From Quadrisphaera sp. RL12-1S (GTDB lineage Bacteria; Actinomycetota; Actinomycetes; Actinomycetales; Quadrisphaeraceae): DNA of 64,000 nt. Both the position numbers and the translations under genes were made by a program. The notes under the pieces were generated by a model. It saw only the letters and a program-made list of their open reading frames with translations. It searched no databases and was not told the DNA's origin. Numbering within the stretch: the stretch's first letter is position 1; the number at the start of each line of letters is the position of its first letter. Below are positions 1 to 64,000 of this stretch, in pieces. The DNA lies in contig NZ_JACNME010000009.1 in NCBI RefSeq assembly GCF_014270065.1, forward strand, positions 62,001 through 126,000, in the 5' to 3' direction.

Positions 1-1
1 G

Positions 2-994
2 CGCCGCGCCTTCCGGCCGCTGCGCGACGTCGAGGCCGTGGCGGCGGCGTTCGGCGGCGGTGACACGAGCCGCCGGGTGCCGGTGGTCGCACCCGGCACC
101 GAGGTGGGCCGCCTGGGCGCCGCGATCAACGGCATGCTCGACGACATCGAGACCTCGCTCGCCGCGCGCGAGGCCTCCGAGGGTCGCATGCGCCGCTTCG
201 TCGCCGACGCCAGCCACGAGCTGCGCACGCCGCTGTCGGCCATCCGCGGCTTCGCGGAGATGCACCGGATGGGCATCGTGCGCAAGGAGGCCGACGTCAC
301 CACGGCCTTCAGCCGGATCGAGTCCGAGGCGACGCGCATGGGCGGCCTCGTGGAGGACCTCCTCGTCCTCGCCCGCCTCGACGAGCAGCGCCCGATGCGC
401 CGCGACCCGGTGGACCTCTTCGCCATCGTCGCCGACGCGCGGCACGACGCGCGGGCCCTGGCCCCGGACCGCGCCATCGGCGTGACCGGGGTGGACGGTG
501 CGCCGCCGCGGCCCGTGGTGGTGATCGGTGAGGAGGCCAAGCTGCGCCAGGTGCTGGCCAACCTCATCGGCAACGCCCTGCGGCACACCCCGGCGGGCAC
601 GCCGGTGGAGCTGGGCGTGGGCCAGCGCGACGGGTGGGCGGTGTGGGCCGTCAGCGACCACGGCCCCGGCATCCCCCCGGAGGACGCCGCGCGCGTCTTC
701 GAGAGGTTCTGGCGCGCCGACTCCTCGCGCCAGCGCGGCGCGGGCGGCGGCGCGGGGCTGGGCATGGCGATCGTCGCGGGCATCGTGCAGGCGCACGGCG
801 GTGCGGTGCGGGTGGTGCAGACGCCGGGCGGTGGCGCGACCATCGAGGTGGCGCTCCCGCTGGCTGACGCTCCGCCCGCGGAGGACCAGCAGGACGACGA
901 CGAGCCACCCACACCTGTGGACGGACCTGTGGACGACGGTGCTCTGTCCACAGGCGGCGCCTCGGACCAGCGCGCGCAGCCCGGCCTTCCCTAG
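2..994 (+). CDS. Sensor histidine kinase, 5' end missing
   Basis: The frame is open to the left edge, so this is the C-terminal part of a membrane sensor kinase; the sensor and membrane segments lie outside the window. What is visible begins inside a HAMP linker (RPLRDVEAVAAAF, ending in INGMLDDIE), followed by a HisKA domain with the phosphorylated His in the H-box SHELRTPLSAIRGF (codon at 215-217). The HATPase domain follows: N-box NLIGNALRHT, G1 box DHGPGIP, F-box RVFERFW and G2 box GAGLGMAI. The architecture is that of EnvZ/OmpR-family kinases, which usually pair with an OmpR-type regulator, here presumably encoded just upstream. The last 40 residues are an acidic, proline-rich tail. This tail is not part of the kinase fold and its DNA carries three DnaA-box-like 9-mers. 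Confidence 0.95.
   Translation, partial: RRAFRPLRDVEAVAAAFGGGDTSRRVPVVAPGTEVGRLGAAINGMLDDIETSLAAREASEGRMRRFVADASHELRTPLSAIRGFAEMHRMGIVRKEADVTTAFSRIESEATRMGGLVEDLLVLARLDEQRPMRRDPVDLFAIVADARHDARALAPDRAIGVTGVDGAPPRPVVVIGEEAKLRQVLANLIGNALRHTPAGTPVELGVGQRDGWAVWAVSDHGPGIPPEDAARVFERFWRADSSRQRGAGGGAGLGMAIVAGIVQAHGGAVRVVQTPGGGATIEVALPLADAPPAEDQQDDDEPPTPVDGPVDDGALSTGGASDQRAQPGLP
914..954. repeat. Three DnaA-box-like 9-mers in the kinase tail
   Basis: CCTGTGGAC occurs at 914-922 and again at 926-934, and its exact reverse complement GTCCACAGG at 946-954. Each resembles the high-GC actinobacterial DnaA box (TTGTCCACA), matching at the TCCACA core. The repeats fall in coding sequence for the unconserved tail of the kinase, where amino-acid constraint is weak. 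That they bind DnaA is inference. Confidence 0.3.
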
Positions 995-1045
995 CGTCGT
1001 GGCGTGCCCCGCAGCCCGCGGCGGCCACGAGCAGCGGAGGTCCCC

Positions 1046-1336
1046 ATGAGCAGGTTCCAGGTCGACAGCAGCGAGGTCCAGAGCGCCAGCGGTGCCGTCG
1101 CGGGGTCCGCGAGCGTCATCACCACCGAGGTCGACGCGATGATGCGCCACCTGCTGGACCTGCAGAGCAGCTGGCAGGGCGCGGCGTCCACCTCCTTCCA
1201 GGGCGTGGTCGCGCAGTGGCGCGCCACGCAGGAGCAGGTGCGGGCGTCGCTGGAGTCCATCGGGCAGGCCCTGGCGTCCACCGGCCGCACCTACGAGCAG
1301 GCCGAGGCCGACGCGGTGCGCGTCTTCAGCCGCTGA
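1046..1336 (+). CDS. WXG100 (ESAT-6-like) family protein
   Basis: A 96-residue helical protein with the WXG motif as WQG in LQSSWQGAAST near the middle, between two predicted amphipathic helices; this is the usual size and fold of WXG100 proteins secreted by type VII (ESX) systems. A C-terminal tyrosine-containing stretch (RTYEQAEADAV) resembles the YxxxD/E secretion signal. No ESX machinery is in the window. The ATG at 1046 is preferred because AGCGGAGG lies 7-14 bases upstream and homologs begin close to this residue. A TAGCGT hexamer (992-997) six bases before an in-frame GTG at 1004 could be the -10 element, placing the transcript start near that GTG. The last 11 bases overlap the convergent xdhC gene. 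Confidence 0.85.
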   Translation: MSRFQVDSSEVQSASGAVAGSASVITTEVDAMMRHLLDLQSSWQGAASTSFQGVVAQWRATQEQVRASLESIGQALASTGRTYEQAEADAVRVFSR

Positions 1337-2261
1337 CGCGCAGCGGCCCGGTGCCGTCGCGCAGCAGGCCGCCGGTGCGCCCGTGGCGGACCGCCACCAG
1401 CTCGGCGGCGATGCTGAGCGCCATCTCCGCGGGGGTGCGCCCCCCGAGGTCCAGGCCGACGGGGTCGTGGAGGCGGGCGAGCTCGGCCTCCTCCACGCCG
1501 CGAGCCGCGAGGTCCGCGCGGCGGGCGGCGCAGGTCCTGCGGGAGCCCATCGCCCCCACGTAGCCCAGGTCGAGGCGCAGGGCCATCTCGAGCAGCGGCA
1601 GGTCGAACTTGGCGTCGTGGGTGAGCACCACGAGGGAGGTCGCCGGGCCCAGCTGGCCGGCCGCGGCCTGGGCCGCGAGCCACCGGTGCGGCCAGTCGAG
1701 CACCACCTCGTCGGCGGAGGGGACGCGGTGCTCGGTGGCGAAGGCCTCGCGCGCGTCCACCACCGTGGTCCGCATCCCCAGCAGCCGGGCCTGGGCTGCG
1801 AGGGCCTCGGCGGCGGTCCCGGCACCGGCCACCACGAGGTGCTCCGGCGGGCGGACCACCAGGTCCACCGCTCCCCCGCCGGGCAGCGGCAGGGCCACGT
1901 GCGCGGCGCGGCGGGCGTCACGCGCGGCCGCCAGCGCGTCCAGCCGGGCCGCCAGCTCGTCGTCGAGCGGCGTGATGAGCACGTCCAGGGCGCCGCCGCA
2001 CGGCAGGCCGACGGCCGCGGCGTCGTCGTCGGTGACCCCGTAGTGGACGAGCTCTGGCGCGGAGGCCTCGGTGGCGCGCACCAGGACGTCGCCCTCCACG
2101 CAGCCCCCGGACACGCTGCCGAGAGCGGTGCCGTCGTCGAGCACGGCCATCGCCGACCCGACGGGGCGAGGCGACGACGCCCAGGTGGCGGCGACCACGG
2201 CCAGGACGACGCGCCGCCCCGCGGCGCGGGCGGCCACCACGGCGTCGATGATGTCGAGCAC
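1326..2261 (-). CDS. XdhC/CoxI family protein
   Basis: A 311-residue two-domain protein. The N-terminal XdhC_CoxI domain contains SGGCVEGD (Cys54) and a second conserved cysteine in LPCGG (Cys88). The C-terminal XdhC Rossmann domain starts with LVVAGAGTAAEAL and holds YVGAMGSRRT. Family members bind molybdenum cofactor and help sulfurate or insert it into xanthine-dehydrogenase- or CO-dehydrogenase-type enzymes. No such enzyme is encoded here, although moaA, moaD, moaE and a MobA-like fusion are within 11 kb. The GTG at 2261 is chosen because the domain begins within ten residues and the next gene starts divergently at 2289, leaving only 27 bases. The frame stays open upstream, but that part is antisense to the epimerase. 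Confidence 0.88.
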   Translation of the reverse strand: MLDIIDAVVAARAAGRRVVLAVVAATWASSPRPVGSAMAVLDDGTALGSVSGGCVEGDVLVRATEASAPELVHYGVTDDDAAAVGLPCGGALDVLITPLDDELAARLDALAAARDARRAAHVALPLPGGGAVDLVVRPPEHLVVAGAGTAAEALAAQARLLGMRTTVVDAREAFATEHRVPSADEVVLDWPHRWLAAQAAAGQLGPATSLVVLTHDAKFDLPLLEMALRLDLGYVGAMGSRRTCAARRADLAARGVEEAELARLHDPVGLDLGGRTPAEMALSIAAELVAVRHGRTGGLLRDGTGPLRVSG

Positions 2262-2288
2262 CAGGGCATCTTGCGCCAGGCTGGGCCC

Positions 2289-3128
2289 GTGGAGCTGACC
2301 TCGGGCGCGACGCGCCTCACCGTGGACGAGGCCTTCGGGGCCCGGATCGCCTCCCTGCTCGTGCCCGGGGCGGCGGGTGACCTGCAGCTGGTGGGGCGCT
2401 ACAGCGAGACCCCGCACGGCTGGGGCGCCTTCCCGATGGTCCCGTGGGCGGGCCGGGTCCGGGACGCCCGCCTCACCTGGCACGGCCGGACGGTCGACCT
2501 GCCGCCCAACAAGGCACCGCACGCCATCCACGGGACGGTGGCGCGGGTCCCGTGGCAGGTGGTGGAGGCGCAGGCCCACCACGCGGTGCTGCGCTGCGAC
2601 CTCGGGGAGCACTGGCCGTGGCCCGGGCACGCCGAGATCCGCTACGACCTCTCGCCGTCGTCGCTGGAGCTGCGCCTGGAGTGCTGGAACGACGGCTCGG
2701 ACGCCGACGGGCCGATGCCCGCGTGGATCGGCATGCACCCGTGGCACCCGCGCTTCGTGGGTGGTGCCGAGGCCGAGCTCGAGGTCCCCCTGGCGGACCC
2801 CGCCACCGCGGTGATGGTCAAGGACGACGACGGCATCAGCGACGGGCGCCGCGGCCCGCTGCCGGCCGGTGCCCCGAACCAGCACCGCATCGACGAGGCG
2901 CTGGCCGGGGTGGTCTGGCCGGCCACCATCACCTGGCCGGGGGTGGCGCGCCTGCAGGTCAGCTCCGACGCCGAGTACGGCGTGGTCTTCACCGAGCGCG
3001 ACGAAGCCGTGTGTGTGGAGCCGCAGACCGGTCCTCCGGACGCCGCGGCGCTGGGCCTGGCGCACAGCGTCGCCCCCGGTGAGGCGCACGTGCTGCACAT
3101 GACCTGGCGGTGGACCACCGAGCTCTGA
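2289..3128 (+). CDS. Aldose 1-epimerase family protein
   Basis: A 279-residue GalM-like protein, expected to interconvert anomers of a hexose in the cytoplasm. Seen: the N-terminal beta strands (LTVDEAFGARIASLLVP), the substrate-loop motif GWGAFPMVPWAGRVRDA, the putative catalytic His in HAIHGTVAR, a second conserved His in IGMHPWHPRF, and a C-terminal acidic region (VVFTERDEAVCVEPQTGPPDA) matching the family's catalytic Glu. It is shorter than E. coli GalM (about 345 residues) but normal for actinobacterial members. The GTG at 2289 is the first start that keeps the fold complete; the ribosome site is weak. It lies divergent from xdhC and convergent to a hydrolase remnant. Confidence 0.85.
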   Translation: MELTSGATRLTVDEAFGARIASLLVPGAAGDLQLVGRYSETPHGWGAFPMVPWAGRVRDARLTWHGRTVDLPPNKAPHAIHGTVARVPWQVVEAQAHHAVLRCDLGEHWPWPGHAEIRYDLSPSSLELRLECWNDGSDADGPMPAWIGMHPWHPRFVGGAEAELEVPLADPATAVMVKDDDGISDGRRGPLPAGAPNQHRIDEALAGVVWPATITWPGVARLQVSSDAEYGVVFTERDEAVCVEPQTGPPDAAALGLAHSVAPGEAHVLHMTWRWTTEL

Positions 3129-3132
3129 CCCC

Positions 3133-3643
3133 TCACGCCGCGAGGCCGGCGAGCCGCGGGCCGTCTCCGGGGGTCGCGCCTCCGGTCGAACGCCGCGCTG
3201 ACCAGCAAGACCGGATGACCGTCGAGCGGCGGGAAGTCGCGGTCGGGATGGGGTGCCAGGGGGCGCAGGAGGATGCTGGCGCGTACCTGCCCGGGATCCA
3301 GGGCCAGGACGGCGGCGGACACGATGGCGCCGTTGGAGTAGCCGAGCAGCACCGGACGCTGCCCGCGATCGTGGTGCAGGCGGCGGAGGAGACGTCGCAG
3401 TGCCTCTGCCCCGAGGCGGAGGTCGCCGTCGTCGAGGGCGCGGTCGGGGTGGCGCCGGAAGAAGGCGAACCCGCCCTCCCAGGGGATGCGTCCGCGCACG
3501 CCGACGACCTCGTGGCCGGGGCAGGCGCCGCGGGCGAAGGCCAGGAGCGACGTCTCGTCCTGACCGCTGCCGTGGAGCAGGACGACGACGGGGGCGCCCG
3601 GCTGGCCGGGCCAGGTCCTGGTGACGAGGTCCGGTGGCTCCAC
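3133..3643 (-). pseudogene. Decayed alpha/beta-hydrolase (carboxylesterase type)
   Basis: From a GTG at 3643, twenty bases after the HNH gene stop, the frame encodes an alpha/beta-hydrolase of the phospholipase/carboxylesterase group: oxyanion strand VVVLLHGSGQDE, nucleophile elbow GYSNGA with Ser, and a following strand PVLLVSAAFDRR. Intact relatives continue with an acidic residue, a segment like PPGDGPRLAGL and a catalytic His near the end. Here, close to 3170, the segment TPGDGPRLAGLAA continues in a different frame and stops at 3133, while the original frame runs on antisense into the epimerase with no recognisable homology. Frameshift plus loss of the last quarter, including the catalytic His, indicates a non-functional remnant. 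A single-base sequencing error would explain the shift but not the missing C terminus. Confidence 0.65.
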
Positions 3644-3662
3644 GAGGCGATCGTCCCGCGCG

Positions 3663-5846
3663 TCAGAAGGGCGGGTCGAGGGGGAAGCCGCGGGTGGGGT
3701 CGACCGGCCTGCGCACCGGACCGGTCGACGGCACCCGCGACGGGGGTGCCCACGCGCGGTACCTCGGGATCGGGTCGGTGTACCGGCGCGGGCGGGTGAC
3801 GTGGTCGATGCCCAAGGGCGAGCGCCAGTGGGCGTGCCCAGCGGCGCACCGCCAGTGCTGCCAGCGCGCGCTCCACGCCACGTCGGCGGCGGTGCGGGGA
3901 TCACCGGCGTGCTTGCGCCGGTGGGCGCGGCGGGACTTGGGGTCCAGGTTGCACGCGCACGTCGGACCGCCCTGACCGGGCAGGTGCCCCCAGGCGGTGA
4001 CGTGGTCCAGGTCCGCCTTCCCCGCGGGCAGGCGGTCCCCGGGACCGGTGGAGGTACCCCACAGCGCGATGAGGTGGCGGCGCAGCGCCTCGGGTGGGTC
4101 GTGAGGGCCACCGCCGATGCGGCTCACGGGGCAGGCGGCGGGGTCGACCGGCTCACAGGTCCCCGCCTGGCAGGGATCGGCGAGCTCGTTGGCCTCGACG
4201 GGGTCACCGACGTCATCGAGGTCAGTGACAGAGGTGAGGTCCGCCGGTGGTGGTGGCAGCTGCTGGATCGGTCGGCCACGGAAGAACCCCGCCCGCCTGC
4301 CACCGGACGGTGGCGAGGGCGGTGGCTGTGGTGGTGGTCCGCTGTCGCCACCTGGGGCTTGAGGGCCTCCGGGACCGGGACCGGGACCGGAGTCGGGGCC
4401 GGGGCCGGGGTCGGTGAGCCACGACGCGGGGTAGGTGTGCCCGTCCACGGCGATGAGGTCACCGGTGAACGGATCGGTCAGCACCCGCCGCAACCGGCAG
4501 CTGGCCCAGCGCAGCTGCTGACGCACCAGCCACGCCGGCACCCACCCGTACCCCTCGACGTAGCCGGGGTCATCATCGACGCCGACCAGCGCGGGCAGGC
4601 TGATGCGGATCTCCACGCTCGTCCCGGAGGCCCACCCCGCGCTGGAAGCGTCCAACGCCTCCGGGCGCACCGCCCCCAACGCGGTCACGGCGGCGTCGAA
4701 GGCGTGCGCGGCCGCTGGCCGCTCATCAGGCTGGTCGGGGTCATCGGCGTAGGGATCCCCACCCCCGGGGGCGGGCACCCCCTCGCGGGCGGCAGTGCGG
4801 GCAGCGGCCAGGTTCGCCCTGGCCGCCGCTCGCACCTTCAGTGCTACCGCGGCCACCGCGGTGACCGGCCCGATCAGGCTCAGCCTGGCCTGCCCGTCGC
4901 CGAGTGCGGTGTAGCAGACCCGCCGCGCGGAGGTCTTGGCCCGCACCCGCCGCGTCGCCGCTTCCGGGTCGTGCAGGTGGACCTGGTGGTCGACCTCGTC
5001 GCGCAGACTGGCCAGGGTCAACCCGACCCCGACCGCCTCGGGGCCGAACAGGTGCTCGTCGATCGTCGCCGCCGCCACCGGGTCCACCTCGGCGAGACGG
5101 TTGGCGGTCGCGGTCAGCCCCGCCATGCTCAGCTGCCCCGCAGCCAGACGGTCCAACGCGTGCGGCATCACCGCCACCACCCGCGCGGCCAACAGCACCT
5201 GCGCGGCGGCGGTGTACTCCGTCCACCCCAGCGCCGGAGCCAGCTCAGCGACCAGGTCCTCCAGGCCCGCCGCAGCCACCGCCTGCGCCTGGCCGGCGAA
5301 CGCCGCACCCACGCCGCCACCACGACCACCACCGTCGTCGTCGTCGGGGAGGGCGGGACCGCGGCGGGCGCGCCGGTACAGCACCGACAGTTCCGCCAGG
5401 TCACGGATCTGTCCGGCCTGGATCGAGCCGATGAGGGCTTCCTTGGTGCGCATCCGGGTCAGCACCCGCGCGGCGGTGGCCACGTCCTCGCGCTCGGCGC
5501 GCACCGCCGCGACCACCGCCCGACCGGCCTCGTCCTGGCCGGCCAGCCAGCAGCAGAAGGCGAACACGACGGCGTCGGTGGCATCGTCGGGACCGCAGAC
5601 CGGGCGCAGGTCGGCATCGAGGTGGTCGTAGGCGCAGCACAGCTGCACCTCGCTGAGCGCGTCAGGGCCGGGCAGGCGACCGGCAGCGGCGATCGCGTCC
5701 CGGGCGGGACGGTGCCGCTCCGGGCGTGGACCCCGCACCGGACCCGGGGCCAGCACCCCCGGTACCCGCCGCCGGCGACGCCGCCGCGGAGGAGGGGTGG
5801 GCGCGGCGGAGGGGGTGCCTCCGCTGGTGCGCTCGCCGCCGCTCAC
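3663..5846 (-). CDS. DUF222/HNH endonuclease protein (13E12 type)
   Basis: 727 residues. The N-terminal half is a DUF222 (13E12 repeat) domain, rich in Ala and Arg, beginning around SEVQLCCAYDHLDA. A Pro/Gly-rich linker leads to a C-terminal HNH nuclease module: LDHVTAWGHLPGQGG supplies the DH pair, CACNLDP the Asn and RRAHRRKHAGDP the last His, with cysteines that may bind zinc. Such genes are multicopy in actinobacteria and mobile-element-like, but their exact role is unsettled. The start at 5846 is chosen over in-frame starts farther upstream because a good promoter containing an SOS box ends seven bases before it, which suggests a leaderless transcript. The hydrolase remnant follows at 20 bases. 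Confidence 0.85.
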   Translation of the reverse strand: MSGGERTSGGTPSAAPTPPPRRRRRRRVPGVLAPGPVRGPRPERHRPARDAIAAAGRLPGPDALSEVQLCCAYDHLDADLRPVCGPDDATDAVVFAFCCWLAGQDEAGRAVVAAVRAEREDVATAARVLTRMRTKEALIGSIQAGQIRDLAELSVLYRRARRGPALPDDDDGGGRGGGVGAAFAGQAQAVAAAGLEDLVAELAPALGWTEYTAAAQVLLAARVVAVMPHALDRLAAGQLSMAGLTATANRLAEVDPVAAATIDEHLFGPEAVGVGLTLASLRDEVDHQVHLHDPEAATRRVRAKTSARRVCYTALGDGQARLSLIGPVTAVAAVALKVRAAARANLAAARTAAREGVPAPGGGDPYADDPDQPDERPAAAHAFDAAVTALGAVRPEALDASSAGWASGTSVEIRISLPALVGVDDDPGYVEGYGWVPAWLVRQQLRWASCRLRRVLTDPFTGDLIAVDGHTYPASWLTDPGPGPDSGPGPGPGGPQAPGGDSGPPPQPPPSPPSGGRRAGFFRGRPIQQLPPPPADLTSVTDLDDVGDPVEANELADPCQAGTCEPVDPAACPVSRIGGGPHDPPEALRRHLIALWGTSTGPGDRLPAGKADLDHVTAWGHLPGQGGPTCACNLDPKSRRAHRRKHAGDPRTAADVAWSARWQHWRCAAGHAHWRSPLGIDHVTRPRRYTDPIPRYRAWAPPSRVPSTGPVRRPVDPTRGFPLDPPF

Positions 5847-5853
5847 GGACCTG

Positions 5854-5883
5854 ATCTTACCGAACAGGTGTTCGCTTCTGCAA
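5854..5883 (-). promoter_or_regulatory. SOS-box promoter of the HNH gene
   Basis: Read on the minus strand: -35 TTGCAG (5883-5878), an 18-base spacer, and -10 TAAGAT (5859-5854), followed seven bases later by the GTG start codon. The spacer contains a perfect actinobacterial LexA operator, CGAAC-AGGT-GTTCG (5861-5874). LexA bound here would block RNA polymerase directly, so the HNH gene is predicted to be DNA-damage inducible. The motifs are seen; regulation is inferred from the known mycobacterial SOS box. Confidence 0.75.
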
Positions 5884-6073
5884 CCCCGGAAAGGCCCCTG
5901 ACCTGCGCCGGAGCACCTCCAGGCGCGCCCCACCGCCCCTGACGGCGCCAGGGTGGGCTCCTCTGCGACCAGGGGGCCACGGGCGCTCCTGAGAGCGTCC
6001 GCACGCGGGTCCCGTGCCCCGTCCGGGCGTCCGCCCGCCGGTCGGGGTCGGTCCCGCGACCTACGCTGGTGTG

Positions 6074-7234
6074 GTGAGCATCGCCCTCGGCATCCCCCGG
6101 CTGCGCAGCGCTGGGCCCGCCGGGAGCGGCAGTCCCGCCGCCGCGGACCTCGTCAGGCCCCTGCCGGCGGACCGCCCCACGGGGGCCCAGGTGCCCGGGC
6201 TGCTCGACCGCCACGGCCGCACGGCCACCGACCTGCGCGTCAGCCTCACCGACCGCTGCAACCTGCGCTGCACCTACTGCATGCCGCCGGAGGGCCTGGA
6301 CTGGACGCCCGCCTCGCAGCTGCTCAGCGACGACGAGGTGGTGCGGCTCATCACCGTGGCCGTCGAGAGGCTCGGGGTCGACGAGGTCCGCTTCACCGGC
6401 GGCGAGCCGCTGCTGCGCAAGGGCCTCGAGCGCATCGTCGCGGCGACCTCTTCACTGCGCACGGCTGACGGTCGCGCGCCCGAGACGTCGCTGACCACCA
6501 ACGCGCTCGGGCTGGAGCGGCGCGCAGCCGCCCTCGCCTCGGCGGGCCTCACCCGCGTGAACGCCTCGCTCGACACGCTGCAGCGCGAGCGCTTCGCGTC
6601 CATCACCCACCGCGACCGCCTCGACGACGTCCTCGCGGGTCTGCGCGCCGCCGCGGACGCGGGCCTCGGCCCGGTGAAGGTCAACGCCGTGCTGCTGCGC
6701 GGCGTCAACGACGACGAGGCGCCTGACCTGCTCGAGTGGGCGCTGCGCGAGGGCTACCAGCTGCGGTTCATCGAGCAGATGCCGCTGGACCCGCACGGCG
6801 CCTGGGACCGCTCGCAGATGGTCGACGCCGCCGAGGTGCTCGCCTCGCTGGCCGCGCGCTTCCAGCTCACGCCGGAACCGAGCTCGGTGCGGGGGTCCTC
6901 CCCCGCGGAGCTGTGGCACGTGCGCCACCCCGACACCCCCGCGGACGGCGAGGAGCTGGGCACCGTCGGCGTCATCGCCTCGGTGACGCGCCCGTTCTGC
7001 GCAGACTGCGACCGCACCCGGCTCACCGCGGACGGCCAGGTCCGCGAGTGCCTGTTCGGCTCCCGCGAGCACGACCTGCGCGCCCTCCTGCGCGGCGGCG
7101 TCACGGACGAGCAGCTGGCCGACGCCTGGCGCGGTGCCATGTGGGGCAAGGTCGCCGGGCACGGCAGCGACGACGCCGACGCCGTCGGCTTCGGGCAGCG
7201 CCCCACCCGCCCGATGAGCGCGATCGGCGGCTGA
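6074..7234 (+). CDS. moaA: GTP 3',8-cyclase MoaA
   Basis: 386 residues, normal for the family. Radical-SAM enzyme that converts GTP to 3',8-cyclo-7,8-dihydro-GTP, the first step of molybdenum-cofactor synthesis in the cytoplasm. Both iron-sulfur clusters are intact: the N-terminal SAM cluster as CNLRCTYC (Cys62, Cys66, Cys69) and the C-terminal cluster as CADC plus a third Cys in VRECLF (309, 312, 326). The protein ends in the functionally important Gly-Gly (SAIGG). FTGGEPLL is the SAM-binding GGE motif. TACGCT (6062-6067) lies six bases before the GTG at 6074, suggesting a leaderless transcript starting at the codon itself. moaD follows after one base. Confidence 0.95.
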
Positions 7235-7235
7235 G

Positions 7236-7496
7236 GTGGAGCTGCAGGTGCGCTACTTCGCGGGTGCGGCCGCCGCCGCGGGCGTCGACGAGGAGCTGGT
7301 CGAGGTCGACGACGACGCCACGGCCGCCCAGCTGGTGGCCGTGCTGGCGCGGCGCCACCCCCGGCTCGTGCCGGTGCTCGAGGTGGCGAGCCTGCTGGCG
7401 GACGAGGTCGCTGTGCGCGACCGCGGCCAGCGGCTCGTGGCACCGGCGGGACGCCGGCTGCAGGTGGACGTCCTGCCCCCGTTCGCCGGCGGCTGA
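7236..7496 (+). CDS. moaD: MoaD/ThiS family sulfur carrier protein
   Basis: 86 residues with a beta-grasp sequence pattern (ELQVRYFAGAAAAAG at the start) and the diagnostic C-terminal Gly-Gly (PPFAGG), which is adenylated and thiocarboxylated so that the protein can donate sulfur to molybdopterin synthase. It starts one base after moaA, so the two are probably translated from one message. Its partner, the large subunit MoaE, is encoded separately on the other strand at 11777-12226. The insertion LVAVLARRHPRLVPVLEVASLLADEV fits the helix region of the fold. Confidence 0.88.
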   Translation: MELQVRYFAGAAAAAGVDEELVEVDDDATAAQLVAVLARRHPRLVPVLEVASLLADEVAVRDRGQRLVAPAGRRLQVDVLPPFAGG

Positions 7497-7504
7497 CCGG
7501 ACCC

Positions 7505-7816
7505 TCAGGACGACGGCGACGGCGACGACGACGGCGACGACGGCGCTGCGCTGGCGCTCGGGGTGACCGGCGCGGACGGGCTCGCGGTCGCGGACGGGTG
7601 GGGCGCTGCGGTGCGGGCGGGGGCGGCGCGCCAGGTGCCGGCGGTCACGGTCGCGTGCGCCACGGCGGTGCCGCTGAGCTCGGCGCGGGTGGTTCCCGTC
7701 CCCGAGGCCAGCGCTCCCGCGGCCGCACCGACGGCGCTGCCGGTCAGCCAGCAGCCGGCTGCGCCGGCGCCGAGCGCTGCGAGCGCCACGAGCTGCCGCG
7801 CGCGCGAGCGCGTCAC
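7505..7816 (-). CDS. Small secreted TasA/SipW-associated protein
   Basis: 103 residues. A short basic N terminus (TRSRARQ) is followed by a hydrophobic Ala/Leu/Gly segment acting as signal or anchor. The next stretch, ending in HATVTAGTW, resembles the first strand of TasA/camelysin-type proteins (typically ATVTGTTITAGTF). The last 35 residues are a low-complexity Ser/Pro/Ala tail, suggesting a wall-spanning stalk. Its GTG start overlaps the SipW stop by four bases (7813-7816), so it is the last gene of the TasA-SipW operon and perhaps a processed minor component. The family assignment rests on context and a short motif. Confidence 0.6.
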   Translation of the reverse strand: MTRSRARQLVALAALGAGAAGCWLTGSAVGAAAGALASGTGTTRAELSGTAVAHATVTAGTWRAAPARTAAPHPSATASPSAPVTPSASAAPSSPSSSPSPSS

Positions 7817-8715
7817 GCCCCCAGCCGCGGTGACCCCGGGCCGAGCGGGGCGGACAGGGCGCCGCTGCGCTGCACGTCAGCCCGCGCCAGGGCCCTGAAC
7901 CGGGCCACCGCCTCGTCCACCACCGCCGGCGCCGCGGTCAGCGCCACGCTGACGGTGGTGTCCGTGGTGGCCAGCACCGAGCCGGCGCAGGCCTCCACGG
8001 CGCGCTCGAAGGCGTCGACGTCGAGGGCGTCGCCGGCCTCGAGCGTCACGACGGCCAGCTCGCGGCTCGCGGTGCGCCCCGGCCACGCCGCGGCCGGGGC
8101 GGCCGGCCTCCGGCGGCGCTCCCGCGCCTCCGCGACCACCTGGCAGCCGGCGTACACGAGCAGCCCGACCCCCGCCAGGAGCACCGCCACGACGCGCTCC
8201 GAGAGCCCGCCGGCGCTGCCGCGCAGCAGGTCGCTGGCGTACCCGACCCACGGCACGGAGTACCAGAGCTCGCCCCGGACGGCGCTGGCGGGGACCAGCG
8301 GGTCGTCGTCGTCGTTCGCGTCACCGCGGGTGGTGAGCTGCAGCGCGCCGGACGCGTCGTGCCCGGTGCCCACCACGCGGTGGGTGACCAGCGCTCCCCC
8401 GCCGGCCACCTCGTAGGTCACCACGTCGCCGACGTGCAGCGAGGCCGGGTCCACCGGGCGCACCACCGCCACCGACCCCGGGGGGATGCCGGGCGCCATG
8501 CTGCCGGTGAGCACCACCAGGGGCGTCGCGCCCGCGGCCCGCGGCACCACCACCGCGGCGCCCAGGGCCGCCAGGACCGCCACCAGCGCCGCTACGGCGA
8601 GGACCGTCACCAGCCCCCGCAGGGCGTTGCGCGCGGCTCCCCGTGCCGCGGCCCGCGCGGGTCGGGGGACCACCGCGGTGTGGCGGCCCGTGCGCGCCGC
8701 CGACGACGCGGACAC
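7813..8715 (-). CDS. Signal peptidase I, SipW (ER) type
   Basis: 300 residues with a membrane segment at about 34-60, then the catalytic serine in LTGSMAPG (Ser72) and a histidine instead of lysine as the general-base candidate (THRVV, His112). That Ser/His pairing marks the archaeal/ER/SipW class rather than the LepB class. A further hydrophobic segment near residues 160-180 (VAVLLAGVGLLVYAG) anchors the C-terminal region. SipW enzymes cleave the special signal peptides of TasA-like surface proteins, which fits the genes on both sides. The GTG start follows the TasA-like gene stop by one base, so the three genes form a tight operon. Confidence 0.88.
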   Translation of the reverse strand: MSASSAARTGRHTAVVPRPARAAARGAARNALRGLVTVLAVAALVAVLAALGAAVVVPRAAGATPLVVLTGSMAPGIPPGSVAVVRPVDPASLHVGDVVTYEVAGGGALVTHRVVGTGHDASGALQLTTRGDANDDDDPLVPASAVRGELWYSVPWVGYASDLLRGSAGGLSERVVAVLLAGVGLLVYAGCQVVAEARERRRRPAAPAAAWPGRTASRELAVVTLEAGDALDVDAFERAVEACAGSVLATTDTTVSVALTAAPAVVDEAVARFRALARADVQRSGALSAPLGPGSPRLGA

Positions 8716-8716
8716 G

Positions 8717-9562
8717 TCAGGTCTTGGCCGCGCTCGGAGAGGCGGAGCTCGGGGAGGCGGAGCTCGGGGAGGCGGAGCTCGGGGAGGTCGTGCCGGTGGG
8801 GCTCGACGGGCTCGCGCTCGGCGTGACGACCTGGGCGAGGCGGAGCCGCACGTCGAAGTCGGCCGTGTCCCCCTGCACCGCGTTGTTGTCGTCGCGCAGC
8901 GGCAGGGTCAGGGTGACGCGCACGCACTCCGCGCCGCCCGCCGGAACCGGCGCCAGGTCGGAGAAGTCGAAGTACCGCGGACCGTTGACCACCGCGGCGA
9001 GCGAGGCGGGGTCGGCCCGGTAGGTCTCCACGGAGGTGGAGGTGGAGGTCGACCCGGGCGAGGTGACGGTCTTGGTGGTGGTCACGGGCGCGGTCGGCAC
9101 CGGCCCCACCAGGACGCCCGCGCGGCCCGCGGTGGCCGCGGGGCAGCGCGCCCCGACACCGCTGCCGGGAACGGCGGGGAACGCCACGGCGGAGACGAGG
9201 GCCTGGTTGGCCAGGTCGCCGAGGCCGCCGGCGTTGCTGGCGCAGTCGGCGTCGTAGAGCACCTCGTCACCGCTGCAGCCGTTCTCGCGGTTCACGAGGT
9301 TGGCCAGGGACACGCCCACGGAGGCCGGCACGGCGCTGGTGTTCTCCACGAGGAAGGCCTGGGAGACCCCGGCGCCGCCGGGCACCAGGGCGCCGCCGGT
9401 GGGGGCACCGGCCGTCGCGGCACCCACCGAGAAGCTCGCCGCCGTGATCCGCGCGGCCGTGACGGTGCTCGTGGAGGAGAACGCGGCGTACGTGGTGCCC
9501 GCGCCGAGCAGCGCGAGCGCGCCGCCGCCGGCCAGGGCCGCCTTGATGATCCGTCCGTTCAT
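8717..9562 (-). CDS. TasA/camelysin-like SipW-dependent surface protein
   Basis: 281 residues. The N terminus (MNGRIIKAALAGGGALALL, then GAGTTYAAFSSTSTV) is a typical SipW-dependent signal sequence followed by the first beta strand. A beta-rich body with four cysteines in two pairs (GCSGDEVLYDADC and RCPAA/ECVRV) suggests disulfides. The C-terminal 25 residues repeat SASPS units, a Ser/Pro stalk encoded by a 15-base tandem repeat (about 8736-8787). In Bacillus, TasA forms biofilm fibres; in actinobacteria such proteins are poorly studied. It is the first gene of the TasA-SipW operon and the two-component genes lie just upstream on the same strand. Confidence 0.75.
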   Translation of the reverse strand: MNGRIIKAALAGGGALALLGAGTTYAAFSSTSTVTAARITAASFSVGAATAGAPTGGALVPGGAGVSQAFLVENTSAVPASVGVSLANLVNRENGCSGDEVLYDADCASNAGGLGDLANQALVSAVAFPAVPGSGVGARCPAATAGRAGVLVGPVPTAPVTTTKTVTSPGSTSTSTSVETYRADPASLAAVVNGPRYFDFSDLAPVPAGGAECVRVTLTLPLRDDNNAVQGDTADFDVRLRLAQVVTPSASPSSPTGTTSPSSASPSSASPSSASPSAAKT

Positions 9563-9595
9563 GGGACCCAGGGTCGGGGGCCCGGACGGGCGCGG

Positions 9596-9614
9596 TCATC
9601 GTCGAAATCGATGA
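9596..9614. promoter_or_regulatory. Dyad upstream of the TasA-like gene
   Basis: TCATCG-TCGAAAT-CGATGA is a perfect 6-base inverted repeat with a 7-base spacer, in the 65-base gap between the response-regulator gene and the TasA-like gene, 34-52 bases before the latter's start codon. It is the right shape and place for a NarL/LuxR-type regulator operator. That the adjacent response regulator binds it is inference. Confidence 0.35.
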
Positions 9615-9627
9615 ACCTCCGGCGGCC

Positions 9628-10299
9628 TCACGCGGCCTCGCGCGCCCACCCGGCGCGGCGGGCCGCTGCCGCGGCCGCCAGCTGGGAGCGCACGCCCAGC
9701 TTGGTGAGCACGGCCCTGATCTGGGTGCGCACCGTGGCCTCCGAGACGGACGCCCCGTCGGCGATGTCGGCTGCGGCCACGCCGTCCACCAGCGCGTCGA
9801 GGACCGCCTGCTCGCGCGGCGTCAGGGACCGGAAGGGGGCCAGGCGCTCGGCCTCCTCGCGCTCGGCGCGGTCCGCCGCCAGGAGCAGGGCGGTGCGCTC
9901 CCGGGCGCGCAGCACCTCCTCACCGGCGGCCACCGCCTCCACCGCCGCCACGACGTCGGCCAGCGGGCGCTGCTTGGACACCACCGCCCAGGCACCGGAG
10001 CGCAGGCAGCGGCCCCAGCGCGCCGGGTCCTCCTCGGCGGTGAGGACCAGCACGGGCGCCACCGGGGCCAGCTCGCCCACCAGCCGGTCTCCGCCCGTCG
10101 GGTCGCCGGCGCCGAGGTGGAGGTCGACGACGACGACGGACGGCGGGTCCTGCGACAGCTCCGCCACGAGCCCCCCGTGGAGGTCCGGGCGCGGCGGCGG
10201 GAGCACCTGCGCCGCGAGGCCCGCGGCACGCAGCGCCGCCGCGAGCGCCTGGGAGAGCAGCTGGTGGTCGTCGACCAGCACGACGCGTCGGTGCGTCAC
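9628..10299 (-). CDS. LuxR/NarL-family response regulator
   Basis: 223 residues. Receiver domain: acidic pair Asp10-Asp11 (LVDDHQLL), phosphoacceptor Asp59 (VVVVDLHLG), conserved Thr87 (VLTAEE) and Lys109 (VVSKQRP). After a helical linker, the HTH domain begins SLTPREQAVLDALVDG and includes the recognition region VSEATVRTQIRAVLTKLGV. It is phosphorylated by a partner kinase and activates or represses transcription. The GTG at 10299 overlaps the kinase stop by four bases (GTGA), so kinase and regulator are translationally coupled. The gene directly downstream is the TasA-like gene, a plausible target. Confidence 0.93.
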   Translation of the reverse strand: MTHRRVVLVDDHQLLSQALAAALRAAGLAAQVLPPPRPDLHGGLVAELSQDPPSVVVVDLHLGAGDPTGGDRLVGELAPVAPVLVLTAEEDPARWGRCLRSGAWAVVSKQRPLADVVAAVEAVAAGEEVLRARERTALLLAADRAEREEAERLAPFRSLTPREQAVLDALVDGVAAADIADGASVSEATVRTQIRAVLTKLGVRSQLAAAAAARRAGWAREAA

Positions 10300-11690
10300 C
10301 GTGCGGTCACCTCCTCCTGGACGGGCGGGTGGACGGGCGGTTGGACGGGCTGGCGGGCTGCGGGCAGGCGGAGCTCGAAGCGGGCGCCGCGGTCGGTGGG
10401 GGCCAGGCGGAGCGAGCCGCCGTCGGCCTCGGCCAGGGCGCGCGCGGACGCGAGGCCCAGTCCCTGCCCGGGCACGGCCGGGCTGAGGCGGGTGCCGGCG
10501 GCGAAGACCGCCTCGCGCAGGTGGGCGGGGACGCCGGGCCCGTCGTCCTGCACCACGAGCAGCGCGGCGCCGTCGTCGTGCTCCCCCGGGACCGCGGTGA
10601 GCTCCACCGCGGCTCCGGGCGCGTGGCGGGAGGCGTTGTCCAGGAGGTTGGCCACGGCGCGGCGGACCGCGTCCGGGTGGCCGACCGCGAGGACGGGGGG
10701 TCCCGGGGGTGGACCGGTGACGTCCAGGCCCCGCGCCCGCCATGCGGTGACCAGCGGGACGACGGCCTCACGCAGGTCCACCACCCCGGGCCGGTGCGGC
10801 GCAGCAGGCGCGGGGACCGTCGCGCCGGGCTCCCCCAGGAGCCGCTCGACGCGGCCGAGCTCGGCGTGCAGGGCCGCGGCCAGCGCCCGCTGCTCGGCAC
10901 CGCCGACCACGGCGGGCTGCTCCCCGCTGAGCACGGCGCTGGCGGCGCGGACGGCGGCCAGCGCGCTGCGCGCGTCGTGGCGGCGCAGCCGGTCCTCGTG
11001 GCGCTCGGCGGCGGAGCGCTGCAGCCCCGCCAGCGCCCGCAGGCCCCGCACCCGCTGGGCGCGCAGGGCGGCTCCCAGGGCCACCAGGGCGTGCGCCAGG
11101 GCCCCGCCGCCCGCGGCCCCGAGGGCTGCGGGCCACAGCAGCGACCACGGCTGCCCCGGGAGGGGGGCGAGCGGTGGCAGCCAGCCGGCTCCGGCCACCA
11201 CGGCGGCGCCGGCGCCGGCCGCGAGCACGAGACCGCAGCCGGCGAGCACCGCGGCGCCCGGGCGCAGCGCGGTGTCCACCTCGACGCCCCGGTGCGCGGA
11301 GCGGGTGCTGGGGACGGCGGCCAGGAGTCCGGCGGCCAGGGCGACCGCGGTGACGGCTCCGGTGTCCGTCGCCGGCGCCGCGCTGCTGGCGACCCAGGCC
11401 ACGAGGGGTCCCGCGCCGCCGGCGAGCGCCAGGGCGACGGCGGCGTGGGCGGGGTGGGCGCGCCCGCCCACCCGCCAGGCGCAGAGCAGCAGGACGGTCG
11501 CCACCACCAGCGGCGCGGCACCGACCACCACGGCCAGGGCGGCGTGCGGGTCGGTCCCGGTGGCGACGTCCACGAGCACCGCGGCCCCGGCACCGGCCGC
11601 GGTGCCGGCGCCCACCGCCCGCCGGTCGTGCGCTGCGGGTCCGGTGGTCGCGGTGGGTCGGCGGTCGGGACCGCGGTAGACCCCGCCCAT
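10296..11690 (-). CDS. Membrane sensor histidine kinase
   Basis: 464 residues. The first half contains several Ala/Val/Leu-rich membrane segments with almost no extracellular loops, suggesting a sensor inside the membrane. The dimerisation region carries the phosphorylated His in RRHDARSALAAVRAASAV, and the ATPase domain shows the N-box NLLDNASRHA, the G1 box DDGPGVP and the G2 box GQGLGLASARAL. It ends by overlapping its response regulator by four bases. The start is uncertain: the ATG at 11690 has GGGAGG five to ten bases upstream, but an in-frame GTG at 11723 lies five bases after TACCGT, which could give a leaderless transcript; the product would then be 475 residues. Confidence 0.88.
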   Translation of the reverse strand: MGGVYRGPDRRPTATTGPAAHDRRAVGAGTAAGAGAAVLVDVATGTDPHAALAVVVGAAPLVVATVLLLCAWRVGGRAHPAHAAVALALAGGAGPLVAWVASSAAPATDTGAVTAVALAAGLLAAVPSTRSAHRGVEVDTALRPGAAVLAGCGLVLAAGAGAAVVAGAGWLPPLAPLPGQPWSLLWPAALGAAGGGALAHALVALGAALRAQRVRGLRALAGLQRSAAERHEDRLRRHDARSALAAVRAASAVLSGEQPAVVGGAEQRALAAALHAELGRVERLLGEPGATVPAPAAPHRPGVVDLREAVVPLVTAWRARGLDVTGPPPGPPVLAVGHPDAVRRAVANLLDNASRHAPGAAVELTAVPGEHDDGAALLVVQDDGPGVPAHLREAVFAAGTRLSPAVPGQGLGLASARALAEADGGSLRLAPTDRGARFELRLPAARQPVQPPVHPPVQEEVTAR

Positions 11691-11776
11691 CGCACCTCCC
11701 GTCACATCCGCAACACCAGTCACGTGCGACGGTAGGCAGTGGCGGGGCGGGCGTCACGCAGGCGCGCCGGAGGGGC

Positions 11777-12226
11777 TCAGGGGCAGGCGACCCACTCGTC
11801 GGTGCCGTCGGCCAGGAACTGGTGCTTCCAGACCGGCAGCCGGTCCTTGACCTCGTCCACCAGGGCCGCCGCCGCGGTGAACGCCTCGCCCCGGTGGGCC
11901 GCGGAGACGGCCACCGCGAGCGCGACCTCCCCCACCGCCAGCGGACCGGTCCGGTGGGAGACGGCCACGGCGTCCACGGGGTGGCGGGCGGTCACGTCGG
12001 CGACCACCTCGGCGAGCACCCGCCCGGCGGTCGGGTGCGCCACGTAGACGAGGCGGTCGACGCCCGCCCCGTGGTCGTGGTCGCGGACCACCCCCGAGAA
12101 GGTCACCACGGCACCGGCGGCGCGGCTGCCCACGAGCGCGGCGTGCGCCTCGACGTCGAGGGGCTCCTCGGTGACGTCGGCCAGCGCCACCGCGCGGGCG
12201 GGTTCGTCGAAGCGGGAGGCGGTCAC
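11777..12226 (-). CDS. moaE: Molybdopterin synthase catalytic subunit MoaE
   Basis: 149 residues, the usual family length. It forms a heterotetramer with MoaD and inserts two sulfurs into precursor Z to make molybdopterin. Seen: AVVTFSGVVRDHDHG, the conserved SHRTGPLAVGEVA strand, and the catalytic lysine region VKDRLPVWKHQF near the C terminus. The GTG at 12226 overlaps the preceding gene's stop by four bases, making an operon with the DUF4031/nucleotidyltransferase fusion. The partner moaD is on the opposite strand about 4.3 kb away. Confidence 0.93.
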   Translation of the reverse strand: MTASRFDEPARAVALADVTEEPLDVEAHAALVGSRAAGAVVTFSGVVRDHDHGAGVDRLVYVAHPTAGRVLAEVVADVTARHPVDAVAVSHRTGPLAVGEVALAVAVSAAHRGEAFTAAAALVDEVKDRLPVWKHQFLADGTDEWVACP

Positions 12227-13110
12227 CGGGCCAGCGTAGGCCGGGTGTCGACGTCGGCCCCGTCGTCGAGGTCGCCGCACTCCACCAGGGCCGCCCCCGC
12301 CGCGCGCAGGTACGGGCCGGCGCCGCGGTCTCCCCGGGCCGCCGCCGCGGCCGCCGACCAGTGGGCGCGGCCGAGGAGCACCGGGTGCCCGGGCCGGCCG
12401 CCGTAGGTGGCGCGGGCCAGCGCGGACGCGGCGGGACGGGCGGGCGCGGCGGCGCCGAGGACCCGGCGCACGACCTCGTGGCGCAGCCCCGGGGTGTCCA
12501 CGAGCGCCACGAGGGCGGCGGCCACGGGGGGCTCCTGGGCGGCCAGCGCGGCCAGGCCCGCCCGCAGGGACGCGCTCATCCCCTCGGCCCAGTCCTGGGC
12601 GACGACGACGGCGGCGCCGGGCGGCACCAGCTCCCGCGCGGCGTCCGCCTGCGCGCCGAGCACCACGACCACGTGGTCGCAGCCGCCCTCGCGCAGCGCG
12701 CGCACGCGCTGGACCAGCCACGGCTCGTCGTCGTCGCGCGCCAGCGCCTTCGGACCGCCGAAGCGCGTGCCCGCGCCGGCCGCCAGCAGGAGCCCGCGGG
12801 TGCCGGCCGGGTCCGGCCAGTCCGGCGGCTGCCGCCGGGCTCCCTCCCGCCGGTCCCGCGCGGTCACCCGCAGCCCCGAGGCGATGAGCCGGCGGGTGAG
12901 CTCCCGGCCGCCCACCTGCTCCGCGCCCGCTGCCACCAGCGCCGGCACGAGCGCGTCGGGCACGTCGTAGTGGTCGGCGTCGAAGCTGCGCGCGGGCACC
13001 CCCGCGGCGCGCGCGAACGCGTGCAGCTCGGCCAGGGAGGTGTCGCTGACCAGGTGGGCCCACAGGCGGCCGTGCGCCGGCCAGCGCGCGTCGTCGACCA
13101 GCACCGCCAC
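12223..13110 (-). CDS. DUF4031 - MobA-like nucleotidyltransferase fusion
   Basis: 295 residues with two unrelated parts. Residues 1-85 are a DUF4031 domain (VLVDDARWPAHGRLWAHLVS, then FDADHYDVP and a helix VGGRELTRRLIASGL), normally a free-standing 80-90 residue protein. Residues 105-295 are an NTP-transferase domain of the MobA/MocA type with the nucleotide-binding loop LLLAAGAGTRFGGPKAL (Lys121) and the later VALVDTPGL metal site. MocA-type enzymes attach CMP to molybdopterin. The coupling to moaE supports a cofactor-nucleotide role. TAGGGT (13122-13117) lies six bases before the GTG start, suggesting a leaderless transcript. DUF4031's function is unknown, so what the fusion adds is unclear. 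Confidence 0.8.
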   Translation of the reverse strand: MAVLVDDARWPAHGRLWAHLVSDTSLAELHAFARAAGVPARSFDADHYDVPDALVPALVAAGAEQVGGRELTRRLIASGLRVTARDRREGARRQPPDWPDPAGTRGLLLAAGAGTRFGGPKALARDDDEPWLVQRVRALREGGCDHVVVVLGAQADAARELVPPGAAVVVAQDWAEGMSASLRAGLAALAAQEPPVAAALVALVDTPGLRHEVVRRVLGAAAPARPAASALARATYGGRPGHPVLLGRAHWSAAAAAARGDRGAGPYLRAAGAALVECGDLDDGADVDTRPTLAR

Positions 13111-13119
13111 GCAGCGACC

Positions 13120-14049
13120 CTACGGCGCGCGCAGCAGGCCGTCGGCGGTGCGCAGGTCGGCGGTCTGCGCGGCGGTCATGGCGGCGAGCTCGGGGGCGCC
13201 GGTGGGCTCGACGTCCCGTTCGAGCACCAGCCACCCGCCGCCCCAGGAGGCGCGCAGCTGCGCGAGGAAGCCGGCCACGTCGACGTCGCCGTCGCCGAGG
13301 GCGGTGCAGGAGCGCGACCACCAGCTGCGCAGCGGGACGGGCCCGGTGGCGCGGGCCCGCTCGCAGGTGGCGAGGTCGACGTCCTTGAGGTGGACGTGGG
13401 CGGTGCGACCACCCCAGTCGCGCAGCGCGGTGACGGGGTCGACACCGGCCAGGAGCAGGTGCCCGGTGTCGAGGACCAGCGGCAGGTCGGTGGTCTCCAG
13501 CAGCCGCTCCACCTCCCAGCCGGACTCCACCCACGTGGCCAGGTGGGGGTGCACCGCGGCGACCAGACCGTGCTCCGCGGAGACGCGCTGGGCCTCGCCG
13601 AGAACCCGCACCGCCCCGTCCCACTGCTGCCGGTCGAGCCCGCTGGACCTGTCGGAGGGGTCCCGCGGGGCGGTCTGGAGCTGCGGCGCGCCGGCGTCGG
13701 CCAGGACCAGCACGGGCGCCGGCCCCGGGAGGCCGTCGGAGTCCGCGCGGCGCGCGGTGGCGGCCAGCAGGGCGCAGGCCCGCTGGACGTCGGCGCGGTC
13801 GGCGTGCGTCAGCGCGCCAGCGGTCAGCTGCACGCCCACGTAGGCACCCGCCGGGCGCAGGCGGTGGGCCGCGAAGGCCTCCACGGTCTCGGCGGGATCT
13901 CCCAGGTAGCCGGGCGGGCCCAGCTCCGAACCGCCGTAGCCGGCCTGCGCCACACCCGCCAGCACCTGCTGCGGGCCGCCGTCCGCGGGCCCGTGGTGCG
14001 GGCCCCACACGCCCCAGCTCACGGGGGCGCCCGCCAGGTGGACGCTCAT
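13120..14049 (-). CDS. Sugar isomerase/epimerase-like TIM-barrel protein
   Basis: 309 residues of the xylose-isomerase-like (AP_endonuc_2) TIM-barrel family, nearest in style to IolE inosose dehydratase: start HLAGAPVSWGVWGP, YGGSELGPPGYL, and metal-site residues in AVHPHLATWVES, LVLDTGHLLLAGVDP and HVHLKDVD. It probably isomerises, epimerises or dehydrates a sugar or cyclitol using a divalent metal. The ATG overlaps the stop of the Gfo/Idh dehydrogenase by four bases, so the two likely work in sequence on one substrate: oxidation, then rearrangement. The true substrate cannot be read from sequence. Confidence 0.82.
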   Translation of the reverse strand: MSVHLAGAPVSWGVWGPHHGPADGGPQQVLAGVAQAGYGGSELGPPGYLGDPAETVEAFAAHRLRPAGAYVGVQLTAGALTHADRADVQRACALLAATARRADSDGLPGPAPVLVLADAGAPQLQTAPRDPSDRSSGLDRQQWDGAVRVLGEAQRVSAEHGLVAAVHPHLATWVESGWEVERLLETTDLPLVLDTGHLLLAGVDPVTALRDWGGRTAHVHLKDVDLATCERARATGPVPLRSWWSRSCTALGDGDVDVAGFLAQLRASWGGGWLVLERDVEPTGAPELAAMTAAQTADLRTADGLLRAP

Positions 14050-15155
14050 GCGCGCAGGAGGGTCAGGAGGTCGGCGAGCCAGCGCGCGTCCTCGGCCGCC
14101 TCGTCCGCCGTCCCGGTCACGGGCGCGCCGGTCCGCACGCTGGCGACGAACGCCTCCAGCTGCCGCTGGAACGCCCCGTCCCGGCCGAGCACCTCCCGGC
14201 GCAGCGCCGCGCCGCCGCCCGGCCGGTGGCTGAGCACCTCCAGGGCGCTGGGCGCGTCCACCGCGTAGGGCGCCGCGACCTCCAGGCGCACCGACCCCGC
14301 CGTGGCGCTCACCTCCAGCACCTCCTGGTACTCCGGGAAGTCGGGCAGCCACGCCCACACCAGCTCCAGCGCGGCGCCCCCGGGCAGCTCCCCGGAGACG
14401 AGCAGCACCGGCGGCTGCCCGCCGTCCCAGGCGGACAGGTGGGCCCGGGTGACCCGCGGCAGGCCCAGGCCGGTGGCGCGCAGCAGCGCCAGCTCGTGCA
14501 GCACCGACCCGCACAGCACCTGCCGGTACAGGCGCTGCCACGGCTGCGGCACCTCGCCCACCGCGCGCCGCACCGCGGCGGCGTCAGCGGCGTCGGAGGC
14601 GGCGACGCTCGCGAGCGCGGCCTCGTCCAGCTGCGGCGGTGGGCCGGCGGGCCGCAGGTGGGCCAGCTGGGGGGCGTCGGTGGGGTGGCGGACCCGGACC
14701 TGCACCACCCGCGCCTCGCCGACCTCGTCCAGGGCCGCCCGCAGCGCCGGCAGCGCGGCGTCGTGGGCCTTCATGTACCCCACCTGCAGCACGAGGCCGG
14801 ACACGGCGGCGAGCGCGCCCAGGCGCTCGGCGTCGTCAGATGCCAGGGCCAGCGGCTTCTCGGCCAGCACGTGCTTGCCCGCCCGCAGCGCGGCCTCGAC
14901 GAGGGTCGGGTGGTCACCGGGGGTGGTGACGAGCACCGCCTCGACGGCGGCGTCGGCGAGCAGCTCGGCCGTGGTCAGCGCGCGCGCGCCGTAGGCGGCG
15001 GCGACCTGCGCGGCGCGGGCGGTGTCGAGGTCGCTCACCGCCGCGACGGTGGTCTGCGGGGAGCGGGCCAGCAGGGGCAGGTGCACCGCGCGTGCGATGG
15101 TGCCGGTGCCCACCACCCCCACGGCCAGGGGCGTGGCGCTGTCGACGGGGATCAC
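14046..15155 (-). CDS. Gfo/Idh/MocA family oxidoreductase
   Basis: 369 residues. N-terminal Rossmann fold with VGVVGTGTIARAVHLPLL for NAD(P), and the family signature VLAEKPLAL with the catalytic Lys; the C-terminal half is the substrate domain. It likely oxidises a sugar, sugar acid or inositol. It starts with GTG, preceded by AGGAG at good spacing. Downstream the isomerase overlaps by four bases; upstream is an Eis-type acetyltransferase and then the sugar ABC importer, all on the minus strand. The order suggests catabolism of what the importer brings in. Confidence 0.88.
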   Translation of the reverse strand: MIPVDSATPLAVGVVGTGTIARAVHLPLLARSPQTTVAAVSDLDTARAAQVAAAYGARALTTAELLADAAVEAVLVTTPGDHPTLVEAALRAGKHVLAEKPLALASDDAERLGALAAVSGLVLQVGYMKAHDAALPALRAALDEVGEARVVQVRVRHPTDAPQLAHLRPAGPPPQLDEAALASVAASDAADAAAVRRAVGEVPQPWQRLYRQVLCGSVLHELALLRATGLGLPRVTRAHLSAWDGGQPPVLLVSGELPGGAALELVWAWLPDFPEYQEVLEVSATAGSVRLEVAAPYAVDAPSALEVLSHRPGGGAALRREVLGRDGAFQRQLEAFVASVRTGAPVTGTADEAAEDARWLADLLTLLRA

Positions 15156-15170
15156 GGGGTCTCCTGGGAG

Positions 15171-16403
15171 CTAGAAGGACCGGGTCAGGACGGCGGGCGG
15201 GCCGGCGAACAGGCCGCGCAGGGCGTGCGCGGTGCCCGGGTCGCACCGGAGGAGCCCCCGGGCGCGGGCCTGCACGGGATCGAGGTGGCCGGTGAAGACG
15301 GACGCGAGGTCCGCCACGGCCAGGCCGACCCGCGGTGCGCTCGGCGGAAGCGGCCCGACCCGCGCCGCGCCCGCCGTCACGCGCAGCCCCACCTCCGGGG
15401 GCCCGCCTGCCGGGGCGTCGAGCACCAGCGCCACGTCCGCGCTGGTGCTCGGCGGGTAGCCGCGCCCGGCGAGCGCCGCGGTGGGGTCGAGCAGCCGCAG
15501 CATCCACGTGCCGTCCTCCACGGGCACCACCTGGCGCTCGAGCAGCCCCTCGAGCAGGCTCCCGGGAGGCAGGAGGGCGTGGACCACCGCGGCGGCGGGC
15601 ACGTCGGCGACCGCGTGGCGCCACAGGGCCACCTCGTCATCCGGCGACCCGCCCACGAGGTCGCGCACCACGCCGTCGTACGTGGCGCCGGGCTGCGTCG
15701 GGGCGCTGCGGTCCAGCTGGCACCAGCCGCGGACCGCGCCGTCGCGCTCGAGCACCCAGGCTCCCGGGCCGCTCGGGTCGTCGGCCGGGCCGCCGGCGCG
15801 CCAGCGGTGGTCCACGGCGCCGTCGACGACGGCGGCGCGGCGCTCCACGAGGTCGGCCACGGCTCCGGCGTCGGAGGGCTCCGCGGGGCGCAGCACCTCG
15901 GGGCGGCGCACCCGCGGCAGCTCGGCCAGCAGGTCCCGGGCCCGCAGCTCGAAGACCGGCCGACGGCCGGCCACCCCGAAGCCGCAGGCGGCGTAGAAGC
16001 GGTGCGCTGACGGCACGAGCGCCGCCACCACCGCGCCCGCCGCGGCGGCGTGCTCCAGCGCCCCGGTGACCAGTGCGGCCCCCACGCCCCGCCCGCGGTG
16101 GGCCGGGTCCACGGCCACGGCCGAGACCGCGGCGGCGTCGAGGCGGGCACCGCCGAACCACTGGCCCCGCAGGCGCACCTGCGCGCAGCCCACCACGGCA
16201 CCGGTGGGCTCGACGGCCACGACCAGGAGCGTCCCGGCCCCGGGCCCCTCGCCGTGGTCGTCGCCGTCGTGGTCGCCGTCGTGGTCGCCGTCGTCGCGGG
16301 GGGCGCCCGGCCGGGCGGGGGGTGTGCGCGCCGAGAAGACCGCACCCGCGAGGCGCCGCGCGAGCGCGCCCTCCTGCGCCCGCGCGAGCCGCACCTCAAC
16401 CAC
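15171..16403 (-). CDS. Eis-type GNAT N-acetyltransferase
   Basis: 410 residues, the length of the Eis (enhanced intracellular survival) group: a GNAT domain, a second degenerate GNAT domain and an SCP2-like C-terminal domain. The acetyl-CoA loop is VDPAHRGRGVGAAL, the putative general-acid Tyr is in RFYAACGFGVAGR, and the chain ends in Phe (AVLTRSF), whose carboxylate is the catalytic base in mycobacterial Eis. Eis enzymes acetylate amines at several positions, including aminoglycosides. Residues 37-52 are an unusual Asp/His/Gly run encoded by a 12-base tandem repeat. The GTG start is two bases past the permease stop, so it belongs to the transporter transcript; its role there is unknown. Confidence 0.82.
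   Translation of the reverse strand: MVEVRLARAQEGALARRLAGAVFSARTPPARPGAPRDDGDHDGDHDGDDHGEGPGAGTLLVVAVEPTGAVVGCAQVRLRGQWFGGARLDAAAVSAVAVDPAHRGRGVGAALVTGALEHAAAAGAVVAALVPSAHRFYAACGFGVAGRRPVFELRARDLLAELPRVRRPEVLRPAEPSDAGAVADLVERRAAVVDGAVDHRWRAGGPADDPSGPGAWVLERDGAVRGWCQLDRSAPTQPGATYDGVVRDLVGGSPDDEVALWRHAVADVPAAAVVHALLPPGSLLEGLLERQVVPVEDGTWMLRLLDPTAALAGRGYPPSTSADVALVLDAPAGGPPEVGLRVTAGAARVGPLPPSAPRVGLAVADLASVFTGHLDPVQARARGLLRCDPGTAHALRGLFAGPPAVLTRSF
16251..16298. repeat. 12-base tandem repeat coding an Asp/His run
   Basis: About three copies of TCGCCGTCGTGG lie head to tail within the Eis-type gene and encode the DGDHDGDHDGDDH run of its N-terminal domain. The repeat is a plausible slippage site; copy number may vary between strains in whole codons, since 12 is a multiple of three. 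Confidence 0.6.
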
Positions 16404-16405
16404 GG

Positions 16406-17260
16406 TCAGCCACGCACCGCGCCCTTGACGGAGTCGGCGACGAACTGCTTGGCGAAGAGCAGGAAGACCACCAGCAGCGGGATGACGCCCATGAGCGCGC
16501 CGGCCATGACCACCGTGTAGTTGGTGGCGAGGTTGGTGTTCAGCTGCGACAGGGCCACCTGGAGCGTCACCTTGCTGGGGTCGACGAGCACGATGAGCGG
16601 CCACACGTAGTCGTTCCAGGCGGCGGTGAAGGTGTAGATGCCCAGGAACGCCAGCCCGGGCCGGATCACCGGCAGCACCACGAGGAGGTACTGGCGGAAG
16701 AACCCGCAGCCGTCCAGGGTGGCGGCGTCCAGCAGCTCGTCGGGCAGCGCCCCGGAGATGTACTGGCGCATCCAGAAGATGCCGAACGCGTTGGCGGCGG
16801 CCGGGATGATGAGCGCGCTGAGCGTGCCCACGAGCCCGATGTTGATCATCGTGATGAACTGCGGCACCGTCGAGAGCTGCGCGGGCAGCATGAAGAAGAG
16901 CAGCAGGAGTCCGAACAGCCACCGGCTGCCGGGGAACTGGTACTTGGCGAAGGCGAAGGCCGCCAGCGAGTCGAAGAAGAGCACCAGCACCGTGGTGGTC
17001 ACCGCCACCACGAGCGTGTTGCCCAGCGACCCGAAGAAGTCGATCTGGGTCAGCACCTGCTGCACGTTGCTCAGGAGCTCCGAGCCCGGCAGCAGCTTCG
17101 GCGGGTAGGAGTAGAAGTCGCGCATGGTCCCGCTGGCCATCACCACCGACCAGTAGAACGGGAAGAGCAGCACCAGGCTCATGAGCACCAGCGGGATGTG
17201 GGCCCACCGGGCGGGGGTGCGCACACCCCGGGGCCTGCGGCTCGTCGTCGTGCTGGACAC
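16406..17260 (-). CDS. Carbohydrate ABC transporter permease, MalG type
   Basis: 284 residues, six predicted membrane helices (from HIPLVLMSLVLLFPFYWSVV to IPLLVVFLLFAKQFVA). The EAA loop that contacts the ATPase is present as PDELLDAATLDGCGFFRQYLLVVLP. The QYxSGALP sequence before it and the C-terminal VKGAVRG are typical of CUT1-type MalG proteins. It pairs with the permease encoded just upstream (eight-base gap) to form the membrane channel of a sugar importer. GTG at 17260 is used; nothing suitable precedes the hydrophilic N-terminal tail. Confidence 0.93.
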   Translation of the reverse strand: MSSTTTSRRPRGVRTPARWAHIPLVLMSLVLLFPFYWSVVMASGTMRDFYSYPPKLLPGSELLSNVQQVLTQIDFFGSLGNTLVVAVTTTVLVLFFDSLAAFAFAKYQFPGSRWLFGLLLLFFMLPAQLSTVPQFITMINIGLVGTLSALIIPAAANAFGIFWMRQYISGALPDELLDAATLDGCGFFRQYLLVVLPVIRPGLAFLGIYTFTAAWNDYVWPLIVLVDPSKVTLQVALSQLNTNLATNYTVVMAGALMGVIPLLVVFLLFAKQFVADSVKGAVRG

Positions 17261-17268
17261 GGGGCGCC

Positions 17269-18255
17269 TCACTTCTCCGAGCGGGCGGTGATCCGCCAGT
17301 TGACCAGGGCGAACACGGCGACGACGGCGAAGACGCCGTACGCGATGGCGGCGCCGTAGCCGTAGTTGTTGTTGGTGAAGGCCTGCTGGTAGAAGTACAG
17401 GACCATGGTCAGGCCGGCTCCGCCCGGGCCGCCGGCGTTGGCGTTGCTCGAGGCGTTGGTGCCGAAGAGCACCTGCGGCTCCGCGAAGCTCTGCAGGCCG
17501 GTGATGGTGGAGATGACCACCGTGAAGAGCACCACGGGCCGCAGCAGCGGGATGGTGATCGACCAGAACGTGCGCAGCGGGCCCGCGCCGTCGAGCTTGG
17601 CGGCCTCGTAGACCTCCCCGTCGATGGCCTGCAGGCCGGCGTAGTAGATGATCGCGTTGTAGCCGACCCACTGCCAGGTCATGAGCAGCGCGATGACGAT
17701 CTTGATGGTCCAGTAGCCGTCGAGCCAGGCCACCGGCGGCAGCCCGAGGGCGTGCAGCAGCCCGTTGACCACGCCGTAGCGGTTGTCGAAGATCGCCTTG
17801 AAGAAGATGGCGATCGCCACGATCGAGGTGACGCTGGGGAGGAACAGCACCACCTGGTAGAAGGTCTTGAACCGCTTCACCGCGTTGAGCATCGCGGCCA
17901 GCGCCAGGCTCATGACGAGCATCGGCGCGGTGGCGAGGATCCAGATGATGACGGTGTTGACGACCGCCTTGCGGAACGTCGCGTCGCTGGCCAGGAACCG
18001 GAACTGGTCCAGGCCCACGAAGGTGATGGGGTCGAGCCCGTTCCAGCGCTGGAAGGCCAGCCAGGCCGAGAACGCGACGGGGAACAGCCCGAACACGGCG
18101 AAGAGCACGAAGAACGGGCTGATGGCCGCGTACTGGGGCCACCAGCGGCGCACCCCGCCGGACCGCCCCCCGGTGCGGGCGCGGGCCGGGGGGCGGCGGG
18201 AGGAGGCCCGGCGGAACCCGCGGTCCACCGGGCGCTCCTGGACCTCCTGGGTCAC
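17269..18255 (-). CDS. Carbohydrate ABC transporter permease, MalF type
   Basis: 328 residues with an Arg-rich cytoplasmic N terminus and six membrane helices starting at YAAISPFFVLFAVFGLFPVA. The ATPase-contact loop is GEVYEAAKLDGAGPLRTFWSITIPLL. It forms a heterodimeric channel with the MalG-type subunit encoded next. The GTG start overlaps the stop of the solute-binding protein gene by four bases (18252-18255), so expression is coupled. No ATP-binding subunit is encoded in the region; in streptomycetes a shared ATPase (MsiK) serves many such CUT1 importers. Confidence 0.93.
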   Translation of the reverse strand: MTQEVQERPVDRGFRRASSRRPPARARTGGRSGGVRRWWPQYAAISPFFVLFAVFGLFPVAFSAWLAFQRWNGLDPITFVGLDQFRFLASDATFRKAVVNTVIIWILATAPMLVMSLALAAMLNAVKRFKTFYQVVLFLPSVTSIVAIAIFFKAIFDNRYGVVNGLLHALGLPPVAWLDGYWTIKIVIALLMTWQWVGYNAIIYYAGLQAIDGEVYEAAKLDGAGPLRTFWSITIPLLRPVVLFTVVISTITGLQSFAEPQVLFGTNASSNANAGGPGGAGLTMVLYFYQQAFTNNNYGYGAAIAYGVFAVVAVFALVNWRITARSEK

Positions 18256-19541
18256 GACTGCCCGCCGGCCCGGGCGAACACGTCCTTGGCGGCCGCGACG
18301 GCGTCCTTCCAGGCCTGCTCGGGGTCCTTGCCGCTGGTCTCGACCAGGGAGAGCTGGTCCTTGTACGGAGCGGCCACCGCGGCGTCGGCGGGCGCCTCGT
18401 ACTGGCTCGGCACCTCCTTGGCGGCCGGGCCGAAGATGTCGATGGTCTTCTGGCCGCCGAAGAAGGGGTCGCCCCCGGTGAGGGCGGGCAGCTCCCAGGC
18501 GGCCGGGTCGGCCGGGAAGATCGCCGCGTCGGTGAACCCCTGGGCCTCGTTCTGCGGGCTGAGGATCCACGCGATGATCTTGTAGGCGGTCTCGGGGTCC
18601 TTGGTCGCGGCCGGGATGGTGAGGAAGGACCCGCCCAGGTTGCTGGCCTTGACCGGCAGCTTGGCCACCCGCCACGTGCCCGAGGTGTCCGGTGCACCCT
18701 GGGAGATGTCGAGGGCGTGCCAGGCGGCACCCGGCTCGGCGGCCACGGCACCGCTGGACAGGGCCTGGTTGAGGCTCTGCGAGGCGTTGGCGTTCAGACC
18801 CAGCTGCTGCGCCTTGACCGTGGTCTTCCACGCCCCGTGCATCTCGTCGCTGTCCCCGACGAACTTCCCGCTCTGGTCGATGAACCGCTGCGAGGTCTGG
18901 CCGGTGACCATGTCCCAGACCGTGGCGAGCTGGGAGACCACGAAGGCCGTCGGGATCTTGGCGTGCAGCTCCTGCCCCAGGGCGTAGAACGCGTCCCACG
19001 TGGTGGTGGCGGCGCTGAAGGCGTCGGGCTCGGAGGGCAGGCCGGCCTGCGCGAAGAGGTCGTTGCGGTAGAACATCGCGGTCGGGCCGACGTCGATCGG
19101 GAAGCCGATCTGCTTGCCGTCCTGGGTCTTGGCCTGGTCCCACTTCCACTGCAGGCCGCTGGAGGCCAGCGAGCTCGCGCCGAGCGGGCCGAGGTCGGTG
19201 AACTTGTCCGCCACCGAGCGGAAGTAGGGCATGTCCTCGCCCTTGACGCCCGTGATGGTGGGGATGAACCGGCCGCCGGCGAGCGTCGTCTGCAGCTTCT
19301 GCTTGAAGTCGCCGCCGATGACGGAGGCCTTGATCTTCGCGTCCGGGAACTGCGTGGCCGCGTTCGCCACCACCTTGTCGGACAGGCCGCCGCCCCAGTA
19401 CCAGAGCGTCGTGCCGTCGGTGCTGCCGCCACCGGCACCGCTGACACCGCCGGCGGCCTTGTTGCTGCAGGCCGAGGTGGCGAGCGCGGCGAAGGCGGCG
19501 ACACCGCCGGCGCGGATGAGGTCGCGGCGGGACAGGTTCAT
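18252..19541 (-). CDS. Sugar ABC transporter solute-binding lipoprotein
   Basis: 429 residues. The N terminus SRRDLIRAGG has a twin-arginine motif and is followed by a hydrophobic segment ending in LATSAC, so it is probably a Tat-exported lipoprotein anchored at Cys. The mature part is a family-1 solute-binding protein (GTTLWYWGGGLSDK, later VGPTAMFYRNDLFAQAGLP, and a C-terminal AWKDAVAAAKDVF). It captures a sugar outside the cell and delivers it to the two permeases encoded behind it. The divergent DeoR gene and its downstream alpha-mannosidase suggest a mannose-containing oligosaccharide as ligand, but this is inference from context. Confidence 0.9.
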   Translation of the reverse strand: MNLSRRDLIRAGGVAAFAALATSACSNKAAGGVSGAGGGSTDGTTLWYWGGGLSDKVVANAATQFPDAKIKASVIGGDFKQKLQTTLAGGRFIPTITGVKGEDMPYFRSVADKFTDLGPLGASSLASSGLQWKWDQAKTQDGKQIGFPIDVGPTAMFYRNDLFAQAGLPSEPDAFSAATTTWDAFYALGQELHAKIPTAFVVSQLATVWDMVTGQTSQRFIDQSGKFVGDSDEMHGAWKTTVKAQQLGLNANASQSLNQALSSGAVAAEPGAAWHALDISQGAPDTSGTWRVAKLPVKASNLGGSFLTIPAATKDPETAYKIIAWILSPQNEAQGFTDAAIFPADPAAWELPALTGGDPFFGGQKTIDIFGPAAKEVPSQYEAPADAAVAAPYKDQLSLVETSGKDPEQAWKDAVAAAKDVFARAGGQS

Positions 19542-19629
19542 GGGAGGAGCCCTTCCGGTGGTGAGAACGACGACACGCGCACCGTCTGCGTCAGTGCAGT
19601 GGTGCGTGAGCATGACCGGGTTTGAAGGT

Positions 19630-19722
19630 TTGCGCAATGACCTGACGAAGTTTTCCCGAGCGGGAGACGACGGCGGGGGTCCAACCGCCGCGCCGGGGCC
19701 CTTCCTCTGCAGAAGTTTGCAA
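19630..19722. promoter_or_regulatory. Divergent promoter region with two TTGC palindromes
   Basis: The 196-base gap between the solute-binding-protein gene and the DeoR gene contains two related A/T-rich islands in GC-rich surroundings: GGTTTGCGCAATG with palindrome TTGCGCAA (19630-19637), and AAGTTTGCAAGTT with palindrome TTGCAA (19717-19722). Both are preceded by GAAG. The spacing and likeness suggest paired operators for the adjacent DeoR repressor controlling both directions. Only the sequences are seen; binding is inferred. Confidence 0.4.
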
Positions 19723-19737
19723 GTTACTGTCCGCTGC

Positions 19738-20535
19738 ATGCTCGCCGAGCGCCGCCACCAGATGATCCTCAGCATCGTGCGCGCGGACGGCCCCGTGTCG
19801 ATCACCGCGCTCGTCGACCGGCTGGGGCAGAGCGCCGCCACCATCCGGCGAGACCTCATCGCCCTGGACGAGGAGGGCCTGCTCAAGCGGGTCTACGGCG
19901 GCGCGGTGCCGCTGCCCGAGCGCGACGAGCCGTTCGCCCAGGTCGCCGACGTGCGGGTGCCCGAGAAGGAGGCCGTGGCCCTCGCCTGCGCCGAGATGGT
20001 GCAGGACGGGCAGACGGTGCTGCTCGACATCGGCACCACCGCACTCCGCGTGGCCACCCACCTGCGCGGTCGGCCCATCACCGTGATCACCACGAACATG
20101 GCCGTGTTCGACGAGCTGCGCGACGACGACGCCGTCGAGCTGGTCGTGCTCGGCGGCGTGCACCGGCGCCAGTACCGCTCGCTGGTCGGCTTCCTCGCCG
20201 AGGACGCGCTGCGCCAGGTGCGCGCCGACGTGCTGGTGCTCGGCACCAGCGGCATCAGCCCCGACGGGTCGGTCATGGACACGACCATCGTCGAGGTGCC
20301 GATCAAGCGCGCCATGATCGCCGCGAGCGAGCGCGTGGTCCTCGCCGCTGACGCGTCCAAGTTCCCCGGCTCGGGCATCGCCCGGGTCTGCGACGCGGGC
20401 GCGCTCGACGTCGTCGTCACCGAGGACGGCGCCGACCCCACCACCTGCGCCGCGCTGCGGGCCGCCGGCGTCGAGGTGCGCCGGGCGCACGTCGTCCCGG
20501 CCGCCGCGGCCGGCGGCCGCCTGACCGCTGTCTGA
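19738..20535 (+). CDS. DeoR-family transcriptional repressor (first)
   Basis: 265 residues. N-terminal DeoR winged helix: ERRHQMILSIVRADGPVSI, recognition helix SAATIRRDLIALDEEGLLKRV, then the hinge YGGAVPL. The C-terminal effector domain has LLDIGTTALRVATHL and VVLAADASKF, motifs of the phosphosugar-binding DeoR sensor fold. It probably represses the divergent importer operon and the downstream mannosidase, and releases DNA on binding a sugar phosphate. The ATG at 19738 is chosen as the first residue of the conserved HTH; the frame stays open well upstream but that part is promoter. The mannosidase follows after 43 bases on the same strand. Confidence 0.92.
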   Translation: MLAERRHQMILSIVRADGPVSITALVDRLGQSAATIRRDLIALDEEGLLKRVYGGAVPLPERDEPFAQVADVRVPEKEAVALACAEMVQDGQTVLLDIGTTALRVATHLRGRPITVITTNMAVFDELRDDDAVELVVLGGVHRRQYRSLVGFLAEDALRQVRADVLVLGTSGISPDGSVMDTTIVEVPIKRAMIAASERVVLAADASKFPGSGIARVCDAGALDVVVTEDGADPTTCAALRAAGVEVRRAHVVPAAAAGGRLTAV

Positions 20536-20578
20536 GACGTCCCCGGCCCCGCCTGAGAACCACCGACTGAGGAGTCCC

Positions 20579-23500
20579 GTGCACGACGACACCCGCCACG
20601 TCGCGAAGCGCGTCGAGCGCATCCTGCGCGAGCGCATCGCCCCGGCGGTCTACCGCGAGACCACCCCGCTGCAGCTGGAGGTCTGGCACGTCCCCGGCGA
20701 GCCCGTCCCCGTGGCCGAGGCCCTGACCGCCACCTACGAGCCCTTCGCGACGGGGACGAGGTGGGGCCGCCCCTGGTCGACCAGCTGGTTCCGCCTCACC
20801 GGCGAGGTGCCCGCGGCCTGGGCCGGCGAGCGCGTCGAGGCCGTCATCGACCTCGGCTTCGTGGGCGACTGGCCGGGCAACCAGGCCGAAGGCCTCGTGC
20901 ACACCGCCGACGGCGTGCCGATCAAGGGAGTGGCGCCGCGCAACCAGTACGTGCCGGTCGCCCGTCCCGCCGCCGGCGGGGAGCGCGTCGACCTGCTGCT
21001 GGAGGCCGCCGCCAACCCCGACATCCTCGCGAAGGGCATGCTGCCCACCCCGCTGGGCCACCCCGACACCGCGGGCACCGACCCGATCTACAGGTTCACG
21101 AAGGCCGACCTCGCCGTCCTCGACGAGGAGGTCTACGCCCTCTCCCTCGACGTCGAGGTGGCCCGCGAGCTGGCCGAGGAGCTGGGCGCCGGTGACCCGC
21201 GCCGCGCTGAGCTGCTCTTCGCCCTCGAGCGCTGCGTGGACGCGCTCGACCTGCACGACGTGTCCGGCACCGCCGCGGCCGCGCGGGCCGCGCTGGCCCC
21301 GGCGCTGGCCAAGCCCGCCACCGCCAGCGCCCACGTGGTCTCCGCCGCCGGGCACGCCCACATCGACTCGGCGTGGCTGTGGCCGCTGCGCGAGACGATG
21401 CGCAAGAACAGCCGCACCTTCTCCAACGTCGCCGCGCTGGCGCAGGAGTACCCCGACCTCGTCTTCGCGTGCTCCTCCGCGCAGCAGTACGCCTGGACGC
21501 AGGAGCGCTACCCGGTGGTCTTCGAGCGCATCAGGAAGGCCGTCGCAGACGGCACCTGGGCCCCCGTGGGCGGCCAGTGGGTGGAGGCCGACGGCAACCT
21601 GCCCGGCGGCGAGGCCCTCGCCCGCCAGATCGTCGTGGGCACGAAGTACTTCCGGGAGCAGCTCGGCGTGGAGCCCCACGGCGTGTGGCTGCCCGACTCC
21701 TTCGGTTACACCGCCGCCTACCCGCAGCTGGCGCGCCTGGCCGGGTTCGACTGGTTCCTCACCCAGAAGATCTCCTGGAACCAGACCAACAAGTTCCCCC
21801 ACCACTCCTTCTGGTGGGAGGGCATCGACGGGTCGCGGATCTTCACGCACTTCCCACCGGCGGACACCTACAACGGCAACTTCGACGGCGCCGAGCTGTC
21901 GCACATCGTGAAGAACTTCCAGGACAAGGGACGGGCGACCACGTCGCTGTACCCGTTCGGCCACGGCGACGGCGGTGGCGGCCCCACCCGCGAGATGGTG
22001 GAGAAGGCCCGGCGCACGGCAGACCTCGAGGGCAGCCCCCGCGTGGTCATCGAACACCCCGACGCCTTCTTCGCCCGCGCGCAGGCCGAGTACGCCGACG
22101 CCCCGGTGTGGTCCGGCGAGCTCTACCTCGAGCTGCACCGCGGCACGTACACGTCCCAGGCGCGCACCAAGCGCGGCAACCGCCGCAGCGAGCACCTGCT
22201 GCGCGAGGCGGAGCTGTGGGCCACGGCCGCCGCCCTGGGTGCCGGTGCGAGCTACCCGGAGGGTGAGCTGGACGCGCTGTGGAAGACGGTGCTCCTGCAC
22301 CAGTTCCACGACATCCTGCCCGGCTCCTCCATCGCCTGGGTGCACCGCCAGGCCGAGGAGACCTACGGCCGCGTGACCGCCGAGCTGGGCGCGCTCGTGG
22401 AGGGGGCCGCCGCGTCGCTGGCCACGGGGAGCGGGCTGTCGCTGCTCAACACCTCGCCGCTGCCGTTCCGCGGCGTCGCGGTGCTCCCGGCCGGCACCGG
22501 TGGTCTCGACGACGACGAGCGCGGCCAGCGCCTGGCTGACGGGCGCACCGCCGTCCTCGCGGCGGTCGACGCGCAGGCGGCGACACCGCTCGGCGTCGAT
22601 GACGTCGCTGTCCTGGGCGTGAGCGTCGAGCGGGGTGACAGCGGCACCGTCCTCGACAACGGGGTGCTGCGCGTCGTCGTCGACGGCGACGGGCTGCTGC
22701 CCTCCATCACCGACGTCGCCACCGGGCGCGAGTTCGTGGCGCCGGGGCGGCGGGCCAACCTCCTGCAGCTGCACACCGACTTCCCCAACGACTGGGACGC
22801 CTGGGACGTCGACGCGCACTACCGACGCCAGGTGGTCGACCTCGTGGACGCGGAGTCGGTCGAGGTGGTGGACGCGGGACCGCTCGTGGCCTCGGTGAGG
22901 GTGGTCCGGGCGTTCGGGGGGAGCCGCGTGGAGCAGCTGCTCGTGCTGCGCGCCGGGTCGGACCGCCTCGAGGTGGAGACCGAGGTCGACTGGCACGAGC
23001 GCGAGAAGATGCTCAAGGCGGCCTTCCCGCTGGACGTGCACGCCGACCGGTTCTCCTCCGAGATCCAGTTCGGGCACGTCGTGCGGCCCACGCACACCAA
23101 CACCAGCTGGGACTCGGCGCGCTTCGAGGTCTCGGCGCACCGGTGGGTGCACGTGGGTGAGCCGGGCTCCGGCGTCGTCGTCGCCAACGACTCCACCTAC
23201 GGCCACGACGTCACCCGCTCCGCGACCGGCGGCGGCGCCGGGGAGCCGGCGCGGACGGCGACCACGGTGCGCCTGTCGCTGCTGCGGGCCCCGCGCGTGC
23301 CCGACCCCGAGGCCGACCAGGGCAGCCACCGCTTCACCTACGCCGTGGCCCCCGCCGCCACGCCGCGCGAGGCGCTGCGCCACGGGTACGAGCTGAACCT
23401 GCCGCTGCGCGCGGTGGCGGGGGCGGTGTCCGTCCCGTCGGTGGCAGCGACGACGAGCGGCGACGCGCTGGTGGAGTCCGTGCGCCTCGCCGACGACGGC

Positions 23501-23719
23501 TCCGGGGACGTGCTGCTGCGCGTCTACGAGCCGACCGGGGCCCGCGGTGCGAGCACGCTGCACCTGGGCTTCCCGGCGGCGTCCGTGCACGTGGCGGACC
23601 TGCACGGCACGGCGCTGACCGGCGAGAGGGCCGAGGAGCTGGCCCTCTCCGACGCCGGTGACGTCCAGGTGCTGCTGCGCCCGTTCCAGGTGCTCACGCT
23701 GCGCGTGCGGCGCCCCTGA
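20579..23719 (+). CDS. Alpha-mannosidase, GH38
   Basis: 1046 residues, the size of bacterial GH38 enzymes. Hydrolyses terminal alpha-mannose from oligosaccharides, retaining configuration, with a zinc ion. The catalytic domain shows the zinc site GHAHIDSAWLWPLRET (around residue 258), the nucleophile region LPDSFGYTAAYPQLARLAG (around 370), and GHGDGGGGP. The C-terminal half is the mannosidase beta domain (LEVETEVDWHEREKMLKAAF) ending in VLTLRVRRP. No signal peptide is seen, so it acts on imported sugars in the cytoplasm. The GTG start has GAGGAG at suitable spacing. It is the strongest clue to the substrate of the neighbouring importer. Confidence 0.95.
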   Translation: MHDDTRHVAKRVERILRERIAPAVYRETTPLQLEVWHVPGEPVPVAEALTATYEPFATGTRWGRPWSTSWFRLTGEVPAAWAGERVEAVIDLGFVGDWPGNQAEGLVHTADGVPIKGVAPRNQYVPVARPAAGGERVDLLLEAAANPDILAKGMLPTPLGHPDTAGTDPIYRFTKADLAVLDEEVYALSLDVEVARELAEELGAGDPRRAELLFALERCVDALDLHDVSGTAAAARAALAPALAKPATASAHVVSAAGHAHIDSAWLWPLRETMRKNSRTFSNVAALAQEYPDLVFACSSAQQYAWTQERYPVVFERIRKAVADGTWAPVGGQWVEADGNLPGGEALARQIVVGTKYFREQLGVEPHGVWLPDSFGYTAAYPQLARLAGFDWFLTQKISWNQTNKFPHHSFWWEGIDGSRIFTHFPPADTYNGNFDGAELSHIVKNFQDKGRATTSLYPFGHGDGGGGPTREMVEKARRTADLEGSPRVVIEHPDAFFARAQAEYADAPVWSGELYLELHRGTYTSQARTKRGNRRSEHLLREAELWATAAALGAGASYPEGELDALWKTVLLHQFHDILPGSSIAWVHRQAEETYGRVTAELGALVEGAAASLATGSGLSLLNTSPLPFRGVAVLPAGTGGLDDDERGQRLADGRTAVLAAVDAQAATPLGVDDVAVLGVSVERGDSGTVLDNGVLRVVVDGDGLLPSITDVATGREFVAPGRRANLLQLHTDFPNDWDAWDVDAHYRRQVVDLVDAESVEVVDAGPLVASVRVVRAFGGSRVEQLLVLRAGSDRLEVETEVDWHEREKMLKAAFPLDVHADRFSSEIQFGHVVRPTHTNTSWDSARFEVSAHRWVHVGEPGSGVVVANDSTYGHDVTRSATGGGAGEPARTATTVRLSLLRAPRVPDPEADQGSHRFTYAVAPAATPREALRHGYELNLPLRAVAGAVSVPSVAATTSGDALVESVRLADDGSGDVLLRVYEPTGARGASTLHLGFPAASVHVADLHGTALTGERAEELALSDAGDVQVLLRPFQVLTLRVRRP

Positions 23720-23779
23720 TCCAGCGGCCGGGTCCGCTGCCCCCCGCCGGGCCCGGCCGCTGCTCCACCACCACCGGCA

Positions 23780-25372
23780 CTACCTCGACCCGCGCTGCTC
23801 CAGGCCCACGAGGTCCAGGCCCGTCACCCGCAGGTGGCTGGGCAGCACCACCCGCGGGTCCGCGTTGACGCCCACCACCGTCATGCCCGCGGCGCGCGCG
23901 GCGGTGGCGCCCGCCGCGGAGTCCTCCAGCGCCACGCACGAGGCGGGGTCCACCCCGAGCCGTGACGCGGCGAGCAGGTAGGGGTCCGGGGCCGGCTTGG
24001 GACGCGCGACGTCCTCCACCGCGACGACGACCTCGAGGAGGTCGAGCAGCTCGGCGTCGCGCAGCAGCGCAGTGACGTCGGTGCGGGTGCCGTTGCTGGC
24101 CACCGCCAGCGGCACCACCCCGTGCAGGGCGCCGAGCAGCTCCAGCGCTCCCGGCATGCGGGGCACGCCGGAGCGCAGGGCCGCTGAGTAGCGGGTGTCG
24201 AGGTGGCGGACGAGCAGGTCGGCGTCGACCGTCGGGTCCAGCGCGCGCACGCGGCGCGCGGTGTCCGCCGCGGACAGGCCCCGCAGGTCCGCCGCCGGGA
24301 CGGCGTGCAGCCCCCGCTCGTCGAGCACCTCCCGCACCAGGTCCAGCCAGGCGCCCTCGGAGTCCACCAGCAGGCCGTCGCAGTCGACGACGACCGCGGC
24401 GGCGTCCACCACGGCGCCCGCGGGCCCGGCGGCCGGGTCGAGCACGCGCAGGGAGCACTGCCTGGAGGTCGGACCGGGGTCGGCGGCCCGCGCGCCGGGC
24501 GAGACCCCCAGGAGCGAGAGCAGGAGCGGGGTGACCTGCTCGCTGCGCAGCGCCGTCGGCAGGTCGAGCGCGCTGAGGTCCGCCCCGACCTCGTGCAGCA
24601 GGAGGAAGGAGCGCCGGACCTCCACCTCGTCCTCGCCGTGGCCGCCCTCGGGCTTGTGCCCGTGGTCGGTCGTGACCGCGACCAGCCACCGCTCGCCGAG
24701 CTGCTCGTGGCGCTGCGAGACGGTCTCGACGAGGTGCCGGACCTGCTCGTCGACCTCCCCCACCGCGTCGCGGTACTCCTGGCTCGCCGCGCCGTGGTCG
24801 TGACCGGCCTCGTCGACGCGCTCGAGGTAGACGAAGCTGGCGTCGGGGCCGTCGTGGCCGAGCACCCGCGCGGCCTCCGAGACCACCTGGCGGTCTGCGG
24901 AGCGGGCTCGCTCGGAGGTGTCGGTCGCCTTGACCACGACGTGCTGGCCCGCCCGCTGCTGGTCGAGGCGCTGGTGGATGACGGGCCCGGGCCCGTCCGG
25001 GTCGACCAGGGGCCACCAGCCCGCCGCCGCGAAGGTGCGGGCCCGCGGGTCAGCGGACCACACCTGCGAGAGGACGTCGGGGCACCGGGAGAGCCGGTGG
25101 CCCGCGAAGTCGTTCCCCCACACGCCGTGCTCCTCGTGCGTGGTCCCCGTCAGCAGGGACGACCAGCCGGGGCCGGAGTCGGTGGGGGGTGCCATCCACA
25201 CCGGGACCAGCCGGCCGCCCTGGTCGAGGAGGCGCTGGAGGGTGGGGGCCAGCACCTCCCCCGCGGGCTCCCGGTCCTGCTCCGGCTGCGCGAAGGCCGG
25301 GTCGGAGGCGGTCGCCCCGGGCAGGGCGACGTCGACGCGGAGTCCGTCCAGCCCGATGATCAGCAGCTTCAC
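23780..25372 (-). CDS. Phosphodiesterase - HAD phosphatase fusion
   Basis: 530 residues in one uninterrupted frame. Residues 1-300 form a type I phosphodiesterase/alkaline-phosphatase-superfamily domain: metal Asp9 in IIGLDGLRVD, the nucleophile region PTDSGPGWSSLLTGTTHEEH (62-81), metal residues in RVDEAGHDHG (Asp187, His191) and TTDHGHKPEGGHG (Asp236, His237). Residues 320-530 are a HAD hydrolase of the beta-phosphoglucomutase type: VVVDCDGLLVDSE (Asp330 nucleophile, Asp332), VASNGT (motif II), PKPAPDPYL (motif III Lys) and ALEDSAAG (motif IV). Two phosphate-releasing activities on one chain is unusual. It is the last gene of the DeoR-GH4 operon (nine-base gap), suggesting work on phosphorylated sugars. 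Separate translation of the HAD half from an internal GTG is possible. Confidence 0.85.
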   Translation of the reverse strand: MKLLIIGLDGLRVDVALPGATASDPAFAQPEQDREPAGEVLAPTLQRLLDQGGRLVPVWMAPPTDSGPGWSSLLTGTTHEEHGVWGNDFAGHRLSRCPDVLSQVWSADPRARTFAAAGWWPLVDPDGPGPVIHQRLDQQRAGQHVVVKATDTSERARSADRQVVSEAARVLGHDGPDASFVYLERVDEAGHDHGAASQEYRDAVGEVDEQVRHLVETVSQRHEQLGERWLVAVTTDHGHKPEGGHGEDEVEVRRSFLLLHEVGADLSALDLPTALRSEQVTPLLLSLLGVSPGARAADPGPTSRQCSLRVLDPAAGPAGAVVDAAAVVVDCDGLLVDSEGAWLDLVREVLDERGLHAVPAADLRGLSAADTARRVRALDPTVDADLLVRHLDTRYSAALRSGVPRMPGALELLGALHGVVPLAVASNGTRTDVTALLRDAELLDLLEVVVAVEDVARPKPAPDPYLLAASRLGVDPASCVALEDSAAGATAARAAGMTVVGVNADPRVVLPSHLRVTGLDLVGLEQRGSR

Positions 25373-25381
25373 GCGGACATC

Positions 25382-26773
25382 TCAGCAGGTGTGCGCTGCT
25401 CCGGAGGAGGCGGCCAGCGCGGCGGCGACCTCGGGGACCTCCCGGGTGTAGCCGTCGAGCAGGGCCCTGGCGCGCGGCAGCGACTGCACGAGCGGGTGCA
25501 GCGCGAACGCCTTCTCCGCCTGGGTCCGCGATCCGGACAGCGCCGCGTCGATCGTGTACCGCTCGCAGGCCTTGAGCTGCTGCATGAGGCCCAGCTGGTG
25601 CAGGTCGGGCTGGGTCACCTGCTGGGTGACCATGCCCTGGGCCGACACGCGGACGGGGACCTCGACGACGGCGTCGGCGGGCATCCCGGGGATGGTGCCG
25701 CCGTTGCGGACGTTGAGGATCAGCGTCGCGGGCTCGTCGCGCGCCACGGCGCGCATCACCGACAGCGCCACCCCGGCGTAGCCGTCGTCGCCCTGGAAGG
25801 GGCTGTCCTCGGCGTCGGCGACGTGGTCGTCGGGCTTGGCCTCGGCCATGTAGGTGGCGCTGCGGGCGGCGGAGGTGTCCTGCCACAGCTGCCACGGGTC
25901 GGCTGCGCCGCGGACGCGGGAGAAGAAGTCGGCCTGGTCGACCACCAGCTGCTCGCCGCGGGTGCGGGGCCGCTCGAGGATGGCGGGCACGGCGTCGCGG
26001 TTGCAGTAGTAGTAGTAGAGGTACTCGTTGGGGATGTTCCCCAGCGTGCGCAGCGCGTCGACGCCGAAGACCGCGCCCTCCTCCAGGGACCCGAGCAGCG
26101 CGTCGTCGGCGAGCACCTGCGGCAGCAGGTCCACGCCGTGGTGCAGCACGCGGCGCAGCCAGCCGAGGTGGTTGAGGCCGGCGTAGTCGAGCTGCACCTC
26201 GCGGGGGTCGATGCCGAGCCCGGCGGCGATGCGCCGGCCCAGGCCCGACGGGGTGTCGCAGATGCCGACGGCGCGGTCGCCGAGCACCCGCTGGAGCGCC
26301 TCGGTGATCATGCCGGCGGGGTTGGTGAAGTTGATGAGCACCGCGCGCGGCGCCACGGCGGCGATGCGCTCCGCGATCGCCGTCATCACGGGCACCGTGC
26401 GCAGGCCGTAGGAGATGCCGCCGGGGCCCACCGTCTCCTGGCCCAGGAGCCCGAGGGCCAGCGCCACGCGCTCGTCGGCGACCCGGCCGGCGAGCCCTCC
26501 CACGCGGATGGCGGAGAAGACGAAGTCGGCGTCGGACAGGGCGGCGTCGAGGTCGGTGGTGGCGTGCACCTCCGGGATCGAGGCCGCGTCGGCGCCGGCG
26601 AGGACGGCCCGGCGCGCCGCGGAGGCGAGGATGGCCCGGACCGCCTCGAGGCGGTCGGCGCCGACGTCGTACAGCCACACCTGCGTGATGCGCGGGCTGC
26701 CGGCGTCGGCCAGGAGCGCGCGGTAGACGTCGGGGACCCGGAAGCCCCCACCGCCGACGATGGTGAGCTTCAC
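25382..26773 (-). CDS. GH4 glycosidase (6-phospho-glucosidase type)
   Basis: 463 residues of glycosidase family 4, which uses NAD and a divalent metal to oxidise C3, eliminate the glycosidic bond and then add water. The Rossmann start is LTIVGGGGFRVPDVYRALL; FSAIRVGGLAGRVADERVA, NFTNPAGM (around 148), the metal Cys in ICDTPSGL (around 172) and NHLGW (around 200, metal His) are all present. Most members act on 6-phospho sugars. The ATG overlaps the DeoR stop by four bases. No PTS genes are visible, so either phosphorylation is by the divergent kinase or this member uses unphosphorylated glycosides. Confidence 0.9.
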   Translation of the reverse strand: MKLTIVGGGGFRVPDVYRALLADAGSPRITQVWLYDVGADRLEAVRAILASAARRAVLAGADAASIPEVHATTDLDAALSDADFVFSAIRVGGLAGRVADERVALALGLLGQETVGPGGISYGLRTVPVMTAIAERIAAVAPRAVLINFTNPAGMITEALQRVLGDRAVGICDTPSGLGRRIAAGLGIDPREVQLDYAGLNHLGWLRRVLHHGVDLLPQVLADDALLGSLEEGAVFGVDALRTLGNIPNEYLYYYYCNRDAVPAILERPRTRGEQLVVDQADFFSRVRGAADPWQLWQDTSAARSATYMAEAKPDDHVADAEDSPFQGDDGYAGVALSVMRAVARDEPATLILNVRNGGTIPGMPADAVVEVPVRVSAQGMVTQQVTQPDLHQLGLMQQLKACERYTIDAALSGSRTQAEKAFALHPLVQSLPRARALLDGYTREVPEVAAALAASSGAAHTC

Positions 26774-27537
26774 GCCACGACCACCCGTCCACCGGCGGCG
26801 GTGACCCTGTCGAGGGCCTCCCGGGGAGCGCCCGGGGTGGTGACGAGCACGTCGACGGCGTCCAGGGACGTCGTCTGCAGCGAGCCCGTCCCCGGGAACT
26901 TCGCCTGCGACGCCAGCAGCACGGTCTGCGTTGCGGCAGCCAAGAGGCCCTCCTTCGTCGGTGCCTCGACCGACATGTCATCGACGACCCGGCCATCGGG
27001 TCGCACTCCGGTGCAGGACAGGACGGCGACGTCGCAGCTGATGCTGGCGAGCGCCTGCAGGGTCAGCGCGCCGACCAGGGTCTGGAAGTTGCGGCGGACG
27101 GTGCCGCCGAGCAGGACGAGGTCGACGGCGGGGTCGTCGCGCAGCTCGTCCAGGACCGCGAGGTTGCTCGTGATGACGGTGACGGGCCGCCCGGCGAGAT
27201 GCCGTGCGACCAGCGGCGTCGTCGTCCCGATGTCGAGGGCGACCACGGCGCCGTCGGGGACCAGCGCTGCCGCTGCACGCCCCATGGCCGCCTTGAGCTC
27301 GGCGCCGGCCTGCGCGGTGGTGGCGTAGGGGTGCTCGAGCGCGCCGTCGGACGTGCGGCTCAGGACGACGGCGCCGCCGTGCGTGCGGCGCAGGTCGCCG
27401 CTGGCGCCGAGCTGCTGGAGGTCGCGGCGCACGGTGGAGGGGCTGACCTGCAGCGCCTCGGCGAGGTCGTTCACGGAGGCGAACCGGTCGGCGTCGAGCC
27501 GTTCCAGGATCAGCTCGCGGCGCTGGCGCGTCTGCAC
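26770..27537 (-). CDS. DeoR-family transcriptional repressor (second)
   Basis: 255 residues. HTH: TRQRRELILERLDADRFASV with the recognition helix VSPSTVRRDLQQLGASGDL and hinge RRTHGGAVVL; sensor domain: VVALDIGTTTPLVARHLAG and VLLASQAKFPGTGSL. It is the first gene of an operon with the GH4 enzyme and the phosphodiesterase-HAD fusion, and is divergent from the PfkB kinase, so it most likely represses both. GTG at 27537 is used because it starts the HTH; the frame stays open upstream but that part is antisense to the kinase. A candidate operator lies between the two genes. Confidence 0.9.
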   Translation of the reverse strand: MQTRQRRELILERLDADRFASVNDLAEALQVSPSTVRRDLQQLGASGDLRRTHGGAVVLSRTSDGALEHPYATTAQAGAELKAAMGRAAAALVPDGAVVALDIGTTTPLVARHLAGRPVTVITSNLAVLDELRDDPAVDLVLLGGTVRRNFQTLVGALTLQALASISCDVAVLSCTGVRPDGRVVDDMSVEAPTKEGLLAAATQTVLLASQAKFPGTGSLQTTSLDAVDVLVTTPGAPREALDRVTAAGGRVVVA

Positions 27538-27554
27538 GCATCCAGTCAAGCGCA

Positions 27555-27613
27555 CTGCGCGTTTTCGGTCAACGATCACGGGTCGGATCGCTCCGCTGCG
27601 CGAAACCGCGCAG
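27555..27613. promoter_or_regulatory. Candidate DeoR operator, inverted repeat
   Basis: CTGCGCG-AAAC-CGCGCAG (27596-27613) is a perfect 7-base inverted repeat 20 bases before the kinase start codon. The half-site CTGCGCG recurs at 27555-27561, followed by TTTTCGG, a degenerate second copy close to the DeoR start. Two related sites in a 96-base divergent gap is the usual layout for an autoregulating DeoR protein. Binding is inferred. Confidence 0.5.
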
Positions 27614-27633
27614 GTGTGCCAGGATCCGGCGTC

Positions 27634-28617
27634 ATGGCGCAGCCCACCGACGTCGACCTGGCCTTCCTCGGCCCCGTCTACCTCGACCTGGTCATGGGCG
27701 GCGTGGACGCGCTGCCGACGCTCGGCAGCGAGGTCTACGCGACCTCCCTCGACGTCAGCCCCGGCGGCACCGCCACCCGCGCCGTCGCCGCGGCCCGCGT
27801 CGGGGCGCGCACGGCGCTGCTCACCCGGTTCGGCACCGACGAGTGGGGCGACCGGCTCGTCGCGGCGCTGAGCAGCGAGCCCGGCCTGGTGCTCGACGGG
27901 GCGGAGCGCAGCGAGGCCGTCAGGACGCCGGTGTCCGTCGCCGTCGTCGCCGGTGGCGACCGGACGTTCGTCACCCACGAGGTGCCCCGCTGGCGCCAGC
28001 TCACCCAGCAGCCCGGGCCGCGCCGCCTGCCGCGAGCGCTGCACGTGGACGTCTCCGCGCCGGTCCCGCTGTGGGTCGGGGGCCTGCGCCAGCGCGGCTG
28101 CACCGTGGTCGGGGGCATCGGCTACGTCGACACCCCCGGCTGGGGCGCGCAGGTGCGCTCCCACCTCGCCGACGTCGACGTCTTCGTCCCCAACGACGAC
28201 GAGGCGCGGCGCGCCACCGGCACCGGGTCGGTGGAGGACGCCGCCGCGGTGCTGGCGGAGCACGTGGCGCTGGCGGTGGTGACGCGCGGTGCGCGCGGCG
28301 TGGTCGCGTGCGACGGGGCCGTGCGCGTCGAGGTCGGCGGCGCCGGGCGCACCGAGCTCGGCGGGCTGTTCGACGACCCGGTGGTCGACACCACCGGCGC
28401 CGGCGACGTGTTCGTGGCCACCTTCATGGCCGCCGGGCTGGAGGACTGGTCCCTGCACCAGCGGCTGCAGGCCGCCGTGGTGTGCTCGGCGCTGTCGGTG
28501 CGCCGGGCCGGCGGGGCCAGCAGCGCCCCCACCCGCGCGGACCTCTCCGCGTGGTGGGGGCAGCTGCCGCCCGACGGCCGCTCGGCGCTGGAGCACCTCG
28601 AGGCCTGGACCGCCTGA
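27634..28617 (+). CDS. PfkB/ribokinase-family carbohydrate kinase
   Basis: 327 residues. Phosphorylates a sugar or nucleoside with ATP. Seen: the N-terminal strand VDLAFLGPVYLDLVMGG, the substrate-binding GGTATRAVAAARVGA, and signature 2 DTTGAGDVFVATFMAAGL with the catalytic base Asp258. It is divergent from the second DeoR gene; AGGA precedes the ATG. Its likely job is to phosphorylate the sugar released in this locus, which would also make the DeoR inducer and the phospho-substrate for the GH4 and phosphatase enzymes. Convergent to the gene that follows. Confidence 0.9.
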   Translation: MAQPTDVDLAFLGPVYLDLVMGGVDALPTLGSEVYATSLDVSPGGTATRAVAAARVGARTALLTRFGTDEWGDRLVAALSSEPGLVLDGAERSEAVRTPVSVAVVAGGDRTFVTHEVPRWRQLTQQPGPRRLPRALHVDVSAPVPLWVGGLRQRGCTVVGGIGYVDTPGWGAQVRSHLADVDVFVPNDDEARRATGTGSVEDAAAVLAEHVALAVVTRGARGVVACDGAVRVEVGGAGRTELGGLFDDPVVDTTGAGDVFVATFMAAGLEDWSLHQRLQAAVVCSALSVRRAGGASSAPTRADLSAWWGQLPPDGRSALEHLEAWTA

Positions 28618-28624
28618 GGACCAC

Positions 28625-29518
28625 TCAGACGCCGGAGGCAGACAGGCCCCGGACCACGGTGCCGTCGGCGAGCGTGACGTCGAGGGTGAAGTCCTCCACC
28701 AGCCGCGTGCCGTCGCAGTCACCGGCGCAGCCACCGCCGCTCCCCTCCGGGAAGGGCTCGGTGGTCCGCCTCATCGCGAGGCCCGGCCACCAGGCGGCGT
28801 AGTGACCGTCCTGCACCGTCGCCTCGACCACCCGCCCCTCGGCGGTCCGCACGGTCACCGCCCGCACCCGGTCACCGACGAGGCCGTCGACGATCGACAG
28901 CTCGTCACCCGGGGTGGTCTGCTGGAAGATCCCCGGCGGACCCAGGGCGTCCGAGGCGGGGCGCGCACCGCCCCCGCCACCACCAGCAGCGACGAACGCA
29001 GCACGCCCACCGGGCGGAAGCGCCACGACGCACGTCAGCGTGACGGGCGTGGCGGTCCCGTCGTCCAGGGCGACGACCACCAGATCACCGCGGCGCTCGG
29101 CCAGACGCGGCTGGAGCTGGTCGGCGCGGTCACCGGCCACAGAGGTCGCGGACCCGGCGCAGGCCCCACGGGCGGCGGCGACGTCGGCGGGGCTGGCGGC
29201 GCTCGGCACCGGCACCCAGGACGAGGCGTACGCCGTGGCGCCACCGCCGAGCACCTGGGTGGCCCCGACGCCCACCGCGACGGCCGCGGCAGCACCGGCG
29301 AGCAGCGCGACGCGGACCCTGCTGCGCCGCGGACGGGGGACGAGGGGGTCGCGCCGCCCGGCGGTGCGCGCGCCAGGCAGCTGCCCGACCGCCAGCGTCC
29401 GCTCCAGCGCAGAGGTGGCGCGCACACGGGCGACGTCGTCGAGGGGCGCCCGCGGTGCCGCATCGAGACGACGCAGGGCGGCGTCGAGAGAGGTGTCGGG
29501 GATGCGGCTCTGGCTCAT
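28625..29518 (-). CDS. Membrane-anchored partner of the ECF sigma factor
   Basis: 297 residues. A cytoplasmic N-terminal region of about 65 residues (SLDAALRRLDAAPRAPLDDV) precedes a single membrane helix (VRVALLAGAAAAVAVGVGAT) and an extracytoplasmic domain with cysteines. This is the topology of the putative anti-sigma proteins encoded behind ECF sigma genes in actinobacteria. No zinc-binding HxxxCxxC motif is seen. The ATG overlaps the sigma stop by four bases. An anti-sigma role is inferred from position and topology only; the outer domain's GGCAGDCDG could form a disulfide. Confidence 0.65.
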   Translation of the reverse strand: MSQSRIPDTSLDAALRRLDAAPRAPLDDVARVRATSALERTLAVGQLPGARTAGRRDPLVPRPRRSRVRVALLAGAAAAVAVGVGATQVLGGGATAYASSWVPVPSAASPADVAAARGACAGSATSVAGDRADQLQPRLAERRGDLVVVALDDGTATPVTLTCVVALPPGGRAAFVAAGGGGGGARPASDALGPPGIFQQTTPGDELSIVDGLVGDRVRAVTVRTAEGRVVEATVQDGHYAAWWPGLAMRRTTEPFPEGSGGGCAGDCDGTRLVEDFTLDVTLADGTVVRGLSASGV

Positions 29519-30123
29519 CGGGTCGCCTCCAGGGCGTCGGTCGCGGGCGGGGAGGCGCGGCGCGGCGCCGGAGCGGGCTCCGCGGCGTCGTCGTCGACGG
29601 CGAGGAGGGAGCGCAACGCGCGGCGGGCGCGCATGAGGCGCAGCCGGTAGCCGGTGGGCGTGGTGCCGAGCACCAGAGCCGCCTGCGCGGAGGTGAGGTC
29701 CTCGAAGACGGTGAGGGCCAGCACCTCCTGCTCGACCGAGGACAGGCGCCGCCAGGCGGCGGCGAGGTCGAGCCCGGCGACCAGCTCGTCGTGCGGGCTG
29801 GTCGCCGCCTCCGCGGCGGCCGCACCGTCGGTGACGCGCACCGCCAGCGCACCACGCCGGCCTCGCCCGCGGTGGGCCGTCAGCAGGCAGTTCCGGGCGA
29901 TCCCGAACACCCAGGCGCGCTGGGCGTCGAGGCGGCGCGGAGCGTCGTCGAAGCGGCGCCAGGCGACGAGCATCGCGTCGGCGACGACGTCCTCCGCGCT
30001 GCTCACCGCCTCGACGGGCGAGCGGCGCCGCACGAAGCGGAGGACGTCGTCGTGGACATCGGCGTACAGCGTCCGGAAGCGCTGCTCGGCGCTCTCGGCC
30101 GGAGGGGGCTGGGGCGGGCTCAC
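29515..30123 (-). CDS. ECF-type RNA polymerase sigma factor
   Basis: 202 residues. Region 2 runs from EQRFRTLYADVHDDVLRFV through AEDVVADAMLVAWRRF and RAWVFGIARNCLL; region 4 is RLSSVEQEVLALTVFEDLTSAQAALVLGTTPTGYRLRLMRARRAL. An acidic/proline tail follows. It should direct transcription of a small regulon, probably its own operon, and be held inactive by the membrane partner. The GTG start has AAGGGGTGGG upstream. The beta-galactosidase gene ends 35 bases before it on the same strand; they are not obviously related. Confidence 0.93.
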   Translation of the reverse strand: MSPPQPPPAESAEQRFRTLYADVHDDVLRFVRRRSPVEAVSSAEDVVADAMLVAWRRFDDAPRRLDAQRAWVFGIARNCLLTAHRGRGRRGALAVRVTDGAAAAEAATSPHDELVAGLDLAAAWRRLSSVEQEVLALTVFEDLTSAQAALVLGTTPTGYRLRLMRARRALRSLLAVDDDAAEPAPAPRRASPPATDALEATR

Positions 30124-30158
30124 ACCCCACCCCTTGCCGGCACGCCCCCCGCTGTTTC

Positions 30159-33100
30159 TCAGGCGGGCAGCTCCCGCAGGGTGAGCGAGAACGTGCGCTC
30201 GGCCGGGTGCAGCACGTACTGCGGCAGCACGGCCGGTCCGCACGAGGCGGTGCCGGTGCCGTGCAGCGCGGCGTCGAGGGTGACCACCAGGTCGGGTCCG
30301 GGCACGAGCGCGGCGTGGTGGCGGGCGGCGGCCAGCTGCTCGGTGGTCCACCGGCGGGCGGTGAAGCCCGTGGTGGGGCTGCCCTCCACGCGCAGGCCTG
30401 GCGTGCGCGGGCTCCCGGCCGGCTCCCCACCGGTCAGCTCCAGCCAGCGGGCGTCGGCGCGGTGGCCGTTCTCCTGCGGCATGACGTACGGCGTCTGCAG
30501 CTCCGCCACCGAGGCGCTGAACCGCCCCACGCGGGCTGCCAGGCCCGTGTCGGGGTAGACCTCGCCCGGTCCGCGGCCGAACCACGCGACGCGGTCGAGG
30601 GCGCGGGGCAGGTGCAGGCGCACCCCGAGGCGCGGCCACGGGAGGGACTGCTCGCCCTGCGGCTGCACGTGCACGTCGAGGCGCACCGCGGCACCACCGG
30701 CGGGGTCGGGCTCCAGCGCGGTCCAGCGGAAGGTGGCGAGCACCCCGTGGTCGTGCAGCGGGGGCGCCACGCGCGTGACCACCACGAGCGAGCCGTCCTC
30801 CACCCGCACGTCGCGCACCTGGTGGGTCAGCTGGTGCAGCTTCGCCTCGCGCCAGGCGTCGGCGATCTTGCCGTTCTCGCCCTCGTCGTTGTCGGTGGGC
30901 GCGCGCCACAGGTCCAGGCGCAGGCCGCCCACCGGCAGCCCGCCGAGGCGGTGGAGCGCGCCGGTCCTCGCCTCGAACGCCGCGCCACCGAGGAGCACGT
31001 CGGCCCCACGCCGGACGGGCGCGGCTCCCCCCGCGGGGGACGGGGACGGCGCCGGCGGCGCGTCCAGGGCCACCTGGCCGGAGCCGAGCACGTGCCCGGC
31101 GGCGGCCCACGGCTCGTCCGCGCGGGAGGTGGCCGTCACCGTGACCCACCGCTCGGCAGCCCCCGCGCGCGCCGGCACCAGGGCCGCCGGCGGCAGCGCG
31201 ACGTCGGCGGAGGCCCAGGGCGCGAGGTCGGGGGTGGCCAGCTCACCGCTGGCGACCTCCTGACCGTCGTCCTCCCGCACCCAGCGCAGGGAGACGCCGG
31301 ACAGGTCCCGGACGTCGTAGCGGTTGGTGACCGTCACCGCCGGTGCCCCGGCGGGCGCGCCAGCGGCGGGCACCACCTTCACTGGCGCGTAGGCGGTCGC
31401 GACGTCGAGCAGCCCGGGCGAGGGCGTCCGGTCGGGGAAGACCAGGCCGTCGGCCACGAAGTTGCCGTCGTGGACGACCTCGCCGAAGTCGCCCCCGTAG
31501 GCCCAGCGCTCGCGGCCGTCGACCACCTGGCGCAGGCCGTGGTCGATCCACTCCCACACGAAGCCGCCCAGGACGCGGTCGGAGGACTCGAAGAGGTCCT
31601 GGTACTCCGCCACACCGCCCGGGCCCAGCCCCATGGCGTGCACGTACTCGCACTGCACGAAGGGCAGCCGGCGGCGGCGCGCGTCGGCGGCGTCGTCGCG
31701 GGGACCGGCGGTCTGCCCGTCCTGCTCCATCGCCTCGTCGCTGCCGAGGTGCGCCTCCGCGCCGCGGGCGATGCGCTCGACCTCGGCGTGGGAGGCGTAC
31801 ATGCGGCTGTAGACGTCGACGTCGTGGTAGCCCCAGTCGTGCTCGTAGTGCAGGGGCAGGCCGGTGCCGACCTCGCGGGCGGCGCGCGCCATGGCGGTCA
31901 GGTTGCGGCCCACGCCCGACTCGTTGCCGAGCGACCACATGACCACGCTGGCGTGGTTCTTGTCGCGGTGCACCGTGCGCACCATCCGGTCGACCATGGG
32001 CGCCTCCCACGCCGGGTCGTCGGAGGGGTTGCGCCGCCAGCCGGTGAACCAGAAGCCGTGGGTCTCCAGGTCGCACTCGTCGACCACCCACAGCCCGTGC
32101 TCGTCGCACAGGTCGAGGAAGCGCGGGTGCGGCGGGTAGTGGCTGGTGCGGACGGCGTTGACGCCGTGCCGCTTCATGAGCAGCACGTCGGCGAGGTCCT
32201 CGGCGGGGGTGGTGGAGCGGCCGCGGTCTGCGGAGACCTCGTGGCGGTTGACGCCGCGCAGGAGGGTGCGGGCGCCGTTGACGGTGAAGACGTCCCAGTC
32301 GCCGGTGTCCGACGGGACGATCGCGACGGTGCGGAAGCCGATGCGCAGACGGACGCGCTCGGTGGCGGTGGCCACCTCGGCGTCGTACAGGCGCGGGGAC
32401 TCCGCGCTCCACGGGTCGACGGGGACGACGGCCGCCTCGCCGGGCGCGAGGTCGAGGCCGAGCTCGGGCACGAGCACGCGAGCTGCTGCACCGCCGGCCG
32501 TGGTCACCTCCACGCGCAGGGAGCCGGTGCCGGCGGCGTGGTCGTAGCCGGCGTGCACGTGGACGTCGTCGACACCGCCCGCGGGGCGGCCCAGCAGGCG
32601 CACGTCGCGGAAGATCCCCGACAGCCACCACATGTCCTGGTCCTCCAGGTAGGAGCCCGAGGACCACTGGTGCACCCGCACGGCCACGACGACCTCCTCC
32701 CCCTCGGAGGGGAGGTGGTCGGTGACGTCGAACTCGCTGACCAGGCGGGAGCCGACGGAGCGGCCCACCTCCGAGCCGTCCACCCACACCCGGAAGGCGG
32801 AGTCGACGCCCTCGAAGCGCAGCACCGCGCGGCCTCCGGCCGCCACGACGGCGGCGAGGTCGTCGGGGACGACGACGACGACGCGGTGGTCGCCGGTCGG
32901 GTTCTCGTCCGGCACGAAGGGCGGGTCGACCGGGAAGGGGTACTGCACGTTGGTGTACGCGGGCCGGCCGTAACGGCCGTCGGCGTTCTGCGGCGCGAGC
33001 TGCCAGTGGCCGGGCACGGCGAGCAGGTCCCAGGAGGAGTCGTCGAAGCCGGGCTCGGCGAAGGACTCCTCGACGTCGGCGCGCGGGCTCCAGCGGAAGC

Positions 33101-33236
33101 GCCAGTGGCCGGACAGGTCGAGCTCGGGCGCGTCCGAGCGCAGCGCGGCGCGGGCGGGCAGCACCCCCTGGGACGGGTCGTGCTGCTCGAACCAGTGGGG
33201 GCGCGTCGTGGCACGCACGTCGCTGTCAGCGCTCAC
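30159..33236 (-). CDS. lacZ: Beta-galactosidase, GH2 (LacZ type)
   Basis: 1025 residues, matching E. coli LacZ. Domains in order: GH2 sugar-binding jelly roll (VPGHWQLAPQNADGRYGRPAY, PFPVDPPFVPDENPTGDHR), immunoglobulin-like domain, TIM barrel, and the Bgal small-chain domain (PGEVYPDTGLAARVGRF). The acid/base Glu is in MWSLGNESGVG (around 438) and the nucleophile Glu in VQCEYVHAMGLG (around 529). RGVNRHEVSADRGRS is also typical. No signal peptide, so cytoplasmic. The GTG at 33236 is the first start compatible with the N-terminal motif. It is a single gene preceded by the groEL terminator. Confidence 0.95.
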   Translation of the reverse strand: MSADSDVRATTRPHWFEQHDPSQGVLPARAALRSDAPELDLSGHWRFRWSPRADVEESFAEPGFDDSSWDLLAVPGHWQLAPQNADGRYGRPAYTNVQYPFPVDPPFVPDENPTGDHRVVVVVPDDLAAVVAAGGRAVLRFEGVDSAFRVWVDGSEVGRSVGSRLVSEFDVTDHLPSEGEEVVVAVRVHQWSSGSYLEDQDMWWLSGIFRDVRLLGRPAGGVDDVHVHAGYDHAAGTGSLRVEVTTAGGAAARVLVPELGLDLAPGEAAVVPVDPWSAESPRLYDAEVATATERVRLRIGFRTVAIVPSDTGDWDVFTVNGARTLLRGVNRHEVSADRGRSTTPAEDLADVLLMKRHGVNAVRTSHYPPHPRFLDLCDEHGLWVVDECDLETHGFWFTGWRRNPSDDPAWEAPMVDRMVRTVHRDKNHASVVMWSLGNESGVGRNLTAMARAAREVGTGLPLHYEHDWGYHDVDVYSRMYASHAEVERIARGAEAHLGSDEAMEQDGQTAGPRDDAADARRRRLPFVQCEYVHAMGLGPGGVAEYQDLFESSDRVLGGFVWEWIDHGLRQVVDGRERWAYGGDFGEVVHDGNFVADGLVFPDRTPSPGLLDVATAYAPVKVVPAAGAPAGAPAVTVTNRYDVRDLSGVSLRWVREDDGQEVASGELATPDLAPWASADVALPPAALVPARAGAAERWVTVTATSRADEPWAAAGHVLGSGQVALDAPPAPSPSPAGGAAPVRRGADVLLGGAAFEARTGALHRLGGLPVGGLRLDLWRAPTDNDEGENGKIADAWREAKLHQLTHQVRDVRVEDGSLVVVTRVAPPLHDHGVLATFRWTALEPDPAGGAAVRLDVHVQPQGEQSLPWPRLGVRLHLPRALDRVAWFGRGPGEVYPDTGLAARVGRFSASVAELQTPYVMPQENGHRADARWLELTGGEPAGSPRTPGLRVEGSPTTGFTARRWTTEQLAAARHHAALVPGPDLVVTLDAALHGTGTASCGPAVLPQYVLHPAERTFSLTLRELPA

Positions 33237-33265
33237 GGCCCAACTCTGCCGGACCCCGGGGACGA

Positions 33266-33303
33266 CGAAGGGCGGCACCCCCGGCGAGGGGTGCCGCCCT
33301 TCG
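33266..33303 (-). terminator. Terminator hairpin after groEL
   Basis: A perfect 16-base inverted repeat (33266-33281 and 33288-33303; arm core GAAGGGCGGCACCCC) with the 6-base loop CGGCGA. It lies 40 bases after the groEL stop and 30 bases before the lacZ start, both on the minus strand. There is no clear T-run, which is common for high-GC actinobacterial terminators. Confidence 0.8.
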
Positions 33304-33342
33304 GGCTTCAGCCGGTCTGGCCGAGCTGCCTGGGCTCCTGGA

Positions 33343-35001
<1,659 letters not shown>

Positions 35002-35132
35002 TCAGGCGGTTCGGGTGGTGCTGCCGACCGGCCGGGCGCCCGCGACGGACGCCGCCGTCCCGCCGGGCCTGCACCCGGGGGCCTGCGGCTCGCCCAGCAC
35101 GGCCGGGGAGCGCTGGGCTCCCAGGTCCTGTG

Positions 35133-35159
35133 CTGGCACTCGGGGTCACCGAGTGCCAG
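35133..35159. promoter_or_regulatory. CIRCE operator (upstream copy)
   Basis: CTGGCACTC-N9-GAGTGCCAG: a perfect 9-base inverted repeat with the 9-base spacer of the HrcA operator (TTAGCACTC-N9-GAGTGCTAA), about 160 bases before groEL. Of the two CIRCE copies this one lies nearer the gene. It deviates from consensus only in the outer bases. HrcA binding would repress groEL until heat shock. Confidence 0.88.
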
Positions 35160-35167
35160 GTACCAGA

Positions 35168-35194
35168 TTGGCACTCTCACCCGCCGAGTGCAAA
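35168..35194. promoter_or_regulatory. CIRCE operator (distal copy)
   Basis: TTGGCACTC-N9-GAGTGCAAA, again with the exact 9-base spacer, centred 35 bases from the first copy, so the two faces are offset by a little over three helical turns. Two adjacent sites suggest cooperative HrcA repression of groEL. The groEL promoter should lie between or within them; no clear -10 could be picked out. Confidence 0.9.
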
Positions 35195-35226
35195 CACGCC
35201 CTCCCGTCGGGCGCACCCCGGACGCG

Positions 35227-35264
35227 CCGACGGCGCCGCCCCCCGCGGGGGACGGCGCCGTCGG
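35227..35264 (-). terminator. Terminator hairpin after the cold-shock gene
   Basis: Perfect 12-base arms CCGACGGCGCCG (35227-35238) and CGGCGCCGTCGG (35253-35264), with a C-rich/G-rich loop that can extend the stem. It starts ten bases after the stop of the cold-shock gene and separates it from the CIRCE/groEL promoter. Confidence 0.78.
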
Positions 35265-35273
35265 ACCAGGGGA

Positions 35274-35480
35274 TCAGGCGCCAGCGAGGCGGACGGCCTC
35301 CGCCTGCGGGCCCTTCTGACCGGTGCCGACCTCGAACTCGACGGCCTGCCCCTCCTCGAGGGAGCGGTAGCCGTCCATCTGGATGGCGGACCAGTGGACG
35401 AAGACGTCCGGGCCACCGTCGACGGTGATGAACCCGTACCCCTTCTCAGCGTTGAACCACTTCACGGTTCCGAGTGCCAT
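35274..35480 (-). CDS. Cold-shock protein, CspA family
   Basis: 68 residues: a single cold-shock domain with RNP1 as KGYGFITV and RNP2 as VFVHWSAI, and start [14 protein letters not shown]. Binds single-stranded RNA and DNA and relaxes RNA secondary structure; in the cytoplasm. AGGAG lies at good distance before the ATG. The upstream gap of 380 bases probably contains a long 5' leader, as is usual for csp genes. Compare the three-domain relative at 49772-50623. Confidence 0.95.
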
Positions 35481-35860
35481 GGTGCGTGCTCCTGCAGCGG
35501 TGCGGTGGTCGAGGAGGGGCAGTGCGCCCGACCCCGGGTCTGGAGTCCGTGGGACCTCGCGGCCCCCCGTGCGGCCCCCCTGGCGTGCGTGCTGGAGGAG
35601 TCCTGTCGCCACTTGAACTGATCGACCGAGCCGCAGGGTAGCGGCCCGCGAGCCCGCTGGGCGAGGTCCACGAGCAGGTCAGCGGCGTGCCGGCGGCCTC
35701 CGGGCCGCGCCGCCGCCGCGTCCGCGGGCGGCGCGCGGCGCCCACCACCCCGCGCGACCTGCGGCAGACGGATCTCGGGGCCGCCGCCGGTGGGGCTCCG
35801 CAGGGCCTGCCCCCCGTCCGAGGCGCTGTCCCACCCGCGGAGGACGGGCGGGGGCGCGGG
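35481..35860 (-). other. Non-coding gap, likely csp promoter and leader
   Basis: No gene is supported in these 380 bases. The minus strand leads into the cold-shock gene and contains a possible -10 (TACCCT near 35636-35641) with no convincing -35. If used, the leader would be about 150 bases, in keeping with known csp mRNAs. The left-over part nearest the LytR_C gene is very GC-rich with imperfect inverted repeats (around 35695-35745) that may form a terminator for that gene's upstream transcript, but nothing definite is seen. Confidence 0.4.
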
Positions 35861-36463
35861 TCAGCGCAGGAGGACCGTCAGCGACCCGGCCTGCGCCGAC
35901 GGGTCCAGGGCCGCGGTGGCGCCGATCGCGGCCGCGAGCGCCTTCGCGGAGCCCTCGAGCTGCGCGCTGGGGTACAGCACGGTGGTGGCCGCGTGGGCGG
36001 AGCGCTGGGCGGCGCTGGCGTTGCCGGTGCTGGCGACCTGCCAGCCCTGGGCCCGCACCTTCGCCGCCTCCTTCGCGGCGAGGCCCGAGGTGGAGGTGCC
36101 GTTGAGGACGACGACGGGGGCCTTCGCGCCCGCGGAGGCCGAGGAGCTCGCGCTCGGCGACCCGGCCGGGGACGCCGCGGGAGCGGAGGCGGCGCCCGCG
36201 CCGGCGGAGGGGTCCTGGGCGGCGGCGGACGGCTCGGTCCCGGCTGCTGCCGCGGCCGCGCCGGCGCCGGACGCGGAGGCGGGGTTGCCGAGGGTGCTGT
36301 AGGCGACGACGCCGACGCCGACCGAGGCCGCCACGACGAGCGCCACGACCACGGGCGCGAGGACGCCGCCGGGGCGCGCGGGCGCGGCGCGGTGAGCGCC
36401 GCGGCGGCCGTCGCGCGGCGGGGTGACGGCGTCGAAGTCGTCACGCGGGTACGGCGAGCTCAC
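35861..36463 (-). CDS. LytR_C-domain membrane protein
   Basis: 200 residues: a cytoplasmic tail, one membrane helix ([21 protein letters not shown]), a long Ala/Ser/Gly/Pro linker and a C-terminal LytR_C domain ([33 protein letters not shown], ending SLTVLLR). This domain occurs at the end of LytR-CpsA-Psr wall-polymer ligases and in stand-alone actinobacterial proteins of unknown role near the cell wall. TACCGT (36475-36470) six bases before the GTG start suggests a leaderless transcript. The DUF3263 gene lies just upstream on the same strand. Confidence 0.85.
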
Positions 36464-36523
36464 GCGTCGACGGTACGTGCTCGGGGGGCGCTGCGAGGGT
36501 GGAACGCGCTGACGCGCGGCGCG

Positions 36524-36784
36524 TCAGGGGCCGGGCTCGGGCTGGGGGTCGACGTCGAGGTCGCGCCCCGCGGTGCGCTGCGCGCGCAGCCGCCGCAGCC
36601 GTCCGACGAGCACCGGGTCGACGGCGAGGGCGTCCGGGTCGTCCAGGAGGGCGTTGAGGCGCTGGTAGTAGCGGGTGGCCGACATGTCCAGCTCGTCGCG
36701 GACCGCCTGCTCCTTCTCGCCGCGGCGGCGGAAGGTGCGCCGCTCCAGGGCCAGCACCTCCAGGTCCCGCTGCGACAGCGCCAC
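36524..36784 (-). CDS. DUF3263 domain protein
   Basis: 86 residues: [20 protein letters not shown], then the helix-turn-helix-like [29 protein letters not shown], then a basic C-terminal helix and an acidic tail. DUF3263 proteins are small, conserved in actinobacteria and commonly encoded next to LytR_C genes, as here. The helical pattern and the [10 protein letters not shown] stretch resemble a DNA-binding HTH, but no function is established. GTG at 36784 is the first start fitting the domain. Confidence 0.85.
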
Positions 36785-36829
36785 CGCCCCACCCTGGCAG
36801 AGGCGCGCCCGGCAGGGCAGCGTGGGAGC

Positions 36830-37516
36830 GTGCCCGCTCCCCTCCCGCCGTCCCCGCTCGCCGCCGTCCACCCCAGCTGGGCCGCCGCCCTGGCGCCCGT
36901 CGAGGAGGAGCTGGCCCGCCTGGGGGCCGAGCTCGCCGCGCGCCGCGCGGGCGGCGAGGAGGTGCTGCCGGCGCCCGAGCACGTGCTGCGCGCCTTCGAG
37001 CAGCCGCTGGAGGCGGTGCGGGTGCTGCTGCTCGGACAGGACCCCTACCCGCGCCCCGGGCACGCGGTCGGGCTCGCGTTCTCCGTGGCACCGCACGTGC
37101 GGCCGCTGCCCCCGACGCTGCGCAACCTGCTCAAGGAGCTGGTGGCCGACACGGGGCTGCCCTCCCCCAGCACGGGGGACCTCTCGCCGTGGGCGGAGCG
37201 GGGCGTGCTGCTGCTCAACCGGGTGCTCACCGTGCGCGCGGGGGACTCCGGCTCCCACCGGCGCCTCGGCTGGGAGCGCGTCACCGACGCCGCCGTGCGC
37301 GCCCTCGCCACCCGGGGCGGTCCGCTGGTGTCGGTGCTGTGGGGGCGGGACGCGCAGACCGCCGCGCCGCTGCTCGCCGGGACCGCCGTCATCAGCGGGG
37401 TCCATCCGAGCCCGCTGTCGGCCTCACGGGGGTTCCACGGCTCCCGCCCCTTCACCGCCGTGGACGACGCCCTGCGGGCGCAGGGCGCCGACCCGGTGGA
37501 CTGGTCGCTGCCCTGA
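36830..37516 (+). CDS. ung: Uracil-DNA glycosylase, family 1
   Basis: 228 residues. Removes uracil from DNA in base-excision repair. Catalytic motif [17 protein letters not shown] with Asp71, uracil-binding region [12 protein letters not shown], and the DNA-intercalation loop [17 protein letters not shown]. The GTG at 36830 is the first in-frame start giving the usual length; the ribosome site is poor (GGGAG only two bases away, or AGGG ten bases away). Divergent from DUF3263 with a 45-base gap. Confidence 0.95.
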
Positions 37517-37555
37517 GCAACGAGTTCCTGGGCGAGGGGCGCTAGCGTGCGCCGC

Positions 37556-38374
37556 GTGGACGCTGCACCGCTGCGCACGTACCGGCGGTACGTCGCCGTC
37601 GGAGACTCCTTCAGCGAGGGCATCGACGACCCCGACCCCCGCACCCCGGGCCGGCACCGCGGGTGGGCCGACCGCCTCGCCGAGCTCCTCGACGACGACG
37701 CGCGCGCCGCGGGCCGGTCGCTGGAGTACGCCAACCTGGCCGTGCGCGGCAAGCGGATGCGCGAGGTCCTCGACGAGCAGCTGCCGCGCGCGCTGGCGCT
37801 GGCCCCGGACCTGCTGAGCATCAGCGCCGGCGGCAACGACATCCTGCGGCCCAGCGTGGACGTGGACGCCCTCGCGACCTCCCTCGACGACGCAGTGGGG
37901 ACGGCCCGCACCGCCGGCGCCCAGGTCCTGCTGTGCGCGGGCTTCGACCCGGTGGGCCTGCCGGTGGTGCGGATGACCCGCGGGCGCGTAGCCACCTTCA
38001 ACCTCCACGTGTGGCGCATCGCCCAGCGCTGGGACGCCCTGGTGCTGGACCTGTGGTCGATGCGGGCCCTGTACGACCTGCGGCTGTGGGCGCCCGACCG
38101 GATCCACCTGGCCCCCCAGGGCCACGAGCGGGTGGCCCTGCTCGCCGCGGCGACGGTGCGCGGCCTGCACGGCGGGGAGCTCGGCGAGGCCGAGCGGCTG
38201 TGGTCCACCCCACTGCCCCCGCAGCCCTCTCCGACCCGCCTGGCGCGCGCCGGGCAGGACGCCGCCTGGGCGCGCACCCACCTGGCGCCGTGGGTGCGGC
38301 GGCGGCTGGAGGGCCGCTCCAGCGGGGACGGCCTGACCGCCAAGCGGCCGGACCCCCTGCCCCTCGACCGCTGA
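37556..38374 (+). CDS. SGNH/GDSL-family hydrolase
   Basis: 272 residues. Block I VAVGDSFSEGIDDPDP with nucleophile Ser18, block II Gly in NLAVRGKRMREV, block III ISAGGNDIL, and block V DRIHLAPQGHERVA with the Asp-x-x-His pair, so the catalytic set is complete. No signal peptide; a cytoplasmic esterase or lipase of unknown substrate. TAGCGT (37543-37548) lies seven bases before GTG 37556, suggesting a leaderless start there rather than at the in-frame GTG nine bases upstream. Confidence 0.9.
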   Translation: MDAAPLRTYRRYVAVGDSFSEGIDDPDPRTPGRHRGWADRLAELLDDDARAAGRSLEYANLAVRGKRMREVLDEQLPRALALAPDLLSISAGGNDILRPSVDVDALATSLDDAVGTARTAGAQVLLCAGFDPVGLPVVRMTRGRVATFNLHVWRIAQRWDALVLDLWSMRALYDLRLWAPDRIHLAPQGHERVALLAAATVRGLHGGELGEAERLWSTPLPPQPSPTRLARAGQDAAWARTHLAPWVRRRLEGRSSGDGLTAKRPDPLPLDR

Positions 38375-38462
38375 GGCCGGCGCGCGGGTCGAGCACGACA
38401 CGACGCTCCGACAGACCGCGAAAGCTCCTCTCCGAGGCCCCTCGCGTGCCACCATCGGCTGC

Positions 38463-40628
38463 ATGAGGACGGACCGGCCGCAGCGGCTCACCGGCGCCGC
38501 CGGGGGCGCGACGGCCGTGGTGCCCGAGGTCCCCGAGGGCAGCTACCTGAGCTCCACCTCCCCCGCGGGCATCCCGCACGGCGCCCTCAGCGGCCCCGTC
38601 GACACCTCCGCCCTGACCGACGCCCCGGAGCGGCGCAGGTCCGAGCGGCGGCGCTGGGCGACCGGGCCCGACGAGGCACCGGCGGACGCCGTGCCGGCGC
38701 AGCCCCGGCCCAGCGCCCGGCGGACCCCGGTCCCCGACCTCGACGACCTGCCGGTGCGCCCGCGCTCCGGCGGCCGGGCGCTGTCGTCCCCGGTCGTGCT
38801 GCCGCCCTCCGGTCCCGCCGCCCCGGCCGCGCTCGCGCACGAGGCCGCTCCGCCGGTCTCCCGCCCGCAGCGGCCGGCTCCCCGGCCCGAGGCCCCCGAG
38901 CGGGCCATCCACCTGCTCGGCCTGGCGCAGGACCACGCCGAGCGCGTCCGCGCCGCCGCCGAGGCCGACGCCGCCGCCCTGCGCCGCGCCACGGCCGCCG
39001 AAGCGGCCCGCGCCCGTCAGGAGTTCGAGCGCGAGGCCCTGGCCCTGGTGGCCCGCGCCCGCGAAGAGGCCGCCGCGGTGCGCGCCGAGGCCGAGCGCCG
39101 CACCCGGGACCTGCCGCAGCAGGCCCGGCGCGAGGCGGAGGAGCTCACCGACGCCGCCCGCCGCGACGCCGACGCGGTGCGCGCCGCCGCCGAGGCCCAC
39201 GCCGCGCGGGTGCGCCGGGGAGCCGACGCGGAGTCGCGCCGCACCGTGGAGGAGGCCGAGCTCCGCGCCGTCGAGCTGCGCGAGGAGTCCTCGCGGCTGC
39301 GCCGGGAGGCGTCCGACCTGTCGGCCGCCGTCACCGCCCTGCGCGCCCAGCACGAGGACGCCGCCGCCGAGGTGGCCGCGCTGCGCGGCCGCTCGGCCGC
39401 CGCGATGGCCGAGGCGCACGCCGAGGCCCAGCAGATCGTCGAGGACGCCGCCGAGCAGGCGGCCATGGTGGTCGAGGCGGCTGCGAGCACGGCGGACGCC
39501 ATGGTCACGCAGGCGATGGCCGACAGCGCCGCCGCCGAGGAGCTGGCCCGCACCGCCCACGAGCGCGCCAGCGAGGAGGGCGACCGGCTGCTGGCCGGCA
39601 TGCGCGCCGAGGCCGACCAGCTGATGGCCGCTTCCCGGGAGGCGGCCGCCCGCGAGCGCGCCGAGGCCATCGCCGAGGCCGACACGGTCCGCGAGACCGG
39701 CCACATCGAGGCCCAGCGCGCCACCGCCGAGGCCTACGCCCAGGCCGAGCGCGTGCTGGCCGCCGCCGCCGCGGACGCCGCCGCCGCGCGCCGCGCCGGC
39801 GCCGACGAGCTCGCCCAGGCGCGCCACGAGGCGACCCTCGCCCGGGAGCAGGCCACCGAGGAGGCCCGGCGGGTGCGCCGCGAGGCGCGAGCGCAGGCCG
39901 AGAAGGAGCTCGCGGCCGCCGCCGAGCAGACTGCCTGGACGACGAGCACCGTGGACGCGCTCCTGACCGCCGCGGAGGAGGAGGCCCGCGCCGCCCGCAG
40001 CCGCGGCCACGCCGAGGCGGCCGCGGCCGTGCGGCGCGCCCGGGTCCGTCTGCAGGCGGTCGTGAGCACGGCCAGCCAGCGCGTGCGCACGCGCCTGGGC
40101 GGCCTGGAGCAGGAGGCGGAGCAGCTGCGCCGCAGCGCCGTCGAGGAGCTGGAGTCCGCCCGCGCCGAGGCGGTGCGCCTCGTGCGCACGGCCCGCCAGG
40201 AGGCCGACCAGCTGCTGGCGGCGGCCGGTGCCGCCGAGGGCACGGCGCGCGAGCGCTCGCAGCGCCGCGCGGAGGAGGCCGAGCACGGTGCCCGTGCGCT
40301 GCGAGCCCGGGTGGCCGAGGAGGTGGCCCGCGCGCAGCGCGAGGCGCAGGACGCTCGCCGGGAGGCCCGCGCCGAGGCCGTCCGGCTGGTGCTCGAGGCC
40401 CGCAGCGAGTCCGACCGCGAGCGCGCGGCCGCCGTCGCCCAGCGTGATCGGCTCGCCGCGGAAGTGGCGGAGCTCACCCGTCTGCGGGAGACCGCGGCTG
40501 CGGAGCTGGGACAGCTGTCAGGCATCATCGAGGCGCTCGCCGCACGGGGTCGCGGTGGCGCCGCGGTCCGCCCGGCGGCGCCTGAGGCCTCCTCGACGAG
40601 CGGCCAGCGGGCGTCCCTGCCACGGTGA
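38463..40628 (+). CDS. Long coiled-coil protein (Scy/FilP-like)
   Basis: 721 residues. Residues 1-145 are Pro/Ala-rich and probably disordered; from ERAIHLLGLAQDHAERVRAAA onward nearly 550 residues are continuous Ala/Glu/Arg heptad sequence, broken only briefly, followed by a short flexible tail. No enzyme domain is seen. Streptomycete polarity proteins Scy and FilP, which organise tip growth with DivIVA, have this composition. The next gene, 34 bases on, is a DivIVA-type protein, which supports a cell-shape or polarity scaffold. Similarity may reflect composition alone, so the family link is tentative. Confidence 0.75.
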   Translation: MRTDRPQRLTGAAGGATAVVPEVPEGSYLSSTSPAGIPHGALSGPVDTSALTDAPERRRSERRRWATGPDEAPADAVPAQPRPSARRTPVPDLDDLPVRPRSGGRALSSPVVLPPSGPAAPAALAHEAAPPVSRPQRPAPRPEAPERAIHLLGLAQDHAERVRAAAEADAAALRRATAAEAARARQEFEREALALVARAREEAAAVRAEAERRTRDLPQQARREAEELTDAARRDADAVRAAAEAHAARVRRGADAESRRTVEEAELRAVELREESSRLRREASDLSAAVTALRAQHEDAAAEVAALRGRSAAAMAEAHAEAQQIVEDAAEQAAMVVEAAASTADAMVTQAMADSAAAEELARTAHERASEEGDRLLAGMRAEADQLMAASREAAARERAEAIAEADTVRETGHIEAQRATAEAYAQAERVLAAAAADAAAARRAGADELAQARHEATLAREQATEEARRVRREARAQAEKELAAAAEQTAWTTSTVDALLTAAEEEARAARSRGHAEAAAAVRRARVRLQAVVSTASQRVRTRLGGLEQEAEQLRRSAVEELESARAEAVRLVRTARQEADQLLAAAGAAEGTARERSQRRAEEAEHGARALRARVAEEVARAQREAQDARREARAEAVRLVLEARSESDRERAAAVAQRDRLAAEVAELTRLRETAAAELGQLSGIIEALAARGRGGAAVRPAAPEASSTSGQRASLPR

Positions 40629-40662
40629 GGGCGCCCGTCCCCGGCGACCCCCCGGAGGCACC

Positions 40663-41646
40663 ATGCCCGACACCGGCTCCTTCCGCACCGTCCTGCGCGG
40701 CTACGACCCCGCCCAGGTCGACCAGCACGTCCACCACGTCACCGAGGCGCTCGGCGAGGCGCGCGAGGTGGCCGCCGAGCTCTCGGAGCAGGTGCAGGCG
40801 CTGGAGCACCGCCTGACCGAGCGCGCCGCCGAGGACGCCGCCGAGGTGGTGAGCCCGGAGGCGCTCCAGCCCCGCTACGCCGACCTCGGCGCCCGCGTCG
40901 CGCAGATCCTCGCGCTGTCCGAGGAGGAGGCGTCCGACGTGCTGGCGCGCGCGGAGGCGGAGGCCGAGGCGCTGCGCAGCGAGACCGACGCGCACGCCCG
41001 CCTGGTCCGCAGCGAGGCAGACCGCTACGACGCCGCCGTCCGCGCCGACGCCGACCTGCAGGCGCAGCGGGTGCTGGCCGACGCGCAGCGGCGCGCCGAG
41101 GACGTCGTGGACGCCGCCGAGCGCCACGCCGTGGCGCGCCAGGAGGAGGCCGAGGCCGCCTGGGAGGACGCCCGGGCCCGCGCGGCGCAGGCCGCCGCCG
41201 ACTTCGAGCTGGCGCTCGCGACGCGCCGCCACCGCACCGAGGTCGAGGCCGCCGAGAGGGCTCGCACCCAGGCCGAGGAGCTGGAGCGCGCCGAGCGGCT
41301 GGTGGCCCAGGCCCGCGACCGCGCTGACGCGGTGGACCAGGAGGTGGCGGCGCGCACCGAGGAGCTGCTCACCTCGGCCCGGGAGCAGGCCGCCGCGCTG
41401 GTGGAACAGGCCCGCGAGCAGGCCGACAGGGTCCGCGCGGAGTCGCAGCGCGAGCTGGCCGCGGCCACGGCGCGCCGGGACAGCATCAACGCGCAGCTGG
41501 CCAACGTCCGGCAGATGCTGGCCACGCTCTCGGGCGGCACATCGGCAGCCGCCGGCTCGGTCCCGGTGACCGGGCTCGACGACGCCCAGGAGACGGCGGT
41601 CCTGGACCTGCGCGAGGACGAGCCGCGCTCCGCCCAGCGGGGCTGA
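40663..41646 (+). CDS. DivIVA-domain coiled-coil protein
   Basis: 327 residues. The start FRTVLRGYDPAQVDQHVHHV is the DivIVA-like membrane-curvature module found in actinobacterial proteins (GYD-x-x-Q-VD), followed by some 240 residues of Ala/Glu/Arg coiled coil and a short acidic tail. GGAGG precedes the ATG. It probably polymerises at curved membrane and recruits wall-growth or segregation factors, and forms a pair with the upstream coiled-coil protein. It is shorter than Streptomyces DivIVA and not in the dcw cluster, so it is a paralogue. Confidence 0.85.
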   Translation: MPDTGSFRTVLRGYDPAQVDQHVHHVTEALGEAREVAAELSEQVQALEHRLTERAAEDAAEVVSPEALQPRYADLGARVAQILALSEEEASDVLARAEAEAEALRSETDAHARLVRSEADRYDAAVRADADLQAQRVLADAQRRAEDVVDAAERHAVARQEEAEAAWEDARARAAQAAADFELALATRRHRTEVEAAERARTQAEELERAERLVAQARDRADAVDQEVAARTEELLTSAREQAAALVEQAREQADRVRAESQRELAAATARRDSINAQLANVRQMLATLSGGTSAAAGSVPVTGLDDAQETAVLDLREDEPRSAQRG

Positions 41647-41664
41647 CGCGCCCCGGTCGGCGTC

Positions 41665-42159
41665 TCAGACCGCGCTGAGGCGGTGGTAGGCCCGGGCGTG
41701 GTGCACCAGGGGCGTCCCGCCGGCCACCGCGGTGACCTGCGGCCGCACCAGGAGCAGCACGCTGTCCCCGGCCTCCACGACGTCGTGCACCGGCCCGGCG
41801 AGCCGCGCGACCACGCCGTGCAGCTCCGGCAGGCCGGTCTCGTCGTAGGCCCAGGAGCCGTCGTCGGGGAAGCGGCCGTCGGCGGGGGCGGCGAAGCGGC
41901 GCGCCAGCGCCTCCTGGTGGTCGGCCAGCAGGTGCACCGCCACCCGGCGCTCCGCCAGCAGCGCCTCCAGGCTGGAGGAGGAGCGCGAGACGTTGAAGGA
42001 CAGCAGCGGCGGTGCCACCGAGACGGAGGCCACGGAGATCGCCGTGAAGCCGACGGGCCGCTCGGGGGCGCGGGTGGTGACCACCCAGGCGCTCGAGGCC
42101 ACCGTGCGGAAGGCGCCGGCGAGGTCCACCACGGGCGCGTCGGTGCTGGTGCAGGTCAT
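41665..42159 (-). CDS. Flavin reductase family protein, riboswitch-controlled
   Basis: 164 residues of the flavin_reduct (HpaC/SnaC/DszD) fold: VDLAGAFRTVASSAWVVTT, the flavin-binding GFTAISVASVSVAPPLLSFNVSRSSSSLE, then LAGPVHDVVEAGDSVLLLVRP. Reduces free FMN or FAD with NAD(P)H for a partner monooxygenase. Its ATG sits nine bases after GGAGG, which lies against the closing helix of a SAM-I riboswitch, so translation should fall when SAM is plentiful. The only other S-box in the window controls an operon with two flavin-dependent oxygenase-like proteins at 59970-62626, the obvious consumers of its product. Confidence 0.9.
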   Translation of the reverse strand: MTCTSTDAPVVDLAGAFRTVASSAWVVTTRAPERPVGFTAISVASVSVAPPLLSFNVSRSSSSLEALLAERRVAVHLLADHQEALARRFAAPADGRFPDDGSWAYDETGLPELHGVVARLAGPVHDVVEAGDSVLLLVRPQVTAVAGGTPLVHHARAYHRLSAV

Positions 42160-42170
42160 GAGGGATCTCC

Positions 42171-42266
42171 TCCATCGGTCCTGGCGGGAGCACCTGCCTC
42201 GTCCGCGGGGGACGTGCTGGTTGCTGCGGCGTCGACGAGCCAGGTCTCTCGGCCGCTCTGGATGGG
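42171..42266 (-). promoter_or_regulatory. SAM-I (S-box) riboswitch, flavin reductase leader
   Basis: Minus strand, 5' to 3': closing-helix strand CCATC (42265-42261), CAGAGCGGCCGAGAGACC, GGCTCG, GACGCCGCAGCAACC, a variable hairpin, AGGCAGGTGCT, and the closing strand GATGG (42176-42172) running straight into GGAGG and the start codon. The conserved GAGAGAC, GCAACC and GGTGCT blocks are those of the S-box aptamer. Because the SD overlaps the P1 helix, control is probably translational: SAM binding hides the SD. The aptamer closely resembles the one at 56405-56490. Confidence 0.88.
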
Positions 42267-42336
42267 CGACGTCGATCGTCCCCTGGCGCCCCCGCCGTGT
42301 CAACGCGAGCCCGCCCGGGCTGGCTAGCGTGGCGGC

Positions 42337-42633
42337 GTGCAGCGCGTAGCGGTCGGGATCGCGACCCTCGTCGTCCTGGGGGCCGTCGCCGGCGTCCTCG
42401 GGCTCCTCCTGTCCCCGCGGCGGCGCCGCCCCGCTCCGTCCACGGCGGTGCTGACCGGCGTGGCGCTGGCCTTCGCGGGCGGCTTCGCGGGCTACCTGCT
42501 CGGGCCCAAGGGCGGGGGCGGGGCGTTCCTCACCGGGACCGCCTGGGCGGGGGCCGCCGCGGGCGCCGCGCTCGCCGTGGCGCTGCTGCTCCTCCCGCTG
42601 CGCCGGGGAGGGGCCCGAGATGGCCGCGGCTGA
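42337..42633 (+). CDS. Small membrane protein
   Basis: 98 residues with three hydrophobic segments (IATLVVLGAVAGVLGLLL, VLTGVALAFAGGFAGYLL, WAGAAAGAALAVALLLL) separated by short basic or Gly-rich loops. No family recognised. TAGCGT (42325-42330) six bases before the GTG suggests a leaderless transcript. Its last 14 bases overlap the start of the YeiH-type gene, so the two are co-translated; it may be an accessory subunit. Confidence 0.65.
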   Translation: MQRVAVGIATLVVLGAVAGVLGLLLSPRRRRPAPSTAVLTGVALAFAGGFAGYLLGPKGGGGAFLTGTAWAGAAAGAALAVALLLLPLRRGGARDGRG

Positions 42634-43663
42634 CGCCCCCCGCCGCGGGACCGCTGCCGCGCGCCCCCTCGTCCCCGGCCTGCTGGTCGCCGCGGCGGCC
42701 GCCGCGATCGCCTTCGTCGTCTCCTCCCTGGTCCCCGGCCTGGGGCCGACCACCGTGGCCGTGGTGCTCGGCGTGGTGGTGGCCAACACCGGGCTGCAGC
42801 GCGCCGCCCTCGCCCCCGGCACGGCGTTCGCCAGCCGCCGGCTGCTGCGCACGGCCGTGGTGCTGCTGGGCCTGCAGCTGCCGCTGGCGGCGGTCCTCGC
42901 GCTCGGCTGGGAGGGCCTGGTCGTCGTCGTCGTCACCGTGGCGCTGACCTTCTTCGGCACGCTGCTGCTCGGACGGGCGCTGGGGCTGCCCCCCGGTCGC
43001 AGCCTGCTCGTCTCCACCGGGTTCTCCATCTGCGGGGCCTCGGCCATCGCCGCGGTGGAGCCCCTGGCCGAGGCCCGCAAGGAGGACGTCACCACCGCGG
43101 TGGCCCTGGTGACGCTGTGCGGCTCCCTGGCGATCCTCGTGCTGCCACCGCTGGCGGGTCCGCTGGGGCTCGACCCGCTGGCCTTCGGCGCCTGGGTGGG
43201 GGCGAGCGTGCACGACGTCGGCCAGGTGGTGGCCACGGCCAGCCGCGTGGACGGGGCGCTGCAGACCGCCGTGGTGGTCAAGCTGGCGCGGGTCGCGCTG
43301 CTGGCTCCGCTGGTGGCCGGGGTGGGGCTGTCGGCGCGCCGCGCGGCCCGCCGGGCGGCCGCCGCCGGTGCGGTGGGGGACGACGCCGGCCCGCAGCACC
43401 GGGTGCCGCTGCTGCCGCTGTTCGTGGTGGGCTTCCTCCTGGCGGTGGTCGTGCGCAGCACCGGGCTCCTGCCCGCCGGGCTGCTCGAGGCCGCGCAGGT
43501 GGTGCAGACGGTGCTGCTGGTGGTCGCGCTCTACGCCCTCGGCACCGGCATCCGGCTGCGGGTGCTGGTGCGCACCGGCGGGCGCTCGCTGGTGCTGGGA
43601 CTGGCGTCCTGGGTGCTGGTGGCCGCGGTGGCCTACGCGGGCGTGCGCCTGCTGGGCCTGTGA
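42620..43663 (+). CDS. YeiH-family putative sulfate exporter
   Basis: 347 residues, about ten membrane helices, of the UPF0324/YeiH family: LGVVVANTG, RRLLRTAVVLLGLQLPL, STGFSICGASAIAAVEPL and GASVHDVGQVVATAS are its signature blocks. Family members are annotated as putative sulfate or sulfonate-related exporters, and experimental evidence is limited. The gene lies divergent from the S-box flavin reductase, 170 bases apart from the riboswitch, which fits a sulfur theme. It overlaps the preceding small membrane protein by 14 bases. Confidence 0.88.
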   Translation: MAAADAPRRGTAAARPLVPGLLVAAAAAAIAFVVSSLVPGLGPTTVAVVLGVVVANTGLQRAALAPGTAFASRRLLRTAVVLLGLQLPLAAVLALGWEGLVVVVVTVALTFFGTLLLGRALGLPPGRSLLVSTGFSICGASAIAAVEPLAEARKEDVTTAVALVTLCGSLAILVLPPLAGPLGLDPLAFGAWVGASVHDVGQVVATASRVDGALQTAVVVKLARVALLAPLVAGVGLSARRAARRAAAAGAVGDDAGPQHRVPLLPLFVVGFLLAVVVRSTGLLPAGLLEAAQVVQTVLLVVALYALGTGIRLRVLVRTGGRSLVLGLASWVLVAAVAYAGVRLLGL

Positions 43664-43687
43664 GGCGCGCCGTGGTTCGATCGGCCG

Positions 43688-45307
43688 GTGCACGGGGGCG
43701 CTGACGGCGGGGCCACCGCCGCCGTGCCCGAGGGCTGGTGGCGGCGCGCCCTCGCCAGCTTCCCCGACCCGGTGGCCGTCCTCGGCCCCCGGTGGGAGGT
43801 CGTCTGGGTCAGCCCCGCGGCCGCGGCGGCCAGCGGGCTGGACCCGGCCGCCGTGGTCGGGCGGGTGCTGTGGGAGGCGGTGCCCGGCACCGCGACCAGC
43901 GAGGAGCCGATGCGGCGCGCGGTGCGCACCGGCACCACCACCACGTGGGAGGCGCGCATCGGCGGTCCCCGCTGGTACGAGCTGCAGGCGGTCCCGCTCG
44001 ACGGGCTGCTGCTCGTGGTGGCCCGCAGCTCCGACGAGCGCCGGCGCGCTGCGGCGGAGGTGGCGGCCTCGCTGGAGCGCACCCGGCTGGTGCTGGAGGT
44101 CTCGACGGCGCTGGGCGCGGCCCGCACGCTGGACGAGGTGGCCGCCGCCGTCGTCGCGGTGGCCACGGAGAAGCTGGGAGCCGACTACGGCGGCCTGTCG
44201 GTCCTCGACAGGCCCGCGCGGCGGGTGCGCACGGCCTCGCGGGCGCAGATGCCCCCGGAGGTGGAGGAGGCCTGGGCCGACCTCCCGCTGGACCACCCCG
44301 GACCCGCCCCGCACGTGTGCCGCACCGGGCAGGAGCTGGTCTTCCGCCGTCAGGCCGACGTCGAGGCGGACTTCCCCGCGGTCGCCGAGCGGATCCGCCG
44401 CTCGGGCCTGAGGTCGGGGGTGGTCGTGCCCCTGGTGGCCGAGGACTCCGTGGTCGGGGCGCTGACGGTCGGCTGGCGCGAGGACGACCGGGTGGGTGAC
44501 GTCGTGCTGGACGTGGTGCGGTCCTGCGCCGGGGCCACCGGCCAGGCGGTGCGGCGCGCGCTGCTGCTCGCCGACCGCGCGAGCGCCGCGGAGGTCCTCC
44601 AGCGGGCGCTGCTGGCACCCCTGCCGCGCGGGCTCGACGTGGAGCTGGCGGCGAGGTACCTGCCGGCGGGGCGCCGCGACCACGTCGGCGGCGACTGGCA
44701 CGACGCCGTGCCCCTCGACGGCGGGCGGCTGGCGCTCGTGGTGGGCGACGTCGCGGGGCACGACGTCGAGGCCGCCGCCGTCATGGGCCGGGCCAGCGGT
44801 GCCGTGCGCACCTTCCTGCTGGCGGTCGACGGCCTGCCCTCACGGGCGCTGACCGCAGCCGACGACGCCTTCCGGCGCCTGGAGGTCCCCGCGCCGGCCA
44901 CCGTGGTGGCGGGGGTGCTGACGCCGCCAGGGCGCGCGGGCGCGCGCAGCTGGCGGTGGGCCAACGCCGGCCACCCGCCGCCCCTGCTCGTCTCGCCGGG
45001 GGGTCGCACGCGCGTCCTGGCGCGCCGGCCCGAGCTGCTGCTGGGGGTCGACCCCAGCACCCACCGCACCGACCACGTGGTCACGGTGCCGTCCGGGTCG
45101 GTGCTCCTGCTCCACTCCGACGGGCTGGTGGAGCGGCGCGACCGGGACCTCGACGAGGGCACGGCCGCGCTGGCGGCCCTGCTGGGCCCGCTGGTGGCCG
45201 AGCACGCGGCAGCGCCGCTGGAGGGGCTGCTGGACGCCCTGCTCGCAGCGGCGCTGCCGCGCCGGCCCGCGGACGACGTCGTGGTGCTCGCCGTCCGCAC
45301 CCCCTGA
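43688..45307 (+). CDS. PAS-GAF-SpoIIE (PP2C) phosphatase
   Basis: 539 residues: PAS domain (about 15-120; PDPVAVLGPRWEVVWVSPAAA), GAF domain (about 135-290; TARRAQMPPEV region and SGVVVPLVAEDSVVGAL), and a SpoIIE-type PP2C phosphatase (about 305-535; metal Asp in VGGDWHDAVPL and VVGDVAGHDVEAAAVMG, then SDGLVERRDRDLDEG and ADDVVVLAV). Such proteins dephosphorylate anti-sigma-factor antagonists in partner-switching stress pathways; no antagonist or RsbW-type kinase is encoded here. No membrane segment, so it senses cytoplasmic signals. Twenty-four bases after the YeiH-type gene. Confidence 0.9.
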   Translation: MHGGADGGATAAVPEGWWRRALASFPDPVAVLGPRWEVVWVSPAAAAASGLDPAAVVGRVLWEAVPGTATSEEPMRRAVRTGTTTTWEARIGGPRWYELQAVPLDGLLLVVARSSDERRRAAAEVAASLERTRLVLEVSTALGAARTLDEVAAAVVAVATEKLGADYGGLSVLDRPARRVRTASRAQMPPEVEEAWADLPLDHPGPAPHVCRTGQELVFRRQADVEADFPAVAERIRRSGLRSGVVVPLVAEDSVVGALTVGWREDDRVGDVVLDVVRSCAGATGQAVRRALLLADRASAAEVLQRALLAPLPRGLDVELAARYLPAGRRDHVGGDWHDAVPLDGGRLALVVGDVAGHDVEAAAVMGRASGAVRTFLLAVDGLPSRALTAADDAFRRLEVPAPATVVAGVLTPPGRAGARSWRWANAGHPPPLLVSPGGRTRVLARRPELLLGVDPSTHRTDHVVTVPSGSVLLLHSDGLVERRDRDLDEGTAALAALLGPLVAEHAAAPLEGLLDALLAAALPRRPADDVVVLAVRTP

Positions 45308-45317
45308 CCGGGGGCTG

Positions 45318-46187
45318 TCAGCTGGGGACGTAGTCGAACGTCTCGGGGTCCGGCCCGGTGCGCCCGGCCTCGCCCTTGTCGAGGGCGGTGATGGCGGCGA
45401 CGTCGGAGTCGGCCAGCTCGAAGTCGAAGATCTCGAAGTTGGCCTGCATGCGCTCGGTCGTCACCGACTTCGGGAAGACGATGTCTCCGCGCTCGACGTG
45501 CCAGCGCAGCGTGACCTGCGCGGTGCTCTTGCCGACGCGCTCGGCGATCTCGCTGATGGTCGGGTCGTCCAGCACGCGGCCCTGGGCGATCGGCGACCAC
45601 GCCTCGGTGGCGATCTGGTGCTCGGCCCCGTGGGCGCGCACCGCGTCGTTGGTGAAGTACGGGTGCACCTCGACCTGGTTCACCGCCGGGGTGATGTCGG
45701 TCTCGGCGGCCAGGCGGCGCAGGTGCGACGGCGTGAAGTTGGAGACGCCGATCGAGCGGGCGCGCCCGTCGCGGTAGAACTCCTCCAGCACGCGCCAGGT
45801 GGCGGGGAAGTCGCCGTCGTAGAGGGTCGGCAGCGGCCAGTGGATGAGGAACAGGTCCACCTGCTCCATCCCCAGCTCGGACAGCGTCTTCTCGAAGGCC
45901 TTCCGCGCGTCGTCGGGGCGGTGGAAGCCGTTGTTGAGCTTGCTGGTGATGAAGAACTCGTCGCGGTCGATGCCGGAGGCGCGCACGGCCTCGCCGACGC
46001 CCTTCTCGTTGCCGTACATCTCAGCGGTGTCGATGTGGCGGTAGCCGATCTCGATCGCGCGCCCGGTCACCTCGGCGGTGTCCTCCGGCGGGACCTGGAA
46101 CACCCCGAAGCCGAGCTGCGGGATGGTGCGCCCGTCGTTGAGGGTGATCGTCGGGACGGCTCCGGTCTTCTGCGTCGTGTCGCTCAC
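45318..46187 (-). CDS. Aldo/keto reductase
   Basis: 289 residues. NADPH-dependent reduction of aldehydes or ketones. The catalytic tetrad is complete: Asp53 and Tyr58 (DTAEMYGNE), Lys83 (SKLNN) and His116 (LIHWPLP); NADPH-binding residues lie in FPKSVTTERMQAN. This is the AKR5-like group (2,5-diketo-gluconate reductase type) by length and motif style. Substrate unknown. Convergent to the phosphatase gene, with a ten-base gap. Confidence 0.93.
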   Translation of the reverse strand: MSDTTQKTGAVPTITLNDGRTIPQLGFGVFQVPPEDTAEVTGRAIEIGYRHIDTAEMYGNEKGVGEAVRASGIDRDEFFITSKLNNGFHRPDDARKAFEKTLSELGMEQVDLFLIHWPLPTLYDGDFPATWRVLEEFYRDGRARSIGVSNFTPSHLRRLAAETDITPAVNQVEVHPYFTNDAVRAHGAEHQIATEAWSPIAQGRVLDDPTISEIAERVGKSTAQVTLRWHVERGDIVFPKSVTTERMQANFEIFDFELADSDVAAITALDKGEAGRTGPDPETFDYVPS

Positions 46188-46230
46188 GGTGTGGTCTGTA
46201 CCCCGTCCGCGGAGATCTACACCTCAGACG

Positions 46231-47124
46231 TCAGATGAGGCGGGCTGCCGCCCCGGCGAGCCGCACCACGTCGAGGGCGTCCTCGCCGTCGCCCACCGGC
46301 TGCAGCACCACGGAGGTCGCGCCGGCCTCACCGTAGGCGCGCACGAGCGCCGCCACCTCCTCCGGCGCCCCCACCAGCGGCGTGGCGGGGCGGTGGTTGC
46401 CCCACCCGACCGCCTCGGCGTCGATGCGCGCGCGGGCGCGCTCCCCCACCGCCGACGGCACGAACACCACCACCTGGAAGGAGGGGTCCCCGGCCCGCCC
46501 GGTGTGCCCCACGGACTCGGCCACCTGCTCCGGCGACGGCCCGGCGTCGAGGATGACGCCATCGGAGCGCTCCCCCGCCAGGGCCAGCGTCTTCGGTCCG
46601 CGCGCGCCCACGAGCAGCGGCGGCACCGCCTGCGGCGGGTGGTCGAGCTGCACGCCGTCGAGGTGGACGTAGCGGCCGTCGGCGCTGACCCGCTCACCGC
46701 GCAGCAGCGGCGCGAGCACGTCCAGGTGCTCGCGCAGCAGCGTCATGGGCGAGGCCTCGCGAGCACCGACCTGCCCCATCCAGTCGAGCACGCCGTGCCC
46801 GACGCCCGGCAGGAACCGGCCCGGGAAGGCCCGCGCCAGCGCCGCGACCTCCATGGCCGTCAGCGCGGCGTTGCGCAGCGGCACGGGCATGAGCCCGAGG
46901 CCCACGCGGATCGAGGAGGTCCACGCCAGCGCCATGGCGCTGGAGGTCAGGCCCCCGGCCCAGAAGCAGTCCTCCCACAGCCACAGCTCGTCGGCACCGG
47001 CGGCCTCGGCGGTGGTGGCGTGCTCGCGCAGCGCCTCCGGCGGCTGCTGCGGGCGGACGACCACCCCCACCGCCGGTGACGAGGAGGACGACGACGGCTG
47101 CGGCTGAGCGGCGCTGCTGGGCAC
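46231..47124 (-). CDS. LLM-class F420/FMN-dependent oxidoreductase
   Basis: 297 residues of the luciferase-like TIM-barrel family: VGVVVRPQQPPEALREHATTAEAAGADELWLWED, IRVGLGLMPVPLRNAALTAMEVAALARAFPGRFLPGVGHGV, and VPPLLVGARGPKTLALAGERSDGVILDAG. This size and motif order are typical of coenzyme-F420-dependent members in actinobacteria. The substrate cannot be told. A Ser-rich low-complexity N terminus may mean the true start is a few codons later. Ends 43 bases before the aldo/keto reductase start, same strand. Confidence 0.85.
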   Translation of the reverse strand: MPSSAAQPQPSSSSSSPAVGVVVRPQQPPEALREHATTAEAAGADELWLWEDCFWAGGLTSSAMALAWTSSIRVGLGLMPVPLRNAALTAMEVAALARAFPGRFLPGVGHGVLDWMGQVGAREASPMTLLREHLDVLAPLLRGERVSADGRYVHLDGVQLDHPPQAVPPLLVGARGPKTLALAGERSDGVILDAGPSPEQVAESVGHTGRAGDPSFQVVVFVPSAVGERARARIDAEAVGWGNHRPATPLVGAPEEVAALVRAYGEAGATSVVLQPVGDGEDALDVVRLAGAAARLI

Positions 47125-47141
47125 GACGCGCAGCCTGCCAC

Positions 47142-47906
47142 CTACCCCTCGGGGAGCACCTGGCCGCCGTCCACCACGATGCTCTGGCCCGTGATGTACC
47201 CGGCCTCCGCGCTGGCGAGGAAGAGCGCCGCGGCCGCGATGTCGTCCACGGACCCGAGGCGCCCGAGCGGGATGGCGGCGGCCATGGTGTCGAGGTACTC
47301 CGGCCCCAGGTCGCGCAGGCCCTCGGTGAGCACGTTGCCCGGCAGGACGGCGTTGACCGTGACGCCGCGCGGGGCGAGCTCCAGCGCCGCCGTCCTCATG
47401 AACCCCAGCTGCGCGGCCTTGCTCGCGCCGTAGTGCGACCAGCCGGCGTCTCCCGTGAGGGGTCCGGTGATCGAGGAGGTCAGGACCACGCGGCCGCGTC
47501 CGGAGGCGCCCAGCAGCGGGGCGCAGGCGGCCACGGCCAGCACGGTGCCCTTGACGTTCACGGCGAGCACCTCGTCGAGGTCGGCCTCGGTCATGGTGGC
47601 CAGCTCGGCCTTGGGGAAGATGCCGGCGTTGGCGCAGAGCACGTCCAGGCCGCCCAGCAGGTCGGTGGCGGCGCGGGCCAGGGCGGCGCAGCCGGCTCCC
47701 GTGGCGACGTCGAGGGCGGCGTGCTGCACGGCGCCGCCCTCGCCGCGCAGCGCGGCGGCGGCCGCGGCGAGGTCGGCCTCACCGCGGGCCGTGAGCAGCA
47801 CGCGCGCGCCGGCCCGCGCGAAGCCGCGGGCGATGCCCAGGCCGATGCCGCGGCTGGCGCCGGTGACGGCCACGCGAACGCCGGCGAGGGAGGAGAACGG
47901 GGTCAT
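47142..47906 (-). CDS. Short-chain dehydrogenase/reductase (FabG-like)
   Basis: 254 residues, classical SDR. NAD(P) loop VAVTGASRGIGLGIARGF, LDVLCANAGIF, catalytic Ser in VVLTSSITGP, Tyr and Lys in HYGASKAAQLGFM, and the C-terminal GYITGQSIVVDGGQVLPEG. A general 3-oxoacyl- or sugar-alcohol-type reductase; substrate unknown. The ATG at 47906 begins the conserved fold. Divergent from the amino-acid permease, with a 157-base gap. Confidence 0.93.
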   Translation of the reverse strand: MTPFSSLAGVRVAVTGASRGIGLGIARGFARAGARVLLTARGEADLAAAAAALRGEGGAVQHAALDVATGAGCAALARAATDLLGGLDVLCANAGIFPKAELATMTEADLDEVLAVNVKGTVLAVAACAPLLGASGRGRVVLTSSITGPLTGDAGWSHYGASKAAQLGFMRTAALELAPRGVTVNAVLPGNVLTEGLRDLGPEYLDTMAAAIPLGRLGSVDDIAAAALFLASAEAGYITGQSIVVDGGQVLPEG

Positions 47907-48063
47907 GGCCGCACCAGACCACACCCGGCACCGCCGCGGAGGGGCTGAAACACGCTGGTCACACAGCGGTGACGCGCTCGCCTCGCAGCGGGAGGAACCT
48001 GCCGGCCACCGACCGGTCCCGCTCGGGCCGGCACCGTCCCCCCACGCTCCAGGAGGGCCAGTC

Positions 48064-49683
48064 GTGGCCACCGAGACCACCGGCACCACCCCGAAGATCC
48101 CCGGCCAGCAGGGACCCGCCGCGGCCGTCCCGACGAGCGGCCCGCCGCCCGCCGCCCTCAAGGCCGGGTCCCTCGGGCTCGTCGCCGTCCTGTTCATGGC
48201 GGTGGCCAACGCCGCCCCCATCACCGCCGTCACCGCCAACGTGCCCATCGCCATCGCCTGGGGCAACGGCCTCGCCGCCCCGGCGGGCTTCGTGGTGGCC
48301 ACGGTCATCCTCACGCTCTTCGCCGTGGGGTTCGTGTCCATGGCCCGCCACATCACCACCGCGGGGGCGTTCTACGGCTTCATCACGCACGGCCTCGGGA
48401 CCGTCTGGGGCACGGCCTCGGGGGCGCTGGCCACCATGGCCTACGTCGTGTTCGAGGCCTCCCTGGTCGGTGTCTTCAGCTACTTCGCCCACGACGCGCT
48501 GGGCCAGTGGTTCGGCTGGGACGTCAACTGGCTGGTGCTCGCCGCCGCCTGCATCGCGGTGACCGCGGTGCTGGGCTACTTCGACATCTCCCTCGCCGCG
48601 GCGGTCCTGGGGGTGTTCCTCGTCGCGGAGGTGGTGCTGCTCGTGGCGCTCGCGGCCTCGGTGGTGGCGCACGGGGGCGGCCCCGACGGGTGGCAGCTGG
48701 GCTCGCTGAACCCCTTCGCGGCCTTCTCGGGGCTGCCCGAGGGCGGCGGGTACGGCATCCAGACGGGCACGCCCGCCGCACTGCTCCCCGCGGGCTCGGG
48801 CGCCATCGGCCTGTTCTTCGCGCTCTGGTCCTGGGTGGGGTTCGAGACCACCGCGGTGTACGGCGAGGAGTCCAAGAACCCGCGCCGGATCGTCCCCCGG
48901 GCCACCCTCATCGCCGTGGTCGGGCTGGGCGCCTTCTACACGCTGGTGTCGTGGCTGGTGATCGTCGGCAACGGCGCCCAGGCCTCGGTCGACAAGGCGG
49001 CGAACGACTCCATCGGCCTGTTCACCGGCCTGGCGGAGGCGAACCTGGGCGGTCGGTGGGTCACCGACGTCTACCTGTTCCTCATCGTCTCGGGCTCCTT
49101 CGCCTGCGCCCTGGCCTTCCACAACGCCGCGGCGCGGTACCTGTTCGCCATGGGCCGTGACCTGCCCGCCCTGCGCGGGTCGCTGGGGTCGACGCACCCG
49201 AAGCACGGGTCGCCCCACACCGCGTCCCTGGTGCAGACGGTGGTCACGGCGCTGCTGACGGTCGGCTTCTACGTGCTCACCACCGACGGCAGCGACGTGG
49301 CGAAGGGCGCCAACCAGTACCAGTACGCGCTCCTGGCCCTCATGGGCACCATGGCCATCCTGCTGGTGCAGGCGATCTGCTCCTTCGCAGTGGTCTGGTA
49401 CTTCCAGGTCAAGAAGGTCCACCGGGGCAGCGTCTGGACCACGGGCGTCGTGCCGGCCCTCGGCGGGCTGGGGATGCTCTACGTGATCTACCTGCTCTTC
49501 AGCAACATCAGCTTCGCCGGTGGCCCGGGCTCGGTCTCACCGTTCTTCACGGCCATCCCCTACGTCGTGGGGGCCTGCTTCGTCCTGCCGGCGCTGGGAG
49601 CGGTGTGGCTGCGCCGGGCTCGTCCGGAGACCTACGCCTCGCTCGGGAGGACCGTGCTGGAGGAGTCCGTCGAGCGCTCCTGA
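48064..49683 (+). CDS. APC-family amino-acid permease
   Basis: 539 residues with about twelve membrane helices. The first helix region LFMAVANAAPITAVTANVPIAIAWGNG and the later WSWVGFETTAVYGEESKNPRR are APC-superfamily signatures. It likely imports an amino acid or amine with protons. A cold-shock gene and then an apparent lysine-degradation set follow on the opposite strand, so lysine or a related diamine is a candidate substrate, but only by proximity. AGGAGGG lies ahead of the GTG. A strong terminator follows. Confidence 0.9.
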   Translation: MATETTGTTPKIPGQQGPAAAVPTSGPPPAALKAGSLGLVAVLFMAVANAAPITAVTANVPIAIAWGNGLAAPAGFVVATVILTLFAVGFVSMARHITTAGAFYGFITHGLGTVWGTASGALATMAYVVFEASLVGVFSYFAHDALGQWFGWDVNWLVLAAACIAVTAVLGYFDISLAAAVLGVFLVAEVVLLVALAASVVAHGGGPDGWQLGSLNPFAAFSGLPEGGGYGIQTGTPAALLPAGSGAIGLFFALWSWVGFETTAVYGEESKNPRRIVPRATLIAVVGLGAFYTLVSWLVIVGNGAQASVDKAANDSIGLFTGLAEANLGGRWVTDVYLFLIVSGSFACALAFHNAAARYLFAMGRDLPALRGSLGSTHPKHGSPHTASLVQTVVTALLTVGFYVLTTDGSDVAKGANQYQYALLALMGTMAILLVQAICSFAVVWYFQVKKVHRGSVWTTGVVPALGGLGMLYVIYLLFSNISFAGGPGSVSPFFTAIPYVVGACFVLPALGAVWLRRARPETYASLGRTVLEESVERS

Positions 49684-49703
49684 CGCGCCGCCTCCGCACG
49701 CGG

Positions 49704-49739
49704 AGGAGCCCCCGACCGCTGGTGCGGTCGGGGGCTCCT
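49704..49739. terminator. Bidirectional terminator hairpin
   Basis: Perfect 15-base arms AGGAGCCCCCGACCG (49704-49718) and CGGTCGGGGGCTCCT (49725-49739) around the loop CTGGTG. It lies 20 bases after the permease stop and 32 bases after the stop of the three-domain cold-shock gene on the other strand, so it can end transcripts from both sides. Confidence 0.85.
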
Positions 49740-49771
49740 GGCGTTCGAGCCGGTCAGCTCGGAGCGTCAGC

Positions 49772-50623
49772 TCAGATGGGCTGCACCGTGTCGGCCTGCG
49801 GGCCGCGCTGGCCCTGGCTGGCCTGGAACTCCACGCGCTGGCCCTCGGTCAGCTCGCGGTAGCCGCCCTGGTCGGCGATGGCCGAGTAGTGGACGAACAC
49901 GTCCGGGCCGCCGTCGTCGGGCTCGAGGAAGCCGAAGCCCTTCTCGGCGTTGAACCACTTCACGGTCGCCTGGCCCTCGGCGATGACGGGGCCGCCGCCA
50001 CCACGGGGGCGCTCGGCGCCGCGTCCACCACCGGCGCGGGGCTCACGGGGAGCGCGCGGCGGGGCGGCCGGGGCCGGGCCGAGGGCCTGGACCCAGTCGG
50101 CCTGGGGGCCGCGCTGGCCGGGGCTGGACTCGAACTCCACGGGCTGGCCCTCGGCCAGCTCGCGGTAGCCGCCGTTGTCAGCGATGGCCGAGAAGTGCAC
50201 GAACACGTCCGGGCCGCCGTCGGAGGGCTCGATGAAGCCGAAGCCCTTCTCCGCGTTGAACCACTTCACGGTGCCCTCGCCAGCGGCACCGCCGCCGCGC
50301 TGGGGGGCCGGAGCGGCCTGGCGGCCGTAGCCGCCACCGCCGTAGCCACCGCTGTCGCGGCCGCCGCGGCCGCCGCCGAAGCTGTCACGGCCGCCACCAC
50401 GGGGAGCCGCGGGAGCCTGGCCGACCGGGTTCACGTCCTCGGCCTGCGGCCCGCGCTGGCCACGACCCTCGGTGTACTCGACCGGCTGCCCCTCGTCGAG
50501 CGAGCGGTACCCGCTGCTCGCGATGGCCGAGAAGTGGACGAACAGGTCAGGCCCGCCGTCGTCCGGCTCGATGAAGCCGAAACCCTTCTCCGCGTTGAAC
50601 CACTTCACTACGCCCTGGGGCAT
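49772..50623 (-). CDS. Triple cold-shock-domain protein
   Basis: 283 residues with three complete cold-shock domains at about 2-66, 116-182 and 218-283. Each has [11 protein letters not shown] (RNP1) and VFVHFSAI or VFVHYSAI (RNP2), with GQRGPQA near the end. The first linker is Gly/Arg/Tyr-rich (RGG-like: [16 protein letters not shown]), the second Pro/Ala/Arg-rich. Bacterial Csps are nearly always single domains of about 67 residues; tandem copies with RGG linkers look more like eukaryotic RNA chaperones. It should bind longer RNA with higher avidity and could phase-separate; both are inference. Single gene, ending at a bidirectional terminator. Confidence 0.92.
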
Positions 50624-50727
50624 CCCACAGTCTCCGTCATCTTCGTGTACGTATCCGGTGCGCAGGGCTTGACCTGGTGCACCACAGTCCAGTGTGACAG
50701 CAAAAGCGGCGGCTGCACACCACCTGG

Positions 50728-52266
50728 TCAGACGAACTCGACGCCCTGCGCCAGCGGCAGCTGCCCGGAGGCGTTGACGGTGTTGGTGGCGCGACGCACG
50801 TACGCCTGCCAGGAGTCGGTGCCCGACTCGCGCCCGCCGCCGGTCTCCTTCTCCCCGCCGAAGGCACCGCCGATCTCAGCGCCCGAGGTGCCGATGTTGA
50901 CGTTCGCGATGCCGCAGTCGGAGCCGCCCGCGGACAGGAAGCGCTCGGCCTCCTCGAGGTCGCGCGTGAACACCGCGCTCGAGAGCCCCTGGCGCACCCC
51001 GTTGTTGAGGGCGATCGCCTCGTCGAAGGTGTCGTAGGTGAGCACGTAGACGATCGGTGCGAAGGTCTCCTCCTGCACCACGGCGGACTGCGCGGGCATC
51101 CGGACCACGGCGGGCTCGACGTAGTAGGCGCCCGGGGCCTCGTCGGCCAGCACGCGCTTCCCGCCGGCCACCACCTCGCCGCCCTCGGCGACGGCCTGCT
51201 CCAGCGCTGCCTGCTGCGCCTCGTAGGCGGCCTGCGAGACGAGCGGGCCCACGAGGACGCCGTCGGCGGTGGGGCTGCCGATGGGCAGGCCCCCGTAGGT
51301 GGCGGCGATGCGCTCGACCAGCGCGTCGGCCACCGAGGTGTGGACGATGAGGCGCCGCAGCGTGGTGCAGCGCTGGCCGGCGGTGCCGGCGGCGGCGAAG
51401 ACGATGCCGCGCAGCGCCAGGTCGAGGTCGGCGCTGGGGGCGACGACGGCGGCGTTGTTGCCGCCCAGCTCCAGCAGCACGCGCCCGAAGCGGGCGGCCA
51501 CGCGCGGGGCCACCTCGCGGCCCATGCGCACCGAGCCGGTGGCCGAGACGAGGGCGACCCGCTCGTCGTCGACCAGCGCCTGGCCGGCCACGCGGTCGGC
51601 GAGCACCACCCCGTGGAGCCCCTCAGGGGCGCCGACCTCGCGCACCGCGCGAGCCAGCAGCGCGTCGGTGCCGAGCGCGCACAGGTGCGCGGTCTCGGCG
51701 GGCTTCCACACCACGGTGTCGCCGCAGACCAGCGCGAGCGCGGTGTTCCAGGCGTAGACGGCCACGGGGAAGTTGAAGGCGCTGATGACGCCCACCACGC
51801 CGAGCGGGTGCCAGGTCTCGGCCAGGCGGTGGCCCGGGCGCTCGGACGGGAGGGTCTTGCCGAAGAGCTGGCGGCTCTGGCCGACGGCCAGGTCGCAGAT
51901 GTCGATCATCTCCTGGACCTCACCGAGGGCCTCGGAGCGGATCTTGCCGACCTCGGCCTGCACGAGCGTGGCGAGGTGCTCCTTGTGCTCGGTGAGCAGC
52001 TCGCCCCAGCGCTTGACCAGCTGGCCGCGCACGGGGGCGGGCACGTCGCGCCAGGTCGGGAAGGCGCGGTGCGCGGCGGCGACGGCGCTCTCGACGTCGG
52101 CGGCCGTGTGCTCCGGGGTGCTGGCGAGCACCTCGCCGGTGATCGGCGAGCGGCACTCGTGGGTGCCCGTGAGCAGCGCGCGGTCCACGCCGAGCGCGTC
52201 GAGGGCAGCGGCGACGTCGGCGGCCAGGGCGCCGGCGGCGGGGATCGTTCCGGTCAGTGCGGTCAT
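50728..52266 (-). CDS. Aldehyde dehydrogenase, ALDH7 type (aminoadipate semialdehyde)
   Basis: 512 residues. NAD-binding [13 protein letters not shown], catalytic Cys in [15 protein letters not shown], catalytic Glu in LLELGG, and the ALDH7 (antiquitin) hallmark [21 protein letters not shown] near the end. ALDH7 enzymes oxidise 2-aminoadipate 6-semialdehyde (or its cyclic form, piperideine-6-carboxylate) to 2-aminoadipate. The gene next upstream encodes a 2-oxoadipate dioxygenase, the enzyme two steps on, which strongly supports the lysine route. It starts 25 bases after the HglS stop. Confidence 0.92.
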
Positions 52267-52291
52267 GGCGGGTGCGTCCTCTGGATCGGGG

Positions 52292-53704
52292 TCAGCGGGT
52301 GACGGGGAGGTGCAGCTGGGCGGACAGGGCGTCCACCGAGCGCTGCATCTGGTCGGTGGCCAGCGCGATCGGGTCGAGCACGGTCTTCCCGAGGATCGCG
52401 GAGAGCCGGTCGGCGTCGTACTCGGCGCCGGCCAGCTCGGCGTCCTTGGTGCCGGCGTCGGTGAGGTTGGACTGGAAGATGCCCGCCGCGCTGCGCGGCA
52501 GGAAGTCCTCGTAGACCACCGGGTCGACGACGACGGCGCCGGCGTCCACGAGCGCGCGCAGCGACAGCGAGCCGTCGGCCTGGGCGTCGGGCAGCGCCGC
52601 GCCGTCGACGAGCCGGACCTCGCCGCAGGCCAGGCCGGCGACCACGAGGTCGGCCTCGGTGCGCGGCAGGTGCTCGCGCCACACGTCGCGGGCCACCTCC
52701 ACGCGGGTGCGCTGGTCTCCGGCGGCGCGGCGGGTGTCGACCTCGGCGACCAGCCGGTCGTACAGGTCGCGCCCAGCGGCGGTCAGCGCGATCCCGCGCT
52801 GCTCCACCTCGCCGAAGCGCACCCGCAGCGAGCCCGTGGTGACGGAGCCGTCGGCCTCGCGGAAGGTCCGCTCCTCGGCCAGGGCGCGGAAGGAGGTCTG
52901 GCGCAGCAGCACGTCGGGGCCCTCCCACGCGGGCGGGCCCTGCACCTCGTCGATCATCGTGATGCCGCGCTCGGACATCCGCCGGTACAGGTCGTCGATG
53001 TCGAGCACGCGCGGCGTGAGGTGGTTGATGTGCGTGGCGGGCACCCCGCCGATGTCGGCCGCCACCGCGGAGATCCGCTCCAGGTGGGTGTACCAGGCGC
53101 GGTCCACGGGCTCGGTGGACAGCCGGAAGGCGTCGGTGGCGAGGCGCAGCAGCTCGTCGGCCTCGGCCGCGGGCAGGCCGCCCTCGGCAGCGGCGCGGTC
53201 GGCCAGGGACAGCAGGGGCTCGCCGAACAGGCGACGCTCCTCCACGAACCGCTGCAGGCGCTCGCGGGTGGGGGCGTCGAAGAAGCGCGCGTCGTCCACG
53301 GCGAGCATCGAGGTGAACACCCGGAACGGGTTGGCCGCGAGCTCGGCGGGGGCCACCGGCCGGAACGCCGTGGAGACCACGGGCACCGAGGAGGCGGAGG
53401 CGTCGCGCAGGTCGTAGAAGCCCACCGGGTGCATCCCGAAGGCGGCGAACACGCGTCCCACCTGCTCCAGCTCGCGCGGTGACCCCACGCGGATGGCGCC
53501 GTGGCGCTCCGCCGTCACGCGCTCCAGCGACCCGAGTCGCTCGGCGGCCTCGCCCCGGGCGGCCGCGACGTCGGCGTTCACCGCGCGGCTGACCTCCACC
53601 AGCGTCGTGTACGCCGGCACCTCCGCGCCGTACATCTCCGCGAGCGCCACCGCGAAGCGCGCACGCAGCTCCGCGTGCGCCACGAGCGTCGTCGTCGTCC
53701 TCAT
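52292..53704 (-). CDS. hglS: 2-oxoadipate dioxygenase/decarboxylase (HglS, DUF1338)
   Basis: 470 residues of the DUF1338/YdcJ family, shown in Pseudomonas (HglS) to convert 2-oxoadipate to D-2-hydroxyglutarate with Fe(II) and O2. Seen: GMHPVGFYDLRDA (first iron His region), ATHINHLTPRVLDIDDLYRRM (second His), ITMIDEVQGPPAW, and a late PVVYEDFLPRSAAGIFQSNL block. The ATG at 53704 follows GGAGG at only three bases; an in-frame ATG at 53719 that overlaps the oxidase stop is an alternative. The setting between ALDH7 and the FAD oxidase supports lysine breakdown. Confidence 0.9.
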   Translation of the reverse strand: MRTTTTLVAHAELRARFAVALAEMYGAEVPAYTTLVEVSRAVNADVAAARGEAAERLGSLERVTAERHGAIRVGSPRELEQVGRVFAAFGMHPVGFYDLRDASASSVPVVSTAFRPVAPAELAANPFRVFTSMLAVDDARFFDAPTRERLQRFVEERRLFGEPLLSLADRAAAEGGLPAAEADELLRLATDAFRLSTEPVDRAWYTHLERISAVAADIGGVPATHINHLTPRVLDIDDLYRRMSERGITMIDEVQGPPAWEGPDVLLRQTSFRALAEERTFREADGSVTTGSLRVRFGEVEQRGIALTAAGRDLYDRLVAEVDTRRAAGDQRTRVEVARDVWREHLPRTEADLVVAGLACGEVRLVDGAALPDAQADGSLSLRALVDAGAVVVDPVVYEDFLPRSAAGIFQSNLTDAGTKDAELAGAEYDADRLSAILGKTVLDPIALATDQMQRSVDALSAQLHLPVTR

Positions 53705-53718
53705 CGTCCTCCAGCCCA

Positions 53719-54897
53719 TCAGATGATGTGCACCTCCTGCAGCAGGGGGGCCGCCGACGCCGGCGCGAAGCGCTCCGGGGAGAACCCGGACACGTCGAGC
53801 GCCGGTTCGCGCTCCAGCACGAGGTCGCGCACCACCTCCCCGACCGCCGGCGCCTGCAGGAACCCGTGGCCCGAGAAGCCCGTGGCCACCACGAGGCCGC
53901 CCAGCTCGCGCACGCGGCCGATGAGGGCGTTGTGGTCGGGGGTGTTCTCGTAGAGGCCCGCCCAGCCACCCCGCAGCGGCAGGCCCACCAGCGACGGGGC
54001 GACGACGGCGGCCGCGGCCTCGAAGGCGGGCACCCAGGAGGTGTCGTAGTCGCGGCCGAAGCCGGGGACCTGGGCGGGGTCGGAGATGCCCAGCAGCAGC
54101 CCGTCCGGGGAGCCGTGCACGTAGAAGGTGGTCGAGAGGTCCAGCGTGAACGGCAGCTCGCCAGTGGCGGGGCGGGGCCCGGCGGGCGCGTCGGCGAAGG
54201 CGATCTGGCGCCGCACCGGCTCCACCGGCAGGTCCACCCCGGCCATCCGCCCGACGCTCGCCGACCACGCGCCGGCGGCCACCACGAGGTGCTCGCAGCG
54301 GACGGTCCCCGCGGACGTCACCACGCCGGTGACGTGCGGGTCGCCGAGCGGCGAGGTCTCGACGTCGAGCACCTCCACGCCCTCCAGCACCCGCGCGCCG
54401 AGCCCGCGAGCGCTGGCGGCCCAGGACGCGACGGCGAGCGAGGGCTGCGCGTAGCCGTCCTGCGGGGAGAAGGAAGCGCTGAGCAGCGCGGACGGGTCCA
54501 GGTGGGGGTTGAGCTCGCTCGCGCGCGCGGGGCTGACCACGTCGGCGACGGCGCCCATCGAGCGCTGCAGCGCCGTGCTGGCCTCCAGCGCCGCCGCCTC
54601 GGCCTCGGAGCGCGCGCAGAACAGGTAGCCGACGCGCCGCAGGCCGATGCCACCGGGCGTGCGCTCGTGCAGGTCGGCGTACCTCTCCAGCCCACGCAGC
54701 CCGAGGGCGATGTTGCCGGGGTCGGAGAAGGTGGCGCGCACGCCCCCGAAGGGCTTGGCGGAGGAGCCGGAACCGAGCCGGTCGCGCTCGAGGACGACGA
54801 CGTCGGCGCCCGCGCGGGCGAGTTCGTCGGCCGCGGCCAGCCCTATCGCGCCGCCTCCGACGACGACCACCTGAGCCGATGCGGGGACCCCTTCCAC
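53719..54897 (-). CDS. FAD-dependent DAO-family oxidoreductase
   Basis: 392 residues. FAD-binding VVVVGGGAIGLAAADELARAGADVVVLERDRLG, then SSAKPFGGVRATF, and the C-terminal GLYENTPDHNALIGRV and GLVVATGFSGHGFLQAPAVGE. Similar to sarcosine oxidase beta, L-pipecolate oxidase and L-2-hydroxyglutarate dehydrogenase, which cannot be separated by eye. In this cluster either pipecolate oxidation (feeding the ALDH7 enzyme) or 2-hydroxyglutarate oxidation (product of HglS) would complete a route. The GTG at 54897 is chosen because a LysR box lies upstream of it; the in-frame ATG at 54933 would overlap that box. Confidence 0.85.
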   Translation of the reverse strand: MEGVPASAQVVVVGGGAIGLAAADELARAGADVVVLERDRLGSGSSAKPFGGVRATFSDPGNIALGLRGLERYADLHERTPGGIGLRRVGYLFCARSEAEAAALEASTALQRSMGAVADVVSPARASELNPHLDPSALLSASFSPQDGYAQPSLAVASWAASARGLGARVLEGVEVLDVETSPLGDPHVTGVVTSAGTVRCEHLVVAAGAWSASVGRMAGVDLPVEPVRRQIAFADAPAGPRPATGELPFTLDLSTTFYVHGSPDGLLLGISDPAQVPGFGRDYDTSWVPAFEAAAAVVAPSLVGLPLRGGWAGLYENTPDHNALIGRVRELGGLVVATGFSGHGFLQAPAVGEVVRDLVLEREPALDVSGFSPERFAPASAAPLLQEVHII

Positions 54898-54930
54898 AGG
54901 GCCACTGTGGACGAAGCAGTCATCAGGCAC

Positions 54931-54951
54931 CATCGACGATCTCTGCCGATG
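54931..54951. promoter_or_regulatory. LysR-type operator, CATCG-N11-CGATG
   Basis: A dyad with arms CATCG and CGATG separated by eleven bases fits the T-N11-A rule for LysR-type regulator sites. It lies between the divergent FAD oxidase and LysR genes, 17 bases before the LysR start codon and 34 bases before the oxidase GTG. Binding by the adjacent LysR protein is inferred. Confidence 0.5.
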
Positions 54952-54967
54952 TTCGTCAGGAGTGCTG

Positions 54968-55894
54968 ATGGGTTGGACCTTGGAGCAGTTGCGCACGCTC
55001 GCGGCGCTCGCGGACGGCGGCACCATGGCCGCCGCAGCCACGGAGCTGGGATACACACCGGGCGCGGTGTCGCAGCAGATGACGGCGCTCGCCGCCGCCG
55101 CAGGACGGCCGCTGCTCGTGCGCGTCGGGCGCCGCGTGGAGCTCACGGACGACGGCCAGCTGCTGCTCGCCGGTGCCCGCGAGGTGCTCGCCGCCGACGA
55201 GCGCGCCCGCTCGGCGCTGGCCGCGCCGCGCGCCGACCGCCGCGCCGTGGTGACCCTGGGGGTGTTCGGCTCGGCCGCGAGCGCCGGGTTCGGGCCCACC
55301 ACCGCGCTGCTGCGCGAGCGGGCGCCGTGGGTGGACGTGCGGGCTGTCGAGGTGGACGTCGAGCGGGCGCTCGAGGCGGTGGTCCCGGGCCCGGGGCGCT
55401 CCCCCCTCGACGTCTCGCTGGGCCTGGACCACCCCGACTCGCCGTCCCCTCCGGTCGCGGGGGTGGCGGTGGTGCCGCTGCTGGAGGAGCAGTACGCGGT
55501 GGTCGGGGCCGTCGGGTCGCTGCCGACCGGGACGGAGGCGCTGCGCGCCGCGCTCAACGAGGCCGACTGGGTGCTGCCTCCGCTGGACACGGCCTTCGGG
55601 AGGGCTGCGCGCACCGCCTGCGCCCGGGCGGGGGTGGCGCCCTTGGTGCGCCACACCGTGACCGACACGGCGGTGTCGCTGGCGCTGGCCGAGTCAGGCG
55701 CGGGCCTGACCCTCGCGACCCCGCTCATGCTGGCGCTGCGCCCCACGCGGTGCGACACCGCGCCGGTGCCAGACCCCTCCGGCGGCGCGCAGCGCCGGGT
55801 GGTGGCGCTCGTGCGCGCCACGGCCGCCCAGCGGGAGGCGGTGCGGCTGGTGCTCGACGCCCTCCACGACACCTTCTCCCGCCTCCGCCCGTGA
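54968..55894 (+). CDS. LysR-family transcriptional regulator
   Basis: 308 residues. HTH: TLEQLRTLAALADGGTMAAAATELGYTPGAVSQQMTAL, then the substrate-binding domain from AVVTLGVFGSAASAGFG. Divergent from the FAD oxidase-HglS-ALDH operon, hence probably its activator, responding to a pathway intermediate. AGGAG six to seven bases before the ATG at 54968 makes that the start, although an in-frame GTG lies two codons earlier. Confidence 0.9.
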   Translation: MGWTLEQLRTLAALADGGTMAAAATELGYTPGAVSQQMTALAAAAGRPLLVRVGRRVELTDDGQLLLAGAREVLAADERARSALAAPRADRRAVVTLGVFGSAASAGFGPTTALLRERAPWVDVRAVEVDVERALEAVVPGPGRSPLDVSLGLDHPDSPSPPVAGVAVVPLLEEQYAVVGAVGSLPTGTEALRAALNEADWVLPPLDTAFGRAARTACARAGVAPLVRHTVTDTAVSLALAESGAGLTLATPLMLALRPTRCDTAPVPDPSGGAQRRVVALVRATAAQREAVRLVLDALHDTFSRLRP

Positions 55895-55945
55895 TCGGGG
55901 ACGTCCGCGAGGTGTGACGGGCCGCGCCCGGGGCAGGGGGAGCAC

Positions 55946-56383
55946 GTGGCCCCTGCGCCGACCAGCGACCCGTTCGACCTCCAGCGCTTCCTCGACGCCC
56001 AGGCGGGCGGCACCTACGAGGCGGCGCTCGCGGAGCTGCGCGCGGGCCGCAAGCGCGGGCACTGGATCTGGTTCGTGCTGCCGCAGCTGCGCGGCCTGGG
56101 GCTGAGCCCCACCAGCCAGCACTACGGCGTCAGCGGCCTGGGGGAGGCCCGGGCCTACCTCGACCACCCGGTGCTGGGTCCCCGCCTGCGGCAGTGCTTC
56201 GAGGTGCTCGCCGGCCTGGACGAGCCCGACCCCGTGCGGGTGCTGGGTGGCGTCGACGCCGTGAAGGTCCGCTCCAGCGCCACGCTGTTCGCGCTCGCAG
56301 CACCTGAGGAGCCCGTGTTCGCCCGCGTCCTGGAGCGCTGGTACGACGGCCGTCCGGACGAGGGCACCACCTCGCGACTGTGA
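55946..56383 (+). CDS. DUF1810 family protein
   Basis: 145 residues: DPFDLQRFLDAQAGGTYEAALAELRAGRKRGHWIWFVLPQLRGLGLSPTS is the DUF1810 N-terminal block, followed by YGVSGLGEARAYLDHPVLGPRLRQCFEVL and a C-terminal LERWYDGRPDEGT. A small conserved cytoplasmic protein of unknown function. It ends 22 bases before the S-box riboswitch and is not part of that operon. Confidence 0.88.
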   Translation: MAPAPTSDPFDLQRFLDAQAGGTYEAALAELRAGRKRGHWIWFVLPQLRGLGLSPTSQHYGVSGLGEARAYLDHPVLGPRLRQCFEVLAGLDEPDPVRVLGGVDAVKVRSSATLFALAAPEEPVFARVLERWYDGRPDEGTTSRL

Positions 56384-56404
56384 GGTGCGCTATTCTCCCG
56401 CCAC

Positions 56405-56490
56405 ACCATCCAGAGTGGCTGAGAGACCCGGCTCGCTGACGCCACAGCAACCACCCCCACAGGGCAGGTGCTACCGCCGGGACCGATGGA
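56405..56490 (+). promoter_or_regulatory. SAM-I (S-box) riboswitch, organosulfur operon
   Basis: Closing strand CCATC (56406-56410), CAGAGTGGCTGAGAGACCC, GGCTCG, GACGCCACAGCAACC, a short C-rich hairpin (56451-56464), AGGCAGGTGCT-like GGGCAGGTGCT, and closing strand GATGG (56485-56489). The GAGAGAC, GCAACC and GGTGCT blocks are the S-box core, almost the same as in the copy at 42171-42266. The closing helix runs into GGAGG (56488-56492), the SD of a short leader ORF, so SAM binding should silence its translation and, through it, the operon beginning at 56709. Confidence 0.9.
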
Positions 56491-56497
56491 GGTCTCC

Positions 56498-56524
56498 GTG
56501 TCGTCCTGCATGACCCCGCGCTGA
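56498..56524 (+). CDS. Eight-codon leader ORF after the riboswitch
   Basis: GTG TCG TCC TGC ATG ACC CCG CGC TGA encodes MSSCMTPR. GGAGG lies five bases before the GTG, better placed than for most genes here, and overlaps the riboswitch closing helix. Codons include one Cys and one internal Met, both sulfur amino acids. It ends six bases before a hairpin. A regulatory leader peptide coupling SAM (and perhaps Cys or Met) supply to the operon is suggested; the ORF is short and could be chance. Confidence 0.45.
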   Translation: MSSCMTPR

Positions 56525-56530
56525 GCCGTC

Positions 56531-56550
56531 GGCGCTGCTGTCACAGCGCC
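56531..56550 (+). terminator. Leader hairpin (possible attenuator)
   Basis: GGCGCTG-CTGTCA-CAGCGCC, a perfect 7-base stem with a 6-base loop, 6 bases after the leader ORF stop and about 160 bases before the operon's first gene. No T-run follows, so an intrinsic terminator is uncertain; a ribosome on the leader ORF would reach its base. The rest of the leader to 56708 is C-rich with no other clear feature; rho-dependent control is possible. Confidence 0.4.
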
Positions 56551-56708
56551 ACCGCCAGCGCGCCCCCGCGCCCCCTCTCCCGACCGCTGCCGCGCAGCCG
56601 CCGGGTCACTGCCGCACGCCCGCTGACGGGTGCCGGCCGCTCCCCCCCTGCCCACCAGCCCGCCAGCGGCCCGTGCCGCCGCTCGGGTAGTCCCTCCTGG
56701 AGAGACCC

Positions 56709-58118
56709 GTGTCCTTGCTCCGCCGCTCCCCCTCGCCGTCCCCTGCGTCCGGCTCCACCTCCGACCTGGCGCGAGCTGCTGCGCTGTCGCGTCGCCAGCT
56801 GCTGCGCGCCGGCGTGCTGCTCGGCGGGGCCGCCGCCACCGCCGGGTCGCTGGCCGCCTGCGGCTCCGGTGGCGGCGGCGAGGCGCTCGCCGCGCCCAGC
56901 GGAGACCCGACCAGCGCCCTGCAGGGCAAGACGCTGAAGCTCATGGTCAACCAGCCGCACGTGGTGGCCTTCCGCGACCTCCTGGCGCCGGAGTTCGCGA
57001 AGCAGTTCGGCGGGACGCTGGAGGTCACGGCCATCCCGTACGACCAGCTGACGAGCAAGCAGATCCTCGACGTGCAGGGCGGGGCGGGCGAGTTCGACGT
57101 CTTCGACTACTTCTACTTCGGCCTCGGCGCCCTCGTCGACGCCGGCGCCCTCGTCGACCTCACCAGCTACATCGGCGGGGACGCGGACATCAAGACCGAC
57201 GACTTCCTGCCGTCGATCTACGACGTCTACAGCAAGATCGACGACAAGCGCTACGGCCTGCCGTTCGACGGCGACACCCACGTCCTCTACTACAACGTGG
57301 CCCTGCTGGAGCAGTACGGCCAGCAGCCGCCGAAGACCTGGGACGAGTACGACGCCGTGACCAAGGCGATCACGCAGGCCGGCGGCGGGAAGGTCTACGG
57401 CGCCGCGGTGCTGGGCCAGCAGGTGCCGATGATCCTGGGCTGCTCGTTCGTCAACCGCCTCGCCGGCTACGGCGGCACGCTCGTGGACGCCGAGGGCAGG
57501 CCCACGCTGACCTCCGACGCCGCCAAGGCGTCCCTGCAGCACCTCCTCGACGTGCAGCCCTACGCGCTGCCGACGCCGCTGCAGGTGGGCTTCGACGAGT
57601 CCAACAGCGCCTTCCTCCAGGGCACCGCCGCGATGATCGACACCTGGACGGACCTGGGCCTGCGCGCCAACGACCCGGCCAACTCGAAGATCGTCAACGG
57701 GTGGGGCGTGGTGCCGCTGCCCGTCGGCGGCTCCAACACCACGCCGCGCACCGCCCTCAACGCCGGCTTCGGCCTGGGCGTGTCCACCGCGAGCAAGGAG
57801 CGCGAGGCCGCCGCAGCGTTCGTGGCCTGGGCGACGGACAGCACCCGCAACCTCGAGCTCGCCAGCCACGGCGGCTCGGGCATCGACCCCAACCGCACCA
57901 GCGTGCTCGACTCGCCCGGGTACGCCGAGGCCAGCGCACCGGCCACCGAGGTCATCGCCACCGGGCTGCGCGGAAACCCTCTGCCGTGGCCCACCGACGC
58001 CCAGTCGCCCAAGCGCATGCAGGACCTCGTCGACCAGCTGGCCCTGGCGCTGTCCGGCTCGCAGGACGTCGAGACGTCGCTGTCCAAGGCGCAGGCGGCC
58101 TGGGAGAAGAGCGCGTGA
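56709..58118 (+). CDS. ABC transporter solute-binding lipoprotein (organosulfur operon)
   Basis: 469 residues. Tat-type signal (ALSRRQLLRAGVLLGG) with lipobox LAAC, so lipid-anchored outside the membrane. The mature part is a family-1 solute-binding protein (LKLMVNQPHVVAFRDLLAPEF, FDVFDYFYFG, LPFDGDTHVLYYNVALLEQYG), the class that normally binds sugars or polyols. It is the first gene of the S-box operon, so its ligand is probably a sulfur-containing compound; a sulfonated or otherwise sulfur-bearing sugar would fit both facts. The GTG has GGAG seven bases upstream. Confidence 0.88.
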   Translation: MSLLRRSPSPSPASGSTSDLARAAALSRRQLLRAGVLLGGAAATAGSLAACGSGGGGEALAAPSGDPTSALQGKTLKLMVNQPHVVAFRDLLAPEFAKQFGGTLEVTAIPYDQLTSKQILDVQGGAGEFDVFDYFYFGLGALVDAGALVDLTSYIGGDADIKTDDFLPSIYDVYSKIDDKRYGLPFDGDTHVLYYNVALLEQYGQQPPKTWDEYDAVTKAITQAGGGKVYGAAVLGQQVPMILGCSFVNRLAGYGGTLVDAEGRPTLTSDAAKASLQHLLDVQPYALPTPLQVGFDESNSAFLQGTAAMIDTWTDLGLRANDPANSKIVNGWGVVPLPVGGSNTTPRTALNAGFGLGVSTASKEREAAAAFVAWATDSTRNLELASHGGSGIDPNRTSVLDSPGYAEASAPATEVIATGLRGNPLPWPTDAQSPKRMQDLVDQLALALSGSQDVETSLSKAQAAWEKSA

Positions 58119-59014
58119 GCACCAGCGCCCCCGCCGCCGCCCCCGCGGTGCGCCACGTCCCGCGGTGGCTCTCGCTGCCGCCGCTGGTGGCCATCGCCGT
58201 CCTGCTCGTCTACCCGACGGTGTTCGTGGTCGCGGCGAGCTTCACCAGGACGACGCTGGCCCGCCCCCTGCAGGAGTGGACGGGTTTCACCAACCTCACC
58301 TCGGCACTGCAGGCGGAGGCCTTCGCGGGCTCGCTCGTGCGCACGGTCGTGTTCGCGGTGAGCGCCGCGGTGCTAGCGACGGCCGTCGGCACAGCGGTGG
58401 CGCTGCTGCTGCGCGCCCGCGGTGGCGGGTTCGGGGTCCTCGGCACGCTGCTGCTCCTGCCGCTCGTCACCCCGCCGGTCATGGTGGGCGTGGCGTGGAA
58501 GCTGCTCCTGGCCCCGGCCGGCGGTGCGCTCACCAGCACCATCAGCTCCCTCGCCGGGACGCCGGTGAACCCGCTCGGCTCGTCGAGCACGGCGCTGGGC
58601 ACGCTCGTCCTCATCCACGTGTGGCAGTGGACGCCGCTGGTGGTGCTGCTCGTCTTCGCGTCCCTGCTGGGCGTGCCGGACGAGCTGCTCGAGGCCGCCG
58701 CGCTCGACGGCGCGGGCGCGCTGCGCACGTTCACCGCGGTGACCTGGCCGGTGGTGGCGCCGACGGTCCTGTCGGTGCTGTTCCTGGAGCTGGTGGTGGG
58801 CTTCAAGGTGTTCGACCTCGTCGCGGTGGTCACCTCCGGCGGTCCGGGCCTGTCGACGGTCGTGGCGAGCTTCGAGGTGTTCCGCACCGGGCTCCGGGGC
58901 GACTACGACGTCGGCACCGCCGCCGCCATGACCCTCGTGCTGGGCCTGCTGGTGGGCGTGGTCACCGCCGGCGTCTCGGCGCTGCGCACCCGCGCCGCGA
59001 GGGCCGAGTCGTGA
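58115..59014 (+). CDS. ABC transporter permease, MalF/UgpA type
   Basis: 299 residues with six membrane helices (from LSLPPLVAIAVLLVYPTVFVVA onward). The ATPase-contact loop is PDELLEAAALDGAGALRTFTAVTWPVV. First membrane subunit of the importer; its GTG overlaps the binding-protein stop by four bases (58115-58118). No ATPase gene follows. Confidence 0.92.
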   Translation: MSTSAPAAAPAVRHVPRWLSLPPLVAIAVLLVYPTVFVVAASFTRTTLARPLQEWTGFTNLTSALQAEAFAGSLVRTVVFAVSAAVLATAVGTAVALLLRARGGGFGVLGTLLLLPLVTPPVMVGVAWKLLLAPAGGALTSTISSLAGTPVNPLGSSSTALGTLVLIHVWQWTPLVVLLVFASLLGVPDELLEAAALDGAGALRTFTAVTWPVVAPTVLSVLFLELVVGFKVFDLVAVVTSGGPGLSTVVASFEVFRTGLRGDYDVGTAAAMTLVLGLLVGVVTAGVSALRTRAARAES

Positions 59015-59973
59015 CCCAGCTCGCCGAGCAGCGCTCCGCCACCGCTGCGCAGGAGGCCCCCGTGACCACCTCAGCCACGACAGCCACCACGACGACGAGC
59101 GCTGCGGAGCTGGAGCAGCTGCGCCGCGCACGGCCGCGCGGGCCGCACCGCCGGTCGCCGCTGGCGCAGGTCGGCGTGCGCCTGGCGCTGGTCCTCGTCG
59201 CCGTCGTCGCCCTGGCACCGGTGGCGTTCCTCGTGTCGCTGTCGGTGCGCTCCACCGACGACGTCCTCACTGGGTCCTGGCTGCCCGGCAGCGTCGCCGA
59301 CCTCGCCTGGGGCAACTGGACGGCCGCGTTCCGCACCATCCCGCTGGCGCACATGCTCGCCAACTCCTGGCTGGTCGCGCTCGGGTCGGCGCTGGTCACG
59401 GCCGTCGTCGCGGTGCCGGGCGCCTACGTCACCGCCCGTGCCGGCAGGAGCGGCGCCCGCCTGGGCGCGGCGCTGCTCGCGGGGTACTGCGCTCCGCCCG
59501 TCGTCGCCGTCCTGCCGCTGTTCTTCCTGCTGAAGGAGGTCGGCCTCACCAACAGCGTGGTCGGCCTGGCCCTGGTCAACGGCCTGGCCAACGCGCCGGT
59601 GGCCGTGTGGCTGCTCGACTCCTTCGTCCGCCGCGTCCCGGTGGAGCTGGAGGAGGCCGCCTGGCTCGACGGCCTGTCCGTGGCCGGGGGCCTGCGCCGC
59701 ATCGTGCTGCCGCTCGTCGCGCCCGGGCTCGTGGCGGCGCTGCTGGTGTGCACCTTCCTGGCCTACGGGGAGTTCCTCTTCGCCGTCTCGTTCGCGCAGA
59801 CCACCGCCAGCCAGCCGCTGACCGTGGGCCTGTCGCTCTTCCAGGGCGACCGCACCGTGCAGTTCGGCCAGCAGGCCGCTGCCGCACTGGTGGGCGTCGT
59901 CCCCGTGTACGTGCTCGCCGTCGTCGCCCAGCGCTGGCTGGTCGGCGGCCTGTCGCAAGGAGCCCTCAAGTGA
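59011..59973 (+). CDS. ABC transporter permease, MalG/UgpE type
   Basis: 320 residues: a hydrophilic N-terminal tail with a Thr/Ala run, then six membrane helices (VRLALVLVAVVALAPVAFLV to VPVYVLAVVAQRWLVGGL). The ATPase-contact loop is PVELEEAAWLDGLSVAGGLRRIVLPLV. It completes the channel. GTG overlaps the previous stop by four bases (59011-59014) and the next gene's GTG overlaps its own stop by four, so five genes are coupled in series. No ATP-binding subunit is encoded in the operon. Confidence 0.92.
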   Translation: MTQLAEQRSATAAQEAPVTTSATTATTTTSAAELEQLRRARPRGPHRRSPLAQVGVRLALVLVAVVALAPVAFLVSLSVRSTDDVLTGSWLPGSVADLAWGNWTAAFRTIPLAHMLANSWLVALGSALVTAVVAVPGAYVTARAGRSGARLGAALLAGYCAPPVVAVLPLFFLLKEVGLTNSVVGLALVNGLANAPVAVWLLDSFVRRVPVELEEAAWLDGLSVAGGLRRIVLPLVAPGLVAALLVCTFLAYGEFLFAVSFAQTTASQPLTVGLSLFQGDRTVQFGQQAAAALVGVVPVYVLAVVAQRWLVGGLSQGALK

Positions 59974-61460
59974 GCTCGCCTGACGTGCCCAAAGACCGGA
60001 TCTTCCTCAACGCCTTCGACATGACGTGCGTAGCGCACCAGTCACCCGGCCTGTGGCGGGTGCCCGGCGACCAGTCCCACCGCTACAACGACCTGTCGTA
60101 CTGGACCGACCTCGCGAAGCTGCTCGACCGGGGCGGCTTCGACGTCCTCTTCATCGCCGACGTCCTCGGCGTCTACGACGTCTACAAGGGCGGCCCGGAG
60201 ACGGCGCTCACCGAGGGCACCCAGGTGCCCGTGGGCGACCCGCTGCTCGCGGTCTCGGCGATGGGCGCGGTCACCGAGCGCCTCGGGTTCGCCCTGACGG
60301 TGTCGCTGACGTACGAGAAGCCCTACGCGCTCGCCCGCGACTTCGCCACGCTCGACCACTACACGCAGGGCCGCGTCGGCTGGAACGTCGTGACCTCCTA
60401 CCTGGAGAGCGCGGCGAAGAACCTCGGCCTGGACACGCAGGTCGAGCACGACCAGCGCTACGAGCTCGCCGAGGAGTTCCTCGACGTCACCTACCAGCTG
60501 TGGGAGGGCTCCTGGGAGGACGACGCCGTGGTGCGCGACGCCGCGCGCGGCGTCTACACCGACCCGGCGCGCGTCCACCCGGTCGAGCACCACGGCCACT
60601 ACTACGACGTGCCCGGCATCGCGCTGACGGAGCCGAGCCCCCAGCGCACGCCGTTCGTCTTCCAGGCCGGCGCGTCCCCGCGGGGCGTGCGGTTCGCCGC
60701 CCGGCACGCCGAGGCCGTCTTCAACACCGCCAGCCGGCCCGAGGTCATGCGGCCCCAGGTCGACGCGCTGCGCGCCGAGGCGGCGAAGGCGGGCCGCGAC
60801 CCGCGCAGCATCAAGGTGTTCTCGCTGCTCACCGTCATCACGGGCGCCACCGACGAGGAGGCGTGGGCGAAGTACTCCGACCTCAAGAGCTACGTCTCCT
60901 ACGACGGCGCGCTGACCCTGTACGCCGGCTGGAGCGGGCTGGACCTGTCCACGTACCCGCCGGACGAGCCGCTGGAGTACGCCGAGACCCAGGCCGTGCG
61001 CTCGGCGGTGGCTGCCTTCTCCACCGCTGACCCGGACCGGCAGTGGACCCCGCGCGACATCGCCGCGTGGGTGGGCATCGGCGGCATGGGCGTGGTCGTC
61101 GTCGGCGGCCCGCAGACGGTCGCGGACGAGCTGGAGCGCTGGGTGCGCGAGGCCGACGTCGACGGCTTCAACCTCGCCTACGCCACCACCCCGGGCACCT
61201 TCGAGGACGTCGTCGAGCACGTCGTCCCCGAGCTGCGCCGCCGAGGCCTCGTCCCCACCCAGGAGGAGAGGGACGCGCTGCCGGCCGGCACCACGCTGCG
61301 CGAGGCCGTCTACGGCGTCGGCAACAAGCGCATCGCCGAGGACCACCCGGCGGCCGCGCACCGCCGCGCCCTGCAGGCGAAGGCCGCCGCCCGCGCCGCC
61401 GCCGAGGACCCCTCCTCCACTCCCCCTTCCGCGACGATCAAGGAAGTTGCACCCCGATGA
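59970..61460 (+). CDS. NtaA/DszA-type FMNH2-dependent monooxygenase
   Basis: 496 residues of the luciferase-like NtaA/SnaA/DszA group: ILNAFDMTCVAHQSPGLWRVP-type start, FDVLFIADVLGVYDVYKGG, YALARDFATLDHYTQGRVGWNVVTSYLESAAKNLGL, EEFLDVTYQLWEGSWE, PSPQRTPFVFQAGASPRG. Known members oxidise sulfones, dimethyl sulfide or aminopolycarboxylates with reduced flavin from a separate reductase. S-box control makes organosulfur desulfurisation the best guess. A C-terminal Ala-rich extension of about 40 residues is unusual. AAGGAG precedes the GTG, which overlaps the permease stop. Confidence 0.9.
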   Translation: MSSPDVPKDRIFLNAFDMTCVAHQSPGLWRVPGDQSHRYNDLSYWTDLAKLLDRGGFDVLFIADVLGVYDVYKGGPETALTEGTQVPVGDPLLAVSAMGAVTERLGFALTVSLTYEKPYALARDFATLDHYTQGRVGWNVVTSYLESAAKNLGLDTQVEHDQRYELAEEFLDVTYQLWEGSWEDDAVVRDAARGVYTDPARVHPVEHHGHYYDVPGIALTEPSPQRTPFVFQAGASPRGVRFAARHAEAVFNTASRPEVMRPQVDALRAEAAKAGRDPRSIKVFSLLTVITGATDEEAWAKYSDLKSYVSYDGALTLYAGWSGLDLSTYPPDEPLEYAETQAVRSAVAAFSTADPDRQWTPRDIAAWVGIGGMGVVVVGGPQTVADELERWVREADVDGFNLAYATTPGTFEDVVEHVVPELRRRGLVPTQEERDALPAGTTLREAVYGVGNKRIAEDHPAAAHRRALQAKAAARAAAEDPSSTPPSATIKEVAPR

Positions 61461-62626
61461 GCACGGACTGGGCCCTCGCCGCCCGCGACGCCGCTGCCAA
61501 GCTCGCCGTCGACGCCCTCGAGCGCGACCGCGCCAACGCCGAGCCGCTCGCCGAGGCGCAGCTGCTGCGCGAGCACCGCCTGCCCGGCCTGCTGCTGCCC
61601 GTCGAGGTGGCAGGGGGCGGCGGCACCTGGGCGGACGCGCTGCGCGCCGTGCGCGAGGTGGCCGTGGCCGACGGCTCCATCGCTCAGCTGCTCGGCTACC
61701 ACTACGTCAACCAGGCCAACCTCGAGTGGGTCGCCGACGCCGCCACCCGCGAGTGCTGGCAGCGGCGCTCCGGCGCCGCGCAGTGGCTGTGGGGCGACGC
61801 GGTCAACCCCGTCGACCCGGACCTCACCCTCACCCCCTCGAGTGGGGGCGGCTACCGGCTGTCCGGCCGCAAGAGCTTCGCCACCGGCGCGAGCAGCGGC
61901 GACGCCGTCGTGGTGTCCGGCCAGGACTCCGAGACCGGTCGTGCGGTGCTCGTCGTCGTCGAGCGCGGGACGGCGGGCGTGCAGCCCGGCGGCGACTGGG
62001 ACAACCTCGGCCAGCGCCTGTCGGCGTCCGGCAGCGTCACCTTCACCGACGTGGAGGTGCCCGTTGAGAACGTGCTCGGGTTCCTCGACGGCGACGCCGC
62101 CACCCCCCGCGCCTCGCTGGTGACCCCGGCCATCCAGGCGGTGTTCGGGAACTTCTACGTGGGCGTGGTCCGCGGCGCCCTGCAGACGGCGGCGGAGTAC
62201 ACGAGGACGACGTCGAGGGCGTGGCTGCTGTCGGACTCCCCCAGCGCCGCGCAGGACCCGTACGTGCTGGCCACCTACGGCCGGCTGGTGGCGCGGCTGC
62301 GCGCTGCCGAGGCCCTGGCCGACCAGGCCGGGCAGGCGCTGGCCGCGGCGGACGCCGCCGGTGAGGCCCTCACCTGGGACGAGCGAGGCGAGCTGGCTGA
62401 GCTCATCGCCGCCCTCAAGGTCGTCTCCTCCGACCTGGCGGTGGAGGCGACGTCGGCGGTGTTCGAGGTGACGGGCGCCCGGGCGACGAGCAACCGGGTG
62501 GGCCTGGACCGGTTCTGGCGCAACGTGCGCACCCACACCCTGCACGACCCGGTGCAGTACAAGGCGCGCGAGGTGGGGGACCACTTCCTCAACGGCACCC
62601 ACCCGGAGTTCACGCTCTACACCTGA
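61457..62626 (+). CDS. Acyl-CoA-dehydrogenase-like flavoprotein (DszC/SfnB type)
   Basis: 389 residues with the acyl-CoA dehydrogenase fold: helical N terminus (LLREHRLPGLLLPVEVAGGGGTWADAL), beta domain (GGYRLSGRKSFATGASSGDAVVV, ASGSVTFTDVEVP) and helical C-terminal domain (FEVTGARATSNRVGLDRFWRNVRTHTLHDPVQYKAREVGDHFL). That last block with TSNRVGLDRFWRN is typical of DszC/SfnB-like flavin monooxygenases, which use reduced FMN and O2, rather than of true CoA-ester dehydrogenases. The ATG overlaps the monooxygenase stop by four bases. The two would oxidise a sulfur substrate in sequence, as DszC and DszA do. Confidence 0.88.
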   Translation: MSTDWALAARDAAAKLAVDALERDRANAEPLAEAQLLREHRLPGLLLPVEVAGGGGTWADALRAVREVAVADGSIAQLLGYHYVNQANLEWVADAATRECWQRRSGAAQWLWGDAVNPVDPDLTLTPSSGGGYRLSGRKSFATGASSGDAVVVSGQDSETGRAVLVVVERGTAGVQPGGDWDNLGQRLSASGSVTFTDVEVPVENVLGFLDGDAATPRASLVTPAIQAVFGNFYVGVVRGALQTAAEYTRTTSRAWLLSDSPSAAQDPYVLATYGRLVARLRAAEALADQAGQALAAADAAGEALTWDERGELAELIAALKVVSSDLAVEATSAVFEVTGARATSNRVGLDRFWRNVRTHTLHDPVQYKAREVGDHFLNGTHPEFTLYT

Positions 62627-64000
62627 GCGGGCTGCGCTCCGGAGCGGGTGAGCGCCGGGCTGCGCAGCTCGGCGAGGGATCCGGCCCGCAGCGGCGGGGT
62701 GACCCAGCGGGCGCGCAGGCTCGCTGAGGCTGCCTCGCCGCTGACGACCAGCCGGTGCGGCGTCTGCAGGAAGCGGACCTCCACCTGCAGCGACTCCGCC
62801 CCGTCCGCCGCCTCCACCCAGCCGCCGCTCACCGCGAGCGGCACCGCGCCGCCTCCCACGCCGCCGCCGACCCGGCCCAGGTCGCCCGGCACGGGGGCGT
62901 CCAGCAGGCGCCACTCGCCGCCGACGACGGGGACCTCGAAGCACCACCCGGCGCCCACCTGCTGGCCCGTCGCGACGGCGCCGTCCCCCGCGGGGGCGGC
63001 GGACTCCCGCACCGCCAGCCACCAGCCGTCGTCGCGGCGCTCGACGCGCACGTCGCGCAGCGCCGCATCACCGGGGCGCAGCACCTCCGACGGGGTCAGC
63101 ACCAGCCCGTCCCAGCGGCGCCCGTCGGCCGGCTCGGCCACCCCCTCGGCCGGCGGCAGGGCCAGCGCGGCGAGGCGCTGCGCGAGCTCGTCGTCGGCGG
63201 CGGCGTCGCCGCGCCCGTCGTCGTCGAGAGCCGGCAGCAGGTGGGTCCACACGGCGTCGAGCACCGCCTGCATGTCCGGGGTGTCGCTGGTGATCGCGAC
63301 GACGGCGTCGTGCTCGGGCAGCACGAGCATGAACTGCCCGTACGCCCCGTCGCCCCGGAAGCCGTGCCGGGAGCGCCACAGCTGGAAGCCGTAGCCCTGG
63401 CGCCAGTCGGGTGCGGGCTCGTGCGGGGTGGGCAGGTGGGCGCGCGAGGCCTGCTCCACCCACTCGGCCGGCAGCAGCTGCTCACCGCCCCAGCGGCCGC
63501 GCTGCAGGAGCAGCACCCCGAGGGCCGCGACGGCGTCGGTGGTGGCGTGCAGCCCGGTGAAGCCGAGGTCGCGGCCCTCGGGGTGCTGCTGCCAGCCGAA
63601 GCGCTCGGCGCCCGCCACCCCCAGCGGCTCGAACAGGCGCGGGCGGAGGTGCTCGAGCAGTGTCTCGCCGCGGACGTGCTGCACGGCGGCGGCGACCGCG
63701 TAGGTGCAGGGCTGGTTGTAGGCGAAGACGGTGCCCGGCTCCCGCTCGGGCTCGAGGCCGAGGAAGCCGCGCAGCGGCTCGTCGGGGTCGGCGGCCTGCG
63801 CGCGGTCCCAGGTCTCGGTGAGGTGACCGCTGCCCATGCCCACGAGGTGGCGCAGGGTCAGCGAGCGGGAGCGCTCGCTGGTCGCCGCGCCGGCGAGTCC
63901 GGGCAGGACCTCCACGAGGCGGTCGTCGAGGGACAGCAGCCCGTCGGCCACGGCCATGCCCAGCGCCGTGGCGGTGAAGCTCTTGCTCAGCGAGTACAGC
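62617..64000 (-). CDS. Serine beta-lactamase-like hydrolase, 5' end missing
   Basis: At least 461 residues; the frame is open to the right edge. The edge encodes LYSLSKSFTATALG, the SxxK catalytic motif of beta-lactamase/class-C-type enzymes, and FAYNQPCTYAVAAA is the YxN motif. FQLWRSRHGFRGDGAYGQ with HDAVVAITSDTPD follow, then a C-terminal beta-rich domain of some 170 residues. Probably an esterase or D-aminopeptidase/peptidase of the serine hydrolase group; no true beta-lactamase function is implied. Its stop overlaps the S-box operon's last gene by ten bases, convergently. Confidence 0.85.
   Translation of the reverse strand, partial: LYSLSKSFTATALGMAVADGLLSLDDRLVEVLPGLAGAATSERSRSLTLRHLVGMGSGHLTETWDRAQAADPDEPLRGFLGLEPEREPGTVFAYNQPCTYAVAAAVQHVRGETLLEHLRPRLFEPLGVAGAERFGWQQHPEGRDLGFTGLHATTDAVAALGVLLLQRGRWGGEQLLPAEWVEQASRAHLPTPHEPAPDWRQGYGFQLWRSRHGFRGDGAYGQFMLVLPEHDAVVAITSDTPDMQAVLDAVWTHLLPALDDDGRGDAAADDELAQRLAALALPPAEGVAEPADGRRWDGLVLTPSEVLRPGDAALRDVRVERRDDGWWLAVRESAAPAGDGAVATGQQVGAGWCFEVPVVGGEWRLLDAPVPGDLGRVGGGVGGGAVPLAVSGGWVEAADGAESLQVEVRFLQTPHRLVVSGEAASASLRARWVTPPLRAGSLAELRSPALTRSGAQPAQV

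Follow-up and report, generated by a model that had tools for sequence, protein, structure and literature searches.

The S-box riboswitch described here stands ahead of an operon for an ABC transporter and flavin-dependent oxygenases, with an 8-codon reading frame in between, and this raises the question of which of the two the riboswitch acts upon and how a signal received by the aptamer would reach the operon. Within the window, by which we mean the whole 64 kb stretch of DNA analysed, the first elements of this leader region are as follows.

56391..56396 (+): probable -10 element TATTCT, from the position of TAnnnT in the order-wide S-box set
56403..56492 (+): SAM-I (S-box) riboswitch aptamer (RF00162, 57.5 bits, E 1.1e-10)
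56406..56410 (+): 5′ strand of P1, CCATC, from the sequence and the cmscan alignment
56485..56492 (+): 3′ strand of P1, GATGG (56485-56489), overlapping the Shine-Dalgarno (SD) sequence GGAGG (56488-56492), from the sequence
56498..56524 (+): leader ORF MSSCMTPR with GTG start and TGA stop, its frame, length, Cys4, Met5 and Arg8 being kept in four Quadrisphaera genomes

The match to RF00162 was full length (model positions 1-108) and exceeded the gathering score of 44.4, and the aptamer at 56403-56492 is predicted to bind SAM. Its 3′ end is GATGGAGG, and either this sequence or GATGGGAG was found again at most S-boxes of the order. Two G residues are common to P1 and the SD, the last two of GATGG being the first two of GGAGG; a short-ORF SD that overlaps the switching helix, as expected of a riboswitch-controlled upstream ORF (uORF), is thus present at 56488-56492. 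A survey of 126 distinct S-boxes from the order, in which short ORFs were defined as having at most 60 codons, detected TAnnnT in 89/126 cases at approximately 11-17 nt before the aptamer, compared with 7/378 control windows, and across these S-boxes transcription would accordingly begin at the aptamer edge. Since TATTCT is placed where TAnnnT precedes these 89 S-boxes, the transcript studied here probably also starts at the 5′ edge of its aptamer.

The leader ORF (GTG-TCG-TCC-TGC-ATG-ACC-CCG-CGC-TGA; 8 codons, with the stop codon ending at 56524) starts 5 nt past GGAGG and 8 nt past P1, the latter being also the commonest spacing at genes directly regulated by an S-box. This confirmed an earlier note on this DNA, which had described a closing helix overlapping GGAGG and, 5 bases on, an 8-codon ORF with Cys and Met codons. 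The check proposed there, conservation of the frame across related genomes, gave a positive result as well: the short ORF was kept in 4/4 Quadrisphaera genomes carrying the operon (MSSCMTPR, MSACMPQR, MSSCMPLR and MSPCMLER), with equal length and no indels, which is the conservation expected of a riboswitch-controlled uORF. All four peptides have one codon each for Cys4 and Met5, consistent with the presence of regulated amino-acid codons in the conserved leader of an attenuator, and Cys4 is retained despite a TGC/TGT change (TGC in three genomes, with ATG as next codon). Codons 2 and 4 display synonymous changes, and the amino acid changes freely at codons 3, 6 and 7. The 80 nt block from the SD to the hairpin described below was gapless in the four genomes, with 61/80 positions invariant, and the 140 alignment columns following it included 40 invariant and 49 gapped columns; four-fold sites in the adjacent gene were 51% invariant in the same comparison. 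The invariance of the ORF itself (20/27) was a modest excess over these four-fold sites (p 0.013), and the probability of keeping start, Cys, Met and stop codons at the neutral rate was about 6e-4. A synonymous-only signature in the ORF is not clear from these four close genomes, and conservation of Cys4 and Met5 could be due to pairing with the start codon rather than to codon reading, as CGUGU at the start codon pairs with the Cys4-Met5 region in a mini-hairpin in all four genomes. On this conservation, the ORF at 56498-56524 is probably translated. Two other Quadrisphaera congeners (G004 and G005) are without the solute-binding transporter gene and without the leader ORF, and their S-box runs directly into an NtaA-type monooxygenase gene, indicating that the leader ORF goes with the transporter operon. 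A search for the leader pattern in 297 genomes of the order returned the four Quadrisphaera genomes only, and a separate contig search recovered two of these four together with two unrelated metagenome matches.

The gating of leader ORFs by S-boxes looks recurrent in the order. The 126 surveyed S-boxes led directly to a gene in 60 cases, to a short ORF in 62 and to neither in 4, giving an ORF at SD distance for 122/126. An ATG or GTG was located 7-11 nt past P1 in 91/126 S-boxes and in 54/62 of the short-ORF cases, compared with 11.7% at control offsets, and the SD spacing of the short-ORF S-boxes equals that of directly regulated genes. This order-wide pattern argues for translation of the short frame behind an S-box much more strongly for the group than the four genomes do. 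Many of these ORFs have a common content: a Cys codon occurs within the last six codons of 40/62 (8.8 ± 2.8 in shuffles, 15 in the +1 frame and 5 in the +2 frame), and 41/62 contain an xDL motif such as RRHHVDLLRTASATCRP. The tested xDL-type leaders match the NCBIfam model cis_reg_atten, two of them above its cutoff, and S-box leader ORFs match or approach cis_reg_atten and the Cys leaders Ms4527A and Ms5788A. Leaders of the Cys or xDL type were detected in 21 genomes from at least 5 families, ahead of genes for sulfite reductase, Cys/Met PLP enzymes, rhodaneses and transporters; a sister S-box approximately 18 kb away in the same genome has the leader MLTRRLHIDLALTAGGGCQR (L002). The two-step control outlined below may thus be widespread in the order, and with 62/126 S-boxes and 21 genomes the layout is common enough for testing at many loci. 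If this control is real, an S-box without a gene at its SD would be a reason to look for a leader ORF, and frames of 8-40 codons in this position would be worth annotating.

The final Cys codon was TGT in 33/40 of the Cys-type leaders (e.g. L002, L117 and L137), whereas genes under direct S-box control use TGT for 15/87 of their Cys codons (Fisher p 2e-12); the TGT of the leaders is usually followed by C, an odd codon choice for GC-rich genomes. At metF-like genes, recognised by their N-terminal sequence (L025, L027, L082, L099, L138 and L152), the S-box is followed by an ORF of 11-32 codons with a 4 nt overlap with the gene start, which suggests termination-reinitiation as reported for PPE2 of M. 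tuberculosis (Mtb). Structure near the leader stop codons had a mean z of about -1 across the set, compared with -0.09 in coding controls, and pairing from the Cys codon was in slight excess over shuffles only, so we do not claim a stop-codon hairpin as a property of the class. In a class-wide sample of the 30 best-scoring S-box loci, one per genome (L198-L227), which favours high scores, the S-box was mostly located directly before one type of gene with no leader ORF, so that a class-wide layout is not supported by this sample. The gene in this sample resembles threonine synthase by its look, with the SD just past P1.

Downstream of the leader start, the following features were identified in the window.

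56517..56562 (+): 18 bp hairpin over the leader's last sense codon and stop codon, containing a perfect 7 bp stem (56531-56537/56544-56550); fold z -3.33
56563..56602 (+): C-rich, G-poor tract of rut-like composition, from C minus G
56699..56704 (+): SD GGAGAG of the first operon gene, from the sequence, with GGAG at the same place in all four genomes
56709..58118 (+): ABC transporter solute-binding lipoprotein, first operon gene (PF01547, 1e-34)
58115..59014 (+): ABC transporter permease 1 (PF00528)
59011..59973 (+): ABC transporter permease 2 (PF00528 marginal; sugar-type permease models)
59970..61460 (+): NtaA/DmoA-family FMN-dependent monooxygenase (TIGR03860, 3.5e-164)
61439..62626 (+): DszC/SfnB-like flavin-dependent oxidoreductase for organosulfur use (NF043015 1.6e-86 and TIGR04022 4.5e-72, both below cutoffs)

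The encoded lipoprotein, two permeases, NtaA/DmoA monooxygenase and DszC/SfnB-like oxidoreductase make this operon read as one for organosulfur scavenging, and its solute-binding gene is 93-95% identical among the four Quadrisphaera genomes. The earlier note was right in giving the first gene its own SD, but its distance of 160 nt was too short, as the gene starts 184 nt past the leader stop codon. The "perfect hairpin" of that note likewise exists as the 7 bp stem, but this is part of the longer 18 bp element, which overlaps the end of the ORF. None of 200 shuffles was as stable as this hairpin, and 91.7% of its pair cells were kept in the four genomes; covariation, which in these few and very similar sequences was not above that of shuffles, was dropped as proof of structure. 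For the C-rich tract immediately behind it, C minus G ranked in the top 0.06% of all 40 nt stretches across the 64 kb, and the hairpin is followed by a tract of this composition in the other three genomes as well (top 0.5-0.8%), though the sequence itself is not conserved. This composition is a weak hint of a Rho loading site. No intrinsic terminator was found behind the leader ORF, with neither a U tract nor a terminator-like match.

We consider it moderately probable that the locus as a whole functions as a translational SAM-I riboswitch gating the 8-codon leader ORF, with a probable Rho-dependent step before the operon. Transcription would begin at the aptamer edge, and with SAM bound, P1 (CCATC/GATGG) would hold part of GGAGG and leave the leader untranslated; the hairpin would then stay folded and the C-rich tract ribosome-free, and transcription would most likely end by the action of Rho at this tract, before the transporter and monooxygenase genes. 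At low SAM, P1 would open and allow ribosome entry at GTG 56498, and translation of the leader would pass the foot of the hairpin, briefly open its 18 bp and keep ribosomes close behind RNA polymerase; a ribosome at the leader stop codon would be expected to open most of the hairpin. Through its Cys and Met codons the leader may additionally sense Cys-tRNA or Met-tRNA, and it is plausible that these codons are read as a signal, although Cys sensing is less well motivated for MSxCMxxR than for the longer leaders. The genome comparison supports the aptamer, the overlap of SD and P1, the ORF, the hairpin, the conservation of these elements and the recurrence of their layout. The first layer, in which the aptamer gates translation of the short ORF as the earlier note had proposed, is well supported by the SD spacing, by the frame kept in 4/4 genomes and by the presence of such ORFs at about half of the order's S-boxes. 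For its second layer, in which the leader sets transcription or access of Rho, the conserved hairpin at the stop codon and the C-rich tract are compatible with the proposal and no further, as neither an intrinsic terminator nor a consistent unmasking of the first gene's SD was found. The contrast drawn there with a flavin reductase gene in the same window was borne out, as the S-box at this gene leads straight into it (L004).

42169..42268 (-): S-box at a flavin-reductase-like gene, 44.2 bits, just under the RF00162 cutoff of 44.4

Elsewhere in the window, a match to the cspA thermoregulator at 35334-35408 (-) was below threshold (24.7 bits versus 78) and is probably a cold-shock coding sequence.

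Other routes from the leader to the operon can be envisaged. The SAM riboswitch and a cysteine attenuator could form an AND gate, in which only low SAM permits translation and only a shortage of charged tRNA makes the ribosome stall at the Cys (or Met) codon, a stall that would refold the stop-codon hairpin and allow expression, so that low SAM and low cysteine would both be needed. The retention of Cys4 in all four genomes through the TGC/TGT change, the enrichment of Cys near the stop codon across S-box leaders (40/62 versus 8.8), the resemblance of this group to cis_reg_atten, Ms4527A and Ms5788A, and the Cys-responsive leaders reported in mycobacteria (PMC9094748 citing Canestrari 2020; PMC4633059) all speak for such a gate. 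We regard it as possible but doubtful for this locus, as MSxCMxxR has neither the xDL motif nor the terminal TGT-C context, has four sense codons from Cys to the stop codon instead of the usual short distance, and random 7-codon stretches would contain a single Cys in 17% of cases. Furthermore, a ribosome waiting at Cys4 would, judged by its footprint size, reach only about the first three pairs at the foot of the 56517-56562 hairpin, and hence Cys sensing through this hairpin is not favoured. Exclusive terminator or SD-sequestering folds that a stall could switch, as in attenuators, were not found either, since there is no terminator and unmasking of the first gene's SD was inconsistent. For the order as a whole, we tentatively suggest, with confidence short of even, that SAM-I riboswitches commonly act on cysteine-sensing leader ORFs as a low-SAM and low-cysteine gate, of which MSxCMxxR would be the shortest form seen, with a possible reading of Cys as well as Met.

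The SD of the first gene offers a different route, as UCUCC immediately behind the leader SD could pair with its GGAGA, and translation of the leader would then release this second SD (SD2), comparable to the SD1/anti-SD/SD2 scheme of the Mtb Mbox. Partition-function folds of the window gave an SD2 accessibility of 0.15, which increased to about 0.36-0.38 once the region of the leader start was left out, but the other three genomes did not respond consistently to the same removal (0.19 to 0.18, 0.38 to 0.50 and 0.30 to 0.34), and Q. granulorum carries UCACC in place of UCUCC. As the effect was clear for the window alone, we rejected a release of SD2 by leader translation as an element of the mechanism and think it very unlikely. 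The very stable, GC-rich 18 bp hairpin in its fixed place behind the ORF could alternatively terminate transcription intrinsically despite having no U tract, independently of Rho and under the control of leader translation; the C-rich spacer that follows it and the lack of both a U tract and a terminator-like match make this quite unlikely. It is also conceivable that the ORF is a relic or an accident, left where an S-box once controlled the monooxygenase directly and transporter genes came or went, with the aptamer now acting via Rho alone. The arrangement in G004 and G005, with the S-box directly at the NtaA-type monooxygenase and no transporter gene, fits this history, as do the free changes at codons 3, 6 and 7, but start, Cys, Met, Arg and stop have stayed in place, free of indels, in four genomes whose next 140 alignment columns drifted, the probability of neutral retention is low (about 6e-4), and an ORF is found at SD distance behind 122/126 S-boxes of the order, which renders such an origin unlikely.

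Riboswitch-gated translation of the leader ORF followed by a Rho-dependent step has its closest counterparts in mycobacteria. In the pe20 leader of Mtb, the Mbox riboswitch combines control by a short upstream ORF with Rho-dependent early termination (PMC12810186), and it shares with the Quadrisphaera locus a translational riboswitch platform acting on a short ORF ahead of an operon, the first Mbox uORF having several Cys codons (PMC12810186). The Mbox differs in having a Mg2+ aptamer, two uORFs and an anti-SD relay, whereas Quadrisphaera has a SAM-I aptamer, one 8-codon ORF and the SD in P1 itself. The B12 riboswitch leaders of Mtb (metE and ppe2) likewise contain a short ORF ahead of the gene, which alters gene expression (PMC11260477), but their aptamers bind B12 and the uORF of ppe2 runs into the gene start and works by termination-reinitiation, whereas a gap of 184 nt is present in Quadrisphaera. 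A SAM-I riboswitch of Xanthomonas also acts on translation and senses uncharged initiator tRNA (PMC7270179), and thus resembles the present locus in aptamer and level of control (PMC7270179); its second signal is a tRNA, with no short ORF mentioned in the accessible part of that source (PMC7270179).

Leaders with Cys codons have been described in Actinobacteria (PMC1262725; PMC4633059; PMC9094748), and those described by NF042934 (cis_reg_atten) and by mycobacterial Ms4527A and Ms5788A are similarly short Cys-containing ORFs before sulfur genes; other S-box leaders from the same genus and order match the NF042934 model. MSSCMTPR is different, as its 8 residues are too few for the 19-position model and the RRxHVDLxR motif is absent, including its RRxHVDL part, and it also lacks the Cys that leaders of the S-box set typically have a few codons ahead of their stop, mostly in TGT-C context; membership of cis_reg_atten was ruled out on motif and codon context. 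The mycobacterial Cys leaders are furthermore reported as leaderless (Canestrari 2020) and not riboswitch-gated, whereas the Quadrisphaera leader sits behind an S-box. No publication linking an S-box with a leader ORF was found, an absence that carries little weight as most subscription journals were outside coverage. Riboswitch-controlled uORFs and Cys leaders are each known separately, and the S-box joined to a leader ORF is apparently a new variant, which, if the proposed mechanism is true, would connect a leader-ORF attenuator in series with a metabolite riboswitch, and combine the SAM pool and the state of translation, possibly including Cys-tRNA or Met-tRNA, in one RNA leader.
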